NCBI RefSeq assembly: GCF_014236855.1
Contig: NZ_CP051261.1
Coordinates: 806,001 to 870,000 of the forward strand
Direction: 5' to 3'
DNA: 64,000 nucleotides
From: Xanthomonas sp. SI
GTDB taxonomy: Bacteria; Pseudomonadota; Gammaproteobacteria; Xanthomonadales; Xanthomonadaceae
This document shows positions 1 to 64,000 of this stretch, one piece after another (position 1 is the stretch's first letter; each line of letters starts with the position of its first letter). Both the position numbers and the translations under genes were made by a program. The notes under the pieces are model-generated. The model was not told the DNA's origin. It saw nothing but the letters and a program-made list of their open reading frames with translations, and did not search any database.

Positions 1-473
1 AGCTCGCCGGCTGGGCCACCGCGGCGTGCGTGCTGGCCGGCTCGGTGATGCGTCCGCTCGGCGGTGCGCTGGCCGATCGCATCGGCGGCACGCGCACGCT
101 GCTGTCGATCTATCTGCTGGTGGCGTTGCTGGTGGCCGCCGCGGCGGTCGGGGTCGGCGGTCCTGCGGCGACGGTGGCGCTGTTCGTGCTGACCCTGCTG
201 TGCATGGGCACCGGCAACGGCGCGGTGTTCCAACTGGTGCCGCAGCGTTTCGGCCGCGACATCGGGCTGATGACCGGGTTGATCGGCATGGCCGGCGGCA
301 TCGGCGGCTTCCTGCTCGCCGCGGGGCTGGGCATCGTCAAGCAGCACACCGGCAGCTATGCGCTGGGGCTGTGGCTGTTCGCCGGCTGCGCGCTGCTGGC
401 CTGGGGCCTGCTGTCCAACGTCAAGCAGCACTGGCGCAGCCAATGGGCCGCGGCCGGCGCGGCGCGCGTCTGA
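1..473 (+). CDS. NarK-like nitrate/nitrite MFS transporter, C-terminal part
   Basis: The gene enters from the left edge, so only about the last 156 residues are visible. They form hydrophobic Gly/Ala-rich helices typical of the C-terminal half of a major facilitator. The stretch MGTGNGAVFQLVPQRF is the conserved NarK/NasA signature (GNGxxFQLVP), which in this family lies in the nitrate-binding helix. A TGA stop is followed 25 bp later by nirB, and nasA is downstream, so it very likely imports nitrate across the inner membrane for assimilation and belongs to the same operon. The start, and whether this is NarK1- or NarK2-like, cannot be judged. Confidence 0.85.
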   Translation, partial: LAGWATAACVLAGSVMRPLGGALADRIGGTRTLLSIYLLVALLVAAAAVGVGGPAATVALFVLTLLCMGTGNGAVFQLVPQRFGRDIGLMTGLIGMAGGIGGFLLAAGLGIVKQHTGSYALGLWLFAGCALLAWGLLSNVKQHWRSQWAAAGAARV

Positions 474-498
474 TCCTCTCCACCGAAGCGAGACTCGC

Positions 499-2952
499 AT
501 GAACAAGCCAAGACTGGTGGTGGTGGGCAACGGCATGGCCGGCATCCGCACCGTGGAAGAACTGCTCAAGCTGATGCCGGGGATGTACGACATCACCGTG
601 TTCGGCGCCGAGCCGCATCCCAACTACAACCGCATCCTGCTGTCGCCGGTGCTGGCCGGCGAACAGCGGTTCGAGGAGATCGTGCTCAATCCGCTGGCCT
701 GGTACGCGGAGCACGGCATCCGCCTGCACGTGGGCAAGGAAGTCACCCGCATCGACCGGATCAAGCGCAAGGTGATCGCCGCCGACGGCACCGAGGCGCC
801 GTACGACCGCCTGCTGCTGGCCACCGGCTCGCTGCCGATCGTGCTGCCGGTGCCGGGCAAGGAGCTGAAGGGCGTGATCGGCTACCGCGACATGCACGAC
901 ACGCAGACCATGATCGACACCGCCACGCGCAAGCGCCACGCGGTGGTGATTGGCGGCGGGCTGCTCGGCCTGGAGGCGGCGAATGGACTCAAGCAGCGCG
1001 GCATGCAGGTGACCGTGGTGCACCTGGCCGACTGGCTGCTGGAGCGCCAGCTCGACCCGGTCGCCGGGCAGTTGCTGCAGCGCTCGCTCAGCGAACGCGG
1101 CCTGGAGTTTCGCCTCGGCACCTCCACCACCGAACTGGTCGGCAATGCAGACGGCGAAGTGGTGGCGGTGAAGTTCTCCGACGGCAGCGAGGTGCCGGCC
1201 GACCTGGTGGTGATGGCCGCCGGCATCCGCCCCAACATCGCGCTGGCGCAGGCCGCCGGGATCCACTGCACGCGTGGCATCGTGGTCAACGACACGCTGC
1301 AGACCTTCGACCCGCGGGTGTACGCGGTCGGCGAATGCGCCAGCCACCGCGGCATCGCCTACGGCCTGGTCGCGCCGCTGTTCGAGCAGGCCAAGATCTG
1401 CGCCAACCACCTGGCCGGGTTCGGCATCGGCATCTACCGCGGCTCGGTGGCCTCGACCAAGCTCAAGGTCACCAGCATCGACCTGTTCTCCGCCGGCGAT
1501 TTCATGGGCGGGGAGGGCAGCGAGGAGATCGTGCTGTCCGATCCGGCCGGCGGCGTCTACAAGAAGCTGGTGCTGAAGGACGACAAGCTGGTCGGCGCCT
1601 GTCTGTACGGCGATACCAACGACGGCGCCTGGTATTTCCAGTTGCTCAAGGACGCCAGCCCGATCGGCGAGCGCCGCGAGCGGCTGATGTTCGGCGAAAG
1701 CGCGCTCGGCGACGCCGGCACCGCCGGCCAGGACCGTGCCAGCGCGATGCGCGACAGCGACGAGGTCTGCGGCTGCAACGGCGTGTGCAAGGGCACCATC
1801 GTCAAGGCGATCAACGCGCAAGGCCTGTTCACCGTCGACGAGGTCAAGAAGCAGACCAAGGCGGCCAGTTCCTGCGGCTCGTGCACCGGCCTGGTCGAGC
1901 AGATCCTGATGAACTGCCTGGGCTCCAATTTCCAGCAGACGCCAAAGACCAAGGCGGTGTGCGGCTGCACCGACCTCAGCCACGGCGAGGTGCGCCAGGC
2001 GATCCGCGAGGGCAGGCTGCTCACCCATGGCGCGGTGTACGCGCAGTTGCAGTGGCGCAGTCCCAACGGCTGCGCCACCTGCCGCCCGGCGATCAACTAC
2101 TACCTGCTGTCGACCTGGCCGCGCGAGGCGGTGGACGATCCGCAGTCGCGCTTCATCAACGAGCGCGCCCACGCCAACATCCAAAAGGACGGCACCTTCT
2201 CGGTGATCCCGCAGATGAAGGGCGGGGTGACCAACGCCTCGGAACTGCGCCGCATCGCCGACGTGGCCGACAAGTACGCGGTGCCGATGGTCAAGGTCAC
2301 CGGCGGCCAGCGCATCGACCTGCTCGGCATCCGCAAGGAAGACCTGGTGGGCGTGTGGAAGGACCTGGGGATGAATTCCGGGCACGCCTACGGCAAGTCG
2401 ATCCGCACGGTGAAGACCTGCGTGGGCAGCGAGTTCTGCCGCTTCGGCACGCAGAACAGCACGCAGATGGGCATCGACCTGGAAACGATGCTGGCCAACA
2501 TGTGGAGCCCGCACAAGGTGAAGCTGGCGGTGTCCGGCTGCCCGCGCAACTGCGCCGAATCCGGGATCAAGGACGTGGGCATCATCGCGGTGGAGTCGGG
2601 CTGGGAGCTGCACATCGGCGGCAACGGCGGCATGAAGACCGAGGTCGCCAAGTTCCTGGTCAAGGTCAGGACCGCCGAGGAGGTGAAGGAATACACCGGC
2701 GCATTCCTGCAGCTGTACCGCGAGGAGGCCTACTACCTGGACCGCACCGTGCACTACATCGAGCGCGTGGGCATGGACTACGTCCGCCAGCGCGTAATCG
2801 AGGACGCGGCCAACCGGCGCGCGCTGTACGAGCGGCTGCTGTACGCGCTGGAAGGCCTGCCCGATCCGTGGGCGGAGCGCATCGCCGGGGCCAGGCAGCG
2901 CGAATTCCAGCCGCTGCGCGTGGCCGCGCCGTTGGCGCTGGTGGAGGACTGA
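499..2952 (+). CDS. nirB: Assimilatory nitrite reductase [NAD(P)H], large subunit
   Basis: 817 residues, full length for NirB. It reduces nitrite to ammonium in the cytoplasm with NAD(P)H. The N-terminal third is an FAD/NAD(P)-binding pyridine nucleotide oxidoreductase (VVGNGMAG at the start, GGGLLGLEAA near residue 153). A BFD-type [2Fe-2S] segment (VCGCNGVCK) is near residue 424 and a second cysteine-rich BFD-like segment (VCGCTDLS) near 487. The C-terminal half is the sulfite/nitrite reductase domain, with the siroheme/[4Fe-4S] ligands TCVGSEFC near 641 and SGCPRNC near 680. The ATG at 499 follows AGCGAGA and begins exactly at the conserved MNKPRLVVVGNGMAG. The next gene, nirD, starts 3 bp after the stop, so the two are co-transcribed. 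Confidence 0.97.
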   Translation: MNKPRLVVVGNGMAGIRTVEELLKLMPGMYDITVFGAEPHPNYNRILLSPVLAGEQRFEEIVLNPLAWYAEHGIRLHVGKEVTRIDRIKRKVIAADGTEAPYDRLLLATGSLPIVLPVPGKELKGVIGYRDMHDTQTMIDTATRKRHAVVIGGGLLGLEAANGLKQRGMQVTVVHLADWLLERQLDPVAGQLLQRSLSERGLEFRLGTSTTELVGNADGEVVAVKFSDGSEVPADLVVMAAGIRPNIALAQAAGIHCTRGIVVNDTLQTFDPRVYAVGECASHRGIAYGLVAPLFEQAKICANHLAGFGIGIYRGSVASTKLKVTSIDLFSAGDFMGGEGSEEIVLSDPAGGVYKKLVLKDDKLVGACLYGDTNDGAWYFQLLKDASPIGERRERLMFGESALGDAGTAGQDRASAMRDSDEVCGCNGVCKGTIVKAINAQGLFTVDEVKKQTKAASSCGSCTGLVEQILMNCLGSNFQQTPKTKAVCGCTDLSHGEVRQAIREGRLLTHGAVYAQLQWRSPNGCATCRPAINYYLLSTWPREAVDDPQSRFINERAHANIQKDGTFSVIPQMKGGVTNASELRRIADVADKYAVPMVKVTGGQRIDLLGIRKEDLVGVWKDLGMNSGHAYGKSIRTVKTCVGSEFCRFGTQNSTQMGIDLETMLANMWSPHKVKLAVSGCPRNCAESGIKDVGIIAVESGWELHIGGNGGMKTEVAKFLVKVRTAEEVKEYTGAFLQLYREEAYYLDRTVHYIERVGMDYVRQRVIEDAANRRALYERLLYALEGLPDPWAERIAGARQREFQPLRVAAPLALVED

Positions 2953-2955
2953 GCG

Positions 2956-3339
2956 ATGAATGCAGCCGCTTCCGACCTCGTCGCGTCCGACAGCAGCAGC
3001 GCCGTCGACGCCGGCACCCGCCACTGGATCCGCATCTGCCGGCTCGACGACATCCCTGCGCTCGGCGCGCGGGTGCTGGAGATCGCCGGCGTCGATCCGA
3101 TCGCGCTGTTCCGCACCGCCGGCGACCGCGTGTTCGCACTGGTCGATCGTTGCCCGCACAAGGGCGGGCCGCTGTCGCAGGGCATCGTCGCCGGCGACAG
3201 CGTCACCTGCCCGCTGCACAACTGGAACATCGCCCTGGACAGCGGCCAGGCCTGCGCGCCGGACGTGGGCTGCGCGCGCCGCTATCCGGTGCGGGTGGAC
3301 GACGGCGACGTGTGGCTGTCGTTGCAGGGCGCCGGTTGA
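2956..3339 (+). CDS. nirD: Nitrite reductase small subunit, Rieske-type
   Basis: 127 residues. It is the small partner of NirB, sitting directly behind it. It carries a complete Rieske ligand set: C66-P-H68 (CPHKGGPLSQG) and C85-P-L-H88 (CPLHNW). It should therefore bind a [2Fe-2S] cluster, unlike enterobacterial NirD, which has the fold without the ligands. The first 20 residues are Ala/Ser-rich and probably disordered. The stop codon overlaps the nasA ATG by one base (TGATG), which suggests translational coupling. Confidence 0.95.
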   Translation: MNAAASDLVASDSSSAVDAGTRHWIRICRLDDIPALGARVLEIAGVDPIALFRTAGDRVFALVDRCPHKGGPLSQGIVAGDSVTCPLHNWNIALDSGQACAPDVGCARRYPVRVDDGDVWLSLQGAG

Positions 3340-6131
3340 TGGACGGCGCGCACGTGCCCGCAGCGAGCGCGGCCGCGGACAACGCGGCGCGGCGCACGCT
3401 GACCCGTTCCACCTGCTGCTACTGCGGCGTCGGCTGTGGCGTGCTGATCGAGACCGAGCATGGCGCCGATGGCGCGGCGCGCATCGTCGGCATCGAAGGC
3501 GACCCGGAACACCCGGCCAACTACGGCCGGCTGTGCAGCAAGGGCCGCACCTTGCCGGAGAGCGTGCGCAGCCTGCATGGCCGCGCGCTGCAGCCGGAAC
3601 TGCGCACGCACCGCGACGCGCCGCGGCGTGCGGTGGATTGGGCGGTGGCGCTGGACAGCGTGGCCGAGCGCCTGGCCGGCATCGTCGAGCGGCACGGGCC
3701 GGACGCGGTGGCGTTCTACCTGTCGGGGCAGCTGCTGACCGAGGACTACTACGTCTTCAACAAGCTGGCCAAGGGCCTAATCGGCACCAACAACATCGAC
3801 ACCAATTCGCGGCTGTGCATGTCCAGCGCGGTCAGCGGCTACAAGCTGGCACTGGGCGCGGACGGCCCGCCGACCTGCTACGAAGACCTGGAGCTGGCCA
3901 GGACCGTGCTGCTGGCCGGCAGCAACATGGCCTATGCGCATCCTGTGCTGTTCCGCCGGCTCGAGGACGCGCGCGCGCGCGATCCGGACGTGCGCTGGAT
4001 CGTGGTCGATCCGCGCCGCACCGACACCGCGGCGATGGCCGACCTGCACCTGCCGATCCAGCCCGGCACCGACGTGGCGCTGTTCAACGGCATGCTGCAC
4101 CACCTGATCTGGGAAGACCGCATCGACCGCGCGTTCATCGCCGCGCATACGCAGGGCTTCGCCGAGCTGCGGCAGACGCTGCGCGAATACACCCCGGCAA
4201 TGGCCGCCGATATCTGCGGCGTGCCGGTCGCCGACCTGGTGCAGGCGGCGGAATGGTTCGGCCGCGATGCGCCTGCACTGTCGCTGTACTGCATGGGCCT
4301 GAACCAGTCCGCGCACGGCACCGACAAGAACCTGGCGCTGATCCACCTGCACCTGGCCACCGCGCAGATCGGCAAGCCCGGCGCCGGCCCGTTCTCGCTG
4401 ACCGGGCAGCCGAACGCGATGGGCGGGCGCGAGGTCGGCGGCATGGCGACGATGCTGGCCGCGCACCGCGAGATCGCCAGCGCCAGCGATCGCGCCGAGC
4501 TGGAAGCGCTGTGGCAACTGCCGGCCGAGCGCCTATCGGCGCGCCCGGGCCTGCCGGCGGTGGCGCTGTTCGATGCGCTGCGCCGCGGCGAGGTCAAGGC
4601 GGTGTGGATCGCCTGCACCAATCCCGTGCACTCGATGCCGGACATCGCACAGGTGCGCGATGCGCTGCGCCAGGCCGAGCTGGTGATCGTGCAGGAAGCC
4701 TTCGTGCACACCGACACCGTGCCCTACGCCGACGTGCTGCTGCCGGCGGCGAGCTGGGGCGAGAAGGATGGCACGGTGACCAACTCCGAGCGCCGCGTCT
4801 CGCGCGTGCGCAAGGCGCTGCCGGCAGCGGGCGCGGCCAGGCCCGACTGGTGGATCGCCAGCGAGGTGGCGCGGCGGCTGGAAGCGCGGCTGGATGCGCC
4901 GGCAGCCGGCTCGCGCTTCGGCTTCGCCGATACCGCGGCGGTGTTCGACGAGCACCGTGCATTGACGGTTGGCCGCGACCTGGACATCGGCGGACTCGAC
5001 TACGCGCGGCTGGACGCGCAAGGCCCGCAGCAATGGCCGCTGCCGGCCGGCGCCGCGCACGGCCAGGCGCGGCGTTACGCCGATGGCGTGTTCGCCACCG
5101 CCGACGGCCGTGCGCGCTTCCATCCCACGCCGTACAAGCCGGTGGCCGAGCCGACCTCGGCGCGTTTCCCGTTGAGACTTTTGACCGGGCGCCTGCGCGA
5201 CCAGTGGCACGGCATGTCGCGCAGCGGGCGGGTGCCGTCGCTGTTCGCGCACAGTCCGCAGCCGGGCCTGCGCATGCATCCGCAGGACGCCGCACGGCGC
5301 GGGCTGCGCGACGGCGACTTGGTGCGCATCGTCAGCAAGCGCGGCAGCCTGGTGTTGCCGCTGCAAGCGTGCGAGGAAATGCGCTCGGGCGACGTGTTCG
5401 CGGCGATGCACTGGAACGCGCAGTTCCTGGACAGCGGCGGCATCAACGAACTCAGCCTGGGCACGGTGGACGCGCGTTCGCAGCAGCCAGAGCTCAAGCA
5501 CGCCGCGGTGCGCGTGGAGAAGGCCGAATTCGGCTGGCACCTGCTGCTGGCGCGGCGCGGCGATGCGCTCGCGCTGCAGGCCGCGGCGCAACCGTGGTTG
5601 CGCGACTTCGGCTATGCCGCGTTGAGCCTGCAGGCCGAGGCCGGCGAACAGGAGCAGGCGTGGCTGGTGCTGCGTGCCGCCGCCGAGCAGGCACCGGTCC
5701 CCGCGCAGTTGGAGGAACTGGCCGCAGCGCTGGTGCTGGCCGGTGGCGATGCCGACACCCTCGAATACCGCGACGCACGCCGCGGCCTGCTCAAGCGCGT
5801 GGCCTGGCGCGGCGCCGCGCCGGTCAGTCATCTCGATGGCCTGCTGTTGGCCGGCGCGCAGCGCGATACCGGCGGTGAAGCGTTGCTCGAGCGCGCATTG
5901 AGCGGCGAAGCCTGGCACGGCGCGCGGCTGGCGGCATTCGCCCAGGCCGGCGGCGCGGCGCGCGATCCGGTGGTGTGCCAGTGCACCCAGGTGCGCGAAT
6001 CGGCGATCCGCGTCGAAGCCGCGCGTGGCGCGGCACCCGCCGAGATCCGCACGCGGCTGGGCTGCGGCAGCGTATGTGGTTCGTGCATGCCGCAGGTGCT
6101 GCGGCTTTGCGCCACGGCGGTGCGCGCATGA
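3339..6131 (+). CDS. nasA: Assimilatory nitrate reductase, molybdopterin catalytic subunit with C-terminal BFD domain
   Basis: 930 residues. It is a cytoplasmic nitrate reductase of the Mo-bis-MGD oxidoreductase superfamily. The N-terminal [4Fe-4S] ligands are visible (C26-x2-C29-x3-C33, then the Cys of RLCSKG near 67). The large molybdopterin domains follow, and a C-terminal dinucleotide-binding domain begins around residue 620 (RLLTGRLRDQWH). The last 55 residues or so add a BFD-type [2Fe-2S] domain (VCQCTQVRESAIR, then CGSVCGSCMPQVL), as in NasA/NarB forms that take electrons through an extra cluster. There is no Tat signal, consistent with assimilation. The start is set by the 1-bp overlap with nirD; the frame stays open far upstream, but only antisense to real genes. 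Confidence 0.96.
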   Translation: MDGAHVPAASAAADNAARRTLTRSTCCYCGVGCGVLIETEHGADGAARIVGIEGDPEHPANYGRLCSKGRTLPESVRSLHGRALQPELRTHRDAPRRAVDWAVALDSVAERLAGIVERHGPDAVAFYLSGQLLTEDYYVFNKLAKGLIGTNNIDTNSRLCMSSAVSGYKLALGADGPPTCYEDLELARTVLLAGSNMAYAHPVLFRRLEDARARDPDVRWIVVDPRRTDTAAMADLHLPIQPGTDVALFNGMLHHLIWEDRIDRAFIAAHTQGFAELRQTLREYTPAMAADICGVPVADLVQAAEWFGRDAPALSLYCMGLNQSAHGTDKNLALIHLHLATAQIGKPGAGPFSLTGQPNAMGGREVGGMATMLAAHREIASASDRAELEALWQLPAERLSARPGLPAVALFDALRRGEVKAVWIACTNPVHSMPDIAQVRDALRQAELVIVQEAFVHTDTVPYADVLLPAASWGEKDGTVTNSERRVSRVRKALPAAGAARPDWWIASEVARRLEARLDAPAAGSRFGFADTAAVFDEHRALTVGRDLDIGGLDYARLDAQGPQQWPLPAGAAHGQARRYADGVFATADGRARFHPTPYKPVAEPTSARFPLRLLTGRLRDQWHGMSRSGRVPSLFAHSPQPGLRMHPQDAARRGLRDGDLVRIVSKRGSLVLPLQACEEMRSGDVFAAMHWNAQFLDSGGINELSLGTVDARSQQPELKHAAVRVEKAEFGWHLLLARRGDALALQAAAQPWLRDFGYAALSLQAEAGEQEQAWLVLRAAAEQAPVPAQLEELAAALVLAGGDADTLEYRDARRGLLKRVAWRGAAPVSHLDGLLLAGAQRDTGGEALLERALSGEAWHGARLAAFAQAGGAARDPVVCQCTQVRESAIRVEAARGAAPAEIRTRLGCGSVCGSCMPQVLRLCATAVRA

Positions 6132-6343
6132 ACGGTCGCAACTTCCAGATCGCCTGTGTGCCGGCTGTCGAGTGCGCAGAAAGTGCTGTGGGTGCCCGTC
6201 CTCCTTGCCACGCGAATGACGAAATGCGGCGAAAGCGCGCGTGGCGGCCGCGGGTAGGTGCCGTTGCGGATGCGCGCAACTGTGCACCGGCGGTTGCGAG
6301 GTCTCGAGTGTTGTTCCTTCTTTCTGGGTGGAGTCTGCAATGA
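6128..6343 (+). CDS. Possible small bridging ORF between nasA and the siroheme gene (doubtful)
   Basis: A 71-codon frame starts with an ATG overlapping the nasA stop (ATGA). It ends with a TGA overlapping the ATG of the methyltransferase gene (again ATGA), so it bridges the gap by two 4-bp overlaps. However, its third codon positions are not GC-rich as in all neighbours, and the translation (MNGRNFQIACVP...) matches nothing I know. It is more likely a spacer that happens to be open. At most it might keep ribosomes loaded on the mRNA to reach the next start. Confidence 0.2.
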   Translation: MNGRNFQIACVPAVECAESAVGARPPCHANDEMRRKRAWRPRVGAVADARNCAPAVARSRVLFLLSGWSLQ

Positions 6344-7119
6344 ACGATGCAAGCGTGTCGGGTGTGCGTGGTGGCGGTGGCGTGGTGCTGCTGTCGGCGG
6401 GTCCTGGCGACCTGGAACTGCTGACGCTGAAGGCGGTCAAGGCGCTGGCCGCGGCGCAGGTGCTGTTGCTCGACGATCTTGTCAATCCCGACATCGTGCA
6501 GTTCGCGCCGCAGGCGCGGGTGATCCGCGTCGGCAAGCGCGGCGGCTGCCGGTCCACACCGCAGAATTTCATCTGCCGGCTGATGCGGCGCTATGCGCTG
6601 CAGGGCTCCAACGTGGTGCGCGCCAAGGGCGGTGAAGCGCTGCTGTTCGGCCGCGCCGGCGAGGAGATCGCGTTCCTGCGCGCGTCGGGCGTGGAGGTGC
6701 GTATCGTCAATGGCGTCAGTGCCGGGTTCGCGGCGGCGGCCGGGCTGGGCATGTCGCTGACCCATCGCGATCACTGCCACGGCATCACCTTCGTCACCGC
6801 GCACACCCAGGACCATGGCGAGCCGGATTGGGCGGCGCTGTGCGCCACCCGCACCACGCTGGCGATCTACATGGGCATGGGCCGCATCGCGGCGCTGACG
6901 GCGGCCTTGCTGCGCCACCTGCCCGGCGCTACGCCGGCGGCGGTGGTGCAGTCGGCGAGCCTGCCGCAGCAGACGCAGTTGCTGACGACGCTCGAGCGCC
7001 TGGCGGCCGATGTGGAAGGCCTGCGCGTCGGCGCACCCGGCGTGATCCTGATCGGCGGCGCGGTGGGCGAAGCGCAGGTGCAGTTCGCGCAGTTGCACGC
7101 ACTGCAGGCGATAGCATGA
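6340..7119 (+). CDS. cobA: Uroporphyrinogen-III C-methyltransferase (siroheme synthesis)
   Basis: 259 residues, the normal length for a stand-alone SUMT. It adds two SAM-derived methyl groups to uroporphyrinogen III to give precorrin-2, the precursor of the siroheme needed by NirB. The tetrapyrrole methylase signatures are clear: LLSAGPGDLELLTLKAVKAL at the N-terminus, then GGEALLFGRAGEE, MGMGRIAAL and GVILIGGAV. The second motif is usually GGDPFxFGRGGEE, so the Asp-Pro is replaced by Glu-Ala here. No CysG dehydrogenase/chelatase domain is fused. It is the last gene of the nitrate operon, and a REP palindrome begins 5 bp after the stop. The ATG start gives the canonical N-terminus. Confidence 0.93.
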   Translation: MNDASVSGVRGGGGVVLLSAGPGDLELLTLKAVKALAAAQVLLLDDLVNPDIVQFAPQARVIRVGKRGGCRSTPQNFICRLMRRYALQGSNVVRAKGGEALLFGRAGEEIAFLRASGVEVRIVNGVSAGFAAAAGLGMSLTHRDHCHGITFVTAHTQDHGEPDWAALCATRTTLAIYMGMGRIAALTAALLRHLPGATPAAVVQSASLPQQTQLLTTLERLAADVEGLRVGAPGVILIGGAVGEAQVQFAQLHALQAIA

Positions 7120-7123
7120 TTCC

Positions 7124-7211
7124 TTGTGGGAGCGACTTCAGTCGCGACCGGCTTCACCGGTAAAGCCCGTCGCGACTCATGGCTCGAGGCCACCCAGAGT
7201 CGCTCCCACAA
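7124..7211. repeat. REP palindrome, GTGG-headed variant
   Basis: Inverted repeat with a GTGGGAGCGACTTCAGTCGC head (7126-7145) and a matching tail ending GCTCCCAC at 7209. It contains an inner smaller hairpin (ACCGGCTTCACCGGT). It lies immediately after the nitrate operon and may act as its transcript end or RNA-stability element. Confidence 0.75.
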
Positions 7212-7247
7212 ATGACAGCATCGGCATCGAAAATTCGCCAGCGCTCC

Positions 7248-7576
7248 CTGTAGGAGCGGCTTCAGCCGCGACGAACGCAGTCGCAGTGCGTCCACATCGC
7301 ACAACGCCCCGAAGCCGACGACCTCGAGCCATCGCGGCATCTTGAACACGAATGGGCTGCCGGCTACGGATACAGTCGCGGCTGAAGCCGCTCCTACAGT
7401 GCACCGCATGCAATGTGCCGCGGTCCTGTAGGAGCGGCTTCAGCCGCGACGAGCGGAGTCGAAATGTCTCGGCATCGCAGAACGCTCCGAAGTCGATGAC
7501 CTTGAGCCATCGCGACATCTTGAACCCGGATGGGCTGCCGGCTGCGGATACGGTCGCGGCTGAAGCCGCTCCTACA
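7248..7576. repeat. Tandem pair of REP-bounded 150-bp units
   Basis: Two similar units, 7248-7399 and 7426-7576, each start with the REP GTAGGAGCGGCTTCAGCCGC and end with its reverse complement. The interior is also shared: both contain CGAAG(C/T)CGA(C/T)GACCT, GAGCCATCGCG and a GGGCTGCCGGCT segment at the same offsets. The whole REP-interior-REP block has therefore been duplicated, with roughly 15% divergence by eye. No gene is visible in 7120-7645. Confidence 0.85.
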
Positions 7577-7600
7577 TAGGCGGGTTTGTCTGTGCGGAGA

Positions 7601-7626
7601 GCGGCCCAGCAATCGATCTGGGCCGC
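7601..7626 (-). terminator. Hairpin after glgX
   Basis: Perfect 9-bp stem (GCGGCCCAG / CTGGGCCGC) with an 8-nt loop, 20 bp downstream of the glgX stop on the minus strand. No clear U-tract follows. It is the obvious candidate end of the long glycogen/trehalose transcript. Confidence 0.55.
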
Positions 7627-7645
7627 TGTGTGCTACCGCTTCGGG

Positions 7646-9820
7646 TTACGCCGCTGGTGCCGGCGGCGGCGCCGCATTCTGGTGTTGGGACGCGGCGACC
7701 TTGCCGTCGCGTTCCGCGGCCAGCAGGGTCAGCGAGCGGCAGATGCCATGCCATTGCGAGCCTCCGGGCAGGCCGTGTTCGTGATCGCGTTCGGCGGTGT
7801 CGATCAACACGCGCCAGTGCTCGCCTTCGACCATCGGCAAGGTGAAGGTCACGTCCTCGGTGGCGCCGTTGACGATCATCAGCAAGGTCACGTTCGACGC
7901 CGCCTGGCGCAGGCCGCTGGATGGCGCCCTGCCGTCCAGGCGCATCATCAGCGCGCGGGCGTGCGGGTCGTGCCAGGATGCCTCGTTCATTTCCTCGCCG
8001 TCCGGCGCCAGCCAGCTCACGTCCTTGATGCCCAGCTCTTCGTCGTAGACGCCGTCGAAGAAGCGCGCGCGGTGCAGCAGCGGGTAGTGCGCGCGCAGAT
8101 GGGTCAGGCGCGTCACGAACGCGGTCAGCCGTTGCGCGCGCTCGCCGCTTTCCCAGTTCAGCCAGGTCAGTTCGTTGTCCTGGCAGTAGGTGTTGTTGTT
8201 GCCGCCCTTGCTGCGCCCGAACTCGTCGCCGGCCAGCAGCATCGGCGTGCCCTGCGACAGCAGCAGCGTGGCCAGCATGTTGCGCATCTGCCGCAGGCGC
8301 AGCGCGTTGACCTGCTCGTCGTCGCTCTCGCCTTCCACGCCGTAGTTGGCCGAGATGTTGTTGTCCGAACCGTCGCGGTTGTCTTCGCCGTTGGCTTCGT
8401 TGTGCTTGTGCTCGTAGCTGACCAGGTCGTGCAGGGTGAAGCCGTCGTGGGCGGTGACGAAGTTGACCGAGGCGGTGGGGCGGCGGCCGCGGTGGTTGAA
8501 CAGGTCGGCCGAGCCGGTCAGGCGCGTGGCCAGTTCCGCCAGCTGGCCTTCGTCGCCGCGCCAGAACGCGCGCACGTTGTCGCGGAACTTGTCGTTCCAT
8601 TCCGACCAGCCGGGTGGGAAGCCGCCGACCTGGTAACCGCCGGGACCCACGTCCCACGGTTCGGCGATCAGCTTGACCTGGCTCAGCAGCGGATCCTGGC
8701 GGCAGGCGTCGAGGAAGCCGCCCTTCGGGTCGAAGCCGTGATGCTCGCGGCCGAGGATGGTGGCCAGGTCGAAGCGGAATCCGTCCACGTGCATCTCCGA
8801 CACCCAGTAGCGCAGCGAGTCGTTGACCATGCGCAGCGCGCCGGCATTGGTCAGGTCGAAGGTGTTGCCGGTGCCGGTGTCGTTGATATAGAAGCGGCGG
8901 TTCTCGGCCAGACGGTAGTAGCTGGCGTTGTCGATGCCCTTGAACGACAGCGTCGGCCCCAGTTCGTTGCCTTCGGCGGTGTGGTTGTAGACCACGTCCA
9001 GGATCACTTCCAGCCCGGCGTGGTGCAGCCGCGCCACCATCTGCTTGAACTCGGCCACGGTGCGCGTGGCCATGTAGCGCGGCTGCGGCGCGAAGAAGCC
9101 GATGGTGTTGTAGCCCCAGTAGTTGCGCAGGCCCTGCTTGAGCAGGTATTCGTCGTCGACGAAGGCGTGCACCGGCAGCAGCTCCACCGCGGTCATGCCG
9201 AGCCGCTTGATGTGCTCCACCACCTCGTCCACCTTGAGCCCGGAGAAGGTGCCGCGCCAGGCCTCGGGCACCGACGGGTGGCGCATGGTGGTGCCGCGCA
9301 CGTGGGTCTCGTAGATCACCGTGCGGTCCCACGGCGTCTGCAGACGCTGGTCCTTGCCCCAGGTGAAGGCCGGATCGATCACCGCGCACTTGGGCACGTA
9401 GGCGGCGCTGTCGCGGCGGTCGAAGCTCAGGTCCGCGTCCTTGTGGCCGATGGTGTAGCCGAATAGCGCGGGCGCCCATTTCAGCTCGCCGACCAGTTGC
9501 TTGGCGTAGGGATCGAGCAGCAGCTTGTTGGGATTGAAGCGGTGCCCGGCGTCGGGCGCGTAAGGACCATACACGCGATAGCCATACAACTGGCCGGGGC
9601 GCGCGTCGGGCAGGTAGCCGTGCCAGATCTCGTCGGTGTACTCGGGCAGCACGATGCGCTCGACCTCGCGGCCGCGTTCGTCGAACAGGCACAGCTCGAC
9701 CTTGGTGGCGTTGCTCGAGTACAGCGCGAAATTGACGCCCAGGCCGTCCCAGGTGGCGCCGAGCGGATAGGAGCGGCCTTCGCGAATGCGGGAGCGGCGG
9801 GCGAGCTTGCGAAGCGGCAT
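7646..9820 (-). CDS. glgX: Glycogen debranching enzyme (GlgX/TreX type)
   Basis: 724 residues, within the GlgX family length. It hydrolyses alpha-1,6 branches of glycogen limit dextrins in the cytoplasm. An N-terminal CBM48/isoamylase domain (YPLGATWDGLGVNFALYS, ending with YGYRVYGPY) is followed by a GH13 barrel. The catalytic residues are visible: Asp of DGFRFDLATILGRE near 351, Glu of LIAEPWDVGPGGYQVG near 386, and Asp of VTAHDGFTLHDLVSY near 458. In organisms with TreY/TreZ this enzyme also supplies linear maltodextrins for trehalose synthesis, which fits the operon. It is the last gene of the operon; the preceding DUF2934 gene ends 9 bp upstream. The last 20 residues or so are Ala/Pro-rich and not part of the fold. 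Confidence 0.95.
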   Translation of the reverse strand: MPLRKLARRSRIREGRSYPLGATWDGLGVNFALYSSNATKVELCLFDERGREVERIVLPEYTDEIWHGYLPDARPGQLYGYRVYGPYAPDAGHRFNPNKLLLDPYAKQLVGELKWAPALFGYTIGHKDADLSFDRRDSAAYVPKCAVIDPAFTWGKDQRLQTPWDRTVIYETHVRGTTMRHPSVPEAWRGTFSGLKVDEVVEHIKRLGMTAVELLPVHAFVDDEYLLKQGLRNYWGYNTIGFFAPQPRYMATRTVAEFKQMVARLHHAGLEVILDVVYNHTAEGNELGPTLSFKGIDNASYYRLAENRRFYINDTGTGNTFDLTNAGALRMVNDSLRYWVSEMHVDGFRFDLATILGREHHGFDPKGGFLDACRQDPLLSQVKLIAEPWDVGPGGYQVGGFPPGWSEWNDKFRDNVRAFWRGDEGQLAELATRLTGSADLFNHRGRRPTASVNFVTAHDGFTLHDLVSYEHKHNEANGEDNRDGSDNNISANYGVEGESDDEQVNALRLRQMRNMLATLLLSQGTPMLLAGDEFGRSKGGNNNTYCQDNELTWLNWESGERAQRLTAFVTRLTHLRAHYPLLHRARFFDGVYDEELGIKDVSWLAPDGEEMNEASWHDPHARALMMRLDGRAPSSGLRQAASNVTLLMIVNGATEDVTFTLPMVEGEHWRVLIDTAERDHEHGLPGGSQWHGICRSLTLLAAERDGKVAASQHQNAAPPPAPAA

Positions 9821-9829
9821 GCGAAATCC

Positions 9830-10018
9830 TTACGACGTGGCGGGGCCGTTGCCGGCCGGGGAAAGCGAGTGGTCTTGCGGATCGGCGCGGGCTTCGGCGT
9901 CGACCAGGCGTTCGGCCATGGCCCAGTGGCGGGCGGCGCGGCCGTCGGGCCGGCCTTCGGCTTCCCAGATTTCGTGTGCGAGTTGTTCGATGCGGCGCTG
10001 GCGTGTGTCTGCGTCCAT
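9830..10018 (-). CDS. DUF2934 small protein
   Basis: 62 residues. Residues 8-40 fit the DUF2934 pattern (RIEQLAHEIWEAEGRPDGRAARHWAMAE in two pieces: an LAxxIWExEGxPDG motif, then an HWxxAE helix). It is highly charged, with no signal peptide or membrane segment. The family's function is unknown to me, but members are often found beside glycogen/trehalose genes; here the gene sits between treY and glgX in the same direction with short gaps. It is likely a real, co-transcribed gene. Confidence 0.8.
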   Translation of the reverse strand: MDADTRQRRIEQLAHEIWEAEGRPDGRAARHWAMAERLVDAEARADPQDHSLSPAGNGPATS

Positions 10019-10062
10019 GGCGGTCTTGTCAGGGGAAGGTGGCCAGCACGGCCACCCGCATG

Positions 10063-12684
10063 TCAGGGAACGGCGACCAGCACGGCCACCGGGAACTCGG
10101 CGAACAGGTCCGCCACCGGCATCGAGGCCGATGCCGTGAGGTCGCGCCCGCTCAGCACGTTCTTGTACTGTGCCGCGGGCAACGTCAGAAAGGTGTTATG
10201 CCAATCCAACTGCGCGCGTAACGGCGCCGCCGCATCCAGCGCTTGCGTAGCTGCGGTGAGGCGCGGCACCACCACCAGCAGGGTCTTGCCGGCGTGTTCG
10301 CGCGCGAAGCCGAGCACGTGTTGCGCGTGCGGGCCCTGCGCCTGCAGCGGGCGATAGCCGCCATGCGCGAACAGCGCCGGATGCGCGCCGCGCAGGTGCA
10401 GCAGCTGCGCGGTCAACCATGCCTTGATGTGGCCGCTGTGCCAGTCGCGCAGCAGCGCCGACGCTTCGGTGTCGTCGTGCAGCCAGGCCTGGCGCAGCGC
10501 GTAATCCACCGGGCGGCGGTTGTCCGGATCGACCAGCGACAGGTCCCAACCTTCGCTGCCCTGGTACAGGTCGGGCACGCCGGGCACGCTCAGCCGCAGC
10601 GTGGTCTGCACCAGGCTGTTGAGCGCGCCGGCCGGGGCCAGCGCGGCCGCGGCCTGCGCCAGCGCCTCGCGCAGCGGCGCGCCGGCCGGCGCCAGCAGCG
10701 CCGCGTCCAGCAGCGCGCGCGCGCCGCGTTCGTAGGCTTCGTCCGGCCAAGTCCAGTAAGTGCGCAGCTTGGCTTCGCGTGCGGCCTTCAGCTGCCAGGC
10801 GCCGATGCGCTCGGCGTAGTCGGCCAGGCCGGCGGCATCGTCGCTGGCCAGTTCCAGCGGCCAGGCGGCGACCAGCATCTGCCACAGCATCAGCACGTCG
10901 CCGGGCAGCGGCGCGGCGCTACCGGCGGGCAACAGGTCGGCGGACAAGGCCTGCAAGCGCGCCACCTGTTCGGCCCACCACGGCGCCTGCGCACTGAGCA
11001 CGGCCAGGCGCATGCGCACATCTTCGCCGCGCTTGTGGTCGTGGGTGGCGGTGGCCAGCAGCGCGCGCGGATGGTGTTGCGCGCGTGCGGCGTTGGCGGC
11101 GTGGAAATCTTCCGGCGCCCACGCGAACACGTCCGGGTCGCTGCCGACCTCGTTGCGCGACAGCAGCACGCCATGGCGGTAGAACGCGGTGTCCTCGACC
11201 GACTTGGCGTTGAGCGGCGCCGACAGCTGCTCGATGCGCCGGCGCACGATGCGCCGCAGCGCGATCTGCGCCTTGCCGGTGCCGCGGCCGTCGCGGCTCC
11301 AGCGCTCGATCGCGTCGATCGCCGCGCACACCCGCGGCTCGGCTCCATTGCGCGCACGCTGCGCGGCCTGGGCCAGGCGCGCCGCATCGGCTTCGTCCAG
11401 GCCATCGGGGCCGGCGTAGGTGCGGTACACCTCGAAGTGCCGCAATAGCGCCATCAGCCCGCGCGCCAGCATCTGCGGGCTGAACTCGCGGGTGGCCGGG
11501 TCCAGGTGCGCGGCGGCGGCCAGCGCCTGCACGGTGCGCACGAACTCGGTCTGCAGCGAACCTTGCAGGATCTCGTCGCGCGCGGCGCGCTGCTCCTGGC
11601 CGAAGTCGCCGCTGCGGCCGGTCTCGCGGCGCCACAGCGCGGTCAGCGGCGCGGCGCCGGCCGGGTCGTGCAGCACGCCGGCGACCTGGTCCATGAAGTC
11701 GTAGCCGGTGCTGCCGTCGCACGGCCAGTCGCTGCGCAGGGTTTCCTGCGGCGCCAGGATCTTCTCGATGTACAGCGCGATGCCGCCAGCGGCGATGCCG
11801 CGGCGGCGCCCGGCACGGTCCAGCTGCGCGCGCAACCGCTGCACGTAGCCGGTGGGATCGGCCAGGCCATCGACGTGGTCCACGCGCACGCCGTCCAGGT
11901 GGCCTTCGGCGACCAGCCGCAGCGGCAGTTCGTGCACCGCGGCGAACACCTCGTTCTGCTCCACGCGCAGCGCCGCCAGCGAGGTGATGTCGAAGAAGCG
12001 GCGGTAGTTGAGCATGTCGTTGCCGACCCGCCACCAGGCCAGCCGGTAGCACTGGCGTTCGATCAGCCGATGCAGCGCGTCGTCGCCCAGCCGCGCCGCG
12101 TCGTTGAGCCGTGCCGCCCAGGCCTGGCGCACGGCCGGCGAATCGTGGGCGACGGCGCCTTCCAGGCGGATCGGGAAGCGCTGCTCGTGGTGCTCCAGCT
12201 GCACCTCGCCGTCCTCGGCCACGCGCAGTTGCAGCGCGCCTTCGCTCAGCGCCTGCGCATAGCTGCGGTCCAGCACCGGCAGCCACAGCTTGCCGTCGCG
12301 TCCGGGCGCGCGCCAGTCGATGTCGAACCAGCCGGCGTGGCGGCTGCGCCGGCCATGCTTGAGCACGTCCCACCACCACGGATTGGCCGCGTGCGCGGCC
12401 ATGTGGTTGGGCACGATGTCCAGGATCAGACCCATGCCGTGCGCGCGCACGCGCTCGGACAGGTGCAGCAGCGCCGGTTCGCCGCCGAGTTCGGGATTGA
12501 CCTGGCGCGGATCGGTGACGTCGTAGCCGTGGGTGGAGCCGGGCACCGCGCAGCCGATCGGCGACAGGTACAGATGGCTGATGCTCAGGCCGGCGTAGTA
12601 GGGCACCTGCGCGGCGGCGTCGAGCAGGGTGAAGCCGGCGTGCAATTGCAGGCGCGCGGTGGCGCGCAGCGGGGTGAAGCTCAT
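10063..12684 (-). CDS. treY: Maltooligosyl trehalose synthase
   Basis: 873 residues. It isomerises the reducing-end glucose of a maltodextrin from alpha-1,4 to alpha,alpha-1,1, giving maltooligosyl trehalose. It is a GH13 enzyme with the TreY-specific start (TARLQLHAGFTLLDAAAQVPYY), the early barrel motif ILDIVPNHMA, the nucleophile motif GVRVDHVDGLADP, and the Glu motif YIEKILAPQETL. The C-terminal region holds VPGVPDLYQGSE and VDPDNRRPVDY, also typical of TreY. The start ATG overlaps the malQ stop in ATGA. Its product is the substrate of TreZ, encoded two genes upstream. Confidence 0.96.
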   Translation of the reverse strand: MSFTPLRATARLQLHAGFTLLDAAAQVPYYAGLSISHLYLSPIGCAVPGSTHGYDVTDPRQVNPELGGEPALLHLSERVRAHGMGLILDIVPNHMAAHAANPWWWDVLKHGRRSRHAGWFDIDWRAPGRDGKLWLPVLDRSYAQALSEGALQLRVAEDGEVQLEHHEQRFPIRLEGAVAHDSPAVRQAWAARLNDAARLGDDALHRLIERQCYRLAWWRVGNDMLNYRRFFDITSLAALRVEQNEVFAAVHELPLRLVAEGHLDGVRVDHVDGLADPTGYVQRLRAQLDRAGRRRGIAAGGIALYIEKILAPQETLRSDWPCDGSTGYDFMDQVAGVLHDPAGAAPLTALWRRETGRSGDFGQEQRAARDEILQGSLQTEFVRTVQALAAAAHLDPATREFSPQMLARGLMALLRHFEVYRTYAGPDGLDEADAARLAQAAQRARNGAEPRVCAAIDAIERWSRDGRGTGKAQIALRRIVRRRIEQLSAPLNAKSVEDTAFYRHGVLLSRNEVGSDPDVFAWAPEDFHAANAARAQHHPRALLATATHDHKRGEDVRMRLAVLSAQAPWWAEQVARLQALSADLLPAGSAAPLPGDVLMLWQMLVAAWPLELASDDAAGLADYAERIGAWQLKAAREAKLRTYWTWPDEAYERGARALLDAALLAPAGAPLREALAQAAAALAPAGALNSLVQTTLRLSVPGVPDLYQGSEGWDLSLVDPDNRRPVDYALRQAWLHDDTEASALLRDWHSGHIKAWLTAQLLHLRGAHPALFAHGGYRPLQAQGPHAQHVLGFAREHAGKTLLVVVPRLTAATQALDAAAPLRAQLDWHNTFLTLPAAQYKNVLSGRDLTASASMPVADLFAEFPVAVLVAVP

Positions 12685-14636
12685 GCGTCGGTTCCTTGCG
12701 CGGGGGAGGCGTTGCGGCGCGCGTGCGCGAACGCCTCCAGGCGGGTGTCGAGCGGTGCGCCGGCGGCCGCGGTGTCCGCCGCCGGCAAGCGCCGGCGCCA
12801 GTTCGGGTGGCCATCGACAGTGCCGGGCAGATTGGGTTGCTGGTCCAGGCCCAGCGCGTCCTCGGCCGGCAGCAGCGCCAGCGGCGAGGGCGTGGCGGCG
12901 ACGAAGCGCAGCGCGTCCAGTTCCGGGTTCTGCGCCTGCGGCAGCGCCGCGGCGACCGCGGCGTCCATGCGCGCCACGTCGGCGCTGCGGGTCAGGTGGT
13001 CGGCGCGTTGCTGCGCGGCGTCGGACAGCTGCAGGCGGCGGCGCCAGTCGATGTCCTCGCCGCGGCGCCAGCCGCGCAGCGTCGGCAGGTCGTGGGTGGT
13101 GGTGGTGGCGATGGCATCGCCGCGCCATTGCGCCGGCGCCAGGAACGCGCCCTTGGCGTCGCGGGTGAACAGCAGCACATCGATGCCCATCACTCCGCGC
13201 TGCGACAGCTCGGCGCGGATGCCGTCCGGCACCACGCCCAGGTCTTCGCCGATCACGATCGCGCGGTGCCGCCACGATTCCAGCGCCAGCAGGCGCAGCA
13301 GGTCGTGCAGCGGATAGCGCAGGTACACGCCGTCGGCCGAGCTGGCGCCGCGCGGGATCGTCCACAGCCGCAGCAGGCCGAGGATGTGGTCGATGCGCAC
13401 GCCGCCGCGGTCGCGCATCACCGCACGCAGCAGTTCGATGAAGGGCGCGAAGCCGCTGGCGCGCAGCCCGGTCGGCGAATAACCGCCGATGCCCCAGGCC
13501 TGGCCGTCGCCGTTGAACGCATCCGGTGGTGCGCCCAGTTCCAGCCCGGCCAGCACCGCCTGCGGCCAGGCCGCGGCCTCGGCGCCGCCGGGATCGAAGC
13601 CCACCGCCAGGTCGGCGATCAGGCCGATGCCCATGCCGGCAGCGCGCGCCTGCCGCTGCACGCCGGCCCAGCTGCGCGCGGCCAGCCACTGCGCGAAGCT
13701 GTGCAAGGCTGGATCGGCATCGCCGAAATCGCGCGCGGCGAACGCGGCGTAGTCGCGTAGCGCGGCGCCGCGCTCGTGCTGAAACGCCGCGAAATCCGCG
13801 TGCAGCGCGGCGTCGGCCTGGGCGAAATCGGCATGCAGCTGGCGCAGCCACTGCCACTTCGCCGCGGCCGAGGCCGGCCAGTCGATCAGCGCGCGCGTCT
13901 GCGCGTCGGCGAAGGCCTGTTCCAGCCCGGCCGCCTGCATGGCGCGCTGCGCTGCCGCGGCGCCAAGCACGCGTGCCGGGGCGGCCTGCAGCGGATCCAG
14001 GAAACGGCGGTCGCCTGGCGAATACGGGCTGTAGTGCGTGCCGATCGGCCGCGCCGCATGCACCGGACTCAGCGCGATCGCATCGCCGCCGGCACGCGCG
14101 ATGCGCTCGGCCCAGGCGGCGACGCCGTCCGCATCGCCGATGCCGGCGTCGCCTGGGGCTTGCGCCGAATACACCTGCAGCGACAGGCCCCAGCGCCGCG
14201 GCGCATCCTCGCCGACCGCGTCGGCCACGCCGTAGCAACGCGCCGGCGCCACCGCCAGCGTGGTGTGGCGGTCGCCGTGCTGCAGGGTCCAGTAGCCGTG
14301 GGCATCCAATGCGGCGACGCGGCCCTGCGCATCGAAGCGGCCGTCGCGACTGCTGCCGTCCTCGTGCTCGAGCCGGTATGCCGCGCCCGGCGTGCCGCCG
14401 GCGTCGATCGGCGTGCCGACGTCGGCGGTCAGCAACGGTGCGGCGCTGCCGCCGCCGGCTTGCAGCCGGCGCAGGCTGTCGCGGCAGGCGGCGTCGTCGT
14501 GCGCGTCCAGGCCGAGCGCGCCGAGCACGCTGCGCAGCGTGTCAGGGCCGACCGTCCGCGGCGTGTCGGATGCGTCGATCCAATCGACCAGCAGGCCGGC
14601 GGCGGACGCCAGGGTGTGCAGGGGGCTATCGGTCAT
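12681..14636 (-). CDS. malQ: 4-alpha-glucanotransferase (amylomaltase)
   Basis: 651 residues. It is a GH77 enzyme that disproportionates maltodextrins, releasing glucose and lengthening chains, so that short oligosaccharides left by TreY/TreZ and GlgX can be reused. Family signatures: WGLSLQVYS, GIGLIADLAVGF, the nucleophile motif GVRIDHILGL, the Glu motif VIGEDLGVVP, and TTTHDLPTLRGWRRG for the third acid. An N-terminal region of about 130 residues precedes the barrel, as in the long proteobacterial type. The ATG at 14636 begins MTDSPLHTLASAAGLLVDW. The frame stays open upstream, but that part lies in the treZ-malQ gap and has no family similarity. Confidence 0.94.
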   Translation of the reverse strand: MTDSPLHTLASAAGLLVDWIDASDTPRTVGPDTLRSVLGALGLDAHDDAACRDSLRRLQAGGGSAAPLLTADVGTPIDAGGTPGAAYRLEHEDGSSRDGRFDAQGRVAALDAHGYWTLQHGDRHTTLAVAPARCYGVADAVGEDAPRRWGLSLQVYSAQAPGDAGIGDADGVAAWAERIARAGGDAIALSPVHAARPIGTHYSPYSPGDRRFLDPLQAAPARVLGAAAAQRAMQAAGLEQAFADAQTRALIDWPASAAAKWQWLRQLHADFAQADAALHADFAAFQHERGAALRDYAAFAARDFGDADPALHSFAQWLAARSWAGVQRQARAAGMGIGLIADLAVGFDPGGAEAAAWPQAVLAGLELGAPPDAFNGDGQAWGIGGYSPTGLRASGFAPFIELLRAVMRDRGGVRIDHILGLLRLWTIPRGASSADGVYLRYPLHDLLRLLALESWRHRAIVIGEDLGVVPDGIRAELSQRGVMGIDVLLFTRDAKGAFLAPAQWRGDAIATTTTHDLPTLRGWRRGEDIDWRRRLQLSDAAQQRADHLTRSADVARMDAAVAAALPQAQNPELDALRFVAATPSPLALLPAEDALGLDQQPNLPGTVDGHPNWRRRLPAADTAAAGAPLDTRLEAFAHARRNASPAQGTDA

Positions 14637-14759
14637 GGGCGAGTCGGGGCCGCGGCAATGGGGAAAGAAGGACGCACAGCCGTCGTCGCGCGCGCGGCGC
14701 ACCTGTCAGGCAGGCGCACGCTCGCGGGCGACGAACGGAATGGGCAGCTTGCCGGAAGC

Positions 14760-14784
14760 GCTGTCGCGATGGCGTCGCGACAGC
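14760..14784 (-). terminator. Perfect hairpin between treZ and malQ
   Basis: 10-bp perfect stem (GCTGTCGCGA / TCGCGACAGC) with a 5-nt loop, 6 bp after the treZ stop within a 154-bp gap. No U-tract follows, so it may stabilise or attenuate the operon mRNA rather than end it. Confidence 0.4.
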
Positions 14785-14790
14785 CCGCGC

Positions 14791-16587
14791 TCACGTTGCG
14801 GAACCGGCTCGGTAGCGGGCGACGAAGGCGTTCGGCGGCAGCTGCGCCGGATCGTCGCCGGCGTTCTCGGCATGCACCGTCACGCCGGGCAGGTCCAGCG
14901 CCACCGGCGTGTCGCCGAAGTTCGCGGCCACGTGCCACTCGCCGTTGCCCAGGTTCCAGCCCGCGGCCACCGCCTTCGGCCCCAGCGTGCGTGCTCCCAC
15001 GGCGCGTGCCTGGGGCAACGCCGGCACCAGGTGCTGGCGGCGCAACGCCATCAGCGCCACGAACCAGTCGCGCCAGCGCGCGCCGTCGCCATGGGTGGCA
15101 TCGCTGATGTCGGCGATGGAGGCTTCGAACGTGCTCGGCGCGTTCGGGTCGGGAATGGTCGCGCGCTGCGCGGGATCGGCGAACGCGGCGAAATGCGCGA
15201 ATTCGCGGCGCCGGCCTTCGCGCACCGCCTCGTCCAGCGGCGGCGCGAAGTCGGTGAAGAACAGGAACGGGGTACGGCTGCCCCACGGCTCGCCCATGAA
15301 GAACAGCGGGATCATCGGGGTCAGCGCGGTCAGCGCCAGCGCCGCGCGCAGCGCCGGCTCGGACACCTGGGTGATCAGCCGGTCGCCGCGCGCGCGGTTG
15401 CCGATCTGGTCGTGGTTCTGCGCGAAGATCACGAACTTGTGCGGCGGCAGCTGCGCGCTCGGCTCGCCGCGCGCATGCCCGCGGTGGTCGGCCTGGCCCT
15501 GGTAGGCGAAGCCTTCGCCCAGCACCCGCGCCAGGTGCTGCGCCGGCGCATCGGCGAAGCCGGCGTAGTAGCCCTCGTCTTCGCCGGTCAGCAGCACGTG
15601 CAGGCTGTTGTGGAAATCGTCGTCCCACTGCGCGCTGTAGCCGCGCTCCAGCACGCCGGCCTGGTTGGCCTCGTTTTCCAGCACCAGGTGCACGTGGCGC
15701 CCGGCCGGCACGCTGGCCGCGATCGCCTCGCGCAGCGTGTCCAGGAATGCGTTCGGCACGATCGCGTGCACCGCGTCCAGGCGCAGGCCGTCGAAGCGGT
15801 ATTCGTGCAGCCACATCAGCGCGTTGTCGATGAAGTAGCGCTGCACCGGCGCGAGCCGGAAGTCGATCGCCGCGCCCCACGGGGTCGGCGCGTCTTCGCG
15901 GAAGAACGCCGAGGCGTACTGGCCGAGGTAGTTGCCGTCCGGGCCGAAGTGGTTGTAGACCACGTCCAGGAACACGCTCAGGCCCAGGCCGTGGGCCTCG
16001 TCGATCAGCGCCTTCAGTTCGTCCGGATGACCGTAGGCCGCGGCCGGCGCGTACGGCAGCACGCCGTCGTAGCCCCAGTTGTGGCGGCCGGGGAAGGCGG
16101 CCAGCGGCATCAGTTCGATCGCAGTGACGCCCAGCGCCGCCAGCGTGCGCAACTGCGCGCGCAGCCCGACGTAGCCGCCGCAGGCGCCGACGTGCAGTTC
16201 GTAGAACACCGTTTCCGCCCACGGCCGGCCGCGCCAGGCGTCGTGCTGCCAGCGATAGCCGTCGCTGGCCAGCACCGCGCTGGCGCCGTGCACGCCGTCG
16301 GGCTGCCAGCGCGAGGCCGGGTCCGGCACCGGTTCGCCGCCGTCGATCGCGTAGCGGTAGCGGGTGCCGGCGGCGCAGGCCACTGTCGCGGTGAAATAGC
16401 CGTCCGCGGCCGCGGCCAGCGGCTGCCGGCTGCCGTCGTCGAACACGATGTCGACGCTGCTCGCGTCCGGTGCCCACAACACGAAGCCGACCTTGCCGTC
16501 GGCGGTGGGCCAGGCGCCCTGGCGCAGCGCCGTGGGCGAAGCGGTGGCGGCGTCGCCGGTCGGCGTTGCGCTCGTTGCGATATTCAC
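14791..16587 (-). CDS. treZ: Maltooligosyl trehalose trehalohydrolase
   Basis: 598 residues. It cleaves free trehalose from the end of maltooligosyl trehalose made by TreY. It is GH13, with an N-terminal CBM48-like domain (VGFVLWAPDASSVDIVF) and the TreZ motif FYELHVGACGGYVGL. Catalytic motifs are DGLRLDAVHAI (Asp), LVLENEANQAG (Glu) and FAQNHDQIGNR (Asp). The start codon is GTG (GTGAATATCGC), placed one base before the end of glgB, so the genes are almost overlapping. The distance to malQ is 154 bp, the only sizeable gap in the glgA-glgX series. Confidence 0.95.
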   Translation of the reverse strand: MNIATSATPTGDAATASPTALRQGAWPTADGKVGFVLWAPDASSVDIVFDDGSRQPLAAAADGYFTATVACAAGTRYRYAIDGGEPVPDPASRWQPDGVHGASAVLASDGYRWQHDAWRGRPWAETVFYELHVGACGGYVGLRAQLRTLAALGVTAIELMPLAAFPGRHNWGYDGVLPYAPAAAYGHPDELKALIDEAHGLGLSVFLDVVYNHFGPDGNYLGQYASAFFREDAPTPWGAAIDFRLAPVQRYFIDNALMWLHEYRFDGLRLDAVHAIVPNAFLDTLREAIAASVPAGRHVHLVLENEANQAGVLERGYSAQWDDDFHNSLHVLLTGEDEGYYAGFADAPAQHLARVLGEGFAYQGQADHRGHARGEPSAQLPPHKFVIFAQNHDQIGNRARGDRLITQVSEPALRAALALTALTPMIPLFFMGEPWGSRTPFLFFTDFAPPLDEAVREGRRREFAHFAAFADPAQRATIPDPNAPSTFEASIADISDATHGDGARWRDWFVALMALRRQHLVPALPQARAVGARTLGPKAVAAGWNLGNGEWHVAANFGDTPVALDLPGVTVHAENAGDDPAQLPPNAFVARYRAGSAT

Positions 16588-16588
16588 G

Positions 16589-18838
16589 TCAATGCTCCGC
16601 TTGCAACCAGAGGGTGGACAGCGGCGGCAAGGTCAGCGCCAGCGATTGCGCATGCCCGTGCATCGGCTGCGCGACGCTGCGCAAGGCGCCGCCGTTGCCC
16701 TGGTTGGAGCCGCCGTAATGGCCGCTGTCGGTGTTGAGGATTTCGCGCCACAACCCGCCGCGCGGCACGCCGAGGCGGTAGTCGTGGTGCACGTTCGGGG
16801 TGAAGTTGCTCACCGCCAGCAGCGGCGGCGCGCCGCCGGCGCGATCGTGGCGCACGAAGGCGAACACGCTGTTGCGATGATCGTCGGCCACGCTCCATTC
16901 GAAGCCTTCCGCCGCGCGATCGCTGCGGTACAGCGCCGGCAATGCGCGCAGCTGCCGGTTGAGGTCGCCGACCAGCCGCGCCACGCCGCGATGCTCCGGG
17001 CGCTGCGCCTGCGCCCAGTCCAGCGCGCGGTCGTGGTCCCATTCCTGCCACTGCCCGAACTCGCCGCCCATGAACAGCAGCTTGCGTCCCGGATGCGCCC
17101 ACATGAAGGCCAGATAGGCGCGCAGGTTGGCGAAGCGTTGCCAGGTGTCGCCGGGCATCTTCGCCAGCAGCGAGCCCTTGCCGTGCACCACTTCGTCGTG
17201 CGACAGCGGCAGCACGAAGTGCTCGGAGAACGCGTACACCAGGCCGAAGCTCATCTCGCTGTGGTGGTGCTGGCGGTGGATCGGGTCGCGCCGCATGTAG
17301 CTCAGCGTGTCGTGCATCCAGCCCATGTTCCACTTGTGGCTGAAACCCAGCCCGCCCTGTTCCGGCGGCGCGGTCACGCCCGGCCAGGCGGTGGATTCCT
17401 CGGCGATCACCCGCACCCCGGGGAAGCGTTGCGCGATCTCGGCGTTGAGCCGGCGCAGGAACGCGATCGCCTCCAGGTTCTCGCGCCCGCCCTGGGCGTT
17501 GGGTACCCATTCGCCCTCGTTGCGGCCGTAGTCGCGGTACAGCATCGCCGCCACCGCATCCACGCGCAGGCCGTCGACGTGGAAGCGCTCGATCCATTCC
17601 AGCGCGCTGCCGATCAGGTAGGCGACCACTTCGGCGCGGCCGTAGTTGTAGATCAGCGTGTTCCACTCGCGATGCACGCCTTCGCGCGGATCGGCGTGTT
17701 CGTACAGTGCGGTGCCGTCGAAGCGCTGCAGGCCATGCGCGTCGTCGGGAAAGTGCGCGCCGACCCAGTCCAGGATCACCCCGATCCCGGCCTGGTGGCA
17801 GGCATCGACGAAGCGCGCGAAACCGTCCGCGTCGCCATGCCGCGCGGTCGGCGCGAACAGGCCCAGCGGCTGGTAGCCCCAGGAGCCGCCGAACGGATAT
17901 TCGGTGATCGGCAGCAGTTCGATATGGGTGAAGCCCAGTTCCTGCACGTACGGGATCAGCTGCGCGGCCAGCGCGTCCCACTGCAGCGGCTGGCCGTGCG
18001 CGTCGTGGCGCCAGGAGCCGGCGTGCAGCTCGTAGATGCTCATCGGCTGCGCGGCGCCGGCGCGCGTTTCGCGCTGCGCCAGCCAGGCCGAATCGTGCCA
18101 GGCGAAGTCGGCGGCGCTGGGCACCACCGAGGCGGTATCCGGTGCGCGCGTGCTGTGGCGGGCGACCGGGTCGGCCTTGCGCGGCAGCGGCGTGCCGTCG
18201 GCGTCCAGGATCTCGTATTGGTAGTGCTCGCCGCCGCGCAGCCCCGGCACGAACAGTTCCCAGACGCCGGCCTGGCGATGCAGACGCAGCGGATGGCGGC
18301 GGCCGTCCCAGCCGTTGAAGTCGCCGACCAGCGCGACCCGCCGCGCATGCGGCGCCCACACCGCGAAGCGCACCCCGTCGACCGTGCCGATACGGGTGTG
18401 GTGCGCGCCCAGCGCGGTGCGCAGCGCGGCGCCATCGCCCTCGGCCATGCCTTGCAGCCAGGCCTCGTCCAGCACCGGGCCGAACGCGTACGGATCGTCG
18501 ATTTCCTGCACCGCGTCCGGCCACACGATGCGCAGCCGATAGGCTGTCGTGGTCTTCAGTTCGCCTTCGAATACGCTCTCGGCCTCCGGGTGCGCGCGCA
18601 TCCGTGCCACCAGTTTGCCGTTGCCGTCGAGCAGGCCCAGCGCGTCGGCGCCTGGCACCAGCGCGCGCACCCGGAGCACGCCGTCGTCGCCGGCGTGCGG
18701 GCCCAGCCAGGCGAACGCGTCCACCGCGTCGCCGCGCGCCAGCGCCTGCAGGGCGAGGCGTTCGCGCTCGTCGTTCGCCGCTTCCAGCGGCGCGTCCCAC
18801 ACCGGGATCGCGTCCGGCGCCTGTTCCCGTTCGCTCAT
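16589..18838 (-). CDS. glgB: 1,4-alpha-glucan branching enzyme
   Basis: 749 residues, the usual length of long GlgB with two N-terminal modules. It introduces alpha-1,6 branches into glycogen. Residues 1-110 form the extra N1 module, then a CBM48 domain ([20 protein letters not shown]) and a GH13 barrel. Catalytic motifs are [18 protein letters not shown] (nucleophile Asp), [13 protein letters not shown] (Glu) and [15 protein letters not shown] (Asp). The ATG overlaps the glgA stop (ATGA), giving tight coupling of chain synthesis and branching. The end is WLQAEH, and treZ begins immediately after. Confidence 0.97.
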
Positions 18839-20406
18839 GCCACCGCCGGCGACAGCGGAGCAGTGCGGTCGTACAGGGCCATGTACTTGCGCCCGGCCAG
18901 ATCCCAACCGCTGGGCCGCAGCATCGCCGCGCGGCGCATCGCCTGCAGCAGACCGGGCAGGCGGAAGGTGCGGAACACCCGCTGCAGGCAGCGGCGCAGG
19001 CCATCGGCGGACGGCTCCTCGAACAGGAAGCCGGTCACGCCATCGTCCACGGTATCGATCAGGCCGCCGGTGGCGTGCGCGATCGGCAGGCTTCCGAAAC
19101 GCTGCGCATACATCTGGCTCAGCCCGCACGGTTCGAAGCGCGACGGCATCAGCAGGAAGTCCGAACCGGCGAACATGCGCCGTGCCAGGCGCTCTTCGAA
19201 GCCGATATGGGCGCCGACATGGCCGGGGAAGCGCCGCGCCAGCGCCGCCACCGCCTGCTCGATCTGCGGCTCGCCGCCACCGATCACCACGATCTGGCCG
19301 CCGGCGGCGACGATCTGCGGCGCCACCTCGCAGATCATGTCCAGGCCTTTCTGGTGCACCAGCCGCGACACCACCGCGAACAACGGGCCGTCGCTGTCGA
19401 TCAGGCCGAACGCGCGACGCACCTGGGCCGCGTTCTCGCGCTTGCCCTGGACCTGGTCGATGCCGAAATGGGTATGCAGGTGATCGTCGGTCCGCGGGTC
19501 CCAGCTGGCGTCGATGCCGTTGACGATGCCGCTGAGGCGGCCGCTGGCGGCATGCCGGGCCAGCAGCGTGTCCAGGCCGCAGCCCTGCGCCGGGCCGGTG
19601 ATCTGCGCGGCGTAGCTGACGCTGACCGTGTTGACGTGGTCGGCGTGGACGATGCCGGCGCGCAGGAACGACATCTGCCCGTAGAACTCCAGATCCTGCA
19701 GGCCGTTGTCGGGGATGCCCAGCGTGCTGGCCATCGCGTACGGGAACAGGCCCTGGTAGGCCAGGTTGTGGATGGTCAGCAGGCACGGCGTGCGCCCGCC
19801 GGACCAGCGCACGTAGGCGGCGGCCAGCGCGCACGGCCAGTCGTTGAGGTGCAGCAGGTCCGGATTCCAGTCCAGCCCGGCGCGGCCGCCGGCGATCTGC
19901 GCGGCGGCGTGCGACAGCGTGGCGAAGCGCAGCGCGTTGTCTTCCCAGTCGCGGCCTTCGCTGGACACGTAGGGCGAACCCTGGCGCTCGAACAGCTGCG
20001 GGCACAGCAGCACGTACACGCACAGTCCGTCGGGGCGGTCCGCGCGGCCCAGCGCGCAGGCCGGCAGCCCGGCGTGCGCGGCGATGTGGCCGACGATCTC
20101 CAGCGGACCGGTCTTGCGCAGCACCGCCGGGTAGCCGGGGATCAGCACGCGGATGTCGCAGCTGCCGCGCAGCGCGCGCGGCAGCGCCGCGGCGACGTCG
20201 CCCAGGCCGCCGGCCTTGATGAAGTCGGCCATTTCCGAGGTCACGAACAGGCTGGCGCGGCGCGGCGCCGGCTGCAGCTTGACGGTGACTTCGGCGGTGC
20301 GGATGAAGCGTCCGCGCGCATCGCGGTGGCGGCGCCGGGGCGCGCGCAGGACCGGGTGGGTGTCGCGTTGTCTATCGGGCAGATCGGCGGGCGGGGGAGG
20401 CGACAT
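18835..20406 (-). CDS. glgA: Glycogen synthase (ADP-glucose type)
   Basis: About 523 residues from the ATG at 20406. It is a GT5 glycosyltransferase that elongates glycogen from ADP-glucose. The ADP-glucose motif [16 protein letters not shown] is near residue 60, the second half has [12 protein letters not shown], and the C-terminal donor site reads [20 protein letters not shown] then GGLIDTV. Most GlgA proteins begin a few residues before [10 protein letters not shown]; here about 50 Pro/Arg-rich residues precede it. The start is therefore uncertain: GTG at 20439, ATG at 20406 or an internal GTG are all possible, and none has a strong ribosome site. glgC is not in the window, so ADP-glucose must be made from elsewhere. 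Confidence 0.94.
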
Positions 20407-20439
20407 TGGCGATTCCGTCGGGGAGGGGGGGACGGGCAC

Positions 20440-20755
20440 ACGGAAAACGACTGCCGTCGCGTGTCCGCAGCGGGCGCGCGACGTGAAACCGGAAAAAAGA
20501 GGGGCGGCACAACCCAGCGGGTCAGCTCCTCTTCAGTAATGTACGAACGCAGCGATAAAAGGGGCGTGAAGCGCGTGGCTTGTCTACGCTGCGCCCGCCG
20601 CGTTACCGCATAGTGATTTCGCCGCAATACAGTGGGTTAGACCCGCACAGCCGATGAACCGTTTAGTTTCCTTTTCGGTGCCGCCGTCCGCCACGCCGCC
20701 CGGCATGAATGCGCAGGTTGCGCTGTCTTCATCGGGCCTGTGCTGCAATGCCGGC
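20440..20755. other. glgA leader / intergenic region
   Basis: This gap between glgA (minus) and a small hypothetical gene (plus) has lower GC than its surroundings. It should hold the promoter of the long glycogen/trehalose operon. The only structure I can point to is the terminator-like element at 20491-20536; no clear -35/-10 pair stands out. Confidence 0.4.
20491..20536 (-). terminator. Terminator-like element upstream of glgA
   Basis: Read on the minus strand: GAGG, a nested ACCC-GCT-GGGT hairpin, then CCCCTC followed by TTTTTT. It lies 85-130 bp before the glgA ATG. It could be a transcription attenuator in the operon leader or the end of an upstream transcript. The outer pairing is short, so confidence is limited. 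Confidence 0.35.
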
Positions 20756-21001
20756 ATGAACCAACCGGACCCAAGGATGCGACGCGAGCTGGACGGCTTC
20801 GTACTGGATGCCGTCCTCGCCGCGGCGCCGGACGGCGTGCTGCTGCCACAGATCCGCATCTCGGACGCGCAGGGCGCGGTGTTGAGCCGGCATGCGTTCG
20901 ATGGCGTGTACTTCGGCGATGTTCGCGCAGGGGAGCACTTCGTCGCCGAACGTCTGGCGGCGATCCGTTCGGCGCAGTATGGGAAATTGGTGTTCGGCTG
21001 A
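20756..21001 (+). CDS. Hypothetical small protein
   Basis: 81 residues from the ATG of MNQPDPRMRRELDGF. The same frame can also be read from 20654. Codon use is GC-rich at third positions, so the frame is probably real. The protein is soluble and mildly acidic (VLDAVLAAAPDGVLLPQIRI, then YFGDVRAGEHFVAERLAAIR). No domain is recognised. It is convergent with the response regulator gene 50 bp further on. Confidence 0.55.
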   Translation: MNQPDPRMRRELDGFVLDAVLAAAPDGVLLPQIRISDAQGAVLSRHAFDGVYFGDVRAGEHFVAERLAAIRSAQYGKLVFG

Positions 21002-21052
21002 GCTGCGGCGTGCTGTCCGCAGCACCGGCTCAGGCGGTGCATCGGCCTTCCG

Positions 21053-21427
21053 TCAGTGCGCTGGCTGTAGGCGCTGCAGTGCCGCCAGCAAGCCGGCATG
21101 GCTGTAGGGTTTGGGCAAGAAGCCGGTATGCGTCGGCAGCGCGGCGGTATCGGGATGTTTCATGCCGGAGGTGAGCAGGGCCGGGATCGTGACCGCGCGC
21201 CGGCGCAGCTCGCGCACCATGGTCACGCCGTCGCAGCCGGGCATCTGCACGTCGCTGAAGATCAGGTCGACATCGGGATCCTGTTCGAGCAAGGCGAGCG
21301 CCTCGCGGGCGGTGCCGGCGGACAAGACCCGATAGCCGTCGGCGTCGAGCATCATCCGAGCCAGTTCGCGAATCGTCTGGTCATCCTCAACCAAAAGAAT
21401 GGTGGTGAGGGCGCAAGTGCCACGCAT
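21053..21427 (-). CDS. Single-domain response regulator
   Basis: 124 residues: a receiver domain only, with no output domain. Conserved residues are visible: the acidic pair VEDD near 14-16, the phosphoacceptor D59 in LIFSDVQMPGCDG, Ser/Thr in LLTSGM, and the Lys of LPKPYS near 103. It probably acts by protein contact, as CheY-like proteins do. It is divergent from a PAS-histidine kinase 82 bp away, which is its natural partner. The ATG start at 21427 gives MRGTCALTTILLVEDD. Confidence 0.9.
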   Translation of the reverse strand: MRGTCALTTILLVEDDQTIRELARMMLDADGYRVLSAGTAREALALLEQDPDVDLIFSDVQMPGCDGVTMVRELRRRAVTIPALLTSGMKHPDTAALPTHTGFLPKPYSHAGLLAALQRLQPAH

Positions 21428-21509
21428 AATGCTGATACCGCCGCGTTTTCAATACCGGCAGCTTCACGATTCAGCAGTGAAGCGCTGGTGACGCTGCGGT
21501 GATGCCGAT

Positions 21510-22835
21510 ATGCTCGACCCACTCATCGCGAGACCCCGCTTGTCCACTCACGCCCGCTATCGACAGATCGTCGAACTCTCGCACGACTGCATCAAGGAGA
21601 TCGGCCGCGACGGTGTCGTGCGTTCGATCAACACGCGCGGCCTGCGCCTGCTCGGTGCGGCCGAGCCCAAGCATGTCGTCGGCCGCGTCTGGCAGGATCT
21701 GTGGCCGGAGGAGATGCGGCCGCTCGCGGAAGCGGCGTTCGCCGCGGCCTTGCGCAACGAGCAGTACGAATTCTGGGCGCAGCGCGAAACCTTCGACGGC
21801 CGGCCACGCTGGTGGCACGTGCAGGCCAGCCCGCTGACCAACGTCGATGCCGAAGTGGAAAGCGTGCTGGTGATCAGCCGCGACGTCACCCAGCATCGCC
21901 AGATCGAGGAGGCCCTGCGCACCCTGGGCGATCTGCCGCAGGCCGGCGCCGGCGCACCGGCGCAGGTCGTCGGCGAGATGCTGGGACAGCAGTTGCAGGC
22001 CGAGCACATCGAGCTGCGCGGGCAGCTGGACATCGCCCTGGCCGCGCAGCGCGTCGCCGAGCGGGCCATGACCCAGGCGCAGAAGGGCGAGGCGATCGGG
22101 CAGATGCTGGCCGGCATCGTCCACGACTTCAACAACATGCTGCAGACCGCGATGACCTCGGTGAGCATGGTCGCCGAGCATCCGCAGCGCCTGCAGCCGG
22201 ACCAGCGCAAGCTGCTCGGCATCGCCGGCGAGGCGCTGCAACACGGCGCGCGGATGACCCGGCGCCTGCTCGGCTTCGCGCGTGCGCACCCGGTCAAGCC
22301 GCAGTGGCTGGATCTGTGCGAGGTGGTCGCGCACATGCAGCCGCTGCTGGCGCAGGCCTTGGGCGGCGAAATGAAGCTGCAACTGACCAGCCTGGCCGGC
22401 GGCGCCACCACCTATGCCGACCGCAGCTCGGTCGAGCAGGCGGTGCTGAACCTGGCCTTGAACGCACGCGACGCCTGCCAATCCGGCGACGTGGTGTCGA
22501 TCCGCTGCGGCAGCCTGCAGGTACCGCCTGGGCAGGCGGCGGCGATGCGCCAGCCGGGCCGCTACGTGACCCTGTCGGTCAGCGATCAGGGCGAGGGCAT
22601 GTCCGAGGACACCAAGTCGCGGCTGTTCGAGGCCTATTTCACCACCAAGCCCGAGGGCAAGGGCACCGGCCTGGGCCTGGCCCAGGTCTACGGCCTGGTG
22701 CGCCAGGCCGGCGGCTTCGTCGACGTGGACTCCGAACTGGGACGTGGCACCACCATCACCCTGGCGTTCCCGTACGTCGCCGAAGCGCCGCCGGGCGAGG
22801 GCGGCGACAGCGCCGCGCTGCCGGCACCGGCCTGA
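21510..22835 (+). CDS. PAS-domain sensor histidine kinase
   Basis: 441 residues, cytoplasmic, with no transmembrane segment. A PAS domain covers about residues 15-130 (RYRQIVELSHDCIKEIGRDG; VLVISRDVTQHRQIEEALRT). A helical linker and the dimerisation/phosphoacceptor helix follow, with H205 in GIVHDFNNMLQ. The ATPase domain shows the N box NLALNARDAC, DQGEGMSED, the F box FEAYFTTK and GTGLGLAQVYG. The HDFNN form is typical of PAS kinases whose phosphate goes to a separate or fused receiver. The stand-alone receiver encoded divergently next door is the likely acceptor. It ends 9 bp from the convergent isochorismatase gene. Confidence 0.92.
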   Translation: MLDPLIARPRLSTHARYRQIVELSHDCIKEIGRDGVVRSINTRGLRLLGAAEPKHVVGRVWQDLWPEEMRPLAEAAFAAALRNEQYEFWAQRETFDGRPRWWHVQASPLTNVDAEVESVLVISRDVTQHRQIEEALRTLGDLPQAGAGAPAQVVGEMLGQQLQAEHIELRGQLDIALAAQRVAERAMTQAQKGEAIGQMLAGIVHDFNNMLQTAMTSVSMVAEHPQRLQPDQRKLLGIAGEALQHGARMTRRLLGFARAHPVKPQWLDLCEVVAHMQPLLAQALGGEMKLQLTSLAGGATTYADRSSVEQAVLNLALNARDACQSGDVVSIRCGSLQVPPGQAAAMRQPGRYVTLSVSDQGEGMSEDTKSRLFEAYFTTKPEGKGTGLGLAQVYGLVRQAGGFVDVDSELGRGTTITLAFPYVAEAPPGEGGDSAALPAPA

Positions 22836-22844
22836 GCCGCCGCC

Positions 22845-23384
22845 TCAGCGCGCCGGCAGGCGCTCGCTCAGGCTGACCGCGAATGCCTCGTGCAGCAGCC
22901 GCAATGCGCGCTGCTGCCGCGCCGCGCCGAACGTGGCGCAACACGACGGCGGCATCTGCACCTGGAACTCGCGCATCCGCGCATCGACCGCCGTCGCCAG
23001 CAGGCAGGCGTCGGTGGCCACGCCGGTGACCACAATGCGGGTCACGCGCAACTGCGCCAACAGGATCTGCAGCGCCGAGTCCAGGAACGCCGAGTGCTTG
23101 GGCTTGAGCACGTAATAGTCCTGCGGTTGCGGCGCCAGCAGTTCGGCGATCTTCGCGCCGCGCTGCGCCGGATCGGCGCACAGCCGCCACAGGCCTTCGA
23201 AATCGGTCTGCCAGTCGGCGAAGTTGTCGTTGGCGAACAGCACCGGCCAGCCGCGGCGGTGGAACCGCGCGCGCAGCGCCGCAATGCGCCCGGCCACCGG
23301 CAGCGCCGCCCTGGCCAGGCGCGCGCCGTCGGGGAAATCGAAGCGGCTGATCATGTCCACGATCAGCAGCGCCGGCCGGTTCAT
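22845..23384 (-). CDS. Isochorismatase-family cysteine hydrolase
   Basis: 179 residues. The catalytic triad of the family is present: D10 (LLIVDMISRFDFP), the Lys of LKPKHSAFLDS and the Cys of GVATDACLLATA. Typical substrates are amides such as nicotinamide or other small amides; which one applies here cannot be told. The ATG overlaps the stop of the upstream PQ-loop membrane protein (ATGA), so the two are co-translated. Confidence 0.88.
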   Translation of the reverse strand: MNRPALLIVDMISRFDFPDGARLARAALPVAGRIAALRARFHRRGWPVLFANDNFADWQTDFEGLWRLCADPAQRGAKIAELLAPQPQDYYVLKPKHSAFLDSALQILLAQLRVTRIVVTGVATDACLLATAVDARMREFQVQMPPSCCATFGAARQQRALRLLHEAFAVSLSERLPAR

Positions 23385-23662
23385 GGCGCCCGCCCGCGCT
23401 GCAGGCGCCGCCGCTTCAGCGTCTGCAGCAGCTGTCCGGCCACGGCGGTCAGCAGCACCAGCGTATTGGTGGTCACGAACACGTAATTGCGCAGCGCCAG
23501 GCTGTAGACGACGAACAGCAACGAAGCGCCGATCTGGCCGGCGAACAGCCAGGCCGACACCGCCTGCAGGTCGGGCGCACGCCACTGCGTGTGGATCTGC
23601 CGCAGCAGGGTCGCCACCAGCAGCAGTGTCGCTGCCCAGCCGATCAGGTCCATCGGGTTCAT
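23381..23662 (-). CDS. Small PQ-loop / SemiSWEET-like membrane protein
   Basis: 93 residues with three hydrophobic helices (LIGWAATLLLVATLLRQI; AWLFAGQIGASLLFVVYSLA; TNTLVLLTAVAGQLLQTL). Size and topology fit a half-SWEET or PQ-loop repeat protein; family members move sugars or small metabolites as dimers. A very good ribosome site (AGGAGG, 23668-23673) supports this start. It is translationally coupled to the isochorismatase. Substrate unknown. Confidence 0.75.
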   Translation of the reverse strand: MNPMDLIGWAATLLLVATLLRQIHTQWRAPDLQAVSAWLFAGQIGASLLFVVYSLALRNYVFVTTNTLVLLTAVAGQLLQTLKRRRLQRGRAP

Positions 23663-23936
23663 GCAGGCCTCCTGCGCGGGCGTGTCGCTGCGCCCCGCCG
23701 CAGCGATCGCGACTGCACCGGCATAGCGCCGCGACCGCTGCGCGGCCAGGCGGCCCGGCCGATGGCCGGTACCGCTGTCTGAAATGAGGGACGCATCTGC
23801 ACTGCCTCCTGCGGACCGCTTCCCATGTTCTCCGGGCGCGGTGAAACGCCGGTGAGCGGTATTTGTGCATGCGGTGAAACGCGGATCGGCGCCGGAATGG
23901 CTGAACGAACCTGCCGGCGGCAGCGTCGCCGCGCGC

Positions 23937-23966
23937 TTGGCCATCTTCGCGAAAGCTTACTATTTA
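23937..23966 (+). promoter_or_regulatory. Candidate promoter upstream of opgH
   Basis: TTGGCC, 18-bp spacer, TATTTA, inside a short AT-rich patch that stands out from the GC-rich surroundings. It lies about 45 bp before the AGGAGA site of the small leader frame and 170 bp before the opgH ATG. The 23663-24133 gap otherwise holds only this and the leader frame. Confidence 0.4.
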
Positions 23967-24011
23967 AGGTTTACAGTGGCGGCCGTATTTTGCCCGCCGA
24001 CAGGAGAGAAC

Positions 24012-24137
24012 GTGGGTACGAGTGGCAATCACAGCAAGACGGCGCCGCTAGTGGCGCCAGGATCCGCCGCGTCGCGCGCTTGCGCGGACGCATCGCCGCG
24101 TCGTGGCGCTGCCCGACGAGGCTGGCGGAACGCATGA
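24012..24137 (+). CDS. Possible leader peptide coupled to opgH
   Basis: A 41-codon frame begins at GTG 24012, 3 bp after a strong AGGAGA site. It ends with TGA overlapping the opgH ATG (ATGA). The translation ([18 protein letters not shown]...) matches nothing I know, and third positions are only moderately GC-rich. Because opgH itself has only a weak ribosome site, this frame may deliver ribosomes to it. Confidence 0.35.
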
Positions 24138-26065
24138 GCATGGTCGCCCCCACACCGACCCTGCCCGATTCCGTTGTGCTCGATGCCGGCCATGCGGTGC
24201 TGCCGCCCGAGGCGCCGTTGCCGATGCCGGTGCAATCGCTGCGCCAGGGCAAATTGCGCAACAAGCGCCTGCCCAGCACCCCGCCCGGTATGTTCTGGCG
24301 GCGGCTGTACGTGTTCGGCAGCACCGCGCTGATGACCGCCTACGCCAGCGTGCTGATCGGCAAGGTGCTGCTGATCGGCGGGGTCAGCGTGCTCGAAGCG
24401 TGCCTGATGGCGCTGTTCATTCCGCTGTTCGCGTGGATCGCGTTTTCGTTCGTCAGTGCGCTGGCCGGATTCGTGACCCTGGTGTTCGGCGGCGGGCGCA
24501 AGCTCGGCATCGATCCGGACGCGCCGCTGCCGCTGGTGCGCAGCCGCACCGCCTTGCTGATGCCTACCTACAACGAAGATCCGCACCGGTTGATGGCCGG
24601 GCTGCAGGCGATCTACGAATCGGTCGAGGCCACCGGCCAGATCGCGCACTTCGATTTCTTCATCCTCAGCGACACCACGCGCGCCGCGGTCGGCGCCGAG
24701 GAAGAGCAGGTCTACGCCGAACTGGTCGAACGCACCGGTGGCCAGGGCCGCATCTACTACCGGCGCCGCGCCGACAACGCCGAGCGCAAGGCCGGCAACA
24801 TCGCCGACTGGGTGCGCCGCTTCGGCGGCGCCTACCCGCAGATGCTGATCCTGGACGCCGACAGCCTGATGACCGGCGAGACCATCGTGCGCCTGGTCGC
24901 GGGCATGGAAGACCATCCCGACGTCGGCCTGATCCAGACCCTGCCGGAAGTGGTCAACGGCAACAGCCTGTTCGCGCGCATGCAGCAGTTCGGCGGCCGC
25001 GTCTACGGCCCGGTGATCGCCTACGGCGTAGCCTGGTGGCACGGTTCGGAGAGCAACTACTGGGGCCACAACGCGGTGATGCGCACCCAGGCCTTCGCCG
25101 AACAGGCCGGCCTGCCGGCATTGCCCGGGCGCAAGCCGTTCGGCGGCCACGTGCTCAGCCACGATTTCGTCGAGGCGGCACTGATGCGCCGCGGCGGCTG
25201 GGCCACGCACATGGTGCCGTACCTGCAGGGCAGCTACGAAGAGGGCCCGCCGACGCTGACCGACCTGCTGGTGCGCGACCGCCGCTGGTGCCAGGGCAAC
25301 CTGCAGCACTCCAAGGTGGTGTTCGCGCGCGGCCTGCACTGGATCAGCCGCATGCACATGATGATCGGCATCGGCCATTACTTCACCGCGCCGATGTGGG
25401 GTTTGCTGATGCTGATCGGCATCGCGATCCCGCTGCAGAGCGGCGGCTTCGACCTGGTCGCCACGGTGGTGTCGCCGTTCTCGCCGGCGCGCTACTGGCA
25501 CCAGCAGGACTCGACCAGGGTGTTCTGGGTGTTCGCGGTGACCATGTTCGTGCTGCTGGCACCGAAGGTGCTGGGCTACTTCGCCATGCTGCTCAAACCC
25601 GAGGAGCGGCGCGGCTGCGGCGGGGCGCTGCGCGCGCTGCTGAGCATGCTGCTGGAAACCGTACTGGCGGCGCTGATGGCGCCGGTGGTGATGTACGTGC
25701 AGTCGCGCGGCGTGGCCGAGGTGCTGGCTGGCAAGGACTCGGGCTGGGACGCGCAGCAGCGCGACGACGGCCGCCTGTCGTGGCTGGCGTTGGCGCGCAG
25801 CTACGGCGGGCTCAGCGCGTTCGGGCTGCTGATGGGCGGGATGGCCTACGTGGTGTCGCCGTCGCTGGCGGCGTGGATGGCGCCGGTGGTGATCGGCATG
25901 GCGCTGGCGATTCCAGTGGTCGCGGTGAGTTCCTCGCGCGCGGCCGGGCTGTGGCTGCGCCAGCTGCGCATCCTGGCCATTCCCGAAGAGCAGAAGCCGC
26001 CAGCGGTGCTGCTGCGCGCGGGCGAATTGCGCCGCGCCGCCGCCGCCCGCCGCGCTGGCAGCTGA
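24134..26065 (+). CDS. opgH: Glucans biosynthesis glucosyltransferase H (HrpM/MdoH)
   Basis: 643 residues. It is an inner-membrane GT2 glycosyltransferase that makes the beta-glucan backbone of osmoregulated periplasmic glucans; in Xanthomonas the homologue is known as HrpM and is needed for pathogenicity. Two N-terminal membrane segments ([49 protein letters not shown]) precede the catalytic loop. That loop has [30 protein letters not shown] and the RRWCQGN (QxxRW-type) motif. Several C-terminal membrane helices follow. No opgG is adjacent. A second in-frame ATG at 24140 is also possible. Confidence 0.95.
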
Positions 26066-26108
26066 CGCGGCAGGCATAATGCGCCCCATCTCGATGGGGA
26101 CTGCGCGC

Positions 26109-26774
26109 ATGCTGGAAACAGTGGAACACGAAACCGCCGCTTCGCCGGCATGGACCGTGCTGTGGTTGCACGGACTCGGCGCCGACGGCCACGACTTCGC
26201 GCCGCTGGTGCCGGAACTGCTGCGGCCGGGCTGGCCGGCGTTGCGCTTCGTGTTCCCGCATGCGCCGGTGCGCGCGGTGACGATCAACAACGGCGTGCGC
26301 ATGCGCGCCTGGTACGACATCGTCAGCCCGGATTTCTCCAACCGCGCCGACAGCGCCGGCGTCGCCGCATCGGTCGCCCAGGTCGAGGAATTGATCGCGC
26401 GCGAACATGTGCGCGGCGTGCCCGCCGAGCGCCTGCTGCTGGCCGGTTTCTCGCAGGGCGGGGCGATCACGCTGGCGACGGGGCTGCGCCGCGAACGGCC
26501 GCTGGCCGGGTTGATCGCCCTGTCCACCTACCTGCCGGAGGTGGCCGACGTGGCCCGCTGGCATGCGCCGGCGGCGCTGTCGCAGCCGCTGTTCATGGCC
26601 CACGGCCAGGGCGATCCGGTGATCCCGCAACCCTATGCCGAACAGACCGCACAGGCGCTGCAGGCGCTGGGCATGCCGGTGCAGTGGCAGCGCTATCCGA
26701 TGGCGCACCAGGTCTGCGCCGAAGAGATCGCCGATCTGCAAGACTGGATGAGCGCGCGCTTCGCCGCTGGCTGA
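26109..26774 (+). CDS. Carboxylesterase / phospholipase (alpha/beta hydrolase)
   Basis: 221 residues, a compact cytoplasmic serine hydrolase of the abhydrolase_2 (acyl-protein thioesterase/EstB) family. Motifs are WLHGLGADGHDFAP, the nucleophile S115 in LAGFSQGGAI, the Asp of HGQGDPVIP and the His of YPMAHQVC. Start codons at 26079, 26094 and 26109 are all in frame; 26109 gives the usual short lead before VLWLHGLG. A CATAAT box lies at 26075-26080. Substrate unknown; short-chain esters are typical. Confidence 0.9.
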   Translation: MLETVEHETAASPAWTVLWLHGLGADGHDFAPLVPELLRPGWPALRFVFPHAPVRAVTINNGVRMRAWYDIVSPDFSNRADSAGVAASVAQVEELIAREHVRGVPAERLLLAGFSQGGAITLATGLRRERPLAGLIALSTYLPEVADVARWHAPAALSQPLFMAHGQGDPVIPQPYAEQTAQALQALGMPVQWQRYPMAHQVCAEEIADLQDWMSARFAAG

Positions 26775-26901
26775 GGCGCGACCGCGGCGCCGGGCCGTGC
26801 GCCGGCCCCGCGGCCACGGGCGCTGCGGCGCGGATGACGGCCCGCCAGCGGCGGGGCTACTATGCGGCGAGACCGCGCTCCAGCCCATTGAGGTGACGTA
26901 C

Positions 26902-27630
26902 GTGAAGGTGGTGATCGCCGACGACGAACCCCTGGCACGCGAGCGCTTGCGCGCGCTGCTGGCCGAGCATGCCGGCGTCGAGGTGGTGGCCGAGGCCGGC
27001 AATGGCCTGGAAACGCTGCACGCCTGCGCCGAATTGCGTCCGGATCTGGTACTGCTGGACATCGCCATGCCCGGCGTCGACGGTCTGGAGACCGCGCGCC
27101 ACCTGGCCAGCTTCGAGCCGCGCCCGGCGGTGGTGTTCTGCACCGCCTACGACGCGCACGCGCTGTCCGCATTCGAGGCCGCGGCGATCGACTACCTGAT
27201 GAAGCCGGTGCGCGCCGAGCGGCTGGCGGCGGCGCTGGAGCGCGCGCGCACCTTCATGGCCGGCCGCGGCAGCGCTGCGGCGGTGTCGTCGGCGCAGCGC
27301 CGCAGCCACCTGTGCGCGCGCCTGCGCGGCAGCCTGCGGCTGATCGCGGTCGACGACATCCATTACCTGCAGGCCGAGGAAAAGTACGTGGTGGTGCATC
27401 ACGCGCGCGGCGAGGACCTGATCGAGGAGTCGCTGAAGTCGCTGGAAGAGGAATTCGCCGAGCGCTTCGTGCGCATCCATCGCAACTGCCTGGTCGCGCG
27501 CCACGAACTGGTCGAGCTGCGGCGTCTCGGCGAGGGCCAGGTGCATGCGGTGCTGCGCCATGGCAAGCAGCCGCTGGAGGTGAGCCGGCGCTGCGTGGCG
27601 CAGCTGCGGCAGGAGATCCGGCATCTCTGA
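26902..27630 (+). CDS. algR: LytTR-family response regulator, AlgR-like
   Basis: 242 residues. A receiver domain (1-120; D53 in LVLLDIAMPGVDGLE; Lys in YLMKPVRAERL) is followed by a LytTR DNA-binding domain (about 135-240; IHYLQAEEKYVVVHH, ERFVRIHRNCLVARHEL). The start is GTG at 26902, five bases after GAGGTG. This reproduces the AlgR N-terminus, and hemC follows as in Pseudomonas algR-hemC. No FimS/AlgZ kinase is next to it; the upstream gene is an esterase. AlgR regulates exopolysaccharide and type IV pili in pseudomonads; the targets here are inferred only. Confidence 0.9.
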   Translation: MKVVIADDEPLARERLRALLAEHAGVEVVAEAGNGLETLHACAELRPDLVLLDIAMPGVDGLETARHLASFEPRPAVVFCTAYDAHALSAFEAAAIDYLMKPVRAERLAAALERARTFMAGRGSAAAVSSAQRRSHLCARLRGSLRLIAVDDIHYLQAEEKYVVVHHARGEDLIEESLKSLEEEFAERFVRIHRNCLVARHELVELRRLGEGQVHAVLRHGKQPLEVSRRCVAQLRQEIRHL

Positions 27631-27633
27631 AGG

Positions 27634-27661
27634 CCGGGATTGGGGATTGGGGATTCGGGAT
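27634..27661. repeat. GGGATTGGGGATTCGGG intergenic repeat
   Basis: Short tandem of GGGATT(G/C) units right after the algR stop. The same sequence recurs, in either orientation, at 28859-28887, 41199-41227, 43025-43050 and 43111-43140. Confidence 0.75.
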
Positions 27662-27774
27662 GAGTGGCCGGTCGGCTTTGGGATGTGGGATGAACGCGCG
27701 TGCACCTGTGCAAGCGCGGCGATCGGCCGCGCCCGTGGGCCTTCGCGGCAGCGGCCGGTGGCGGCGCTTTCCGC

Positions 27775-27780
27775 GATAAT
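27775..27780 (+). promoter_or_regulatory. -10-like box immediately upstream of hemC
   Basis: GATAAT lies 6 bp before the hemC ATG with no ribosome site between. Transcription from it would begin at or next to the start codon, so a leaderless mRNA is possible. A -35 element is not evident. Confidence 0.35.
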
Positions 27781-27786
27781 GGGTGC

Positions 27787-28710
27787 ATGAAGATCCTGCG
27801 CATCGCTACCCGCAAGAGTCCGCTCGCCCTGTGGCAGAGCGAACATGTCGCCGACCGCCTGCGCCAGGCGCACCCGCAGCTGGACGTGGTGCTGGTGCCG
27901 ATGAGCACCCGCGGCGACGAGGTGCTGGACCGTTCGCTGGCGGCGATCGGCGGCAAGGGCCTGTTCCTGAAGGAGCTGGAGCTGGCGATGCTGCGCGGCG
28001 AAGCCGACTGCGCGGTGCATTCGCTGAAGGACGTGCCGATGGAGCTGGACCCGCCGTTCGTGCTGCCGGCGATCCTGGCCCGCGCCGATCCGGCCGACGC
28101 GCTGATCTCCAATCTCTATGCGTCGCTGGAGGCGCTGCCGCTGGGCGCGCGGGTGGGCACCTCGTCGCTGCGCCGGCAGGCGCAACTGCGCGCGCGGCGC
28201 CCGGACCTGCAGTTGCTGGACCTGCGCGGCAACGTCAACACGCGCCTGGCCAAGCTCGACAACGGCGGCTACGACGGCATCGTGCTGGCCTGCGCCGGCT
28301 TGCAGCGGCTGGGCCTGGAGGCGCGCATCACCCAGCGCCTGCAGGCGCCGGACTGGTTGCCGGCGCCGGCGCAGGGCGCCATCGCGGTGGAATGCCGCGG
28401 CGACGACGCGGCCGCGCTGGGCCTGTTCGCCGCGCTCGACGACGCCGCCACCCGCAGCTGCGTGGAGGCCGAGCGGGCGATGAACCGGGCGCTGCACGGC
28501 AGTTGCCACGTGCCGGTGGCCGCGTTCGCGCAGTGGCAGGGCGAAGACCTGCTGCTGCAGGGCATGGTCGGCGGCGTCGCCGACGGGCGCCTGGTGCGCG
28601 CCGACCTGCAGCGCAGCGCGCAGGACCCGCAGGCGCTGGGCGAGGCGGTGGCCGAAGCGCTGCTCGGCGCCGGCGCCCGCGAACTGCTGGACGCCGCACT
28701 GCCGGCTTGA
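27787..28710 (+). CDS. hemC: Porphobilinogen deaminase (hydroxymethylbilane synthase)
   Basis: 307 residues, standard length. It polymerises four porphobilinogens into hydroxymethylbilane in haem/siroheme synthesis. Diagnostic segments: [67 protein letters not shown], and the dipyrromethane-anchoring Cys (C240) in [13 protein letters not shown]. The product feeds the siroheme used by NirB at the other end of the window. It is followed by a REP pair. Confidence 0.97.
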
Positions 28711-28740
28711 GCGCAGGCCGGCACACATCCGGCAGCCAAC

Positions 28741-28810
28741 CTGTAGGACCGGCTTCAGCCGCGACAGGTTTTGCCGATGGTGCCTGTCGCGGCTGAAGCC
28801 GCTCCTACAG
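28741..28810. repeat. REP inverted pair after hemC
   Basis: Two arms, 28741-28768 and 28783-28810, of the GTAG-headed REP (one arm GGACC instead of GGAGC) face each other across a 14-bp loop. They lie between the convergent hemC and DUF481 genes, so they could end both transcripts. Confidence 0.85.
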
Positions 28811-28858
28811 AACCGCCGTCAGCTGAACGCCGAGGCCCAAGCGGCGCCTGCCGTTACG

Positions 28859-28887
28859 AATCCCGACTCCCCAATCCCGAATCCCGG
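28859..28887. repeat. CCCAATCCCGAATCCC intergenic repeat
   Basis: Reverse-orientation copy of the GGGATTGGGGATTCGGG repeat, 6 bp beyond the end of the DUF481 gene. Confidence 0.7.
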
Positions 28888-28893
28888 CCTCAC

Positions 28894-29682
28894 TCACTTG
28901 AACTTGTAGACCACATTCATCGTAGCCAGCGTATCGGTCTTCTTCTTGTCGTCGCTGACATCGCTGTTGTGACGCGCCTGCCAGCCGGCCTTCAGCGCCA
29001 GCCGCGAGTTCATGCTGACCGAGATGCCCAGGTCGTTCTGCGCGAAGGTGTTGTAGGAACCCGACTCGACCAGCAGGGTATTGGCCAGCTCGGTGTTCTC
29101 GGTCAGGCCGTACTTGAAGTCGACCAGGCCGCGGCCGATCAGCCCGGTTTCGGTGCGGTCCTCTTCCACGTCGTGGGCGCGGCGCACGCCGGGGCCGATC
29201 TGCACGTCCAGGCTGCGGTGGTCGCCGTCCATGATCCGCGTGCCGTAGCCGATGCCGATCGTGGCCAGGCGGTCGTAGGTGGCGAAATCGTCGCGCTCGT
29301 AGCGCAGCGAGGCGGTCAGCTGGCGGTGCTCGCCCAACTGCAGCGCGCTGCCGGCGCTGCCGGTGTAGCGGTTGGAGGTAGTCTGGCGCACGCGTTCGGT
29401 GCTGCCGTCGTCGTTGGTATTGGTGTACTCGGCGCTGGCGCGCAAGGCGAACAGGTCGATGCTGTGGATCCAGTCGCCGTCCAGGTACTGGCCCTTGAGC
29501 CTGCCGTTGAAGCTTTCGTTGGAACTGTTGCCGCGCGAGGAGGAGAGTCCCAGCTCGCCGGAGCCGCTCCACGGTGAACTGCCCGGTTCCGCCGGCGGGG
29601 CGGGCACATCGGCGGCCAGGGCCGTGGAGGTGCACAGCAGCAACAAGGTGATGGCGGATACTACGGTGGCGCAGCGGGGCAT
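28894..29682 (-). CDS. DUF481 (YdiY-like) outer-membrane-type protein
   Basis: 262 residues with a clear signal peptide (MPRCATVVSAITLLLLCTSTALA). The mature part alternates polar and hydrophobic residues and ends NVVYKFK, as in small beta-barrels; GELGLSSSRGNSSNESFNGRLKG is the DUF481 opening. Homologues such as YdiY are salt- or acid-induced outer membrane proteins of unknown role. The ATG has a GGAGAG ribosome site. It is divergent from the WYL regulator across a 194-bp gap containing a LacI-like palindrome. Confidence 0.88.
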   Translation of the reverse strand: MPRCATVVSAITLLLLCTSTALAADVPAPPAEPGSSPWSGSGELGLSSSRGNSSNESFNGRLKGQYLDGDWIHSIDLFALRASAEYTNTNDDGSTERVRQTTSNRYTGSAGSALQLGEHRQLTASLRYERDDFATYDRLATIGIGYGTRIMDGDHRSLDVQIGPGVRRAHDVEEDRTETGLIGRGLVDFKYGLTENTELANTLLVESGSYNTFAQNDLGISVSMNSRLALKAGWQARHNSDVSDDKKKTDTLATMNVVYKFK

Positions 29683-29725
29683 GGCTTTACTCTCCGGTTG
29701 AGGACGCAGCCTTCGGCTAACGAAA

Positions 29726-29739
29726 TGGAAACGATTTCA
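29726..29739. promoter_or_regulatory. LacI-like palindrome between the DUF481 and WYL genes
   Basis: TGGAAACGATTTCA: five of seven base pairs are symmetric around a central CG, the usual form of LacI-family operators. It lies 44 bp upstream of the DUF481 start. No LacI-type regulator is encoded in the window. Confidence 0.35.
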
Positions 29740-29863
29740 TCATACCGGATCTACATGACGCCCCGGCCGCGGCCCGGCCCCGGCTTCATCGCCGGTTCGG
29801 CCGCGCCGCCGCAGTTCGGGCGCGCGAGCGGCCGCGGCGCGTTTTTCCGCCACGGACTTCGGA

Positions 29864-29869
29864 CATAAT
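29864..29869 (+). promoter_or_regulatory. -10-like box immediately upstream of the WYL regulator
   Basis: CATAAT ends 7 bp before the ATG at 29877, with TTTTTC about 16 bp further upstream as a weak -35. The spacing suggests a leaderless transcript. Confidence 0.35.
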
Positions 29870-29876
29870 CGGGGCC

Positions 29877-30848
29877 ATGGACCGCTACGAACGCATCAAT
29901 GCTCTGCACCGGCTGCTCAAGTCCGCCCGCTATCCGGTGACGGTGGCGCGGCTGCAGGACGAATTGAGCTGCTCCCGCGCCACCGTCTACCGCGACCTGG
30001 CGTTCCTGCGCGATGCGCTGATGGCCCCGGTCGAGGGCGACGGCGAGGCCGGGTTCCGCTACGAGTCCGGCGAGAGCGACCGCTTCGAACTGCCCGGGCT
30101 GTGGCTCAGTTCCGAGGAACTGCACGCGCTGCTGGCCTCGCAGCAGTTGCTGGCGCGGACCGGCGGCGGGGTGCTTTCCTCGGTGCTGGCGCCGCTGCAG
30201 CAGCGCATCGAGAGCCTGCTGGCGGCGCAGGCCGGGGCCACCCACTGGCCGGTGGAGCGGGTGCGGGTGATCCCGCACCGCGGGCGCAAACTCGACGAGG
30301 CCAGTTTCCGCACCGTCGCCTCGGCGGTGCTGGAGCGCAAGCGGCTGTCGTTCGACTATCGCGCGCGTTCCACCGACGAATCGACCAAGCGCACGGTGTC
30401 GCCGCAGCGCATCACCCACTACCGCGACAACTGGTACCTGGACGCCTGGGACCACGGCCGCGACGCGGTGCGCAGCTTCGCGGTGGACCGTATCAACCAT
30501 GCGCGGCTGCTCGACCAGGTGGCGCAGGACGTGGCCGACGAGGAGCTGGACTCGCAGCTGGCGGCCAGCTACGGGATCTTCTCCGGCGCGCCCAAGGGCT
30601 GGGCGACGATCGTGTTCAGTCCCAAGGCGGCGCGCTGGGTCGCCGACGAGCACTGGCATTCCAAGCAGCAGGGGCGCTTCCTGGCCGACGGCCGCTACGA
30701 ACTGAAGGTGCCGTACAGCGTCTCGCGCGAGTTGCTGATGGACGTGCTGCACTACGGCTCGGACGCGGAAATCGTCGAGCCGCGCTCGCTGCGCGAACAG
30801 GCCAAGTCGCTGCTGTCGCTGGCGCTGAGCAACTACAGCGACGACTGA
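29877..30848 (+). CDS. WYL-domain transcriptional regulator
   Basis: 323 residues. An N-terminal helix-turn-helix of the HTH_11/DeoR-like type (residues 1-60; RYPVTVARLQDELSCSRATVYRDLAFL) is followed by a WYL domain (about 145-215; RLSFDYRARSTDESTKRTVSPQRITHYRDNWYLDAWD) and a WCX-like C-terminus. WYL proteins sense ligands or nucleic acids and control stress, DNA-damage or defence genes. No defence system is adjacent, and the gene stands alone between a divergent DUF481 gene and a REP pair. Confidence 0.92.
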   Translation: MDRYERINALHRLLKSARYPVTVARLQDELSCSRATVYRDLAFLRDALMAPVEGDGEAGFRYESGESDRFELPGLWLSSEELHALLASQQLLARTGGGVLSSVLAPLQQRIESLLAAQAGATHWPVERVRVIPHRGRKLDEASFRTVASAVLERKRLSFDYRARSTDESTKRTVSPQRITHYRDNWYLDAWDHGRDAVRSFAVDRINHARLLDQVAQDVADEELDSQLAASYGIFSGAPKGWATIVFSPKAARWVADEHWHSKQQGRFLADGRYELKVPYSVSRELLMDVLHYGSDAEIVEPRSLREQAKSLLSLALSNYSDD

Positions 30849-30879
30849 GGCGTTCGCGCCGCCGCTGCCGTCGTTTTTT

Positions 30880-30955
30880 TGTAGGAGCGGCTTCAGCCGC
30901 GACAGGCATTATCGATAGCTGATACCGCCTGTCGCGGCTGAAGCCGCTCCTACAG
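30880..30955. repeat. REP inverted pair supplying the stop codon of the HxlR gene
   Basis: GTAGGAGCGGCTTCAGCCGC faces its reverse complement across a short loop, between two convergent genes. A run of seven Ts (30874-30880) precedes it. The minus-strand HxlR gene ends with TAG at 30950-30952, which is the GTAG head of the right arm, so the repeat overlaps coding sequence. Confidence 0.85.
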
Positions 30956-31372
30956 TGTGTCCGGCGGGTTGCCGCCGCTCAGGATGGCGCCGATGTTGCT
31001 CTCGATCCAGTCCACCAGCGCCTGCACATGCGTCGCCGCGTCTTCGCCCAGCGGGGTCAGCGCATATTCCACATGCGGCGGGACCACCGGATAGGCGGTG
31101 CGTTGCACCAGGCCATCGGCTTCCAGCGCCTGCAGGGTCTGCGACAGCATCTTCTCGCTGACCCCTTCGAGCTTGCGGCGCAGGTCGCCGAAACGATGCG
31201 TGCCCTTGCGCAGCGCCACCAGCACCAGCACGCCCCAGCGGCTGGTCACATGGCTGAGGACGGCGCGCGAGGGACAGTGTTGCGCGAACACCTGGCCGCG
31301 GTTGGGATCCGTGGCGGGGACACGCGGCGCAGTGCAGGGGATGTCGGAAGGAACGCTGGCCAATCGGTGCAC
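30950..31372 (-). CDS. HxlR-family transcriptional regulator
   Basis: 140 residues. It is a winged-helix HxlR protein: CPSRAVLSHVTSRWGVLVLVALRKGTHRFGDLRRKLEGVSEKML and LEADGLVQRTAYPVVPPHVEYALTPLG are the family core (each shown in parts). The single Cys of CPSR is the redox-sensitive position in many HxlR members. The N-terminal 30 residues are non-conserved, so the start may be further in. Targets are not evident; lipocalin lies upstream in the same direction with a 102-bp gap. The stop codon lies inside a REP element. Confidence 0.9.
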   Translation of the reverse strand: MHRLASVPSDIPCTAPRVPATDPNRGQVFAQHCPSRAVLSHVTSRWGVLVLVALRKGTHRFGDLRRKLEGVSEKMLSQTLQALEADGLVQRTAYPVVPPHVEYALTPLGEDAATHVQALVDWIESNIGAILSGGNPPDTL

Positions 31373-31474
31373 CTGTCTGGGGGACGGACCGGCCCGATCA
31401 TACGGGGGCCGGCTGGCGCCCCGCTGAGCGGCAGGCGATGGCGGTGCAACCTATTCGGGAATCGGCGGTACGGC

Positions 31475-32056
31475 TCAGGGCTTGCTCGGCACTTCGAAGC
31501 CGAGCTTGCCGACCTGGTCGCGGCGCTGCGCCACGCGCTTGAGCTTGTCCACCTTGATCCCGTAATCGTGGTCCAGCTTGCCGACCAGTTCGCGATACTG
31601 CTTGTAGTCCATGTCCGGCGTGCGCGAGAACACCCAGGCCAGGTCGCGGCCGGGATAGTCGATCAGCGCCCAGGAATAGTCCGGCGCCACTTCGAGAATG
31701 CGGTATTTGGTCGGGACAACCGCGAAGAACCAGGTGGTCCAGCGGCGGTCGCCGCTGCCTTCCTTGACCGTGGCGCGCGAGGTGACTTCCTTGACCGGCT
31801 CGTCGAAGCCTTCGCGGTACTGGTAGCGCACGCCGATCTTGCCGTCTTCTTTGAGCGTGTACTCGTCGCTGCTGGCGACATGGCCGCGCTCGGCGAAATA
31901 GGGCACGTGCGCGATCACGTACCAGCGGCCCATGAAGCGCTGCAGGTCGATCGGCGGCTGCGAGGGTTCTTGCTCCGGGGATTTCGCCCGCGCCGCCGGC
32001 AGGGGAACGGCCATGCCGAGCAGCAGCACGGAGGCGAACAGGGAAAGCAGGCGCAT
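31475..32056 (-). CDS. Lipocalin (Blc-like), periplasmic or outer-membrane
   Basis: 193 residues. The signal peptide MRLLSLFASVLLLGMAVPLPAARA has no lipobox Cys, so the protein is probably soluble in the periplasm rather than lipid-anchored like E. coli Blc. Lipocalin motifs: the GxW of FMGRWYVIAHVPYFAERG, then RYQYREGFDEP and WVFSRTPDMD. It binds lipids or small hydrophobic compounds, possibly in membrane repair. It is divergent from a small membrane protein gene. Confidence 0.9.
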   Translation of the reverse strand: MRLLSLFASVLLLGMAVPLPAARAKSPEQEPSQPPIDLQRFMGRWYVIAHVPYFAERGHVASSDEYTLKEDGKIGVRYQYREGFDEPVKEVTSRATVKEGSGDRRWTTWFFAVVPTKYRILEVAPDYSWALIDYPGRDLAWVFSRTPDMDYKQYRELVGKLDHDYGIKVDKLKRVAQRRDQVGKLGFEVPSKP

Positions 32057-32188
32057 AGGGCAAGGATCCGGGGCTTGAAGAGACACGCTACCCAGTATCG
32101 GGCGAAAGTGATGTCAATAGTGGGTCGCAGCCGTTGAGATGGCCGCGCGGCAGGCTGCACGTCTCAGCCCTGCTCCGGAGTCGCCGCC

Positions 32189-32491
32189 ATGCCGATCGCC
32201 CGTTCGTCCCGCCCCGCTCACGCCCCGCACCCCGCCCTGCGTCGCCTGGTGCGGCAGGCGCTGCTCGCCGGCCTGGCCCTGGTGCTGGTGTGGCCGGCGG
32301 CGCGCGGCTGCAGCGAATGGCTGGGCTGGCGGCCGCTGTGGCTGCTGGGCATGCCGCTGAGCGCGTGGTGGGCGCTGCACCGCTTCCCGCTGCCGCTGCG
32401 GCCGTTGCGGCGGGTCCTGGCGCGGGTGCGGCCACGGGTGCAGGCGCGGCGCCGGCGTGTGCCGGCCTGGCGGGTCAGCCGCGCAGCCTGA
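32189..32491 (+). CDS. Hypothetical small membrane protein
   Basis: 100 residues. One or two hydrophobic stretches (LAGLALVLVWPAARG; PLWLLGMPLSAWWAL) lie between Arg-rich ends; the tail is strongly basic (RRVLARVRPRVQARRRR). No family is recognised. GC-rich third positions suggest a true gene; there is no neighbour in an operon. Confidence 0.5.
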   Translation: MPIARSSRPAHAPHPALRRLVRQALLAGLALVLVWPAARGCSEWLGWRPLWLLGMPLSAWWALHRFPLPLRPLRRVLARVRPRVQARRRRVPAWRVSRAA

Positions 32492-32557
32492 CCTTCGGCA
32501 GGGGAGGGCTGCGGCCCTGCATGCTACGGTTCCGGGCTGTTCTCCTGGACGTGACCC

Positions 32558-34663
32558 ATGCCCTCTCTTGCCCATGCCTGCCTGCTCGCCGGACTGATCG
32601 TCTCCGGCACCGCCGCGGCGAAGGAAACCGCGATGCCCCAAGATTCCTATGCCTGGCTAGAAGACGTCACCGGCGCCAAGCCGCTGGACTGGGTCAAGGC
32701 GCAGAACGCCAAGACCGAGGCGCGGCTGACCGCGCAACCGGGTTTCCAGGCGCGCGAGGCCGGCATCCGCGAAGTGCTGGATTCCGACGCGAAGATCCCG
32801 GCGGTGCAGAAGATCGGCCCGTACTACTACAACCTGTGGAAGGACCGCGAGCACGAGCGCGGCCTGTGGCGGCGCACCACCCTGGACGAATACCGCAAGC
32901 CCGAGCCGAAGTGGGAGACGGTGCTGGACCTGGATGCGCTGAACAAGGCCGAGGGCGAGAACTGGGTGTGGCATGGCGCCGACTGCCTGCGCCCGGACTA
33001 CCGCCGCTGCCTGATCGCGCTGTCGCGCGGCGGCGCCGATGCCGACGTCACCCGCGAGTTCGACCTGGGTTCCAAGCAGTGGGTAAAGGACGGCTTCTTC
33101 CGTCCCGAGGCCAAGGGCGGCCTGGGTTGGATCGATGCCGATACCGTCTACCTCTACACCGATTTCGGCGCCGGTTCGCTGACCAGCTCCGGCTATCCGC
33201 GGGTGGTCAAGCAGTGGAAGCGCGGCACCCCGCTGCAGAGCGCGAGCCTGGTCTACGAAGGCAAGCCGGAAGACATGTACATCGCCGCGATGCACGACGA
33301 CACGCCCGGCTACGAGCGCGATTTCGTCAGCCGCACGCTGGCCTTCTATAACGACGAGATGTACCTGCGCGGCGCCGACGGTCGCCTGCGCAAGATCGAC
33401 GTGCCCAACTCGGCCAGCAAGCGCGTGCACCGCGAATGGCTGACCCTGCAGTTGCGCGATCCGTGGACCGTGGACGGCACCACCTATCCCGCCGGTGCGC
33501 TGCTGGCCGCCAAGTTCGACGACTTCATGGCCGGCAAGCGTGCGTTCCGGGTGTTGTTCACGCCGACCGACAGCACCTCGCTGGAGGGATTCGCGTGGAC
33601 CAAGTCGACGCTGGTGCTGAACGTGCTGGACGACGTCAAGAGCCGGCTATGGGTGCTGACTCCGGGCGACGGCGAGTGGGCGCGCGCGCCGTTCCCGGTC
33701 GGCGACCTGGCCTTCGGCAGCATCAGCGTCGATGCGGTCGATGCCGACGAGAACGATCAGGTGTGGCTGACCTCCACCGATTTCCTGACCCCGACCACGC
33801 TGATGCTGGCCGACGTGCAGCGCGGCCCGCAGAGCATCGAGACGCTGAAGGCGATGCCGAGCTTCTTCGATGCGTCCAAGGACGCGATCGAGCAGCACTT
33901 CGCGGTGTCCAAGGACGGCACCAAGGTCCCGTACTTCCTGGTCCGGCCCAAGCAACTGAAGCTGGACGGCAGCCATCCGACCCTGTTGTACGCCTACGGC
34001 GGCTTCGAGGTCTCGATGACTCCGTTCTACTCAGGCGGCCTCGGCCGTGCCTGGCTCGACCAGGGTGGCGTGTACGCGCTGGCCAACATCCGCGGCGGTG
34101 GCGAGTATGGCCCGCGCTGGCACCAGGCGGCGCTGAAGCAGAACCGGCACAAGGCCTACGAGGACATGGCGGCGGTGGCGCAGGACCTGGCCGCGCGCAA
34201 GATCACCTCGGCCAAGCATCTGGGCGTGCAGGGCGGCAGCAACGGCGGGCTGATGGCCGGCAACATGCTGGTGCAGTACCCGCAGTTGTTCGGTGCGGTG
34301 GTGGTGCAGGTGCCGCTGCTGGACATGAAGCGCTACAGCCATCTACTGGCTGGCGCTTCGTGGATGGCCGAGTACGGCAATCCGGACACCGATGACTGGA
34401 AGTACATCCAGACCTTCTCGCCGTACCACCTGTTCGATCCGAAGAAGACCTATCCGCCGGTGATCTTCCTGACTTCCACCCGCGACGACCGGGTGCATCC
34501 GGGCCATGCGCGCAAGATGGCGGCGAAGATGATCGACGCCGGCAAGGACGTGAGCTATTACGAGAACACCGAGGGCGGCCACGGTGGCGCGGCCAACAAT
34601 GCGCAGGCTGCGCATATGCAGGCGCTGGCGTATGGGTTCCTGTGGGAGCGGCTGAAGGATTGA
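32558..34663 (+). CDS. Secreted prolyl oligopeptidase-family (S9A) serine peptidase
   Basis: 701 residues with an N-terminal signal (MPSLAHACLLAGLIVSGTAAA). The N-terminal beta-propeller begins with YAWLEDVTGAKPLDWVKAQN; the C-terminal alpha/beta hydrolase has S561 in GGSNGGLMAG, Asp near 643 (SRDDRVHPGHA) and H675 (EGGHGGA). It cleaves short peptides after proline or related residues, here likely in the periplasm. A second S9A peptidase with a signal peptide lies two genes on; the two are different subfamilies, not a recent tandem copy. Confidence 0.93.
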   Translation: MPSLAHACLLAGLIVSGTAAAKETAMPQDSYAWLEDVTGAKPLDWVKAQNAKTEARLTAQPGFQAREAGIREVLDSDAKIPAVQKIGPYYYNLWKDREHERGLWRRTTLDEYRKPEPKWETVLDLDALNKAEGENWVWHGADCLRPDYRRCLIALSRGGADADVTREFDLGSKQWVKDGFFRPEAKGGLGWIDADTVYLYTDFGAGSLTSSGYPRVVKQWKRGTPLQSASLVYEGKPEDMYIAAMHDDTPGYERDFVSRTLAFYNDEMYLRGADGRLRKIDVPNSASKRVHREWLTLQLRDPWTVDGTTYPAGALLAAKFDDFMAGKRAFRVLFTPTDSTSLEGFAWTKSTLVLNVLDDVKSRLWVLTPGDGEWARAPFPVGDLAFGSISVDAVDADENDQVWLTSTDFLTPTTLMLADVQRGPQSIETLKAMPSFFDASKDAIEQHFAVSKDGTKVPYFLVRPKQLKLDGSHPTLLYAYGGFEVSMTPFYSGGLGRAWLDQGGVYALANIRGGGEYGPRWHQAALKQNRHKAYEDMAAVAQDLAARKITSAKHLGVQGGSNGGLMAGNMLVQYPQLFGAVVVQVPLLDMKRYSHLLAGASWMAEYGNPDTDDWKYIQTFSPYHLFDPKKTYPPVIFLTSTRDDRVHPGHARKMAAKMIDAGKDVSYYENTEGGHGGAANNAQAAHMQALAYGFLWERLKD

Positions 34664-35152
34664 AGGTTCGGTAGCGGACGGCCGCAGCGATGCGGCCGCC
34701 CCGCTGCGAGCGTTTGCAGTTCTGGCAAGGTGGGGGTAACTCCAGGGCCTGAGCAACGGCAAAGGCTTGAGCAACAGCAAAGGCTTTCGCGCCCTCGGCG
34801 CGAGTCACTTTTGTCTTGGCAAAAGTAACCAAAACCGCTGTCGCCGACACGAGCCGATGCGATAAAGCCACATCGGTTCCCTGCGCTCCTCGGCACAAGC
34901 GGCACGGCGCCCAAACTCGCTTCGCTCAAACAAGGGCGCCTCTTCGGCCGCTTGCGCCTGCGGTGCTCGGCTCGCTTTAAGGCGAAGACAATCAAAAGCC
35001 AGAGCTACAGCCAAGGCCACAGCCACAGCCACAGCAAAAACCAAAGCCAAAGCCAAAGCCATGACGGCGTTGGCTACGCGATGTGGCAGCTGGTGATCTT
35101 TCGCCTGGTTTCGGTCTGCAAGGTCATTGCGATCGGCAGCACCTGAGGGCGC
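34664..35152. repeat. Intergenic block of simple repeats
   Basis: No gene is seen. The region holds AGCAACGGCAAAGGCTT-like repeats (34752-34785), a block GAGTCACTTTTGTCTTGGCA with AAAGTAACC (about 34800-34832), and an AGCCAC/AGCCAA hexamer tract (34993-35061). A CCCAAACTCGCTTCGCTCAA segment near 34911 resembles an interspersed sequence I have seen in several gamma-proteobacteria. It lies between convergent genes. Confidence 0.6.
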
Positions 35153-36376
35153 TTACGGCTCGGCGTGGCGATCCCAACGCGCAAGCCCGCGGGCGATGCG
35201 TGCCACCGCTTCCTGCAGTCGCGGCAGGCTCTGCGTGTAGGCGATGCGGACGTGCTGGCGCGCGCGGTGATGGCCGAAGTCCACGCCGGGGGTGAATGCC
35301 ACGTGCTCGGTCTCCAGGAAATGTGCGCAGAACGCCTGCGCGTCGTCGGTGAAGGCGCTGACGTCGGCGTAGAGGTAGAACGCGCCCTGCGGTTCCACTT
35401 CGATGCGGAAGCCTAGCGCGCGCAGCGCTGGCAGCAGGTAGTCGCGGCGCTGGCCGAATTCGGCGCGTCGCGCTTCCAGGATCTGCAGGGTTTCCGGCAG
35501 GAAACAGGCCAGCGCCGCATGCTGGGCGATGCTTGAGGCGCTGATGTACAGGTTCTGCGCCAGCTTCTCCAGCGACGGTACCGCCGCGCGCGGCGCCACC
35601 AGCCAGCCCAGGCGCCAGCCGGTCATGCCGAAGTACTTGGAGAAGCTGTTGAGCACATAGGCGCCGTCGTCGACCTCGAGCACGCTGGGCGCGTCGATGC
35701 CGTAGCTGAGGCCGTGGTAGATCTCGTCGACCACCAGGTGGCCGCCGCGCGTCTGCAGCGCCTGCGCCAGCGCCGCCAGTTCGGCGCGGTCCAGCAGGGT
35801 GCCGGTCGGGTTGGCCGGCGAGGCGACCAGTGCGCCGACGCTGTCGGCGTTCCAGTGCGCGTCCAGCAAGGCGGGGGTCAATTGGTAGCGGCTGTCCGGG
35901 CCGACCGGCACCAGTTGCGCCGCGCCTTCGACCAGGCGCAGGAAATGCCGGTTGCACGGATAGCCGGGGTCGGCCATCAGCCAGCGCTTGCCCGGGTCGA
36001 CCAGCAGCGCGCTGGCCAGCAGCAACGCGCCGGAACCGCCGGGGGTGATCATGATCCGCGCCGGGTCCAGGTCCACGTCGTGGCGTTGCCGGTAGAACCC
36101 GGCCAGCGCCTCGCGCAGCGCCGGCAGCCCGCGTGCGGCGGTGTAGCGGGTGTGGCCGGCCGCGAGCGCGGCCTGGCCGGCGGCGACGATCGGCGCGGCG
36201 GTGGTGAAATCCGGTTCGCCGATCTCCAGGTGGATCACGTCGTGGCCGGCGTGTTCCAGTTCGTTGGCGCGGGCCAGCAGCGCCATCACGTGGAACGGTT
36301 CGATGTCGCGGCTGCGCTGGCTGTAGGCGGGCAGCGCCTGCGGCGTGGGACGGGGGTCGGTCGGAAACGGGTTCAT
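35153..36376 (-). CDS. PLP-dependent class I/II aminotransferase
   Basis: 407 residues, fold type I. Motifs: LEIGEPDFTTAAPI, YTAARGLPALREALAGFY, GGSGALLLASALL, PANPTGTL, the Asp of VVDEIYHGL, the PLP-binding Lys in NSFSKYFGMTGWRLGW, and the final Arg of VRIAYTQS. It is closest in feel to the alanine/aspartate/kynurenine aminotransferase group; the substrate cannot be fixed. The ATG at 36376 gives MNPFPTDPRPTPQ; a longer frame upstream lacks family similarity. Confidence 0.93.
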   Translation of the reverse strand: MNPFPTDPRPTPQALPAYSQRSRDIEPFHVMALLARANELEHAGHDVIHLEIGEPDFTTAAPIVAAGQAALAAGHTRYTAARGLPALREALAGFYRQRHDVDLDPARIMITPGGSGALLLASALLVDPGKRWLMADPGYPCNRHFLRLVEGAAQLVPVGPDSRYQLTPALLDAHWNADSVGALVASPANPTGTLLDRAELAALAQALQTRGGHLVVDEIYHGLSYGIDAPSVLEVDDGAYVLNSFSKYFGMTGWRLGWLVAPRAAVPSLEKLAQNLYISASSIAQHAALACFLPETLQILEARRAEFGQRRDYLLPALRALGFRIEVEPQGAFYLYADVSAFTDDAQAFCAHFLETEHVAFTPGVDFGHHRARQHVRIAYTQSLPRLQEAVARIARGLARWDRHAEP

Positions 36377-36545
36377 GGCCCGATGATAGAGGAGCGCGGC
36401 GCACGAAATCGTTGTGCGCGCTTGCCAGGATGCGGCGTTGCGCGGAGACTCGGCCGGCATCGTGCGGGGCCATGCCGCATGCCTGCCGTCTCCCGGCCCG
36501 GGCGGCGCGTCCTCAGTTGCGTTACCGTCGCCGGAGCCCCATTAG

Positions 36546-38672
36546 ATGCATCACCGTTCCCTGCTAGCGAGCTTTCTGCTGCTCATGACCGCGCCCTTCG
36601 CTTCCGCCCTCGCCACCGACGCCACCCCGCCGCATCCGGCCAAGCAGCCGCACACGGTCAAAGCGCCGTTCGGCGCCACCCGCCAGGACGACTATTACTG
36701 GTTGCGCGACGACAAGCGCGAAAACCCGCAGATGCTGGCGTATCTCAACGCCGAGAACGCCTACGCCGACCAGGTGCTGAAGCCGCTCAAGCCGCTGGAA
36801 GACACGCTGTACAAGGAGATCGTCGGCCGCATCAAGCAGGACGACAGCAGCGTGCCGTACCGCGAGCGCGGCTACTGGTACTACACCCGCTTCGAGAGGG
36901 GCAAGGACTACCCGGTGCATGCGCGGCGCAAGGGCAGCATGCAGGCGGTGGAGGAAATTCTGCTCGACGTCAACGCGATGGCCGCCGACAAGGGCTATTT
37001 CAGCCTGGGCGATGCGGTGGTCAGCCAGGACAACCGCATCCTGGCCTGGACCGAGGATGACGTCGGCCGCCGCCAGTACGTGGTGCGCTTCAAGAACCTC
37101 GACACCGGCGAACTCTACGCCGACCGCGTGCCGGGCGTGTCGCCGGACGTGGTCTGGGCCGACGACAACAAGACCCTGTTCTACGTCGAGAACGACCCGG
37201 AAACCCTGCTCACCGTGCGCGTCAAGAAGCATGTGCTGGGCACGCCGGCGGCGCAGGACGCGCTGGTCTACGAGGAGAAGGACGACAGCTTCTACATGGG
37301 CCTGGGCCGCACCCGCGACGACAAGTACATCCTCATCGGCGTGGAGAGCACGGTGTCCTCCGAGCAGCGCTACGCGCCGGCCGCCGATCCGCAGCACTTC
37401 GCCGTGCTGGCGCCGCGCGAGCGCGACGTCGAGTACAGCGCCGACCATTTCGACGGGCGCTGGGTGATCCGCACCAACTGGAAGGCCAAGAACTACGCGC
37501 TGATGACCGCGCCCGACGGCGCCACCAAGCGTTCGCAGTGGCAGGCCTGGCTGCCGTACGACGAGAAGGTGTTCATCGACGGCTTCGAACTGTTCGACGG
37601 CTACACCGCCATCGCCGAGCGTTCCGATGGCCTGGAGCGGATCCGCCTGCACTTCGCCGACGGCAAGGAGGACTACGTCAAGGCCGACGAGCCGGCGTAT
37701 TCGATGGGCCTGTCGGTCAATCCCGAGCCGGACACGCCGTGGCTGCGCTACAGCTACACCTCGCTGACCACGCCGGCAACCACCTACGAACTCAACACCC
37801 GCACCGGCGAGCGCAAGCTGCTCAAGCAGCAGCCGGTGATCGGCTACGACGCGGACAAGTACCAGACCGAGCGCGTGTGGGTGACTGCGCGCGACGGGGT
37901 CAAGGTGCCGGTGTCGCTGGTGTACAAGAAGGGCTTCAAGAAGGACGGCACGGCCGCGCTGTACCAGTACGCCTACGGCAGCTACGGCATGTCCACCGAT
38001 CCCAACTTCAACCTGCCGGTTGTCAGCCTGCTCGACCGCGGCGTGGTCTACGCCATCGCGCATATCCGCGGCGGCCAGGAAATGGGCCGCGACTGGTACG
38101 ACCAGGGCAAGCTGCTCCACAAGAAGAACACCTTCACCGACTTCATCGACGTCACCCGCGGCCTGGTCAAGCTGGGCTATGCGGCGCCGGACCGGGTCGC
38201 TGCGGCCGGCGGCAGTGCCGGCGGCCTGCTGATGGGCGCGGTGGCGAACATGGCGCCGCAGGATTACCGGGTACTGGTGGCGCAGGTGCCGTTCGTCGAC
38301 GTGGTCACCACCATGCTCGACCCGAGCATTCCGCTGACCACCAACGAATACGACGAGTGGGGCAATCCGGAGCAGAAGCAGTACTACGACTACATGCTCG
38401 GCTATTCGCCGTACGACAACGTCACGCGCCAGGCGTATCCGGCGCTGTTCGTCGGCACCGGCCTGTGGGATTCGCAGGTGCAGTACTGGGAGCCGGCCAA
38501 GTGGGTGGCCAAGCTGCGCGAGGACAACACCGGCACCCGCCCGATCGTGTTCCGGGTCAACATGGAAGCCGGCCACGGCGGCAAGTCCGGGCGTTTTCGC
38601 CGCTACCGCGAGCAGGCCGAGTCGTACGCGTTCATGCTCGACCAACTGGGCGTGGAGCAGGCGGCGAAGTAA
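36546..38672 (+). CDS. ptrB: Secreted oligopeptidase B-like S9A peptidase
   Basis: 708 residues with a signal peptide (MHHRSLLASFLLLMTAPFASALA). It begins with the oligopeptidase B pattern: KAPFGATRQDDYYWLRDDKRENPQMLAYLNAENAY (in parts). The C-terminal hydrolase domain has S557 (GGSAGGLLMG), D642 (GLWDSQVQYWEP) and H677 (EAGHGGKSGR). Oligopeptidase B cuts small peptides after Arg/Lys; E. coli PtrB is cytoplasmic, so export here is a notable difference shared by xanthomonad homologues. A REP pair lies 20 bp after the stop. Confidence 0.92.
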   Translation: MHHRSLLASFLLLMTAPFASALATDATPPHPAKQPHTVKAPFGATRQDDYYWLRDDKRENPQMLAYLNAENAYADQVLKPLKPLEDTLYKEIVGRIKQDDSSVPYRERGYWYYTRFERGKDYPVHARRKGSMQAVEEILLDVNAMAADKGYFSLGDAVVSQDNRILAWTEDDVGRRQYVVRFKNLDTGELYADRVPGVSPDVVWADDNKTLFYVENDPETLLTVRVKKHVLGTPAAQDALVYEEKDDSFYMGLGRTRDDKYILIGVESTVSSEQRYAPAADPQHFAVLAPRERDVEYSADHFDGRWVIRTNWKAKNYALMTAPDGATKRSQWQAWLPYDEKVFIDGFELFDGYTAIAERSDGLERIRLHFADGKEDYVKADEPAYSMGLSVNPEPDTPWLRYSYTSLTTPATTYELNTRTGERKLLKQQPVIGYDADKYQTERVWVTARDGVKVPVSLVYKKGFKKDGTAALYQYAYGSYGMSTDPNFNLPVVSLLDRGVVYAIAHIRGGQEMGRDWYDQGKLLHKKNTFTDFIDVTRGLVKLGYAAPDRVAAAGGSAGGLLMGAVANMAPQDYRVLVAQVPFVDVVTTMLDPSIPLTTNEYDEWGNPEQKQYYDYMLGYSPYDNVTRQAYPALFVGTGLWDSQVQYWEPAKWVAKLREDNTGTRPIVFRVNMEAGHGGKSGRFRRYREQAESYAFMLDQLGVEQAAK

Positions 38673-38691
38673 GCGGATTGGCGTGGTGTTC

Positions 38692-38759
38692 TGTCGCGGC
38701 TGAAGCCGCTCCTACAGGAAGCAGGCCGGGTGCACTGTAGGAGCGGCTTCAGTCCCGAC
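38692..38759. repeat. REP pair, outward orientation
   Basis: The reverse complement of the GTAG REP at 38693-38717 is followed, 17 bp on, by a forward copy at 38735-38759 ending CAGTCCCGAC. The order is opposite to that of the other pairs, so the heads point inward. Confidence 0.8.
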
Positions 38760-38879
38760 TGCATGAAGCCCGGCAAGCACGTCGCTCCGCTGCTCACGAA
38801 TGAACTCGCCCGCACAAGCGGCGGGCGCCGAGGATGCATATCCCGCGTCGCCGTCCGGTCGCGGCTTTATCATGCGCCG

Positions 38880-39263
38880 ATGGAACCCCCTTCCCGTTTC
38901 CGCTGGGCCTGGTGGCTGCTGGCCTATGTCAGCCTGGCCACGGGCATCGTCGGCATCTTCGTGCCGGGCTTGCCGACCACCGTGTTCGTGCTGATCTCGG
39001 CCTATGCCGCCTCGCGCGGCTCCGAGCGCCTGCGCCGGCGGTTGCTGGAGGATCCGCGCTTCGGCGCCAGCATCCGCGACTGGGAAGCGCACGGCGCGGT
39101 CAGCCGCCGCGGCAAGTGGATGGCCACGCTGACCATGGCGGTGTGCGCGCTGGTGCTGCTGTTGTTCGTGCACAAGCCGTGGGTGCAGGTGGTGGCGATC
39201 GGCTGCATGAGCTGCGTGGCGCTGTGGCTGTGGCTGCGCCCGGAGCCGCCGCCGCGCGAGTGA
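38880..39263 (+). CDS. DUF454 (YbaN-like) inner-membrane protein
   Basis: 127 residues with three or four membrane helices. The family signature is GIVGIFVPGLPTTVFVLISAYAASRGSERL near residues 20-50, then LLEDPRFGASIRDWEAHGAVSRRGK. Function unknown; E. coli YbaN belongs here. TTTATC lies 9 bp before the ATG, leaving little room for a leader. Confidence 0.88.
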   Translation: MEPPSRFRWAWWLLAYVSLATGIVGIFVPGLPTTVFVLISAYAASRGSERLRRRLLEDPRFGASIRDWEAHGAVSRRGKWMATLTMAVCALVLLLFVHKPWVQVVAIGCMSCVALWLWLRPEPPPRE

Positions 39264-39350
39264 AGCGGGATCGCGCGTCTGCATCGGCCCAGGCATCGCT
39301 GCGCTGGCCGCAGCGTGGCAGGCGGCACAGCCGGTTCATGCCCTTCTGGC

Positions 39351-39356
39351 TATACT
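39351..39356 (+). promoter_or_regulatory. -10-like box immediately upstream of lptM
   Basis: TATACT ends 6 bp before the ATG at 39363; no ribosome site is present between. Transcription would start at or next to the ATG. Confidence 0.4.
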
Positions 39357-39362
39357 CGGCGC

Positions 39363-39614
39363 ATGAGCACATCGTTCCGTCATCCGATCCGTATCGCCCT
39401 GTTCGGCGCCGCCCTGCTGGCGCTGTCCGGGTGCGGCAACAAGGGCCCGCTGGTGATGCCGCAGAAGCCGGTTCCGGTGGAAGCCGCACCGGCCGCCGCG
39501 CCCGACGCGACGCCGCCCGCGACCACCGATCCGGCCGGCCAGGCGCAGCCGGTCGATGGCCAGCAGAAGCCGATCGACGCCACCAGCACCACGCCCACCG
39601 ATGGGAATGAGTGA
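39363..39614 (+). CDS. lptM: LPS-assembly-associated lipoprotein LptM (YifL)
   Basis: 83 residues. A type II signal peptide with lipobox LALSGC is followed directly by [11 protein letters not shown], the (L/N)KGPL motif of LptM, then a Pro/Ala/Thr-rich tail. LptM is an outer membrane lipoprotein that helps LptD reach its native disulfide form. It lies directly before dapF, as in E. coli (yifL-dapF), and overlaps it by 8 bp. Confidence 0.88.
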
Positions 39615-40461
39615 GGCCAGCGTCGCGGCGCGCCTGCGCTTTTCCAAGATGCAGGGCGCGGGCAACGATTTCGTGGTGCTCGACCTGCGCGACGGCACCC
39701 CGCCGCCGGACGCCGCGCTGGCGGTGCGCCTGGCCGACCGCCATTTCGGCGTCGGCTGCGACCAGCTGCTGACCATCGAGGCGCCGCGCAGCGCGGACGC
39801 GGTGGCCAGCTACCGCATCTGGAATACCGACGGCAGCCTGGCCGGACAGTGCGGCAACGGCGCGCGCTGCGTCGCCGCCTGGCTGGTGCGCGACGGCGCC
39901 GCCGGCAGCGATCCCTTCGTCATCGACAGTCCGTCCGCCTCGCATCGCATCGAACGCGGCGCCGACGGCCAATTCGCGGTGGCGATGGGCGTGCCGCGCT
40001 TCGCCCCGGAGGACGTGCCGCTGATCGGCTTCCCGCGCATGCGCGAGGAATATGTGCTGCCGCTGCAAGGCGGTAGCGTGCGCTTCGGCGCGGTGTCGAT
40101 GGGCAATCCGCATGCGGTGCTGGAAGTGGGCCTGGTCGATGCGGCGCCGCTTGAGCGGCTGGGGCCGTTGCTGCAGCAGCACGCGTCGTTTCCCGATTCG
40201 GTCAATGTCGGCTTCGCCCAGGTGATCGACCGCGGCCATGTGCGCCTGCGCGTGTACGAGCGCGGCGTCGGCGAGACCCTGGCCTGCGGCAGCGGCGCCT
40301 GCGCGGCCGCTGCGGTGCTGATCCAGCGCGGCCGCGTGGACCGCGACGTGCGCGTGGTGCTGCCCGGCGGCGAGCTGCGCATCCGCTGGCCGCACGACGA
40401 CGCGCCGGTGGTGATGTCCGGGCCGGCCGCATTCGTTTTCGATGGGGAGTGGATCCGATGA
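39607..40461 (+). CDS. dapF: Diaminopimelate epimerase
   Basis: 284 residues. It converts LL-DAP to meso-DAP for lysine and peptidoglycan. The two catalytic cysteines are in GQCGNGARC and [30 protein letters not shown] is the usual N-terminus. ATG codons at 39601 and 39607 are both in frame; 39607 ([17 protein letters not shown]) is chosen. The stop overlaps the next ATG (ATGA). The lptM-dapF-DUF484-xerC order matches that of enterobacteria. Confidence 0.96.
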
Positions 40462-41129
40462 GCGAGACCCAGGACAAGATCGGCGCGCACGAAATCGCCG
40501 CATGGCTGCGCCGTCATCCGGCGTTCCTGAAACAGTTCCCCGACCTGGCGCTGACCCTGGTGGTGCCGCGCGACGACGGCCCGACCGCGTCGCTGGCGAG
40601 CTACCAGCTGGAAGTGCTGCGCGACAAGAACCGCGAGCTGTCGCGGCGCCTGTCCGAGCTGGCCGGCAATGCCCAGGTCAACGAGCGCCTGGCGGTGCGG
40701 ACCCACCAACTGACCCTGGCGCTGATGCGCCAGACCAGCGCTGCCGACAGCGTGCGCGCGATGGCCGCTTCGCTGCAGGAGGATTTCCAGGGCGACCTGG
40801 TCAGCATCGTGCTGCTGCGGCCGCTGCCCGGGCTGGAACAGGCGCCGTGGCTGCAGATCCTGGCGCAGGACGATCCGCGGCTGGCGCCGTTCCGCGACTG
40901 TCTGAAGGACGGCGAGCCGATCTGCGGCCGCCTGCAGCCGGAAAAGCAGGCGCTGCTGTACGCCGAGCGCATCGAGGAAGTGCAGTCCACCGCGCTGCTG
41001 CCGCTGCCGGGCGTGGGCCTGCTCGCGGTCGGCAGCCGCGATCCGAACCGCTTCTATCCCGGCATGGGCACCTTGTTCCTGCGCATGATGGGCGAGTCGC
41101 TGACGGTGGCGTTGCAGCGCTTCGCATGA
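40458..41129 (+). CDS. DUF484 family protein
   Basis: 223 residues. The typical start is [27 protein letters not shown]; a coiled stretch ([28 protein letters not shown], in parts) and a GAF-like C-terminal domain ending [17 protein letters not shown] follow. Always found between dapF and xerC in gamma-proteobacteria; its function is unknown. It starts by ATGA overlap with dapF and ends by ATGA overlap with xerC. Confidence 0.92.
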
Positions 41130-42088
41130 GCGTCGGGACTCGGGACTCGGGACTCGGGACTCGGAAAAAGCGCGCCGAGGCGTCGGCGGTCGATGCCGAA
41201 TCCCCAATCCCGAATCCCCAATCCCGGTTCCTCGCCCACCTGCAAGTCGAACGGCGCATGTCCGCGCACACGCTGGACGCCTACCGCCGCGACCTCGCCG
41301 CGCTGGCGGCGTGGACGGCGGACAATGCCGGCGCCGACATCGCCGCGCTCGGCGCCGAGCAGCTGCGCCATTTCATCGCCGCCGAGCACCGCCGCGGGCT
41401 GTCGCCTAAGAGCCTGCAGCGGCGCCTGTCGGCGTGCCGCAGTTTCTATGCGTGGTTGCTCAAGCACGGCCAGATCGCCGCCAGCCCGGCGGCTGCGCTG
41501 CGTGCGCCGAAGGCGCCGCGCAAGCTGCCGCAGGTGCTGGACGCGGACGAGGCGGTGCGCCTGGTCGAAGTGCCGACCGACGTGCCGCTGGGCCTGCGCG
41601 ACCGCGCCCTGCTGGAACTGTTCTATTCCTCCGGGCTGCGCCTGAGCGAGCTGTGCGCGCTGCGCTGGCGCGATCTGGATTTCGCCAGCGGCCTGGTCCG
41701 CGTGCTCGGCAAGGGCAACAAGCAGCGGCTGGTGCCGGTCGGCTCGCATGCGCGCAAGGCGCTGCTGGAATGGCAGGCGGAGACCAAGGCGGCGGCCGAG
41801 GCGCCGGTGTTCCCGGGCCGCGGCGGCGCGCCGATCGGCGCGCGCGCGGTGCAGATCCGGATCAAGCAGCTGGCCGGGCGCCAGGGCCTGTTCAAACACG
41901 TGCACCCGCACATGCTGCGGCACAGCTTCGCCAGCCACATCCTCGAATCCTCCGGCGATCTGCGCGGTGTGCAGGAGTTGCTCGGCCACGCCGACATCGC
42001 CACCACGCAGATCTACACCCACCTGGATTTCCAGCATCTGGCCAAGGTCTACGACGCCGCGCATCCGCGCGCCAAGCGCAAGTCCTGA
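41126..42088 (+). CDS. xerC: Tyrosine recombinase XerC with repeat-derived N-terminal extension
   Basis: 320 residues. It is a site-specific recombinase resolving chromosome dimers at dif with XerD. An N-terminal SAM-like core-binding domain ([26 protein letters not shown]) precedes the catalytic domain: Arg in [13 protein letters not shown], Lys in [12 protein letters not shown], HxxR in [12 protein letters not shown], His in [11 protein letters not shown] and nucleophile Tyr in IYTHLDF near 297. The first 34 residues or so are encoded by two families of intergenic-type repeats (41132-41165 and 41199-41227) and read as [11 protein letters not shown]...[10 protein letters not shown]. The ATG is coupled to DUF484, and no other start exists before the conserved domain. 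Confidence 0.95.
41132..41165. repeat. CGGGACT tandem repeat inside the xerC 5' end
   Basis: Four to five copies of a 7-bp unit (GGGACTC) in direct repeat, read in frame as part of XerC ([10 protein letters not shown]). Confidence 0.8.
41199..41227. repeat. CCCAATCCCGAATCCC repeat inside the xerC 5' end
   Basis: A copy of the intergenic repeat seen also near algR, hemC and hslVU, here translated as [10 protein letters not shown] directly before the core-binding domain. Confidence 0.8.
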
Positions 42089-42129
42089 CCGGCCGAACGC
42101 AGACGGTGCGGCGGTAGGTTCGCGCGCGC

Positions 42130-42143
42130 TTGTTCTGGATCAA
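42130..42143. promoter_or_regulatory. FNR/Anr-like box upstream of the DUF3079 gene
   Basis: TTGTTCTGGATCAA differs from the FNR consensus TTGAT-N4-ATCAA at one position. Its centre is about 64 bp before the ATG at 42201, a typical activator position if transcription starts about 22 bp upstream of the gene. Confidence 0.4.
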
Positions 42144-42200
42144 GGCGCGCGTCGCTGCGGGCGCGGACACTGTCCGCCGAACGTGCAGCGAGGCAGGCCG

Positions 42201-42425
42201 ATGGCGAAACCCTTTCCGTTGAAACCCGCGCATCCCGAGCGGATCTGCTGGGGCTGCGACCGCTACTGCGCGGCGGACGATCTGGCCTGCGGCAACGGCT
42301 CGGGACGGGTCATGCATCCGATCGAGATGCAGGGCGAGGACTGGTCCCTGCTGTGGGGCATCGAACCGGAGCCGCAGCGCCCGAGCCACGCCAGAATGGA
42401 CAACGGCCGACCGGCCGACGCTTGA
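42201..42425 (+). CDS. DUF3079 small cysteine-containing protein
   Basis: 74 residues. It begins MAKPFPLKPAHPERICWGCDRYCAADDLACGNGS (in parts), the DUF3079 pattern with four conserved Cys (C-x2-C-x3-C-x6-C) that look like metal ligands. Function unknown. It lies between xerC and hslV in the same direction. An FNR-like box lies upstream, and a sigma-32-like promoter for hslV overlaps its stop codon. Confidence 0.85.
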   Translation: MAKPFPLKPAHPERICWGCDRYCAADDLACGNGSGRVMHPIEMQGEDWSLLWGIEPEPQRPSHARMDNGRPADA

Positions 42426-42447
42426 ACGGGCGGCGGCATGCCCCCAC
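42421..42447 (+). promoter_or_regulatory. Heat-shock (sigma-32) promoter of hslVU
   Basis: CTTGAA, 14 bp, CCCCCAC: a close match to the sigma-32 consensus CTTGAA-N13/14-CCCCATNT. It ends 26 bp before the hslV ATG and overlaps the DUF3079 stop. hslVU is a classic heat-shock operon. Confidence 0.65.
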
Positions 42448-42473
42448 ACCTGAAGAACCGCTCAGGAGGCCGC

Positions 42474-43025
42474 ATGGACCCCAGTCAGAATCCCAATGTT
42501 TTCCACGCCACCACGATCCTGTCGGTGCGCCGCAACGGCCATGTCGCCGTGGCCGGCGATGGTCAGGTGACGCTGGGCCATACCGTGATGAAGGGCAATG
42601 CGCGCAAGGTGCGCCGGCTCGGCCGCGACGGCCAGGTGCTGGCCGGTTTCGCCGGCGCCGCTGCCGATGCGTTCACCCTGTTCGAACTGTTCGAGGCCAA
42701 GCTCGAGAAGCACGGCCAGCTGACCCGCGCGGCGGTGGAACTGGCCAAGGACTGGCGCACCGAACGCCGCCTGGGCAAGCTCGAGGCATTGCTGGCGGTG
42801 GCCGACAAGGAAACCTCGCTGATCATCAGCGGCACCGGCGACGTGATCGAACCGGAGGACGGCATCATCGCCATCGGCTCCGGCGGTTCCTACGCGCTGT
42901 CGGCGGCGCGCGCGCTGCTCGGCCACACCGAACTGGACGCCAAGACCATCGCGGTCGAAGCGCTGCACATCGCCGGCGACATCTGCATCTATACCAATCG
43001 CAACGTGGTGGTCGAAGAGCTGTGA
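42474..43025 (+). CDS. hslV: ATP-dependent protease subunit HslV (ClpQ)
   Basis: 183 residues. It is the proteasome-like peptidase ring. The active Thr becomes N-terminal after processing, in [30 protein letters not shown] and [14 protein letters not shown] are conserved. Here a propeptide of about 12 residues ([12 protein letters not shown]) precedes the Thr, longer than the single Met in E. coli. The ribosome site AGGAGG (42464-42469) fixes the start. It pairs with HslU encoded next. Confidence 0.97.
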
Positions 43026-43050
43026 TTCGGCATTCGGGATTGGGGATTCG
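43025..43050. repeat. GGGATTGGGGATTCG repeat in the hslV-hslU gap
   Basis: Begins at the hslV stop codon. Together with the reverse-oriented copy at 43111-43140 it makes a long inverted repeat that could fold between the two cistrons. Confidence 0.75.
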
Positions 43051-43110
43051 CAAAAGCGCTCCTTTCCCTGTGCCCGGACACGCATCGATCGTTCCCATTC
43101 CGCTTCTACC

Positions 43111-43140
43111 AATCCCGAATCCCCAATGCCCAATCCCGAC
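43111..43140. repeat. CCCAATCCCGAATCCC repeat before hslU
   Basis: Reverse-orientation copy, ending 9 bp before the hslU ATG. It contains an in-frame upstream ATG (43126) that would add eight repeat-encoded residues. Confidence 0.75.
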
Positions 43141-43149
43141 ACCTCAACC

Positions 43150-44493
43150 ATGACCCCGCGCGAAATCGTGCAGGAGCTGGACCGCCACATCGTCGGCCAG
43201 CACGGCGCCAAGCGCGCGGTGGCGATCGCGCTGCGCAACCGCTGGCGGCGCATGCAGCTGCCCGATGCGCTGCGCAACGAAGTGATGCCCAAGAACATCC
43301 TGATGATCGGCCCCACCGGTGTCGGCAAGACCGAGATCGCACGGCGCCTGGCGACGCTGGCCAACGCGCCGTTCGTCAAGGTCGAGGCCACGCGCTTCAC
43401 CGAGGTCGGCTACGTCGGCAAGGATGTGGAGCAGATCGTGCGCGACCTGGCCGACACCGCGGTCAAGCTGTATCGCGAGCAGGCCAAGGTGCGCGTGCGC
43501 ACCCAGGCCGAGGAACGCGCCGAAGACCGCATCCTCGACGCGCTGCTGCCGCGGCGCAGCGCCGGCATCGGCTTCGATCCGGAAGCTGCGCGCAACGAAC
43601 CCTCGGCGCAGGACAACGACACCCGCAGCAAGTTCCGGCGCATGCTGCGCGCCGGCGAGCTGGACGAGCGCGAGATCGAGCTGGACGTGGCGGTCAACGT
43701 CAGCATGGACATCATGACCCCGCCGGGCATGGAGGAAATGGGCCAGCAGCTGCGGCAGATGTTCTCCAACCTGGGCGGCAGCAAGTCGCAGTCGCGCAAG
43801 CTGACGATCAAGGCGGCGCGGCCGCTGCTGATCGAGGAAGAGGCCGGCAAGCTGGTCAACGAGGAAGACGTGCGCGCCGCGGCGATCGAGGCCTGCGAGC
43901 AGCACGGCATCGTGTTCATCGACGAGATCGACAAGGTCGCCAAGCGCGGCGAGGCGGGATCGTCCGGCGGCGACGTGTCGCGCGAAGGCGTGCAGCGCGA
44001 CCTGCTGCCGCTGGTCGAAGGCTCCAACGTCAGCACCAAATACGGCACGGTCAAGACCGACCATATTCTGTTCATCGCCTCCGGCGCGTTCCACCTGGCC
44101 AAACCCAGCGACCTGATCCCGGAGCTGCAGGGCCGCTTCCCGATCCGTGTAGAACTATCGGCGCTGTCCAAAGACGATTTCATCCGCATCCTCACCGAGC
44201 CGAAGGCGGCGCTGAGCAAACAGTACGAAGCGCTGCTGCTGACCGAAGGCGTGACCCTGAGCTTCACCGAGGATGCGATCGACCGCCTCGCCGAGATCGC
44301 GTTCCTGGTCAACGAGCGCCAGGAAAACATCGGCGCGCGACGCCTGCACACGGTGCTCGAGCGCCTGCTCGATACGTTGAGTTTCGAGGCGCCGGATCGC
44401 GACGGGCAGAGCGTCGTCGTCGACGCCGCCTACGTCAACACGCACCTGGGCGAACTGGTGCAGGATCCGGATTTGAGTCGTTACATCTTGTAA
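43150..44493 (+). CDS. hslU: ATP-dependent protease ATPase subunit HslU (ClpY)
   Basis: 447 residues. It is the AAA+ unfoldase that feeds substrates to HslV. Walker [10 protein letters not shown] is near residue 55 and Walker [10 protein letters not shown] near 257. The pore loop region GYVGKDVEQ, the Arg finger segment [15 protein letters not shown] and the C-terminal DLSRYIL that docks into HslV are all present. The conserved start is [17 protein letters not shown] at 43150. An ATG at 43126 would add residues read from the repeat and is less likely. Confidence 0.97.
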
Positions 44494-44510
44494 CTCCCGC
44501 GTGCCGACTG

Positions 44511-44530
44511 GGCGCAGGCGAGCCTGCGCC
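44511..44530. terminator. Hairpin between hslU and metF
   Basis: GGCGCAGGC / GCCTGCGCC, a 9-bp perfect stem with a tiny loop, 17 bp after the hslU stop and before the convergent metF gene. No T-tract follows. Confidence 0.5.
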
Positions 44531-44568
44531 GCAGTGCGCGCAAATATTTGCTTGCGGTCGGTAAAGTT

Positions 44569-44591
44569 GTGGGAGCGACTTCAGTCCCGAC
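44569..44591. repeat. Solo REP, GTGG-headed variant
   Basis: GTGGGAGCGACTTCAGTCCC without a facing partner, between hslU and metF. Confidence 0.7.
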
Positions 44592-44663
44592 GCTATCCAC
44601 TATCGCGATGCCTGTGGCTTCGCCGATTACCGCCGAAGCCGCGGGCACGCACGCCGGCGCCGA

Positions 44664-45488
44664 TCACGCCAGGCGCGACAGCACGCCGACGGTGGGCTTG
44701 GCCAGATTGAGCGTGTAGAAGTGCAGCGACGGCGCGCCGCCGGCGAGCAGGCGTTCGCACAGTGCTGCGACCAGGTCGGCGCCGAACTCGCGGATCGCGT
44801 CGGCATCGTCGCCCAGGGCCTGCATGCGCTTGCCGATCCAGCGCGGGATCTCCGCGCCGCATTGCTCGGAGAAACGCCGTAGCTGGCTGAAATTGGAGAT
44901 CGGCATGATCCCCGGCACGATCGGGATCTGCACGCCGAGCTTGCGCACCGCATCGACGAAATGGAAATACGCGTCGGCGTTGTAGAAGTACTGGGTGATC
45001 GCGCCATCGGCGCCGGCGTCGACCTTGGTCTTGAAATGGCGCAGGTCGCTCAGCGCGTCGCTGGCCTGCGGATGCGTCTCCGGATACGCGCCGACCTCCA
45101 GATGGAAGGCGTCGCCATGCTCGGCGCGGATGAAGGCGATCAGGTCCGCGGCGTAGCGCAGGTCGCCGGGATGGCCCATGCCCGATGGCAGATCGCCGCG
45201 CAGCGCGACCAGGCGCCGGCAGCCGATCGCACGGTACAGCTTGAGTAGCTCGCGGATCTCTTCGCGGCTGCCGCCGACGCAGGACAGGTGCGGCGCCGCC
45301 TCGAAGCCGTGGTGCTGCTTCAGGTGGCGCACCGTCTCGGAGGTGTAGCTCAGCGTCGAGCCGCCAGCGCCGAAGGTGCACGACACGTACTCCGGTGCGT
45401 AGGTCTTCAGGCGCGCGGCGGTGCGGTCCAGCTGCGCACGCTGTTCGTCGGTCTTGGGCGGGTAGAACTCGAAACTGATGGCGGTCAT
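44664..45488 (-). CDS. metF: 5,10-methylenetetrahydrofolate reductase
   Basis: 274 residues. An FAD enzyme giving 5-methyl-THF for methionine synthesis. Conserved: the catalytic Glu in ISFEFYPPKTDE, VSCTFGAGGSTLSYTSETV, LSCVGGSREEI, ALRGDLPSGMGHPGDLRYA, AITQYFYNADAY and VPGIMPISNFSQLRRF. Slightly shorter than E. coli MetF. It stands alone; a TATACT box and a perfect palindrome lie just upstream. The ATG at 45488 has no clear ribosome site. Confidence 0.96.
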   Translation of the reverse strand: MTAISFEFYPPKTDEQRAQLDRTAARLKTYAPEYVSCTFGAGGSTLSYTSETVRHLKQHHGFEAAPHLSCVGGSREEIRELLKLYRAIGCRRLVALRGDLPSGMGHPGDLRYAADLIAFIRAEHGDAFHLEVGAYPETHPQASDALSDLRHFKTKVDAGADGAITQYFYNADAYFHFVDAVRKLGVQIPIVPGIMPISNFSQLRRFSEQCGAEIPRWIGKRMQALGDDADAIREFGADLVAALCERLLAGGAPSLHFYTLNLAKPTVGVLSRLA

Positions 45489-45510
45489 GGGCGCGGCGCG
45501 TCAGGTGATT

Positions 45511-45537
45511 GGCGGAGTATATCTCTTCATCCGGATG
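45511..45537 (-). promoter_or_regulatory. metF control region with CATCCGGATG palindrome
   Basis: The 10-bp perfect palindrome CATCCGGATG (45528-45537) sits beside a minus-strand TATACT (45516-45521), about 40 bp before the metF ATG. On the gene side it extends as AAGAGATAT. It looks like an operator for a methionine-cycle regulator (SahR/ArsR-type is my guess). Confidence 0.4.
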
Positions 45538-45831
45538 GATGTGCGGTCAAGCCCGATTCCGGCTGTCCGCTGGCCGGCCGGCGCACCAGCCGGCCTTGCT
45601 GCATGGAGGATGGTCGAAATGCCGCGCATCTGCGTCATCGCGCGGCCAACGAGCGCCGTGGCAGCGCGGAACGCGGTCGGCTGCGACCGACGTGCATGGC
45701 GTACGCGCGAATCGCCGCTGTTCGTGAGTGCCGGCCTGCAAACGCCAACCGGGATCGCGCGGATGGCACCGGCTGCGGCACAACCGTGCGGCAGCGGTCG
45801 CCACCGCACGGATGCGCAAGGCGCGCCAGGA
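45538..45831. other. Intergenic region between alpha-amylase and metF
   Basis: No gene is convincing. A GGCCGGC...GCCGGCC inverted repeat around 45572-45595 may be a terminator. The rest shows no recognisable structure. Confidence 0.4.
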
Positions 45832-47259
45832 TCAGCGCTTCCACATCCGCGCCTGCCGCGGCGGCAGGCTGAAGGTGTAGCTGCTGCTGGAAATGCGCAC
45901 CACGCTGCCCGAGCCGAGCGCGTCGCTGTAGTCCACGTTCCAGCGCAGCACGCTGCCGCTCATCGCCACCGTGGCGCTGACCGCGGTGCCGCACTTGTTG
46001 ATGCCGACGATGCCCAGGTCGCCGCGGCGGAACAGCAGGTGGCAAGCGTCGTGCGACAGCACCTGCATGTCGCTGCCCTGCGCGGCGTTGTGGAAACCGA
46101 TCATGCGCTTGAGGTCGTCGCGCTGATAGGCGTCCACCCAGCGGTTGTCGCCGCTCTCGTTGTTGTCCGAATACACCATCGGCACGCCGCCGTTGCGGCC
46201 GAGCAGATAGGCGTAGGCCAGGGTCTCGTCGACCGGGTCGAGGATCGCGTAGCGGAAGCCGGCGTTGTTCGGGATGTCGTGGGTAATCGCGAAGGTCACC
46301 GCGCGCTCGCCCGGCAAGGCCTGGCCGTAGGCGCCCGGATCGACCAGCAGGTCCATGCTGCCGCCGTAGGCGAAGGCGTTGCGGATCGAGTTGAACAGCG
46401 GGAAGTCGTAGGCCGCATGCGGCGTCGCCTGCAGGTAGGGCGCCAGGAACTGGTCGTAGTCGGCATTGCCGGCGCCGCCGCCGGTGATGACCTCGCCGAA
46501 CACGTGCACGCCGGAACGGATGCCCGAATCCAGCACGCGGTTGAGGTGGTCGAAGGTCATGTGCTTGGCCGCGTCGATGCGGAAGCCGGTGACGCCCAGC
46601 GCCTTCAATGCCTGCAGATAGTTGCGTTCCTGCTGCACCACCCAGTCGTTGCCGACCAGGTCGGGCAGGCCCGGATCGCTGCCGCCGCCGCAGATGCGAT
46701 AGGTGCGGACCTGGTAGGCGTCGCTGTAGTCGGTGATGCATTGCGCCGGGCTGAAATCGCCGCCACTGAGGACATTCACCGACAGGTCGCCGAACAGCCG
46801 CAGCGCTGCGTAACGCGACGGATCGGCGGCGTACTGCGATAGCACTGCGCTGCCCGGATAGTTCAGGTCAGAACGCGTCGCCGCTTCGTTGGCCATGTGG
46901 TTGAGCACCACGTCGGCATAGGTTTCCACGCCGACATCGGCCAGCGCCTGCACCATGCTGGCGAAGTCCTCGGTGTCGCCGAGCGGATTGTCGATCACGC
47001 GCATGTCCTGCGGCTGGTAGCGCGCCCACCAGGCGCTGCCCTGCGAGCGATACGCCGGCGCCACCATCACCTTGCGATAGCCGGCGGCGGCGATCTGCGC
47101 CGCGCGCGCTTCCACGGTGGCGTAGGGCCAGTTGAACGCGTGCAGGATGACATCGGCCTGAGCGCTGGCGGTGACCAGGGCCAGCAGCAGGCCGACGAGG
47201 AACAGGCGCCAGCGGTGCGGGCGCGGTGGGACGATCGGAGCGGCGGGCAGGTCGCGCAT
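45832..47259 (-). CDS. Secreted alpha-amylase (GH13)
   Basis: 475 residues. Signal peptide over about residues 1-35 (WRLFLVGLLLALVTASAQA, cut before DVILHAFNW). The GH13 barrel shows ADVVLNHMA, the nucleophile Asp in GFRIDAAKHM, the Glu of HVFGEVITGG and the Asp of ITHDIPNNAGF; the C-terminal beta domain ends RQARMWKR. It degrades external starch. AAGGAG lies 10 bp before the ATG; a GTG immediately before it is also possible. The last segment runs close to the metF upstream gap. Confidence 0.93.
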   Translation of the reverse strand: MRDLPAAPIVPPRPHRWRLFLVGLLLALVTASAQADVILHAFNWPYATVEARAAQIAAAGYRKVMVAPAYRSQGSAWWARYQPQDMRVIDNPLGDTEDFASMVQALADVGVETYADVVLNHMANEAATRSDLNYPGSAVLSQYAADPSRYAALRLFGDLSVNVLSGGDFSPAQCITDYSDAYQVRTYRICGGGSDPGLPDLVGNDWVVQQERNYLQALKALGVTGFRIDAAKHMTFDHLNRVLDSGIRSGVHVFGEVITGGGAGNADYDQFLAPYLQATPHAAYDFPLFNSIRNAFAYGGSMDLLVDPGAYGQALPGERAVTFAITHDIPNNAGFRYAILDPVDETLAYAYLLGRNGGVPMVYSDNNESGDNRWVDAYQRDDLKRMIGFHNAAQGSDMQVLSHDACHLLFRRGDLGIVGINKCGTAVSATVAMSGSVLRWNVDYSDALGSGSVVRISSSSYTFSLPPRQARMWKR

Positions 47260-47781
47260 CACACGGGTCTCCTTGGTGGAAGTGCGCAGGCGAAGCGTCT
47301 GCGCGTGTGGGCTGCATCCCGCGGCGGCAGTGGCGCAGGGAAGGCAGCGGTGAGCGATGCTAAGCGCGCATCGCGGCGCAACATGGGTGCGCTACATACG
47401 TATTCATTGCAGTGCCGGTCGAAAGCGGGATCGGTATCCGGTTCTGTAGTCCAGGCTGCGCGTGATGGCGCTGCGTCCCTGCGCGGCCGCGTAGGCAGGC
47501 GGATAGGTTTGCGTGCTGTCCGGCGAGTGCAGTGCGCTGTTCCCGATGCGGCGCGCTGCACATCGCGGCAAGCTTGGAGATGCAATTGGCTGCATGCATT
47601 CGGTCGCACGCGTGGTCCTTGGCGGTCGCGCGGCATGTTGCGATCGATGCGGCGCCGGCGGCCACGCACGTCAACGCAGACGTGCGTTGTCTCCCGCGCC
47701 GATCCACGCTGCGCTGCGCAAGGCAACCAGGTTTTTCCGATGCTAAAGTCACTCGCATCACCTTTACACGTGGACTGCACC
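47260..47781. other. Intergenic region upstream of the amylase and M14 genes
   Basis: 520 bp without a convincing gene, between divergent genes, with somewhat lower GC. It contains an 8-bp palindrome ATACGTAT at 47396-47403 and a GCATGCATTCGG segment near 47592. Promoters for both genes should be here, but no clear -35/-10 pair is visible. Confidence 0.35.
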
Positions 47782-48702
47782 ATGACACTCGATGCCTTCT
47801 ATCCCATCGGTACGCCCGGCACGCCATGGGGGCCGGCGGAAAAAGCGGCCTGGCTCTCGCGGCAGCGCCGGCAGCGCAGCTACCAGGCGGACGTCGTGGC
47901 GGCGATCGAGCGCCTGAGTGAGCGTTGGGATGTCGTCGAATACGGCGTGCTGGCGTATGCCGAAGACCGTTATCCGCTGCTGGCGCTGCGTAGCCGCGGA
48001 TGGGACGACACGCTGCCGTGCATGCTGGTGACTGGTGGCGTGCATGGCTACGAAACCAGCGGCGTGCATGGCGCGCTGCAGTTCGCCGAAGGCCACGCGG
48101 ACGAGTACGCCGGGCGTGCCAACCTGCTGGTGGCGCCGTGCGTGAGTGCATGGGCCTACGAACGGATCCATCGCTGGAACGCGGACGCGATCGATCCGAA
48201 CCGGTCGTTCCGCGACGGCAGCCCGGCGCAGGAATCGGCGGCGCTGCTGCGGCTGGTCGCGCCGCTGCGTGGGCGGATTGCGATGCACATCGACCTGCAC
48301 GAGACCACCGACAGCGACGAGTCCGAATTCCGGCCGGCGCTGGCCGCGCGCGACGGTGTCGCCTACGAGCCCGATGGCATTCCGGACGGTTTCTACCTGG
48401 TCGACGACAGCGAGAACCCGCAGCCGGCGTTCCAGCAGGCGGTGATCGCGGCAGTGGAGCAGGTGACGCATATCGCGCCGGCCGATGCCGAGGGCAAGAT
48501 CATCGGCTCGCCGGTGGTGGCGCATGGCGTCATCCGCTATCCGATGAAGAAGCTGGGGTTGTGCGCGGGCATCAGCGACGCGCGCTACACCACGACCACC
48601 GAGGTCTACCCCGACAGTCCCAGCGCCACGCCCGAGCAGTGCAATGCCGCACAGGTGGCGGCGGTTCGTGCGGCGATCGACTACGCGTTGGCGCATCCGT
48701 AG
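47782..48702 (+). CDS. M14-family zinc carboxypeptidase-like protein
   Basis: 306 residues, no signal peptide. Zinc ligands of the M14/aspartoacylase group are visible: HxxE in TGGVHGYETSG, then His in IDLHETTD preceded by NRSFRDG, and a catalytic-type Glu in TTTEVYPDSPSA. It probably releases C-terminal amino acids or deacylates small substrates in the cytoplasm. The ATG at 47782 gives MTLDAFYPIGTPG. No operon partner. Confidence 0.85.
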   Translation: MTLDAFYPIGTPGTPWGPAEKAAWLSRQRRQRSYQADVVAAIERLSERWDVVEYGVLAYAEDRYPLLALRSRGWDDTLPCMLVTGGVHGYETSGVHGALQFAEGHADEYAGRANLLVAPCVSAWAYERIHRWNADAIDPNRSFRDGSPAQESAALLRLVAPLRGRIAMHIDLHETTDSDESEFRPALAARDGVAYEPDGIPDGFYLVDDSENPQPAFQQAVIAAVEQVTHIAPADAEGKIIGSPVVAHGVIRYPMKKLGLCAGISDARYTTTTEVYPDSPSATPEQCNAAQVAAVRAAIDYALAHP

Positions 48703-49020
48703 CCGGTGCCGCCTGCGTGATGGAATGCGCGGTGTTTGTTCGTGCGGGATGCGCGCCGCGCAGTGCAGTACTGACCCGCGTCGATGCCAAGTCCGACACC
48801 GCGCCATGACGGTCTTCTGTTCTTCGTAGCAGGGGTTTCGACCCCGACGTCTTGCCGATAAAGCGTCGCAGTTGAAACTCCTCCTGCAGAAGCACGGGCA
48901 AAAGGCGGTGGCGATCGGAATCGATGCCATACCGACCGCCGCATGGCCATGCAGTTGCCCACGGTGTCCATCGCCTACCGAGCACGCTACGCTAGCTCGC
49001 TCCTTGAACCCGCAGCCGCC
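48703..49020. other. Intergenic region with degenerate REP
   Basis: 318 bp upstream of the DUF3228 gene. It holds a decayed REP pair: GTAGCAGGGGTTTCGACCCC at 48826-48845 and a diverged partner ending CTCCTGCAG at 48889. No gene or clear promoter is seen otherwise. Confidence 0.5.
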
Positions 49021-49578
49021 ATGTCCATCGTCCTCACCCCCTTCGCCCGCACCCGCCTGTTCCCGCGCGACGCGCGCCGCAACGCGATCCAGGACTGCAC
49101 GCCGGAACAGTTCGAGCGCCAGCTCAACGACGCCACGCCACTGCGGGTGCTGGACGGCTACGCGCCGTTCTGCAAGTTGCACGTGCATCCCAACTGGACG
49201 TCCACCCGCTGCCTGACGGTGCCGATCACCGAGGCCAATCGCCACCTGCTGCGTTCCGGCTACGAAGCGCGCAGCAGGGAGGAACTGCCGGTGCTGGTGC
49301 GCTGGTTCGAAGGCGTCGAGCCGGCGGTCGCCGCGTACCTGCTGCCGATCCTCTACAGCCGCGAGCAATTGGCGCGCGAGGGCGCACCGATCGAGGCCGA
49401 GTGGGGCGTGGTCGGTTGCCTCTATACCGCCGAGCCGCAGGAGATCCCGATGGCGCCGATCACCATGCTGCGCAATGCGCTGGGAGTGGGGGAGGGCGGC
49501 TCGGGCGTGGCGCTGGACCGCGAGGCGTACCGGCGCAGCGTGGCGTTCTGGGAGCGCAACGCGAACTGGCGGCCGTAG
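49021..49578 (+). CDS. DUF3228 family protein
   Basis: 185 residues, soluble. Conserved-looking blocks are HVHPNWTSTRC, NRHLLRSGYEARSREELPVLVRWFEG and ILYSREQLAREG, then a block around EWGVVGCLYTAEPQE ending PMAPITMLRNALG. These agree with what I remember of DUF3228, a family of unknown function. It is convergent with the GH27 gene; a hairpin separates them. Confidence 0.75.
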   Translation: MSIVLTPFARTRLFPRDARRNAIQDCTPEQFERQLNDATPLRVLDGYAPFCKLHVHPNWTSTRCLTVPITEANRHLLRSGYEARSREELPVLVRWFEGVEPAVAAYLLPILYSREQLAREGAPIEAEWGVVGCLYTAEPQEIPMAPITMLRNALGVGEGGSGVALDREAYRRSVAFWERNANWRP

Positions 49579-49581
49579 CCG

Positions 49582-49604
49582 CGCCCGCATTGCAGTAGCG
49601 GGCG
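49582..49604. terminator. Hairpin between the DUF3228 gene and the galactosamine operon
   Basis: CGCCCGC / GCGGGCG, a 7-bp perfect stem with a 9-nt loop, 4 bp after the DUF3228 stop and 56 bp after the GH27 stop on the other strand. Symmetric, so it may serve both. Confidence 0.45.
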
Positions 49605-49659
49605 GTGCACGATTGTCAGCGACCCGCCGTCGACAGAGGCGAGTTCGCCGGCTGCGGAT

Positions 49660-51504
49660 TCAGTGCAGCAAGGGATTCGCCCAGACCACCAGCGGCGGCA
49701 ACGCGCCGGCCGGCACTGCGTCGGTAGTGGCGACCAACTCGAGCACGCCGACCTTGCCGATCGGCAGTTCGACGGCGACTGCCGCATCGCCGCTGCGCAT
49801 CGGCGCGCTTTCGTACAGGAGCCTGGCGTCGCCGTAGACGCGGAACACGGTGATGCCGGTGCCGCGCGCGTCGCTCTCCTGCAGCCCGAGCGACGTGCTG
49901 AACTTGGAGAACTCGCCGCGCGTGAGGATCTCCAGCCGCGAATCGGCATGGGCGCCGATGCCGTATGCGTATGCGTTGCCGGCGATCCTCAGCGGCTGGC
50001 CGTACGGCGTGACATCGGCGCGCGGCGTGCCGGAGGCGGCGTCCAGCGCGGTGGCGTAGGTCGGCAGGCCGTCGGCGGCGACATGGATGCGCCCGGTCAT
50101 TTCGCTCAGCAGCGTCGCGTCCGCTTCCACCGGCGCGCCCTTGACCTTGAGCAGCATCGCGGCATGCGGCGCCAGGGCATAGCGCAGCGGGCCCTGGCGC
50201 GACGGCAGGTCGCGGCGGCGCCATAGATCGCGGACCGCCAATGGCGTGCCGGCGGCCAGCTTCATCTGTCGCGCATCGACCTGCGCCACGGCCGCGGTGT
50301 CGCCGCGATTGAACAGCAGCACGGCGCGTTCGCCGCGCGCCGACAGCGGCTTGACCAGCACCTGCACCGGCGCAGCGTCGACTACCAGCGTGGCCTGGTT
50401 GCCGGCCGCATCCTGGTTGATCGCGATCACCTCGGGGTTGCGCAGCAGTTCGATCAGCGGATCCGGTGCGCGGGTCAGGTCGAACCCCAGCAGCAGCGGT
50501 GCGGACAGCATCGCCCACAGCGAGAAATGGGTGCGCGCTTCGGTCAGGTGCGCGGCGTCGAACGCGCCCAGGCCGACCGCCAGCATGTCCGGATCGTTCC
50601 AGCGGCCCGGGCCGGCGTACAGTTCGCGCCGCGAGGCCGAATCGAAGTTGTGCAGCATGCTGTCCCAGGTCGGCTCGATGTCCGGGCTGGTGCGCCACAG
50701 GTGGCCGTAGCTGCCGCCCCAGTCGCGCACGCCGGCCTCGCCCCAGGGGCAGATCGACAGCACGTAGTCGTTGTCGGGATTCAACGCGGCCAGCAGCCGG
50801 CCGATGCGCGCGTAGTGCGTTTCCACCGCATCGCGGTCGCTGCGCACGGCGTCGCCGCGCACGATCAGCGGGCGCAACGCGCGCTGGCCGGATTCGCGCA
50901 CCGGCACGCTGTCGGCGGCGAAGTCGGCCAGGCCGCAGGCGTCCACCTTCAGGTAGTCGAAGCCCCAGTTCTGGAACATGGTCTTCAGGTCCGAGGCTTC
51001 GAAGCCCTGCAAGCCGATCTCGCGCTCGGCCACGCTGCCCACCGGCAGGTTGGGGCTGGTGCGGTCGAACGCCTGCGAGCAGGCGTTGCGTCCGGCGTCG
51101 GTGTACAGGCCGGCCTTGAAGCCGCGGGCATGCAATCCATCGGTCCAGGCACGGAAGCTGGTGCCGCCGTCGCCGGTGCTGGCGATGGGAAACATGGAGG
51201 TGCGGATGGCGATCTCGCCGCTGGCGCGGCGCTGCAACCACCAGCCGTCGTCGATGTTGATATAGCGGTAGCCAGCCTGCTGCAGGCCGCGGCGCTGGAT
51301 GGCATCGACCACCGACAAGATCCGCGCCTGGTCGACGTCGGTGCGGAAGGCGTTCCACGGATTCCAGCCCATCGGCGGAGTAGCGGCCGCGCCGTGCCCG
51401 TACACGCTGAAACGGCCGCTGGGTTGCAGGGCGTCGTGGCGCTGCGCCGCGCTCGCGGCGACGGCGATCGTGCAGAGCAGGGCGGCCAGCAGCGGGCGTT
51501 TCAT
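49660..51504 (-). CDS. GH27 alpha-galactosidase/alpha-N-acetylgalactosaminidase with C-terminal NPCBM-like domain
   Basis: 614 residues, secreted (signal MKRPLLAALLCTIAVAASA). The GH27 barrel has TPPMGWNPWNAF, YINIDDGWW, the nucleophile D188 in FDYLKVDACG and acid/base D306 in RWNDPDMLAVG. A C-terminal beta domain follows from about 380. A last module (about 470-614; YAYGIGAHADSRLEI) has the NPCBM form. The galactose-recognition loop reads LSICPWGE, with P253 where most GH27 alpha-galactosidases have Glu (CEWG), so the specificity may be altered. It is the last gene of the minus-strand operon, 43 bp after the kinase gene. Confidence 0.92.
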   Translation of the reverse strand: MKRPLLAALLCTIAVAASAAQRHDALQPSGRFSVYGHGAAATPPMGWNPWNAFRTDVDQARILSVVDAIQRRGLQQAGYRYINIDDGWWLQRRASGEIAIRTSMFPIASTGDGGTSFRAWTDGLHARGFKAGLYTDAGRNACSQAFDRTSPNLPVGSVAEREIGLQGFEASDLKTMFQNWGFDYLKVDACGLADFAADSVPVRESGQRALRPLIVRGDAVRSDRDAVETHYARIGRLLAALNPDNDYVLSICPWGEAGVRDWGGSYGHLWRTSPDIEPTWDSMLHNFDSASRRELYAGPGRWNDPDMLAVGLGAFDAAHLTEARTHFSLWAMLSAPLLLGFDLTRAPDPLIELLRNPEVIAINQDAAGNQATLVVDAAPVQVLVKPLSARGERAVLLFNRGDTAAVAQVDARQMKLAAGTPLAVRDLWRRRDLPSRQGPLRYALAPHAAMLLKVKGAPVEADATLLSEMTGRIHVAADGLPTYATALDAASGTPRADVTPYGQPLRIAGNAYAYGIGAHADSRLEILTRGEFSKFSTSLGLQESDARGTGITVFRVYGDARLLYESAPMRSGDAAVAVELPIGKVGVLELVATTDAVPAGALPPLVVWANPLLH

Positions 51505-51547
51505 CGGCGTGTCCTTGGCGGGCGTGGTCGGCGTCCGCGGCGATGCT

Positions 51548-52495
51548 TCAGCGGGGTGGAATGGCGGCCAGTTGCCGCGCGTAGAGCGCGGCCCCGTAGT
51601 GCGGGGCGTGCAAGGGCGCGCGCAGTTGGAAATCGCGAGCGGCCGCGTCCAGCGCCAGCCGCAGCGGGCGCATCAACAGCTCGCCGGCGCTGAACGCGCC
51701 ACCGGAATACGACACCGGCACCGGCTCGCCGGCTGCGAATCCGAGCGCGCCGCGCAGCGCCACCGCGATCGCCGCCAGTTCCTGGCCTGCACGCTCGAAG
51801 ATCGCCGTGGCCACCGCGTCGCCCGCCTGCGCGGCGCGCGCGACCAGCGGCGACAGCCTGGCCAGGTCGCCGCGACTGCCGACGCCTTCGCCGTAGACGT
51901 GCGCGCAGATGTCCAGGTCGTGCGCGCCCAGCTGGAAATGCTCGCGCAGCAGCGCATGCAGCGGACCGCGCGGCAGGCGCCCGTCGCTCATGCGCGAGAA
52001 CGCGTTCAGGCCCTGCATCGCGATCCAGTAGGCCGAGCCTTCGTCGGAGAACGCCTCGCCCCAGCCGCCGCAGCGTGCGGCGGCGGCGCCGCGCCGGCCG
52101 TATCCCATCGAGCCGGTGCCGGCGATGATGTTGATGCCGTCGGCGCAGGCCAGCGAACCGGCCCAGCCGCACACCATGTCGTTGTCGCAGGCGTAGCGGT
52201 CGTGGCCCAGCACCTGCGCGGGAATGCTTTGCAGCGCGGCGGTAGCGCGGCTGTCCTCGCCATAGGCGGGCAGCCCGAAGAAGGCCTGCGCGATATCGGC
52301 CGGGGCGCGCTGCAACTGGCCGAGGACTTGGCCGATGCCGTCCGCCAAGGTGGCGCGCACGCCGTCCAGGCCCACCTGCGGGTGATAGGTGGCGCCCAGC
52401 TGCGCCTCGGCCAGCAGCGCGCCGCTGGCGTCGATCGCGGCGAAGCGGGTCTTGCTGCCGCCGCCGTCGACGCCGAGGTAGAGCGCTGCGCTCAT
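51548..52495 (-). CDS. BadF/BadG-family sugar kinase (AgaK/GlcNAc kinase-like)
   Basis: 315 residues of the ASKHA fold. Phosphate-1 motif LGVDGGGSKTRFAAIDASG at the N-terminus, then ACDNDMVCGWAG, INIIAGTGSMGYGRRG (phosphate 2) and GGWGEAFSDEGSAYWIA, typical of N-acetylhexosamine kinases in this family. In context it should phosphorylate GalNAc or galactosamine at O6. The ATG overlaps the stop of the AgaS gene (ATGA). The symbol agaK is used for Shewanella homologues with the same role; I leave it unassigned here. Confidence 0.88.
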   Translation of the reverse strand: MSAALYLGVDGGGSKTRFAAIDASGALLAEAQLGATYHPQVGLDGVRATLADGIGQVLGQLQRAPADIAQAFFGLPAYGEDSRATAALQSIPAQVLGHDRYACDNDMVCGWAGSLACADGINIIAGTGSMGYGRRGAAAARCGGWGEAFSDEGSAYWIAMQGLNAFSRMSDGRLPRGPLHALLREHFQLGAHDLDICAHVYGEGVGSRGDLARLSPLVARAAQAGDAVATAIFERAGQELAAIAVALRGALGFAAGEPVPVSYSGGAFSAGELLMRPLRLALDAAARDFQLRAPLHAPHYGAALYARQLAAIPPR

Positions 52496-53652
52496 GCGTC
52501 CAACGCGTACAGACGCACGCCCTGCACGACGCGATTGACCAACCCGGACGGATTCGGATTGTCCGGGGTCACGCCCATCGCGCGCGCGGTCAGGAACGCG
52601 AACAGCTGCGCGGCGGCGATGTACGGCCACAGCAGGTCAGCGTCCGCGGCCGCGTGCATGCCGGGAACCGCGAGCGTGTCCGCCTCCAGGCCCGGGCGCG
52701 GCTGCGCGGTGATCTCGACGATGCGGGCGGCGCAGCCGTCGCGGCGCAGTTCGTCGAGCAGGTCGTGATCGTAGCGACGCGTGTAGGGGTCGTTGGACAC
52801 GAACACCAGCACCAGCGTGCGCGCGTTGACGAAGGTCTTCGGCCCGTGGCGAAACCCCAGCGGCGAGTCGTAGCAGGTGGCCACGGCGCCGTTGCTGAGC
52901 TCGCCGAGCTTGAGCGTGGCCTCGCGCGCCAGGCCCTGCAGCAGGCCGCTGCCCAGGTACACCACGCGCTCGAAGCCGCCGCGCGCGAGCGTTTCCAGCA
53001 ACGGCCGCGCGTGCAGCAGCACCGCGTCGACGGCGCGACCGATCGGGCCGATGCGGGCATCGAGCGCGCCGGCCGGCAGCAGCGCCGCCAGGGTGGCGTA
53101 CATCATGCAGCTGAAGCTGGAGGTCATCGCGAAGCTGACGTCATGGGTTTCCTGCGGCAGCAACAGGGTCATGGCCTTGGCCACCGGCGCGCGCGCCAGC
53201 GCGCCGTCGCGGTTGCAGGTCACCACCAGGTGGCGCACGTCGGCGACCAGCGCTTCGGCCAGGTCCACCGCGGCCAGGCTCTCGGGACTGTTGCCGGAGC
53301 GGCCGAAGGAGATCAGCAGCAGCGGCTGCGCCGGGTCCAGGTACAGCTGCGGCGCGCAGACGATGTCGGTGGTGGGCACCGCGTCCACGCGCGCGGCCAG
53401 CACGCGGTCCAGCAGCGGCGCCAGGCACTGGCCGATGTAGGCGGAGGTGCCCGCGCCGGTGAGGATCACTCGCGCGCGCGGGTCGTCGGCGATCGGTGCG
53501 GCGAAGGCCTGCAGCTGCGCGTGCAGCTCGGCGACCAGCGCATGGGTGCGTTCGAGCATGCGCGGCTGCTGCGCGATCTCGCGCGCGGTCCACAGCGCGC
53601 CGCTGGCATCCAGTTCGGATTCGGCAATGCCGAGGGCATCAGGAGGGGTCAT
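52492..53652 (-). CDS. agaS: AgaS-like SIS-domain galactosamine-6-phosphate deaminase/isomerase
   Basis: 386 residues with two SIS sugar-phosphate isomerase domains. Motifs: TREIAQQPRMLERT, VILTGAGTSAYIGQCLAP, LLISFGRSGNSPESLAAVDLA, then VVYLGSGLLQGLAREATLKLGEL and SPLGFRHGPKTFVN in the second half. AgaS converts galactosamine-6-P to tagatose-6-P plus ammonia. In-frame ATGs at 53667, 53658 and 53652 overlap the end of the GatZ gene; the last gives MTPPDALGIAESE and is chosen. It is coupled to the kinase gene downstream. It is the strongest sign that the locus handles an amino sugar. Confidence 0.9.
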   Translation of the reverse strand: MTPPDALGIAESELDASGALWTAREIAQQPRMLERTHALVAELHAQLQAFAAPIADDPRARVILTGAGTSAYIGQCLAPLLDRVLAARVDAVPTTDIVCAPQLYLDPAQPLLLISFGRSGNSPESLAAVDLAEALVADVRHLVVTCNRDGALARAPVAKAMTLLLPQETHDVSFAMTSSFSCMMYATLAALLPAGALDARIGPIGRAVDAVLLHARPLLETLARGGFERVVYLGSGLLQGLAREATLKLGELSNGAVATCYDSPLGFRHGPKTFVNARTLVLVFVSNDPYTRRYDHDLLDELRRDGCAARIVEITAQPRPGLEADTLAVPGMHAAADADLLWPYIAAAQLFAFLTARAMGVTPDNPNPSGLVNRVVQGVRLYALDA

Positions 53653-54928
53653 GGGCATGGCATGCATGGTGATAGTCGTCGAGAACGGCACTGACGTGGG
53701 CCATGACCAGGGACTGCGGATCGCGCGTCGCGGTCCCGGTACGGATGGCGTGCAATGCGTGGGGGAGATACTGGCCGAGGAGCGGCAGTGGCGGCGGATC
53801 GGCGCGCAGGTTGTCGAACAGGCGCACGCGCGCCTGCTCGATCTGCGCATCCGGCCAGTAGTAGCGGATGCGGTCGCTGAGGCTGTACTGCAGGTCGATG
53901 GCCAGGCCGCGGCCCTGCCCGTGGTAATAGCGCTGCCAGTGGCCGGGTGCGGCCTGCATGCGGCGCACGGTCACCTCGCGCAGGTTGGCGCGCTGCGTGG
54001 CGTCGATCCATTCGCGTTCGATCGCGTCCAGCGCCCACAGCGCTTCGCGCAGGGCAAAGGTCAGCCCGGGGCCGACCTTGAGGATCGCGAAGTGGTCGCG
54101 CACCAGCGCGTCCAGCGCCGCGCGCGTCTGGTAGTCGGTGGAATGCGCTTCGAACACCATGTCCGGCACGGCGGTCACCGCCTGGCTCAGGTCGCGCGCC
54201 TTGCCGCTGTCGTAGTCGATGACGACGTGATGGTCGAATTCCACGCCCGGTTGCACCACCGAGGCGATGACCCGGGTCCAGGCATCCCCCAGCCCGGCCT
54301 GTGCGAACGCGCTGCGGTGCGCTTCGATAGTGGCCAGCGCCGCGTCCGGCGTGGTCAGCGCCAGGCCGTCGATCGCTTCGGTGGCGCCGCCGGGCACCGG
54401 TACTTCGGTGCCGATCACGTACACCGGCGCTTCGCCGCCCGCCAGCGCCCACGCGTCCTCGGCGGCGCGGCACAGGCGCACCGCGCGGCGCACGATCTCC
54501 GCTTCGGGCAGCGGCTCGGGATCGCCGCTGCAGGCCATCGAGCAATCCAGGTGGATCTTGCGGAAGCCGGCGGCGACGTATGCGGACACCATGACCTCGG
54601 CCTTGTCCATCGCCGCGGCGGCGTCCAGCGCCGTCCACGGGTTGGGACCGAGATGGTCGCCGCCCAGCGCGATGCGCCCGCGCTCGAAGCCGACCCGGTC
54701 GGCGATGGCGTGCACGAACGCGACGAAGTCGGCCGGGCGCATGCCGGTGTAGCCGCCGTCCTGGTTGACCTGGTTGCAGGTCGCCTCGAACAGCACCAGC
54801 GCCTGGCCGCTGCGCTGCGCATGGCGCAGTCCGGCTTCGACGACGAGGGGATGGGCCGAGCAGATCGAGGTCACGCCGATGGCGTGGCCTTGCCGATGCC
54901 GCGCGATCAGATCGAGCAGAGCGTGCAT
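53639..54928 (-). CDS. GatZ/KbaZ/AgaZ-family protein (tagatose-1,6-bisphosphate aldolase subunit type)
   Basis: 429 residues. Family signatures: RHRQGHAIGVTSICSAHPLVVEAGL, FEATCNQVNQDGGYTGM, GGDHLGPNPW, KIHLDCSMAC, YVIGTEVPVPGGA and FEAHSTDYQT, covering full length. In enteric bacteria GatZ/KbaZ supports the catalytic GatY/KbaY aldolase; a role in tagatose-6-P phosphorylation has also been proposed for AgaZ. No GatY/KbaY is encoded in the window. It begins 11 bp after the EamA gene and its end overlaps the AgaS start. Confidence 0.92.
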   Translation of the reverse strand: MHALLDLIARHRQGHAIGVTSICSAHPLVVEAGLRHAQRSGQALVLFEATCNQVNQDGGYTGMRPADFVAFVHAIADRVGFERGRIALGGDHLGPNPWTALDAAAAMDKAEVMVSAYVAAGFRKIHLDCSMACSGDPEPLPEAEIVRRAVRLCRAAEDAWALAGGEAPVYVIGTEVPVPGGATEAIDGLALTTPDAALATIEAHRSAFAQAGLGDAWTRVIASVVQPGVEFDHHVVIDYDSGKARDLSQAVTAVPDMVFEAHSTDYQTRAALDALVRDHFAILKVGPGLTFALREALWALDAIEREWIDATQRANLREVTVRRMQAAPGHWQRYYHGQGRGLAIDLQYSLSDRIRYYWPDAQIEQARVRLFDNLRADPPPLPLLGQYLPHALHAIRTGTATRDPQSLVMAHVSAVLDDYHHACHAHDPS

Positions 54929-54939
54929 GGAAAATCCAG

Positions 54940-55860
54940 TCAGGGGGAAGAGGGCGGTGGCGGCGCGCGCTCGGGTTCGAGCACCAGCAGCAGCGAGGCG
55001 AGCAGCGCCAGCACCAGGCCGATCGCCTTCAGCGGCCCAGGCACGATGCCGGCGAACAGCAGCGCCAGCACTGCGGTGACCAGCGGCGCGCCGGCATTGC
55101 TCAGCGGCGCCACGACCATGGCCTTGCCGTAGCGGAAGGCGTAGACCAGGGTTACCGCGCCCACGGCGTTGAGCAGTTGGATGGCCGCGGTCATCCACGG
55201 CCCGTCCAGTCCGGTGTTGATCGGCTGCCGCCAGTCGGTCATCGCCAGCGCCACCGGCGCCAGCAGCAAGGCGCCGAGCGTCATGTAGGCGAAGATGCTT
55301 TCCGCGCGCACGCTGTCGTTGGCCAGCTTCATGAAGAACGCCTGCACGCCCCACGCCAGCATGATCAGCAGCGACTGCAGGAACCAGCCCAGCCCGCCGC
55401 CGCTGCCGCGGCCGAACGACAGGTCCAGCAGGGGCAGGGCGAGCAGCGCCAGCACGATGCCCAGCGTGCCCTGCCAGCCGGTGCGCTCGCGCAGCAGCAG
55501 GAACGACAGCGCGATGGTCGCCACCGGCGACAGCGAGATGATCGGGAACACGAAGTACGCCGGGCCGATGGTCAGCGTGTGGAACAGCAGCATCTGCCCG
55601 CCGGCGCCGAGCAGGCCGATGGTCAGGCCGTAGCCGATCGCCCTGGGCGAGCGCTCCAACTGCCAGCCGTTGCGCCACAGCAGGTACAGCGCCGGCGGCA
55701 GCATGGTCAGCGCCCACACGCAGTACACCAGCGTGTCGGGGAAGCCGTGCGCCGCCGACAGCGGCGACAGCGCACCCCACAATCCCCACAGCACCACCGT
55801 GGTCAGGGCGAAGACCAGCCAGGGCCGGCGCCGCGCGGCGTGCGTCGGTGCCGCGCTCAT
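54940..55860 (-). CDS. EamA-family (DMT) inner-membrane transporter
   Basis: 306 residues with about ten membrane helices in two five-helix repeats (WLVFALTTVVLWGLWGALSP at the start; LLNAVGAVTLVYAFRYGKAMVVAPL near the end). DMT proteins export or exchange metabolites, and some import sugars. It is the only inner-membrane transporter in the galactosamine operon, so it may be the sugar permease. The ATG overlaps the stop of the GH36 gene (ATGA). Confidence 0.9.
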   Translation of the reverse strand: MSAAPTHAARRRPWLVFALTTVVLWGLWGALSPLSAAHGFPDTLVYCVWALTMLPPALYLLWRNGWQLERSPRAIGYGLTIGLLGAGGQMLLFHTLTIGPAYFVFPIISLSPVATIALSFLLLRERTGWQGTLGIVLALLALPLLDLSFGRGSGGGLGWFLQSLLIMLAWGVQAFFMKLANDSVRAESIFAYMTLGALLLAPVALAMTDWRQPINTGLDGPWMTAAIQLLNAVGAVTLVYAFRYGKAMVVAPLSNAGAPLVTAVLALLFAGIVPGPLKAIGLVLALLASLLLVLEPERAPPPPSSP

Positions 55861-57968
55861 GCCGGGTCCCTGGCCGGCGTGGCCTGCAGGAACAGGAAGC
55901 GCTGGAAGCGCGCGGGCAGGAACGCATGCGCGGCATCGACCACGCCGAGCTCGCGTTCGTTGAACAGGTCGCGCACCTGCCAGCGGCCGGGCGCCAGGCC
56001 GCGCAACTCGACCTTGCCGTCCCACTGCGGCGCATAGAACGTGTAGTACTGCGCGCCGTCCTTGCGGATCGCATGCGCTTCGGGCTTGTCGAAGCCGATG
56101 TCGTACAGCGTGCCCAGATACTCGCCCTTGGGCAGCATGTGGGTCTTGTACAGCTCCACCCACTTGCGCCACAGCGCTTCGCGCTCGGGCGTCAGCACGA
56201 AACCGCCCGGCGGCAGCGGCACCGACGGATGGTCGGTGTCCTTGGGCCAGGTGAACTTGCTGGAGATCACCGCGCCGATGCCGACGCTGGAGGCGAAATC
56301 GTCGCGGTTGTCCGACAGTTCCACATGATCGCCGGCGTAGCTGCTGCGCGCGCCGATCAGCGCCTTGATCGACTTGCCCTTGCTGCGCACCTGCCACGAC
56401 GACAGCGGGTCCGAGGACGGGTACTGGTCGGTGGCCGGCAGGTTGTGGAACGCGAACGCGGTGCCGCACGGGCACAGTTCCACCACCGCCTGCGGATTGG
56501 CCTGGTGCGCGGCGCGATAGATCGCCTCCCAGAACTTGGCCAGGCCTTCGACCGAATCGTTCGGGCTGGCGTGGTGGTGCGCGGGGTTGTAGCAGGGCGC
56601 GACGGCGTTGAGATGCTGGCCGTCGAGCTTGATGCCTTCGAAGCCCCAGTCGCCGATGGCCTTCTTCACCAGCGCCACGTAGAAGTCGATGGTCGGCTGG
56701 TAAGCCGGGCACTGGGTCAGCGCGTTCCACCAGGTCACGGTCTGGAAGGCGCCTTCCTTGTCCAGCAGCAGCATGTCCACGTGCTCGTGCAGCACGTCGC
56801 TGCCGGGATCGGCGGCCAGCGGCGCCAGCCACAGGCGCGGGCGCATGCCGTGCTTGCGCACTTCGGCGGTGAACGCGCGCATGTCGGCATCGCCGCGCGG
56901 GAACTTGCGCCGGTCGATCTTCCAGTCGCCTTCGTTGGTCTGCCAGCCGTCGTCCAGCACCGCCCATTCGAAGCCGAGCTCGCGTGCCTTGGGCAGCGTG
57001 GCGAAGATCTGCTGCACGTTGAAATCGCGCTCGTAGCCCCAGGCGCACCAGATCGGCGCGAACGCCGAATCCGGCGGGCGCGGGCCCTCGATGCCCTCGG
57101 CGCGCATGAACGCCTGGTATTGCTGCAGCGGGGCGAAGAAATCGCCGCTGTGCACCGCCAGCAGGGTGCGCTCGGTGACCAGTTCCTGGCCGGGCGCCAG
57201 CGTCGTCGCCTGCGCCGATTCGATCGCGATCGCGGCGCCCGCGGCGGTGCGGCGCACCGGCATGTCCAGCGGCCGCGGCACCAGTTCGACGTGGCCCACG
57301 GCGATGCCGACGTCGCGGCGCCAGAGATTGGCCACAGGCGTGCCGCCGCCGTAGTCGGAGGAATCCATCGCCAGCGTGTTGCGCTGCGCGAAGCCGTCGC
57401 CGAGCGGTTGCACCCAATCGCGGCGGTCGGTGTGGGTGGCGCCGGAGAAACTCCAGAAGCCGCCGGCCACGGCCGGCAGTTCGTGCGCGCCGTTGCGCCA
57501 GCCGGCCACTTGCAACGCGGTGGTGCCCAGGTTGCGATAGCGCACCTGCAGCAGCGCCAGGCCGGGCAGCGCGTCGAACAGGCTCACCGCTACCTGCTTC
57601 TCCACGCTGGCCTTGGCCGCGCGCCCGGTGAACACGGTCTGCCGGCCGCGGCCATGGCGCGGATCGTCCAGCGCATGCGTTTGCTGGCCGGTCAGCGCGA
57701 AATCGGTGAGTTCGCTGCCGTCGGCCAGCAGCAGCGCTTCGCTGGGCTGGTAGGCAGTCAGCGCCTTGCCGCGCGAGGACAGCCGCGTGTGCATGCGCCG
57801 ATCGAAGGCGAGGGACAGCACTGCATCGGCGATTACCGGTTTGCCGTCGGCGGCGGTCGCATCGACGGCTTCGGCCGAGCGCGCCCAGGGCGCCACGCTC
57901 CATGCGGCAGCGCCGGCCACGCTGCCGACGACGTACTTCAAGACACTGCGGCGTCCAATCGGGGACAT
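55857..57968 (-). CDS. GH36-type alpha-galactosidase, exported
   Basis: 703 residues. N-terminal twin-arginine-like signal (GRRSVLKYVVGSVAGAAAWS). A large N-terminal beta domain precedes the barrel: IWCAWGYERDFN, VLDDGWQTNEGDW, nucleophile D449 in GIKLDGQHL, ELCPCG, acid/base D520 in YPSSDPLSSWQ and SSKFTWP, then a C-terminal beta sandwich. GH36 includes both alpha-galactosidases and alpha-N-acetylgalactosaminidases. It is the first gene of the operon, divergent from the amidohydrolase gene, with TTTCGTT operators in the 108-bp gap. Confidence 0.9.
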   Translation of the reverse strand: MSPIGRRSVLKYVVGSVAGAAAWSVAPWARSAEAVDATAADGKPVIADAVLSLAFDRRMHTRLSSRGKALTAYQPSEALLLADGSELTDFALTGQQTHALDDPRHGRGRQTVFTGRAAKASVEKQVAVSLFDALPGLALLQVRYRNLGTTALQVAGWRNGAHELPAVAGGFWSFSGATHTDRRDWVQPLGDGFAQRNTLAMDSSDYGGGTPVANLWRRDVGIAVGHVELVPRPLDMPVRRTAAGAAIAIESAQATTLAPGQELVTERTLLAVHSGDFFAPLQQYQAFMRAEGIEGPRPPDSAFAPIWCAWGYERDFNVQQIFATLPKARELGFEWAVLDDGWQTNEGDWKIDRRKFPRGDADMRAFTAEVRKHGMRPRLWLAPLAADPGSDVLHEHVDMLLLDKEGAFQTVTWWNALTQCPAYQPTIDFYVALVKKAIGDWGFEGIKLDGQHLNAVAPCYNPAHHHASPNDSVEGLAKFWEAIYRAAHQANPQAVVELCPCGTAFAFHNLPATDQYPSSDPLSSWQVRSKGKSIKALIGARSSYAGDHVELSDNRDDFASSVGIGAVISSKFTWPKDTDHPSVPLPPGGFVLTPEREALWRKWVELYKTHMLPKGEYLGTLYDIGFDKPEAHAIRKDGAQYYTFYAPQWDGKVELRGLAPGRWQVRDLFNERELGVVDAAHAFLPARFQRFLFLQATPARDPA

Positions 57969-58028
57969 GGGCAACGGGTCCGGTGGCGTTGCCCGCATTC
58001 TGCGCGCGCCCCGACGATTGATGCAAGC

Positions 58029-58062
58029 GTTTTGTTTCGTTATGTTGCTACTTGTTTCGATG
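58029..58062. promoter_or_regulatory. AgaR-type operators between the GH36 and amidohydrolase genes
   Basis: TTTTGTTTCGTTATGTTGC (58030-58048) and TTGTTTCGATG (58052-58062) are direct copies of the TTTCGTT core known for DeoR-family AgaR sites. They lie in the gap serving two divergent transcripts, and the same core recurs before the TonB receptor gene. Confidence 0.6.
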
Positions 58063-58077
58063 ACGCGAGGTGGAGTG

Positions 58078-59208
58078 ATGAAGACCGTCCTGATCCTGTT
58101 CGGCGTCCCGCTGGCCATCGCGCTGTTGGGCGGCGTGCCGGCAGCGCATGCGCAACCCGACGCGAAAGGCGCCAGCGCAGCCGACGTGCCGTATGCGATG
58201 GCCGATTTCGCCAAGGTCCGCAAGTACGACGCGCATGTCCACGCCAACCGCGCCGACCGCGCCTTCCTCGAACAGGCGCGCGCCGACAACTTCGAACTGC
58301 TCTCGATCAACGTCGACTATCCGGATTTCCCCAGCATCGAGCGGCAGCACCGCGCTGCGCTGATCCTGGCCAAGGCCGATCCGGCGCGCTTCCATTGGGC
58401 GGCGACGTTTTCGATGCGCGGCTATGCCACGCCCGGCTGGCACGAGCGCGTCGAGGCCGGCCTCGACCAGGCGGTGCGCGAAGGCGCGCGCGCGGTGAAG
58501 GTGTGGAAGAACATCGGCATGGTGGAGAAGGACGCGCAGGGCAAGCTGATCATGCTCGACGATCCCGGCCTGGCGCCGGTCGCCGAGCACATCCGCGCAC
58601 TGGGCGTGCCGCTGATCGCGCACCAGGGCGAGCCCTACAACTGCTGGCTGCCGCTGCAGCAGATGACCACCAACAACGACCGCGAGTATTTCGCCAAGCA
58701 TCCGCAATACCACATGTACCTGCACCCGGAGATGCCCTCGCATGCCGCGCTGATGGCCGCGCGCGACCGCTTCGTCGGCGCGCATCCGCAGTTGCGGGTG
58801 GTCGGCGCGCACATGGCCAGCCTCGAATACGATGTCGATCGGCTGGCGGACTTCCTTGACCGCTTCCCCAACGCCACGGTCGACCTGGCCGCGCGCATGA
58901 GCCAGGTGCAGTACCAGTCCAACCGCGACCGGGCCAAGGTGCGCGACTTCTTCGTCCGCTACCAGGACCGCTTGCTGTACGGCACCGACCTGACCTATGC
59001 GCCGGGCGCCGATCCGGCGCAGTTCCGCGCCGAAGCGCATGGCGTGTGGCAATCGGACTGGCGCTATCTGGCCACCGACGAAACCCAGCGCGTCGCCGTG
59101 CTGGAGGCCGACGTGCGCGGCCTGGCGCTGCCGCGCGCGGTGATCGACAAGATCTACTACCGCAATGCGCTGCGCGAATTCGCCGCGGCCAAGGCCGCTG
59201 CGCAATAG
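58078..59208 (+). CDS. Secreted amidohydrolase_2-family hydrolase
   Basis: 376 residues with a signal peptide (MKTVLILFGVPLAIALLGGVPAAHA). TIM-barrel metal ligands of the family: HxH in KYDAHVHANRAD, Lys/His in VKVWKNIGM and PLIAHQGEP, and Asp in LYGTDLTYAP. The ATG has a GGTGGAG site 4 bp upstream. It is divergent from the galactosamine operon and shares its operators, so it is probably induced with it. It might remove an N-acyl group or lactone from the glycan in the periplasm; this is inference only. Confidence 0.85.
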   Translation: MKTVLILFGVPLAIALLGGVPAAHAQPDAKGASAADVPYAMADFAKVRKYDAHVHANRADRAFLEQARADNFELLSINVDYPDFPSIERQHRAALILAKADPARFHWAATFSMRGYATPGWHERVEAGLDQAVREGARAVKVWKNIGMVEKDAQGKLIMLDDPGLAPVAEHIRALGVPLIAHQGEPYNCWLPLQQMTTNNDREYFAKHPQYHMYLHPEMPSHAALMAARDRFVGAHPQLRVVGAHMASLEYDVDRLADFLDRFPNATVDLAARMSQVQYQSNRDRAKVRDFFVRYQDRLLYGTDLTYAPGADPAQFRAEAHGVWQSDWRYLATDETQRVAVLEADVRGLALPRAVIDKIYYRNALREFAAAKAAAQ

Positions 59209-59215
59209 GCCGCGA

Positions 59216-59995
59216 TCAGGCGCGCAGCAGGTCCACGCCCAGCGCCTGGCAGGCCTGGGCGACGTCTTCCGGGGCGCCGGTGTCGGTGATCAGCGCGTCC
59301 AGCTCCGACACCGGGATGATCCGGTGCAGGCAGATCTTGCCGAACTTGGAACTGTCGGTGATGGCGATGACCGCGCGCGCGGCCTCCACCATCTTGCGGT
59401 TGAGCATCGCCTCGGGCTCGTAGTGGGTGGTGATACCGCGCTCCAGATCGAAGCCGTCCACGCCCAGGAACAGCAGGTCTACGTGCAGCGCGTCCAGCGC
59501 TTCGACCGTCAGCCCGCCATAGAAGGCCATGTTCTTGCGCCGCAGTTCGCCGCCCAGCATCACCAGGTTGATGTGGGTCTTGGGGCTGAGCGCGGTCAGC
59601 ACGCCGAAGTCGTTGGTGACCACGGTCACGTCGATGTCCGGCAACGCTTCGGCCAGCTGGATCGCGGTGGTGCCCGAATCGATGGCGATGGTGTTGCCCG
59701 GCTGCACCATCGCCGCCGCGCGCCGGCCGATGCGGCGCTTTTCTTCCAGGTGCACGGTGCGCTTGGCGTCGTAATGCGGTTCGGCCGGCACGGCATTGAC
59801 CGCGCTGCTGTCGATGCCGCCGCCGTAGGCGCGCGCCATGACCCCGCGTTCGGCCAGGTAGCGCAGATCCTTGCGCACCGTCTGCAGGCTCACCCCGAAC
59901 TGCTGCGCCAGGGCGGACACCTGCACGCTGCCGTGCTGGCGGACCAATTCGCTGATCTGGAGACGGCGTTGGCTGGTGTCGCGGGTGACGGACAT
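59216..59995 (-). CDS. DeoR/AgaR-family transcriptional repressor
   Basis: 259 residues. N-terminal HTH (RRLQISELVRQHGSVQVSALAQQFGVSLQTVRKDLRYLAERG, in parts) and a C-terminal sugar-phosphate sensor domain (IAIDSGTTAIQLAEALP, VVTNDFGVL, MLGGELRRKNMAFYG, FLGVDGFDLERGITTHYEPEAMLNRKM). The closest subgroup by these motifs is AgaR/GatR. AAGGAG lies 5 bp before the ATG. It sits between the two operator regions and presumably binds both, released by a phosphorylated galactosamine or tagatose. Confidence 0.92.
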   Translation of the reverse strand: MSVTRDTSQRRLQISELVRQHGSVQVSALAQQFGVSLQTVRKDLRYLAERGVMARAYGGGIDSSAVNAVPAEPHYDAKRTVHLEEKRRIGRRAAAMVQPGNTIAIDSGTTAIQLAEALPDIDVTVVTNDFGVLTALSPKTHINLVMLGGELRRKNMAFYGGLTVEALDALHVDLLFLGVDGFDLERGITTHYEPEAMLNRKMVEAARAVIAITDSSKFGKICLHRIIPVSELDALITDTGAPEDVAQACQALGVDLLRA

Positions 59996-60027
59996 GGGGG
60001 CTCCTTGCAAACGGTCCAGAGTATGCG

Positions 60028-60097
60028 ACAGTTCGTTACATTTCGCTATTGATACAAAACGAAACCTGATATAGGCTCGGTTTCGTTGCTTTTCATC
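60028..60097. promoter_or_regulatory. AgaR-type operators upstream of the TonB receptor and repressor genes
   Basis: Three copies of the core lie between the divergent repressor and receptor genes: GTTCGTTACATTTCGCTATT (60031-60050), the reverse TCAGGTTTCGTTTTG (60055-60069), and GGTTTCGTTGCTTTTCATC (60079-60097). They match the AgaR consensus style (TTTCRTTT followed by T-rich sequence). Confidence 0.6.
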
Positions 60098-60144
60098 TGG
60101 CCCCCGCACCGCCGTCCTACGCCCGCCAGCCCAGGAGACCGCCC

Positions 60145-63000
60145 GTGAACGCCGTTCGTCCGCATCGCCACAGCCTGTTCCATGCCATCGCCCTTGCCCT
60201 GCTGATGCCGGCCACGGCCTGGTCCCAGGACGCCGTACCGGTCTCGCCGCAGGCGCAGCCGGCGCCGGGCAGCGCCACCACCAGCAATGCCGAGGCAAGC
60301 CAGAATCCGGTCGACCTGGAGACGATCCAGGTCACCGGCGTGCGCGCCGCCCTGGCGCGTTCCACCGAACTCAAGCGCGACGCGGCGACGGTGCAGGATT
60401 CGATCAGCGCGCTGGAACTGGGCCGTTTCCCCGACGACAACGTGGCCGATTCGCTCAGCCACATCACCGGCGTGTCCATCACCCGCACCGCTGGCGGCGA
60501 AGGGCAGAAGGTCAGCGTGCGCGGGCTGGGGCCGGAATACACGCTCACCACCTTCAACGGCCGCATCCTGGCCACCGACGGCGCCGGGCGCGATTTCGCC
60601 TACGACGTGCTGCCGGCCGACGTGATCAGCGGCGCCGACGTGGTCAAGGGCGCGCAATCGGTGCTGACCGAAGGCGCCATCGGCGGCCTGATCAACCTGC
60701 GCTCGGCCAGCCCGTTCGACCAGAAGGGCCAGCACGCGATCGTCCGCGCCGAAGGCGACCGCAACCAGATGTCCGAACTCAACGGCCGCAAGCTGTCGGC
60801 GGCCTACAGCAACACTTTCCTCGACGACACGTTCGGCGTGCTGCTGGGCGTGGTCTACGCCGAGCGCAAGGACCGCACCGACATCGCCGGCAACGACGGC
60901 GGCTGGACCCGCAATCCCGACCCGAGCGACCCGACCTGGGGTGGCAACGCGTGGGGCGGCAATATCGATCCCAACGGCAACGGCCAGTTGGATCCGGACG
61001 AATATGGGCTGATCGCGCCGGGCCAGTTCCGCGTCGGCTCGATCCTGGAGGACAAGAAGCGCCGCGCCTTCTCCGGCAAGTTCGAGTGGCGGCCGAACGA
61101 CGACGTGCGCATCGTCGTCGACGGGCTCAAGACCCGCCTCGATTCGCCGCAGGTGTCCTACCAGCAGTCGTACTACCCGTTGTTCGCGCCGGGGCGCTGG
61201 TCCGACATCACCGTGCAGAACGGCATCGTCACCGGCCTCACCCTGGACAACCCGGATCCGGAGTTGCGCATGAATCCGGAGATCCTCAACCAGACCGAAC
61301 ACCGGGTGGTCGACACCGACCTGTACGGCATCAACGGGCAATGGAAGGCCAGCGACAGCCTGACCCTGACCGGCGACCTGTACCGCTCCACCTCCAAGCG
61401 CTATTCCGGCGGCCAGGACACCTACGTGGTGCTGCGCATGAACCAGCCCAACACCACCCGCATCACCCTCGGCCGCAACGCCGTGCCCAACGTCACCGCC
61501 AGCTTCGACGACGGTCGCGACCTCGCCACCGGCCTGGCCAACGGCCAGTTCACCGACACCGACTTCAACACGCACTACATGGAACTGCGCGGCGACAACA
61601 TCGCCGACGAGATCACCGGCGGCACTATCGGCGGCAAGTTGTACGTCGGTCAGTGGGGCGTGGACAACCTGCATTTCGGGGTGACCCGCACCGAGCGCAG
61701 CAAGCGCCGCGACCTGATCAACAACACCCTCAACGGCGGCGCCGACTACTATTCCGGCGACAACGCGATCAACGTCGGCGCGCTGGGCGGCAATGTGCTC
61801 GATCACACCTTCGCCCTGCCGCATTTCATGGACAAGGTGGGCTCCACGTTCCCGCGCACGTTCCTGGCTTTCGACGTGCCCAATTACCTGGCGCAGTTGC
61901 GGGCCTACGACGGCAACCCGCGCCAGGACGGCAGCAGCTACGACTACGCGCTGGCCGCGCCGCAGTGGAATCCGCTGGAAAGTTACCGGGTCGAGGAGAA
62001 GACCAACGCCTTCTACGTGCAGGCCGACCTGTCCGGCGAGCGCTGGAACGCCGACGTCGGCGTGCGCCTGGTCAAGACCCGCACCCGCGCACAGGCCTGG
62101 GACGCGAAGATCCTCAGCATCACCGAGAACGGCGCGTTCAACTACACCGCCGAATACGCCGAGCCGACCGCGATCGTGCAGGACGGCGACTACACCTTCG
62201 TGCTGCCGTCGGGCAACTTCACCTGGCGCTTCAGCGACGACCTGCTGCTGCGCGCGGGCGCGGCCAAGACCATGGCGCGCCCCTCGGTGGACAAGCTGGC
62301 GCCGACCAACACCACCGCCAGCGTGTCCTGGGGCGAGTTCACCCAGATCTACGGCGGCAACGTCAACCTCAAGCCCTACAGCGCCAAGCAGGGCGACCTG
62401 TCGTTGGAGTGGTATTTCGCCGAACAGTCCATCGCCAACGTGGCGGTGTTCTACAAGCGCATCGAAAACCAGATCACCACCAGCTGGGAGCCGAACCAGG
62501 ACATCGGCGTGCCGGGCCACCTGTTCAACGTGATGCGGCCGATCAACGGCGACTACGCCAAGGTCCGCGGCATCGAGGCCGGCCTGCAGCATTTCTGGGA
62601 CAACGGCCTGGGCTTCCGCGCGCAGTACACCCGCAACTGGTCGCGCAGCTGGGTCAACGGCGAGGAGCGCCCGCTGGAAGGCATCGCGCCGGCGGTGTAT
62701 TCGCTCGGGGTGATGTACGAGAAGGGGCCGTGGTCGATCGGCGCCACCGCCGACCACACCGACGGCTTCGTCACCGCGGTCAACGTGCTGGGCGCCGGCT
62801 ACAACGAACAGGCCGACAAGATCACCTGGCTGACCGCGCACGTGTCCTACGAAGTCAACGACATGCTGAGCCTCAGCCTGGAAGGCCAGAACCTGCTGGA
62901 CGACGAGCAGACCTACAGCATCAACGGCAACCCGCTGCTGTCGCAGGGCTACTCCCGCTACGGCCGCGCGTTCACCCTGGGCCTGAGCCTGCGGTTCTGA
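60145..63000 (+). CDS. TonB-dependent outer membrane receptor
   Basis: 951 residues, GTG start with CAGGAGA upstream. Signal peptide MNAVRPHRHSLFHAIALALLMPATAWS. A TonB-box-like ETIQVTG is near residue 62. The plug domain contains DSLSHITGVSITR, VSVRGLGPEYTLTTFNGR and DVVKGAQSVLTEGAIGGLINLRS, and a 22-strand type barrel ends YGRAFTLGLSLRF with terminal Phe. It is of the xanthomonad carbohydrate-uptake type and, by context, imports oligosaccharides released for the galactosamine operon. Confidence 0.94.
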   Translation: MNAVRPHRHSLFHAIALALLMPATAWSQDAVPVSPQAQPAPGSATTSNAEASQNPVDLETIQVTGVRAALARSTELKRDAATVQDSISALELGRFPDDNVADSLSHITGVSITRTAGGEGQKVSVRGLGPEYTLTTFNGRILATDGAGRDFAYDVLPADVISGADVVKGAQSVLTEGAIGGLINLRSASPFDQKGQHAIVRAEGDRNQMSELNGRKLSAAYSNTFLDDTFGVLLGVVYAERKDRTDIAGNDGGWTRNPDPSDPTWGGNAWGGNIDPNGNGQLDPDEYGLIAPGQFRVGSILEDKKRRAFSGKFEWRPNDDVRIVVDGLKTRLDSPQVSYQQSYYPLFAPGRWSDITVQNGIVTGLTLDNPDPELRMNPEILNQTEHRVVDTDLYGINGQWKASDSLTLTGDLYRSTSKRYSGGQDTYVVLRMNQPNTTRITLGRNAVPNVTASFDDGRDLATGLANGQFTDTDFNTHYMELRGDNIADEITGGTIGGKLYVGQWGVDNLHFGVTRTERSKRRDLINNTLNGGADYYSGDNAINVGALGGNVLDHTFALPHFMDKVGSTFPRTFLAFDVPNYLAQLRAYDGNPRQDGSSYDYALAAPQWNPLESYRVEEKTNAFYVQADLSGERWNADVGVRLVKTRTRAQAWDAKILSITENGAFNYTAEYAEPTAIVQDGDYTFVLPSGNFTWRFSDDLLLRAGAAKTMARPSVDKLAPTNTTASVSWGEFTQIYGGNVNLKPYSAKQGDLSLEWYFAEQSIANVAVFYKRIENQITTSWEPNQDIGVPGHLFNVMRPINGDYAKVRGIEAGLQHFWDNGLGFRAQYTRNWSRSWVNGEERPLEGIAPAVYSLGVMYEKGPWSIGATADHTDGFVTAVNVLGAGYNEQADKITWLTAHVSYEVNDMLSLSLEGQNLLDDEQTYSINGNPLLSQGYSRYGRAFTLGLSLRF

Positions 63001-63027
63001 GCATCCGCCTGCGGCTCTGAGCATCCC
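62988..63027. repeat. 20-bp tandem duplication over the receptor stop codon
   Basis: CCTGCGGTTCTGAGCATCCG is followed directly by CCTGCGGCTCTGAGCATCCC. The first copy includes the TGA stop, so the duplication leaves a second LRL-stop just behind the gene. Confidence 0.8.
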
Positions 63028-63047
63028 CACAGAGGACCACGCCTTAG

Positions 63048-63070
63048 CCCCTCTCCCACCGGGAGAGGGG
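63048..63070. terminator. CCCCTCTCCC hairpin, interspersed repeat, after the TonB receptor gene
   Basis: A 10-bp perfect stem CCCCTCTCCC-ACC-GGGAGAGGGG, followed by TTGGGGTGAGGGTCCGG up to 63087. The full 43-bp sequence is a common intergenic element in Xanthomonas and could end the receptor transcript. Confidence 0.65.
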
Positions 63071-63087
63071 TTGGGGTGAGGGTCCGG

Positions 63088-63330
63088 CAGCAAGCGCATT
63101 GCTGGACACGCTCAAGCGTTCCCTCTTTAGCTGGCACTCGCAACGATCAAGGCCGAGCAGCCGGCGAGGTTTCAACATGAGCCCTTTCCGCTTGGTGTCA
63201 GGTAGTCAGAGTTGCCAACTCAATATGGTGGTGTCAATTCAACGGGTGCATCCATCGATTCCAGAAATCTCTTTCCGAAATAAAGCGGGCGCCTGAGCGG
63301 AGCCGGCCATGCCGTGTGACGAGCGTATCG
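63088..63330. other. Lower-GC intergenic patch
   Basis: About 240 bp with distinctly lower GC (e.g. CAACTCAATATGGTGGTGTC). An open frame of 65 codons at 63099-63296 has no recognisable product. It may be a remnant of inserted DNA. Confidence 0.35.
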
Positions 63331-63885
63331 TCAACGTGCAGCCCGTACTCTTGCCATCAAGAGGTCCCGTCGCCGATCCAGGCGCGACCTGTCGCTCAGG
63401 TACATGCCAGGCGACCAGAGAATCGCAACGACCGTGGCCGCTTCGGGCTCGGACAGCGCACTCAACGGTTTCGCGTACAGCCGCTGCGACAGCTGGCTGA
63501 GGCCAAGGCCCGAGCCGTTGTAGGACAAAGTGGTGTACAGCGCCACGATCTCGTCCTGCGACAGGTGCAGCCAGACCAGTCGATCCCAGAGCACCATGCG
63601 CGCATGCCAGGCAAGCATGCCTCCATCGCGCGGTACATCCAGGCGCGCCAGCAGCATGCGGGCGACGGCCGCGGTAGGCGGATAGTCGGCTTGGTACGAC
63701 GCAAGGATGTAGCGGCGAATCAGTACCGGCGGATCACGATCCTGCGCTGGAGCGCGCTTGAGGAGCGCCTGGATCTCCACTCGGCGCGGCTGGAACGCCA
63801 CCATGTCGTAGCAGCTGAATGCGGCGATCGCAATCAGCAAGAGCGCCGTGACTGCGGTTAATGCCGAGGCTGCGATGCGTTTCAT
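63331..63885 (-). CDS. Small GT51-like (transglycosylase domain) protein, catalytic motif missing
   Basis: 184 residues. One N-terminal membrane anchor (SALTAVTALLLIAIAAFSCYDMVAF). The second half resembles the C-terminal half of a GT51 peptidoglycan glycosyltransferase: WLHLSQDEIVALYTTLSYNG, GLSQLSQRLYAKPLSALSEPEAATVVAILWSPGMYL. The first GT51 motifs (EDxxFxxHxG and GGSTITQQ) are not found, so it is unlikely to be an active glycosyltransferase. A lysozyme-like or structural role, or a decaying gene, are alternatives. ATG at 63885; nothing is seen in the remaining 63886-64000. Confidence 0.65.
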   Translation of the reverse strand: MKRIAASALTAVTALLLIAIAAFSCYDMVAFQPRRVEIQALLKRAPAQDRDPPVLIRRYILASYQADYPPTAAVARMLLARLDVPRDGGMLAWHARMVLWDRLVWLHLSQDEIVALYTTLSYNGSGLGLSQLSQRLYAKPLSALSEPEAATVVAILWSPGMYLSDRSRLDRRRDLLMARVRAAR

Positions 63886-64000
63886 GGGATGTCACTCATC
63901 GGACCCGTACCGGGTTGAGGGCGCCTGGCTTGCATGGGCGGTTTTGACCGCAGAGCAGGGGGGCTACGCTGCCTGCTCAATCCGCGCAGAGCATGCGCAC

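Follow-up and report, generated by a model that had tools for sequence, protein, structure and literature searches.

The locus described here occupies positions 49660 to 63000 of the window, by which we mean the whole 64,000-nucleotide stretch of Xanthomonas sp. SI DNA that was analysed. Reading of the open reading frames and profile searches confirmed that every gene named in a preliminary description of this DNA is present, open and correctly read, as is the tight operon with its divergent amidohydrolase, regulator and TonB receptor. Six genes run along the minus strand from 57998 down to 49660 in the order GH36-like, EamA, GatZ, AgaS-like SIS protein, BadF kinase and GH27 with NPCBM domain, and the junctions between them, in the same order, measure -4, +11, -20, -4 and +43 bases. 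The plus strand carries an Amidohydro_2 gene divergent from the GH36 gene, beyond which lie an AgaR-like gene (minus strand) and the gene of a TonB-dependent receptor (plus strand). The features are as follows.

49660..51504, minus strand: GH27 hydrolase with a C-terminal NPCBM domain, an optional member (PF16499, PF17801, PF08305)
51548..52495, minus strand: BadF-family kinase, predicted galactosamine kinase (PF01869)
52492..53658, minus strand: AgaS-like SIS protein, predicted galactosamine-6-phosphate deaminase/isomerase (TIGR02815 below cut-off; match to 3c3j)
53639..54928, minus strand: GatZ, predicted tagatose-6-phosphate 4-epimerase (TIGR02810; seven active-site residues)
54940..55860, minus strand: EamA/DMT permease, predicted galactosamine importer (PF00892; substrate and direction suggested by context only)
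55857..57998, minus strand: GH36-like exported hydrolase, predicted alpha-galactosaminidase (PF02065; Tat-type signal; ATG at 57998, possibly at 57968)
58034..58059, no strand assigned: pair of GTTTCG half-sites within the divergent promoter of the GH36 and amidohydrolase genes
58078..59208 (alternative start 58060), plus strand: secreted Amidohydro_2 protein (PF04909; signal-like start)
59216..59995, minus strand: AgaR-like regulator of the DeoR family, predicted to repress the locus (NF040755 just below cut-off)
60060..60085, no strand assigned: candidate operator CGAAAC-N14-GTTTCG, between the regulator and receptor genes
60145..63000, plus strand: TonB-dependent receptor, predicted to serve oligosaccharide uptake (TIGR01782, 568.3 bits; cut-off 310)

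Upstream of the locus and outside it, a secreted protein that by eye resembles an alpha-amylase is encoded at 45832-47262 of the window.

Conservation of the locus was assessed by scanning genomes, one for each species, with a GH36 alignment and two peptide patterns. This retrieved 215 relatives, and the best 80 of the 215 loci were kept, a sample favouring close relatives. All five core genes (GH36, EamA, GatZ, AgaS-like and BadF) occur together in 75 of these best 80 loci, which puts the arrangement well outside anything that chance would give. Among the five incomplete loci, three stop at a contig end (L043, L051 and L085), L060 is without GatZ and L061 is without the four partners of GH36. 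Overall, the locus forms a conserved catabolic cassette that spans two phyla, its hosts among the best 80 of 215 belonging, by species names, to the Xanthomonadales, Sphingomonadales, Caulobacterales, Oxalobacteraceae and Actinomycetota. Pairwise distances of the five core proteins correlate (r 0.75-0.92, n = 75 loci), and a quick tree of GH36 contains one actinobacterial and one proteobacterial group. Most actinobacterial loci have the other four core genes divergent from GH36, and a GntR-type regulator cluster, one member of which is confirmed by Pfam, is common to 10 of the 13. Within the genus, GH36 was found in six of 20 species; the query of that scan had an over-long start, from which its first-residue stops and split matches stem. 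The kinase has its nearest named relatives, at 90-94% identity, in Xanthomonas sp. 1678, NCPPB 2654 and AM6. None of the matches listed in a search of the open-access literature describes this cassette.

The GH36-like protein scores 48.3 bits with PF02065, against a cut-off of 27, and bears by eye a Tat-type motif at its N-terminus. Its only near-full-length relatives in the PDB are 9awt, 9ayu and 8x1b (E 5.5e-67 to 3.4e-65). The first two are chains of FpGalNase, named A type blood alpha-D-galactosamine galactosaminidase; 8x1b is named alpha-galactosidase, yet is nearly the same in sequence. Classical GH36 alpha-galactosidases match the window protein only locally, at E 1.5e-10 or worse. For FpGalNase, Zhou et al. 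(PMC11762096) list residues W317, D346, D347, W387, K461, D463, Y464, C513 and D532, and describe the D463A, C513A and D532A variants as nearly inactive. All nine residue letters fit the 9awt chain in this numbering, and seven of the nine (W317, D346, D347, W387, K461, C513 and D532) are kept in all of the best 80 of 215 loci. The nucleophile is found as K-x-D-G at the same place in 81 of 81 sequences, the alignment being shifted there by a two-residue gap; Tyr464 of FpGalNase is not kept in the cassette enzymes. The predicted specificity to which this kinship points, for galactosamine, is a lead rather than proof, since identity to FpGalNase is only 28% over 590 positions; the branch between them is saturated.

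The AgaS-like protein scores 312 bits against 3c3j and 450.6 bits with TIGR02815, for which the curated cut-off is 529.2, while the regulator reaches 259.6 bits with NF040755, whose cut-off is 260. Neither score attains its curated threshold, which qualifies the preliminary description, and we call the proteins AgaS-like and AgaR-like. The kinase matches PF01869 with 150.3 bits (cut-off 31.5). Of its five PDB matches, four bear the names of amino-sugar kinases and one is a hexokinase; with the NagK profile NF046058 it scores 80.6 bits, well short of 370, yet its relatives are annotated as N-acetylglucosamine kinase. The EamA gene stands beside the kinase and deaminase genes in 75 of the best 80 of 215 loci.

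GatZ scores 625.3 bits with TIGR02810, above the cut-off of 568.8. In E. coli numbering, Cys20, Glu44, Asp87, His88, Glu171, His257 and Lys279 are kept in the window protein and in 76 of 76 loci; the residue numbers fit 2fiq, which we take to be E. coli GatZ. Asp87, His88, Glu171 and His257 make up the site that modelling proposed for GatZ and KbaZ, the other three being further marks of the family (PMC11907403). As described there by Palur et al., the E. coli proteins turn fructose 6-phosphate into tagatose 6-phosphate, and earlier work is cited for the reverse direction, from tagatose 6-phosphate to fructose 6-phosphate. Older views saw GatZ as a tagatose-6-phosphate kinase (PMC12118421) or, as the name of TIGR02810 reflects, as a non-catalytic aldolase subunit. 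Profile searches for the class II aldolase (PF01116) found no match in this genome and none in 31 of the 40 cassette genomes from Gram-negative bacteria, including all 25 Xanthomonadales (one of them probably a duplicate); nine of the 40 have it. These 40 genomes are probably 39, two having NagA matches at identical coordinates, and the same search was positive in 11 of 14 control genomes. Where the genome is without a class II aldolase, GatZ cannot be the helper subunit of that enzyme and, because its supposed partner is missing here, an epimerase is more likely: GatZ is probably a tagatose-6-phosphate 4-epimerase giving fructose 6-phosphate, and the last enzyme of the route. The earlier expectation of degradation to tagatose phosphates thus holds for tagatose 6-phosphate as an intermediate, but the product is likely to be fructose 6-phosphate. 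With the class II aldolase absent, a tagatose-bisphosphate aldolase route is not preferred in this genome; a kinase-plus-aldolase route might still run through the class I fructose-bisphosphate aldolase, for which the genome has an open frame of 350 codons, should that enzyme split tagatose bisphosphate. An aldolase route fits the actinobacterial loci, where a class II aldolase adjoins the cassette in eight of 13 (L045, L047, L049, L050, L053, L055, L056 and L057; one confirmed by Pfam), and may also operate in the nine Gram-negative genomes that have the enzyme.

The candidate operator between the regulator and receptor genes is a GTTTCG palindrome that presumably resembles known AgaR sites. 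With spacers of 13-15 the pattern occurs twice in the 5.25 Mb single-contig genome, and the reversed control pattern does not occur at all. The other palindrome, at contig positions 1972459-1972485, is perfectly self-complementary and GC-rich. Half-sites (TTTCG/CGAAA) were counted in the 48 related loci whose promoters are laid out as in the window. There are 179 in the regulator/receptor promoters (shuffle mean 32.9, maximum 45) and 82 in the GH36/amidohydrolase promoters (shuffle mean 26.4, maximum 39), and the full palindrome is present in 17 of the 48. Regulation looks local, with the AgaR-like protein predicted to act at the candidate GTTTCG sites.

We propose that the cassette frees galactosamine from alpha-linked galactosamine oligosaccharides and converts it in three steps to fructose 6-phosphate, a reading to which we assign a probability of about 0.6. 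Oligosaccharides would enter through the outer membrane by way of the TonB receptor, and the GH36 enzyme, presumably exported in view of its Tat motif, would release galactosamine from them for import by the EamA permease, if that is indeed its direction. The BadF kinase would then form galactosamine 6-phosphate, which the AgaS-like enzyme would deaminate to tagatose 6-phosphate, and GatZ would convert the latter to fructose 6-phosphate, likely by epimerisation. The AgaR-like protein would exert control at the GTTTCG sites. In Gram-negative bacteria a secreted amidohydrolase and sometimes a GH27 accompany the cassette. We infer every substrate specificity along this route from sequence. The succession galactosamine, galactosamine 6-phosphate, tagatose 6-phosphate, fructose 6-phosphate offers the simplest complete path in this genome, and the system is best classified as a variant of the known amino-sugar pathways.

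Of the GalNAc/galactosamine pathway suggested earlier, the galactosamine part fits better, because the nearest solved relatives of GH36 include a named galactosaminidase and because 79 of the best 80 of 215 loci have no NagA-like gene. The search was for a deacetylase of the AgaA/NagA kind clustered with AgaS; AgaS without AgaA is the mark of galactosamine use in one annotation scheme (PMC5583593). The single NagA-like gene (PF01979) lies at the edge of L086, from Duganella alba, where L086:1-726 has this amidohydrolase and a second AgaR-like gene beside the cassette. GalNAc, if less fitting, may nonetheless be used, since NagA is encoded elsewhere in the Xanthomonas genome, at contig positions 901331-902458, some 31 kb past the end of the window (312.6 bits, over the curated cut-off). 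Behind the NagA gene comes a GlmS-like frame with a SIS domain, by its looks a NagB-II deaminase, and the two make up a separate GlcNAc locus.

On this basis the GH36 and GH27 enzymes might be alpha-N-acetylgalactosaminidases, the BadF kinase might phosphorylate GalNAc and the distant NagA might deacetylate the product in the cytoplasm. N-acetyl-sugar kinases are indeed among the nearest solved relatives of the kinase, the Duganella locus has its own NagA-like gene, and E. coli NagA can stand in for AgaA (PMC12118421). Moreover, NagA exceeds its cut-off both here and in 48 of the 50 cassette genomes searched, a survey that omitted three actinobacterial genomes and whose 50 are probably 49 owing to a likely duplicate. 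The exceptions are Tsuneonella suprasediminis (L081), with no match, and Brevundimonas intermedia (L087), with matches below the cut-off only; both loci hold the whole cassette and both genomes are drafts. Since nearly all of these genomes have NagA, its absence gives weak support at best as a proof of galactosamine use, but the two exceptions count to that extent against a GalNAc pathway, as do the 79 loci of the best 80 of 215 without a NagA-like gene and the kinship of GH36 with a galactosaminidase that needs prior deacetylation of its substrate. We consider the GalNAc pathway unlikely.

A deacetylation step might instead take place outside the cytoplasm. By analogy with FpGalNAcDeAc/FpGalNase, the secreted amidohydrolase would deacetylate alpha-GalNAc ends in the periplasm and GH36 would then free galactosamine, the rest following the galactosamine route. 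FpGalNase itself converts the A antigen only jointly with its deacetylase (PMC11762096). The amidohydrolase (PF04909, 51.2 bits) has a signal-like start and its metal-site residues are kept in 65 of 65 relatives, L063 being left out of the alignment for a stop codon in its stretch. Among the best 80 of 215 loci, its gene is missing from all 13 actinobacterial ones but present in 66 of the 67 others. No sequence match was found in the PDB. A fold model built with an alignment has a pLDDT of 93 (mean 39 without one), and in fold it comes closest to uncharacterised proteins, decarboxylases and lactonases; that there is no sugar deacetylase among the 50 matches listed excludes nothing. Such a division of labour strikes us as quite improbable.

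The remaining hydrolase, GH27, has by eye a Sec-type signal at its N-terminus. Its earlier placing as a gene of the operon is right for this genome, but it is only an optional member across relatives, being present in 19 of the best 80 of 215 loci. Where the rice chain and three others listed have the C-E-W motif of alpha-galactosidases, the window protein has C-P-W. None of the GH27s from the 19 loci has E as the middle residue; P, A, V, N or T stands there instead. The Glu recognises O2 of galactose, and N-acetylgalactosaminidases have Ser in its place. Judged by this motif the GH27 enzyme is not a standard alpha-galactosidase, although the change is no proof of amino-sugar specificity, since 3a21, which we take to be a beta-L-arabinopyranosidase, also differs, with Asn at that position. 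It is very improbable that this is a plain alpha-galactoside locus whose GH36 and GH27 alpha-galactosidases yield galactose or another hexose: the GH36 relatives are annotated as alpha-galactosidase and both families include many such enzymes, but the AgaS-family relationship, the mostly amino-sugar kinases matched by the BadF protein, the loss of the Glu from all 19 GH27s and the purely local similarity to classical GH36 alpha-galactosidases all speak otherwise.

Enzymes that might cut galactosamine polymers from within were also sought. The GH114 endo-galactosaminidase (PF03537) is found in none of 20 genomes of the genus, which tells against the galactosamine reading; among cassette genomes, surveyed for 47 of the 80 loci, it occurs in 14 of 47 at E up to 0.001 and scores above the cut-off in 13, of which 12 are actinobacterial. 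As a cassette partner it was rejected, the signal vanishing against a control in which 138 of 150 Streptomyces-group genomes, almost all, have the family. Spherulin4 (PF12138) gave no match in the 20 genomes and none in the control genomes either, and is uninformative.

The preliminary description regarded such a locus as unexpected in a plant-associated bacterium because plants carry little GalNAc. This is not supported, as many environmental bacteria, judged by species names, have the cassette, and no plant source is needed since galactosamine is built into the extracellular polymers of both bacteria and fungi (PMC11014887). One description of Pel gives it a dimeric repeat of alpha-1,4-linked galactosamine and GalNAc (PMC9135694), and Agd3 removes acetyl groups from the fungal polymer galactosaminogalactan (PMC7229062). 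The natural source is likely to be a microbial exopolysaccharide, with galactosaminogalactan, Pel or a similar polymer as candidates. We advance more tentatively, at somewhat less than even odds, the broader idea of a previously undescribed, phylum-crossing cassette that eats the cationic galactosamine polymers of biofilms by means of an exported exo-alpha-galactosaminidase and a deacetylase-free route with GatZ as its last catabolic enzyme.

Galactosamine is one of the amino sugars by which microbial remains in soil are measured, and its origin, called largely unknown, has been traced to extracellular polymers (PMC11014887). If our reading is true, the cassette is a likely means of recycling this common soil amino sugar, and a dedicated and widely shared galactosamine route would provide gene markers for its turnover in soil. 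The cassette genomes would also be a natural test of GatZ, whose residues are kept where its assumed aldolase partner is absent, and enzymes of the GH36 galactosaminidase type attract practical interest as tools for converting blood groups (PMC11762096). The current database names, alpha-galactosidase and N-acetylglucosamine kinase, obscure the pathway.

Comparison with known systems places the cassette nearest to several of them in different respects. With the aga pathway of Shewanella and enteric bacteria, as described in PMC12118421 and PMC2996990, it shares a sugar kinase, AgaS, AgaZ/GatZ, an outer-membrane receptor, an AgaR-type regulator and the tagatose 6-phosphate intermediate. That pathway has the deacetylase AgaA and an AgaP permease or PTS, whereas the cassette has EamA, no NagA-like deacetylase in 79 of the best 80 of 215 loci and an exported FpGalNase-like GH36, with no class II aldolase in this genome. 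The FpGalNAcDeAc/FpGalNase pair of Flavonifractor plautii (PMC11762096) has a GH36 enzyme with the same catalytic residues; here, however, identity is 28%, Tyr464 is not kept, no deacetylase is recognised in the locus and GH36 is tied to a catabolic cassette. The seven active-site residues of GatZ are shared with GatZ/KbaZ and with the tagatose-6-phosphate 4-epimerases of Agrobacterium and Sinorhizobium named in PMC11907403 but, unlike these, the present GatZ belongs to an amino-sugar cassette, in genomes without a class II aldolase. Finally, the mucin locus BT4240-50 of Bacteroides thetaiotaomicron (PMC11992087) likewise combines a sugar kinase with the breakdown of glycans and the release of alpha-GalNAc in one locus, but does so with GH109 and GH2 enzymes and with a GalNAc kinase argued to phosphorylate O1.
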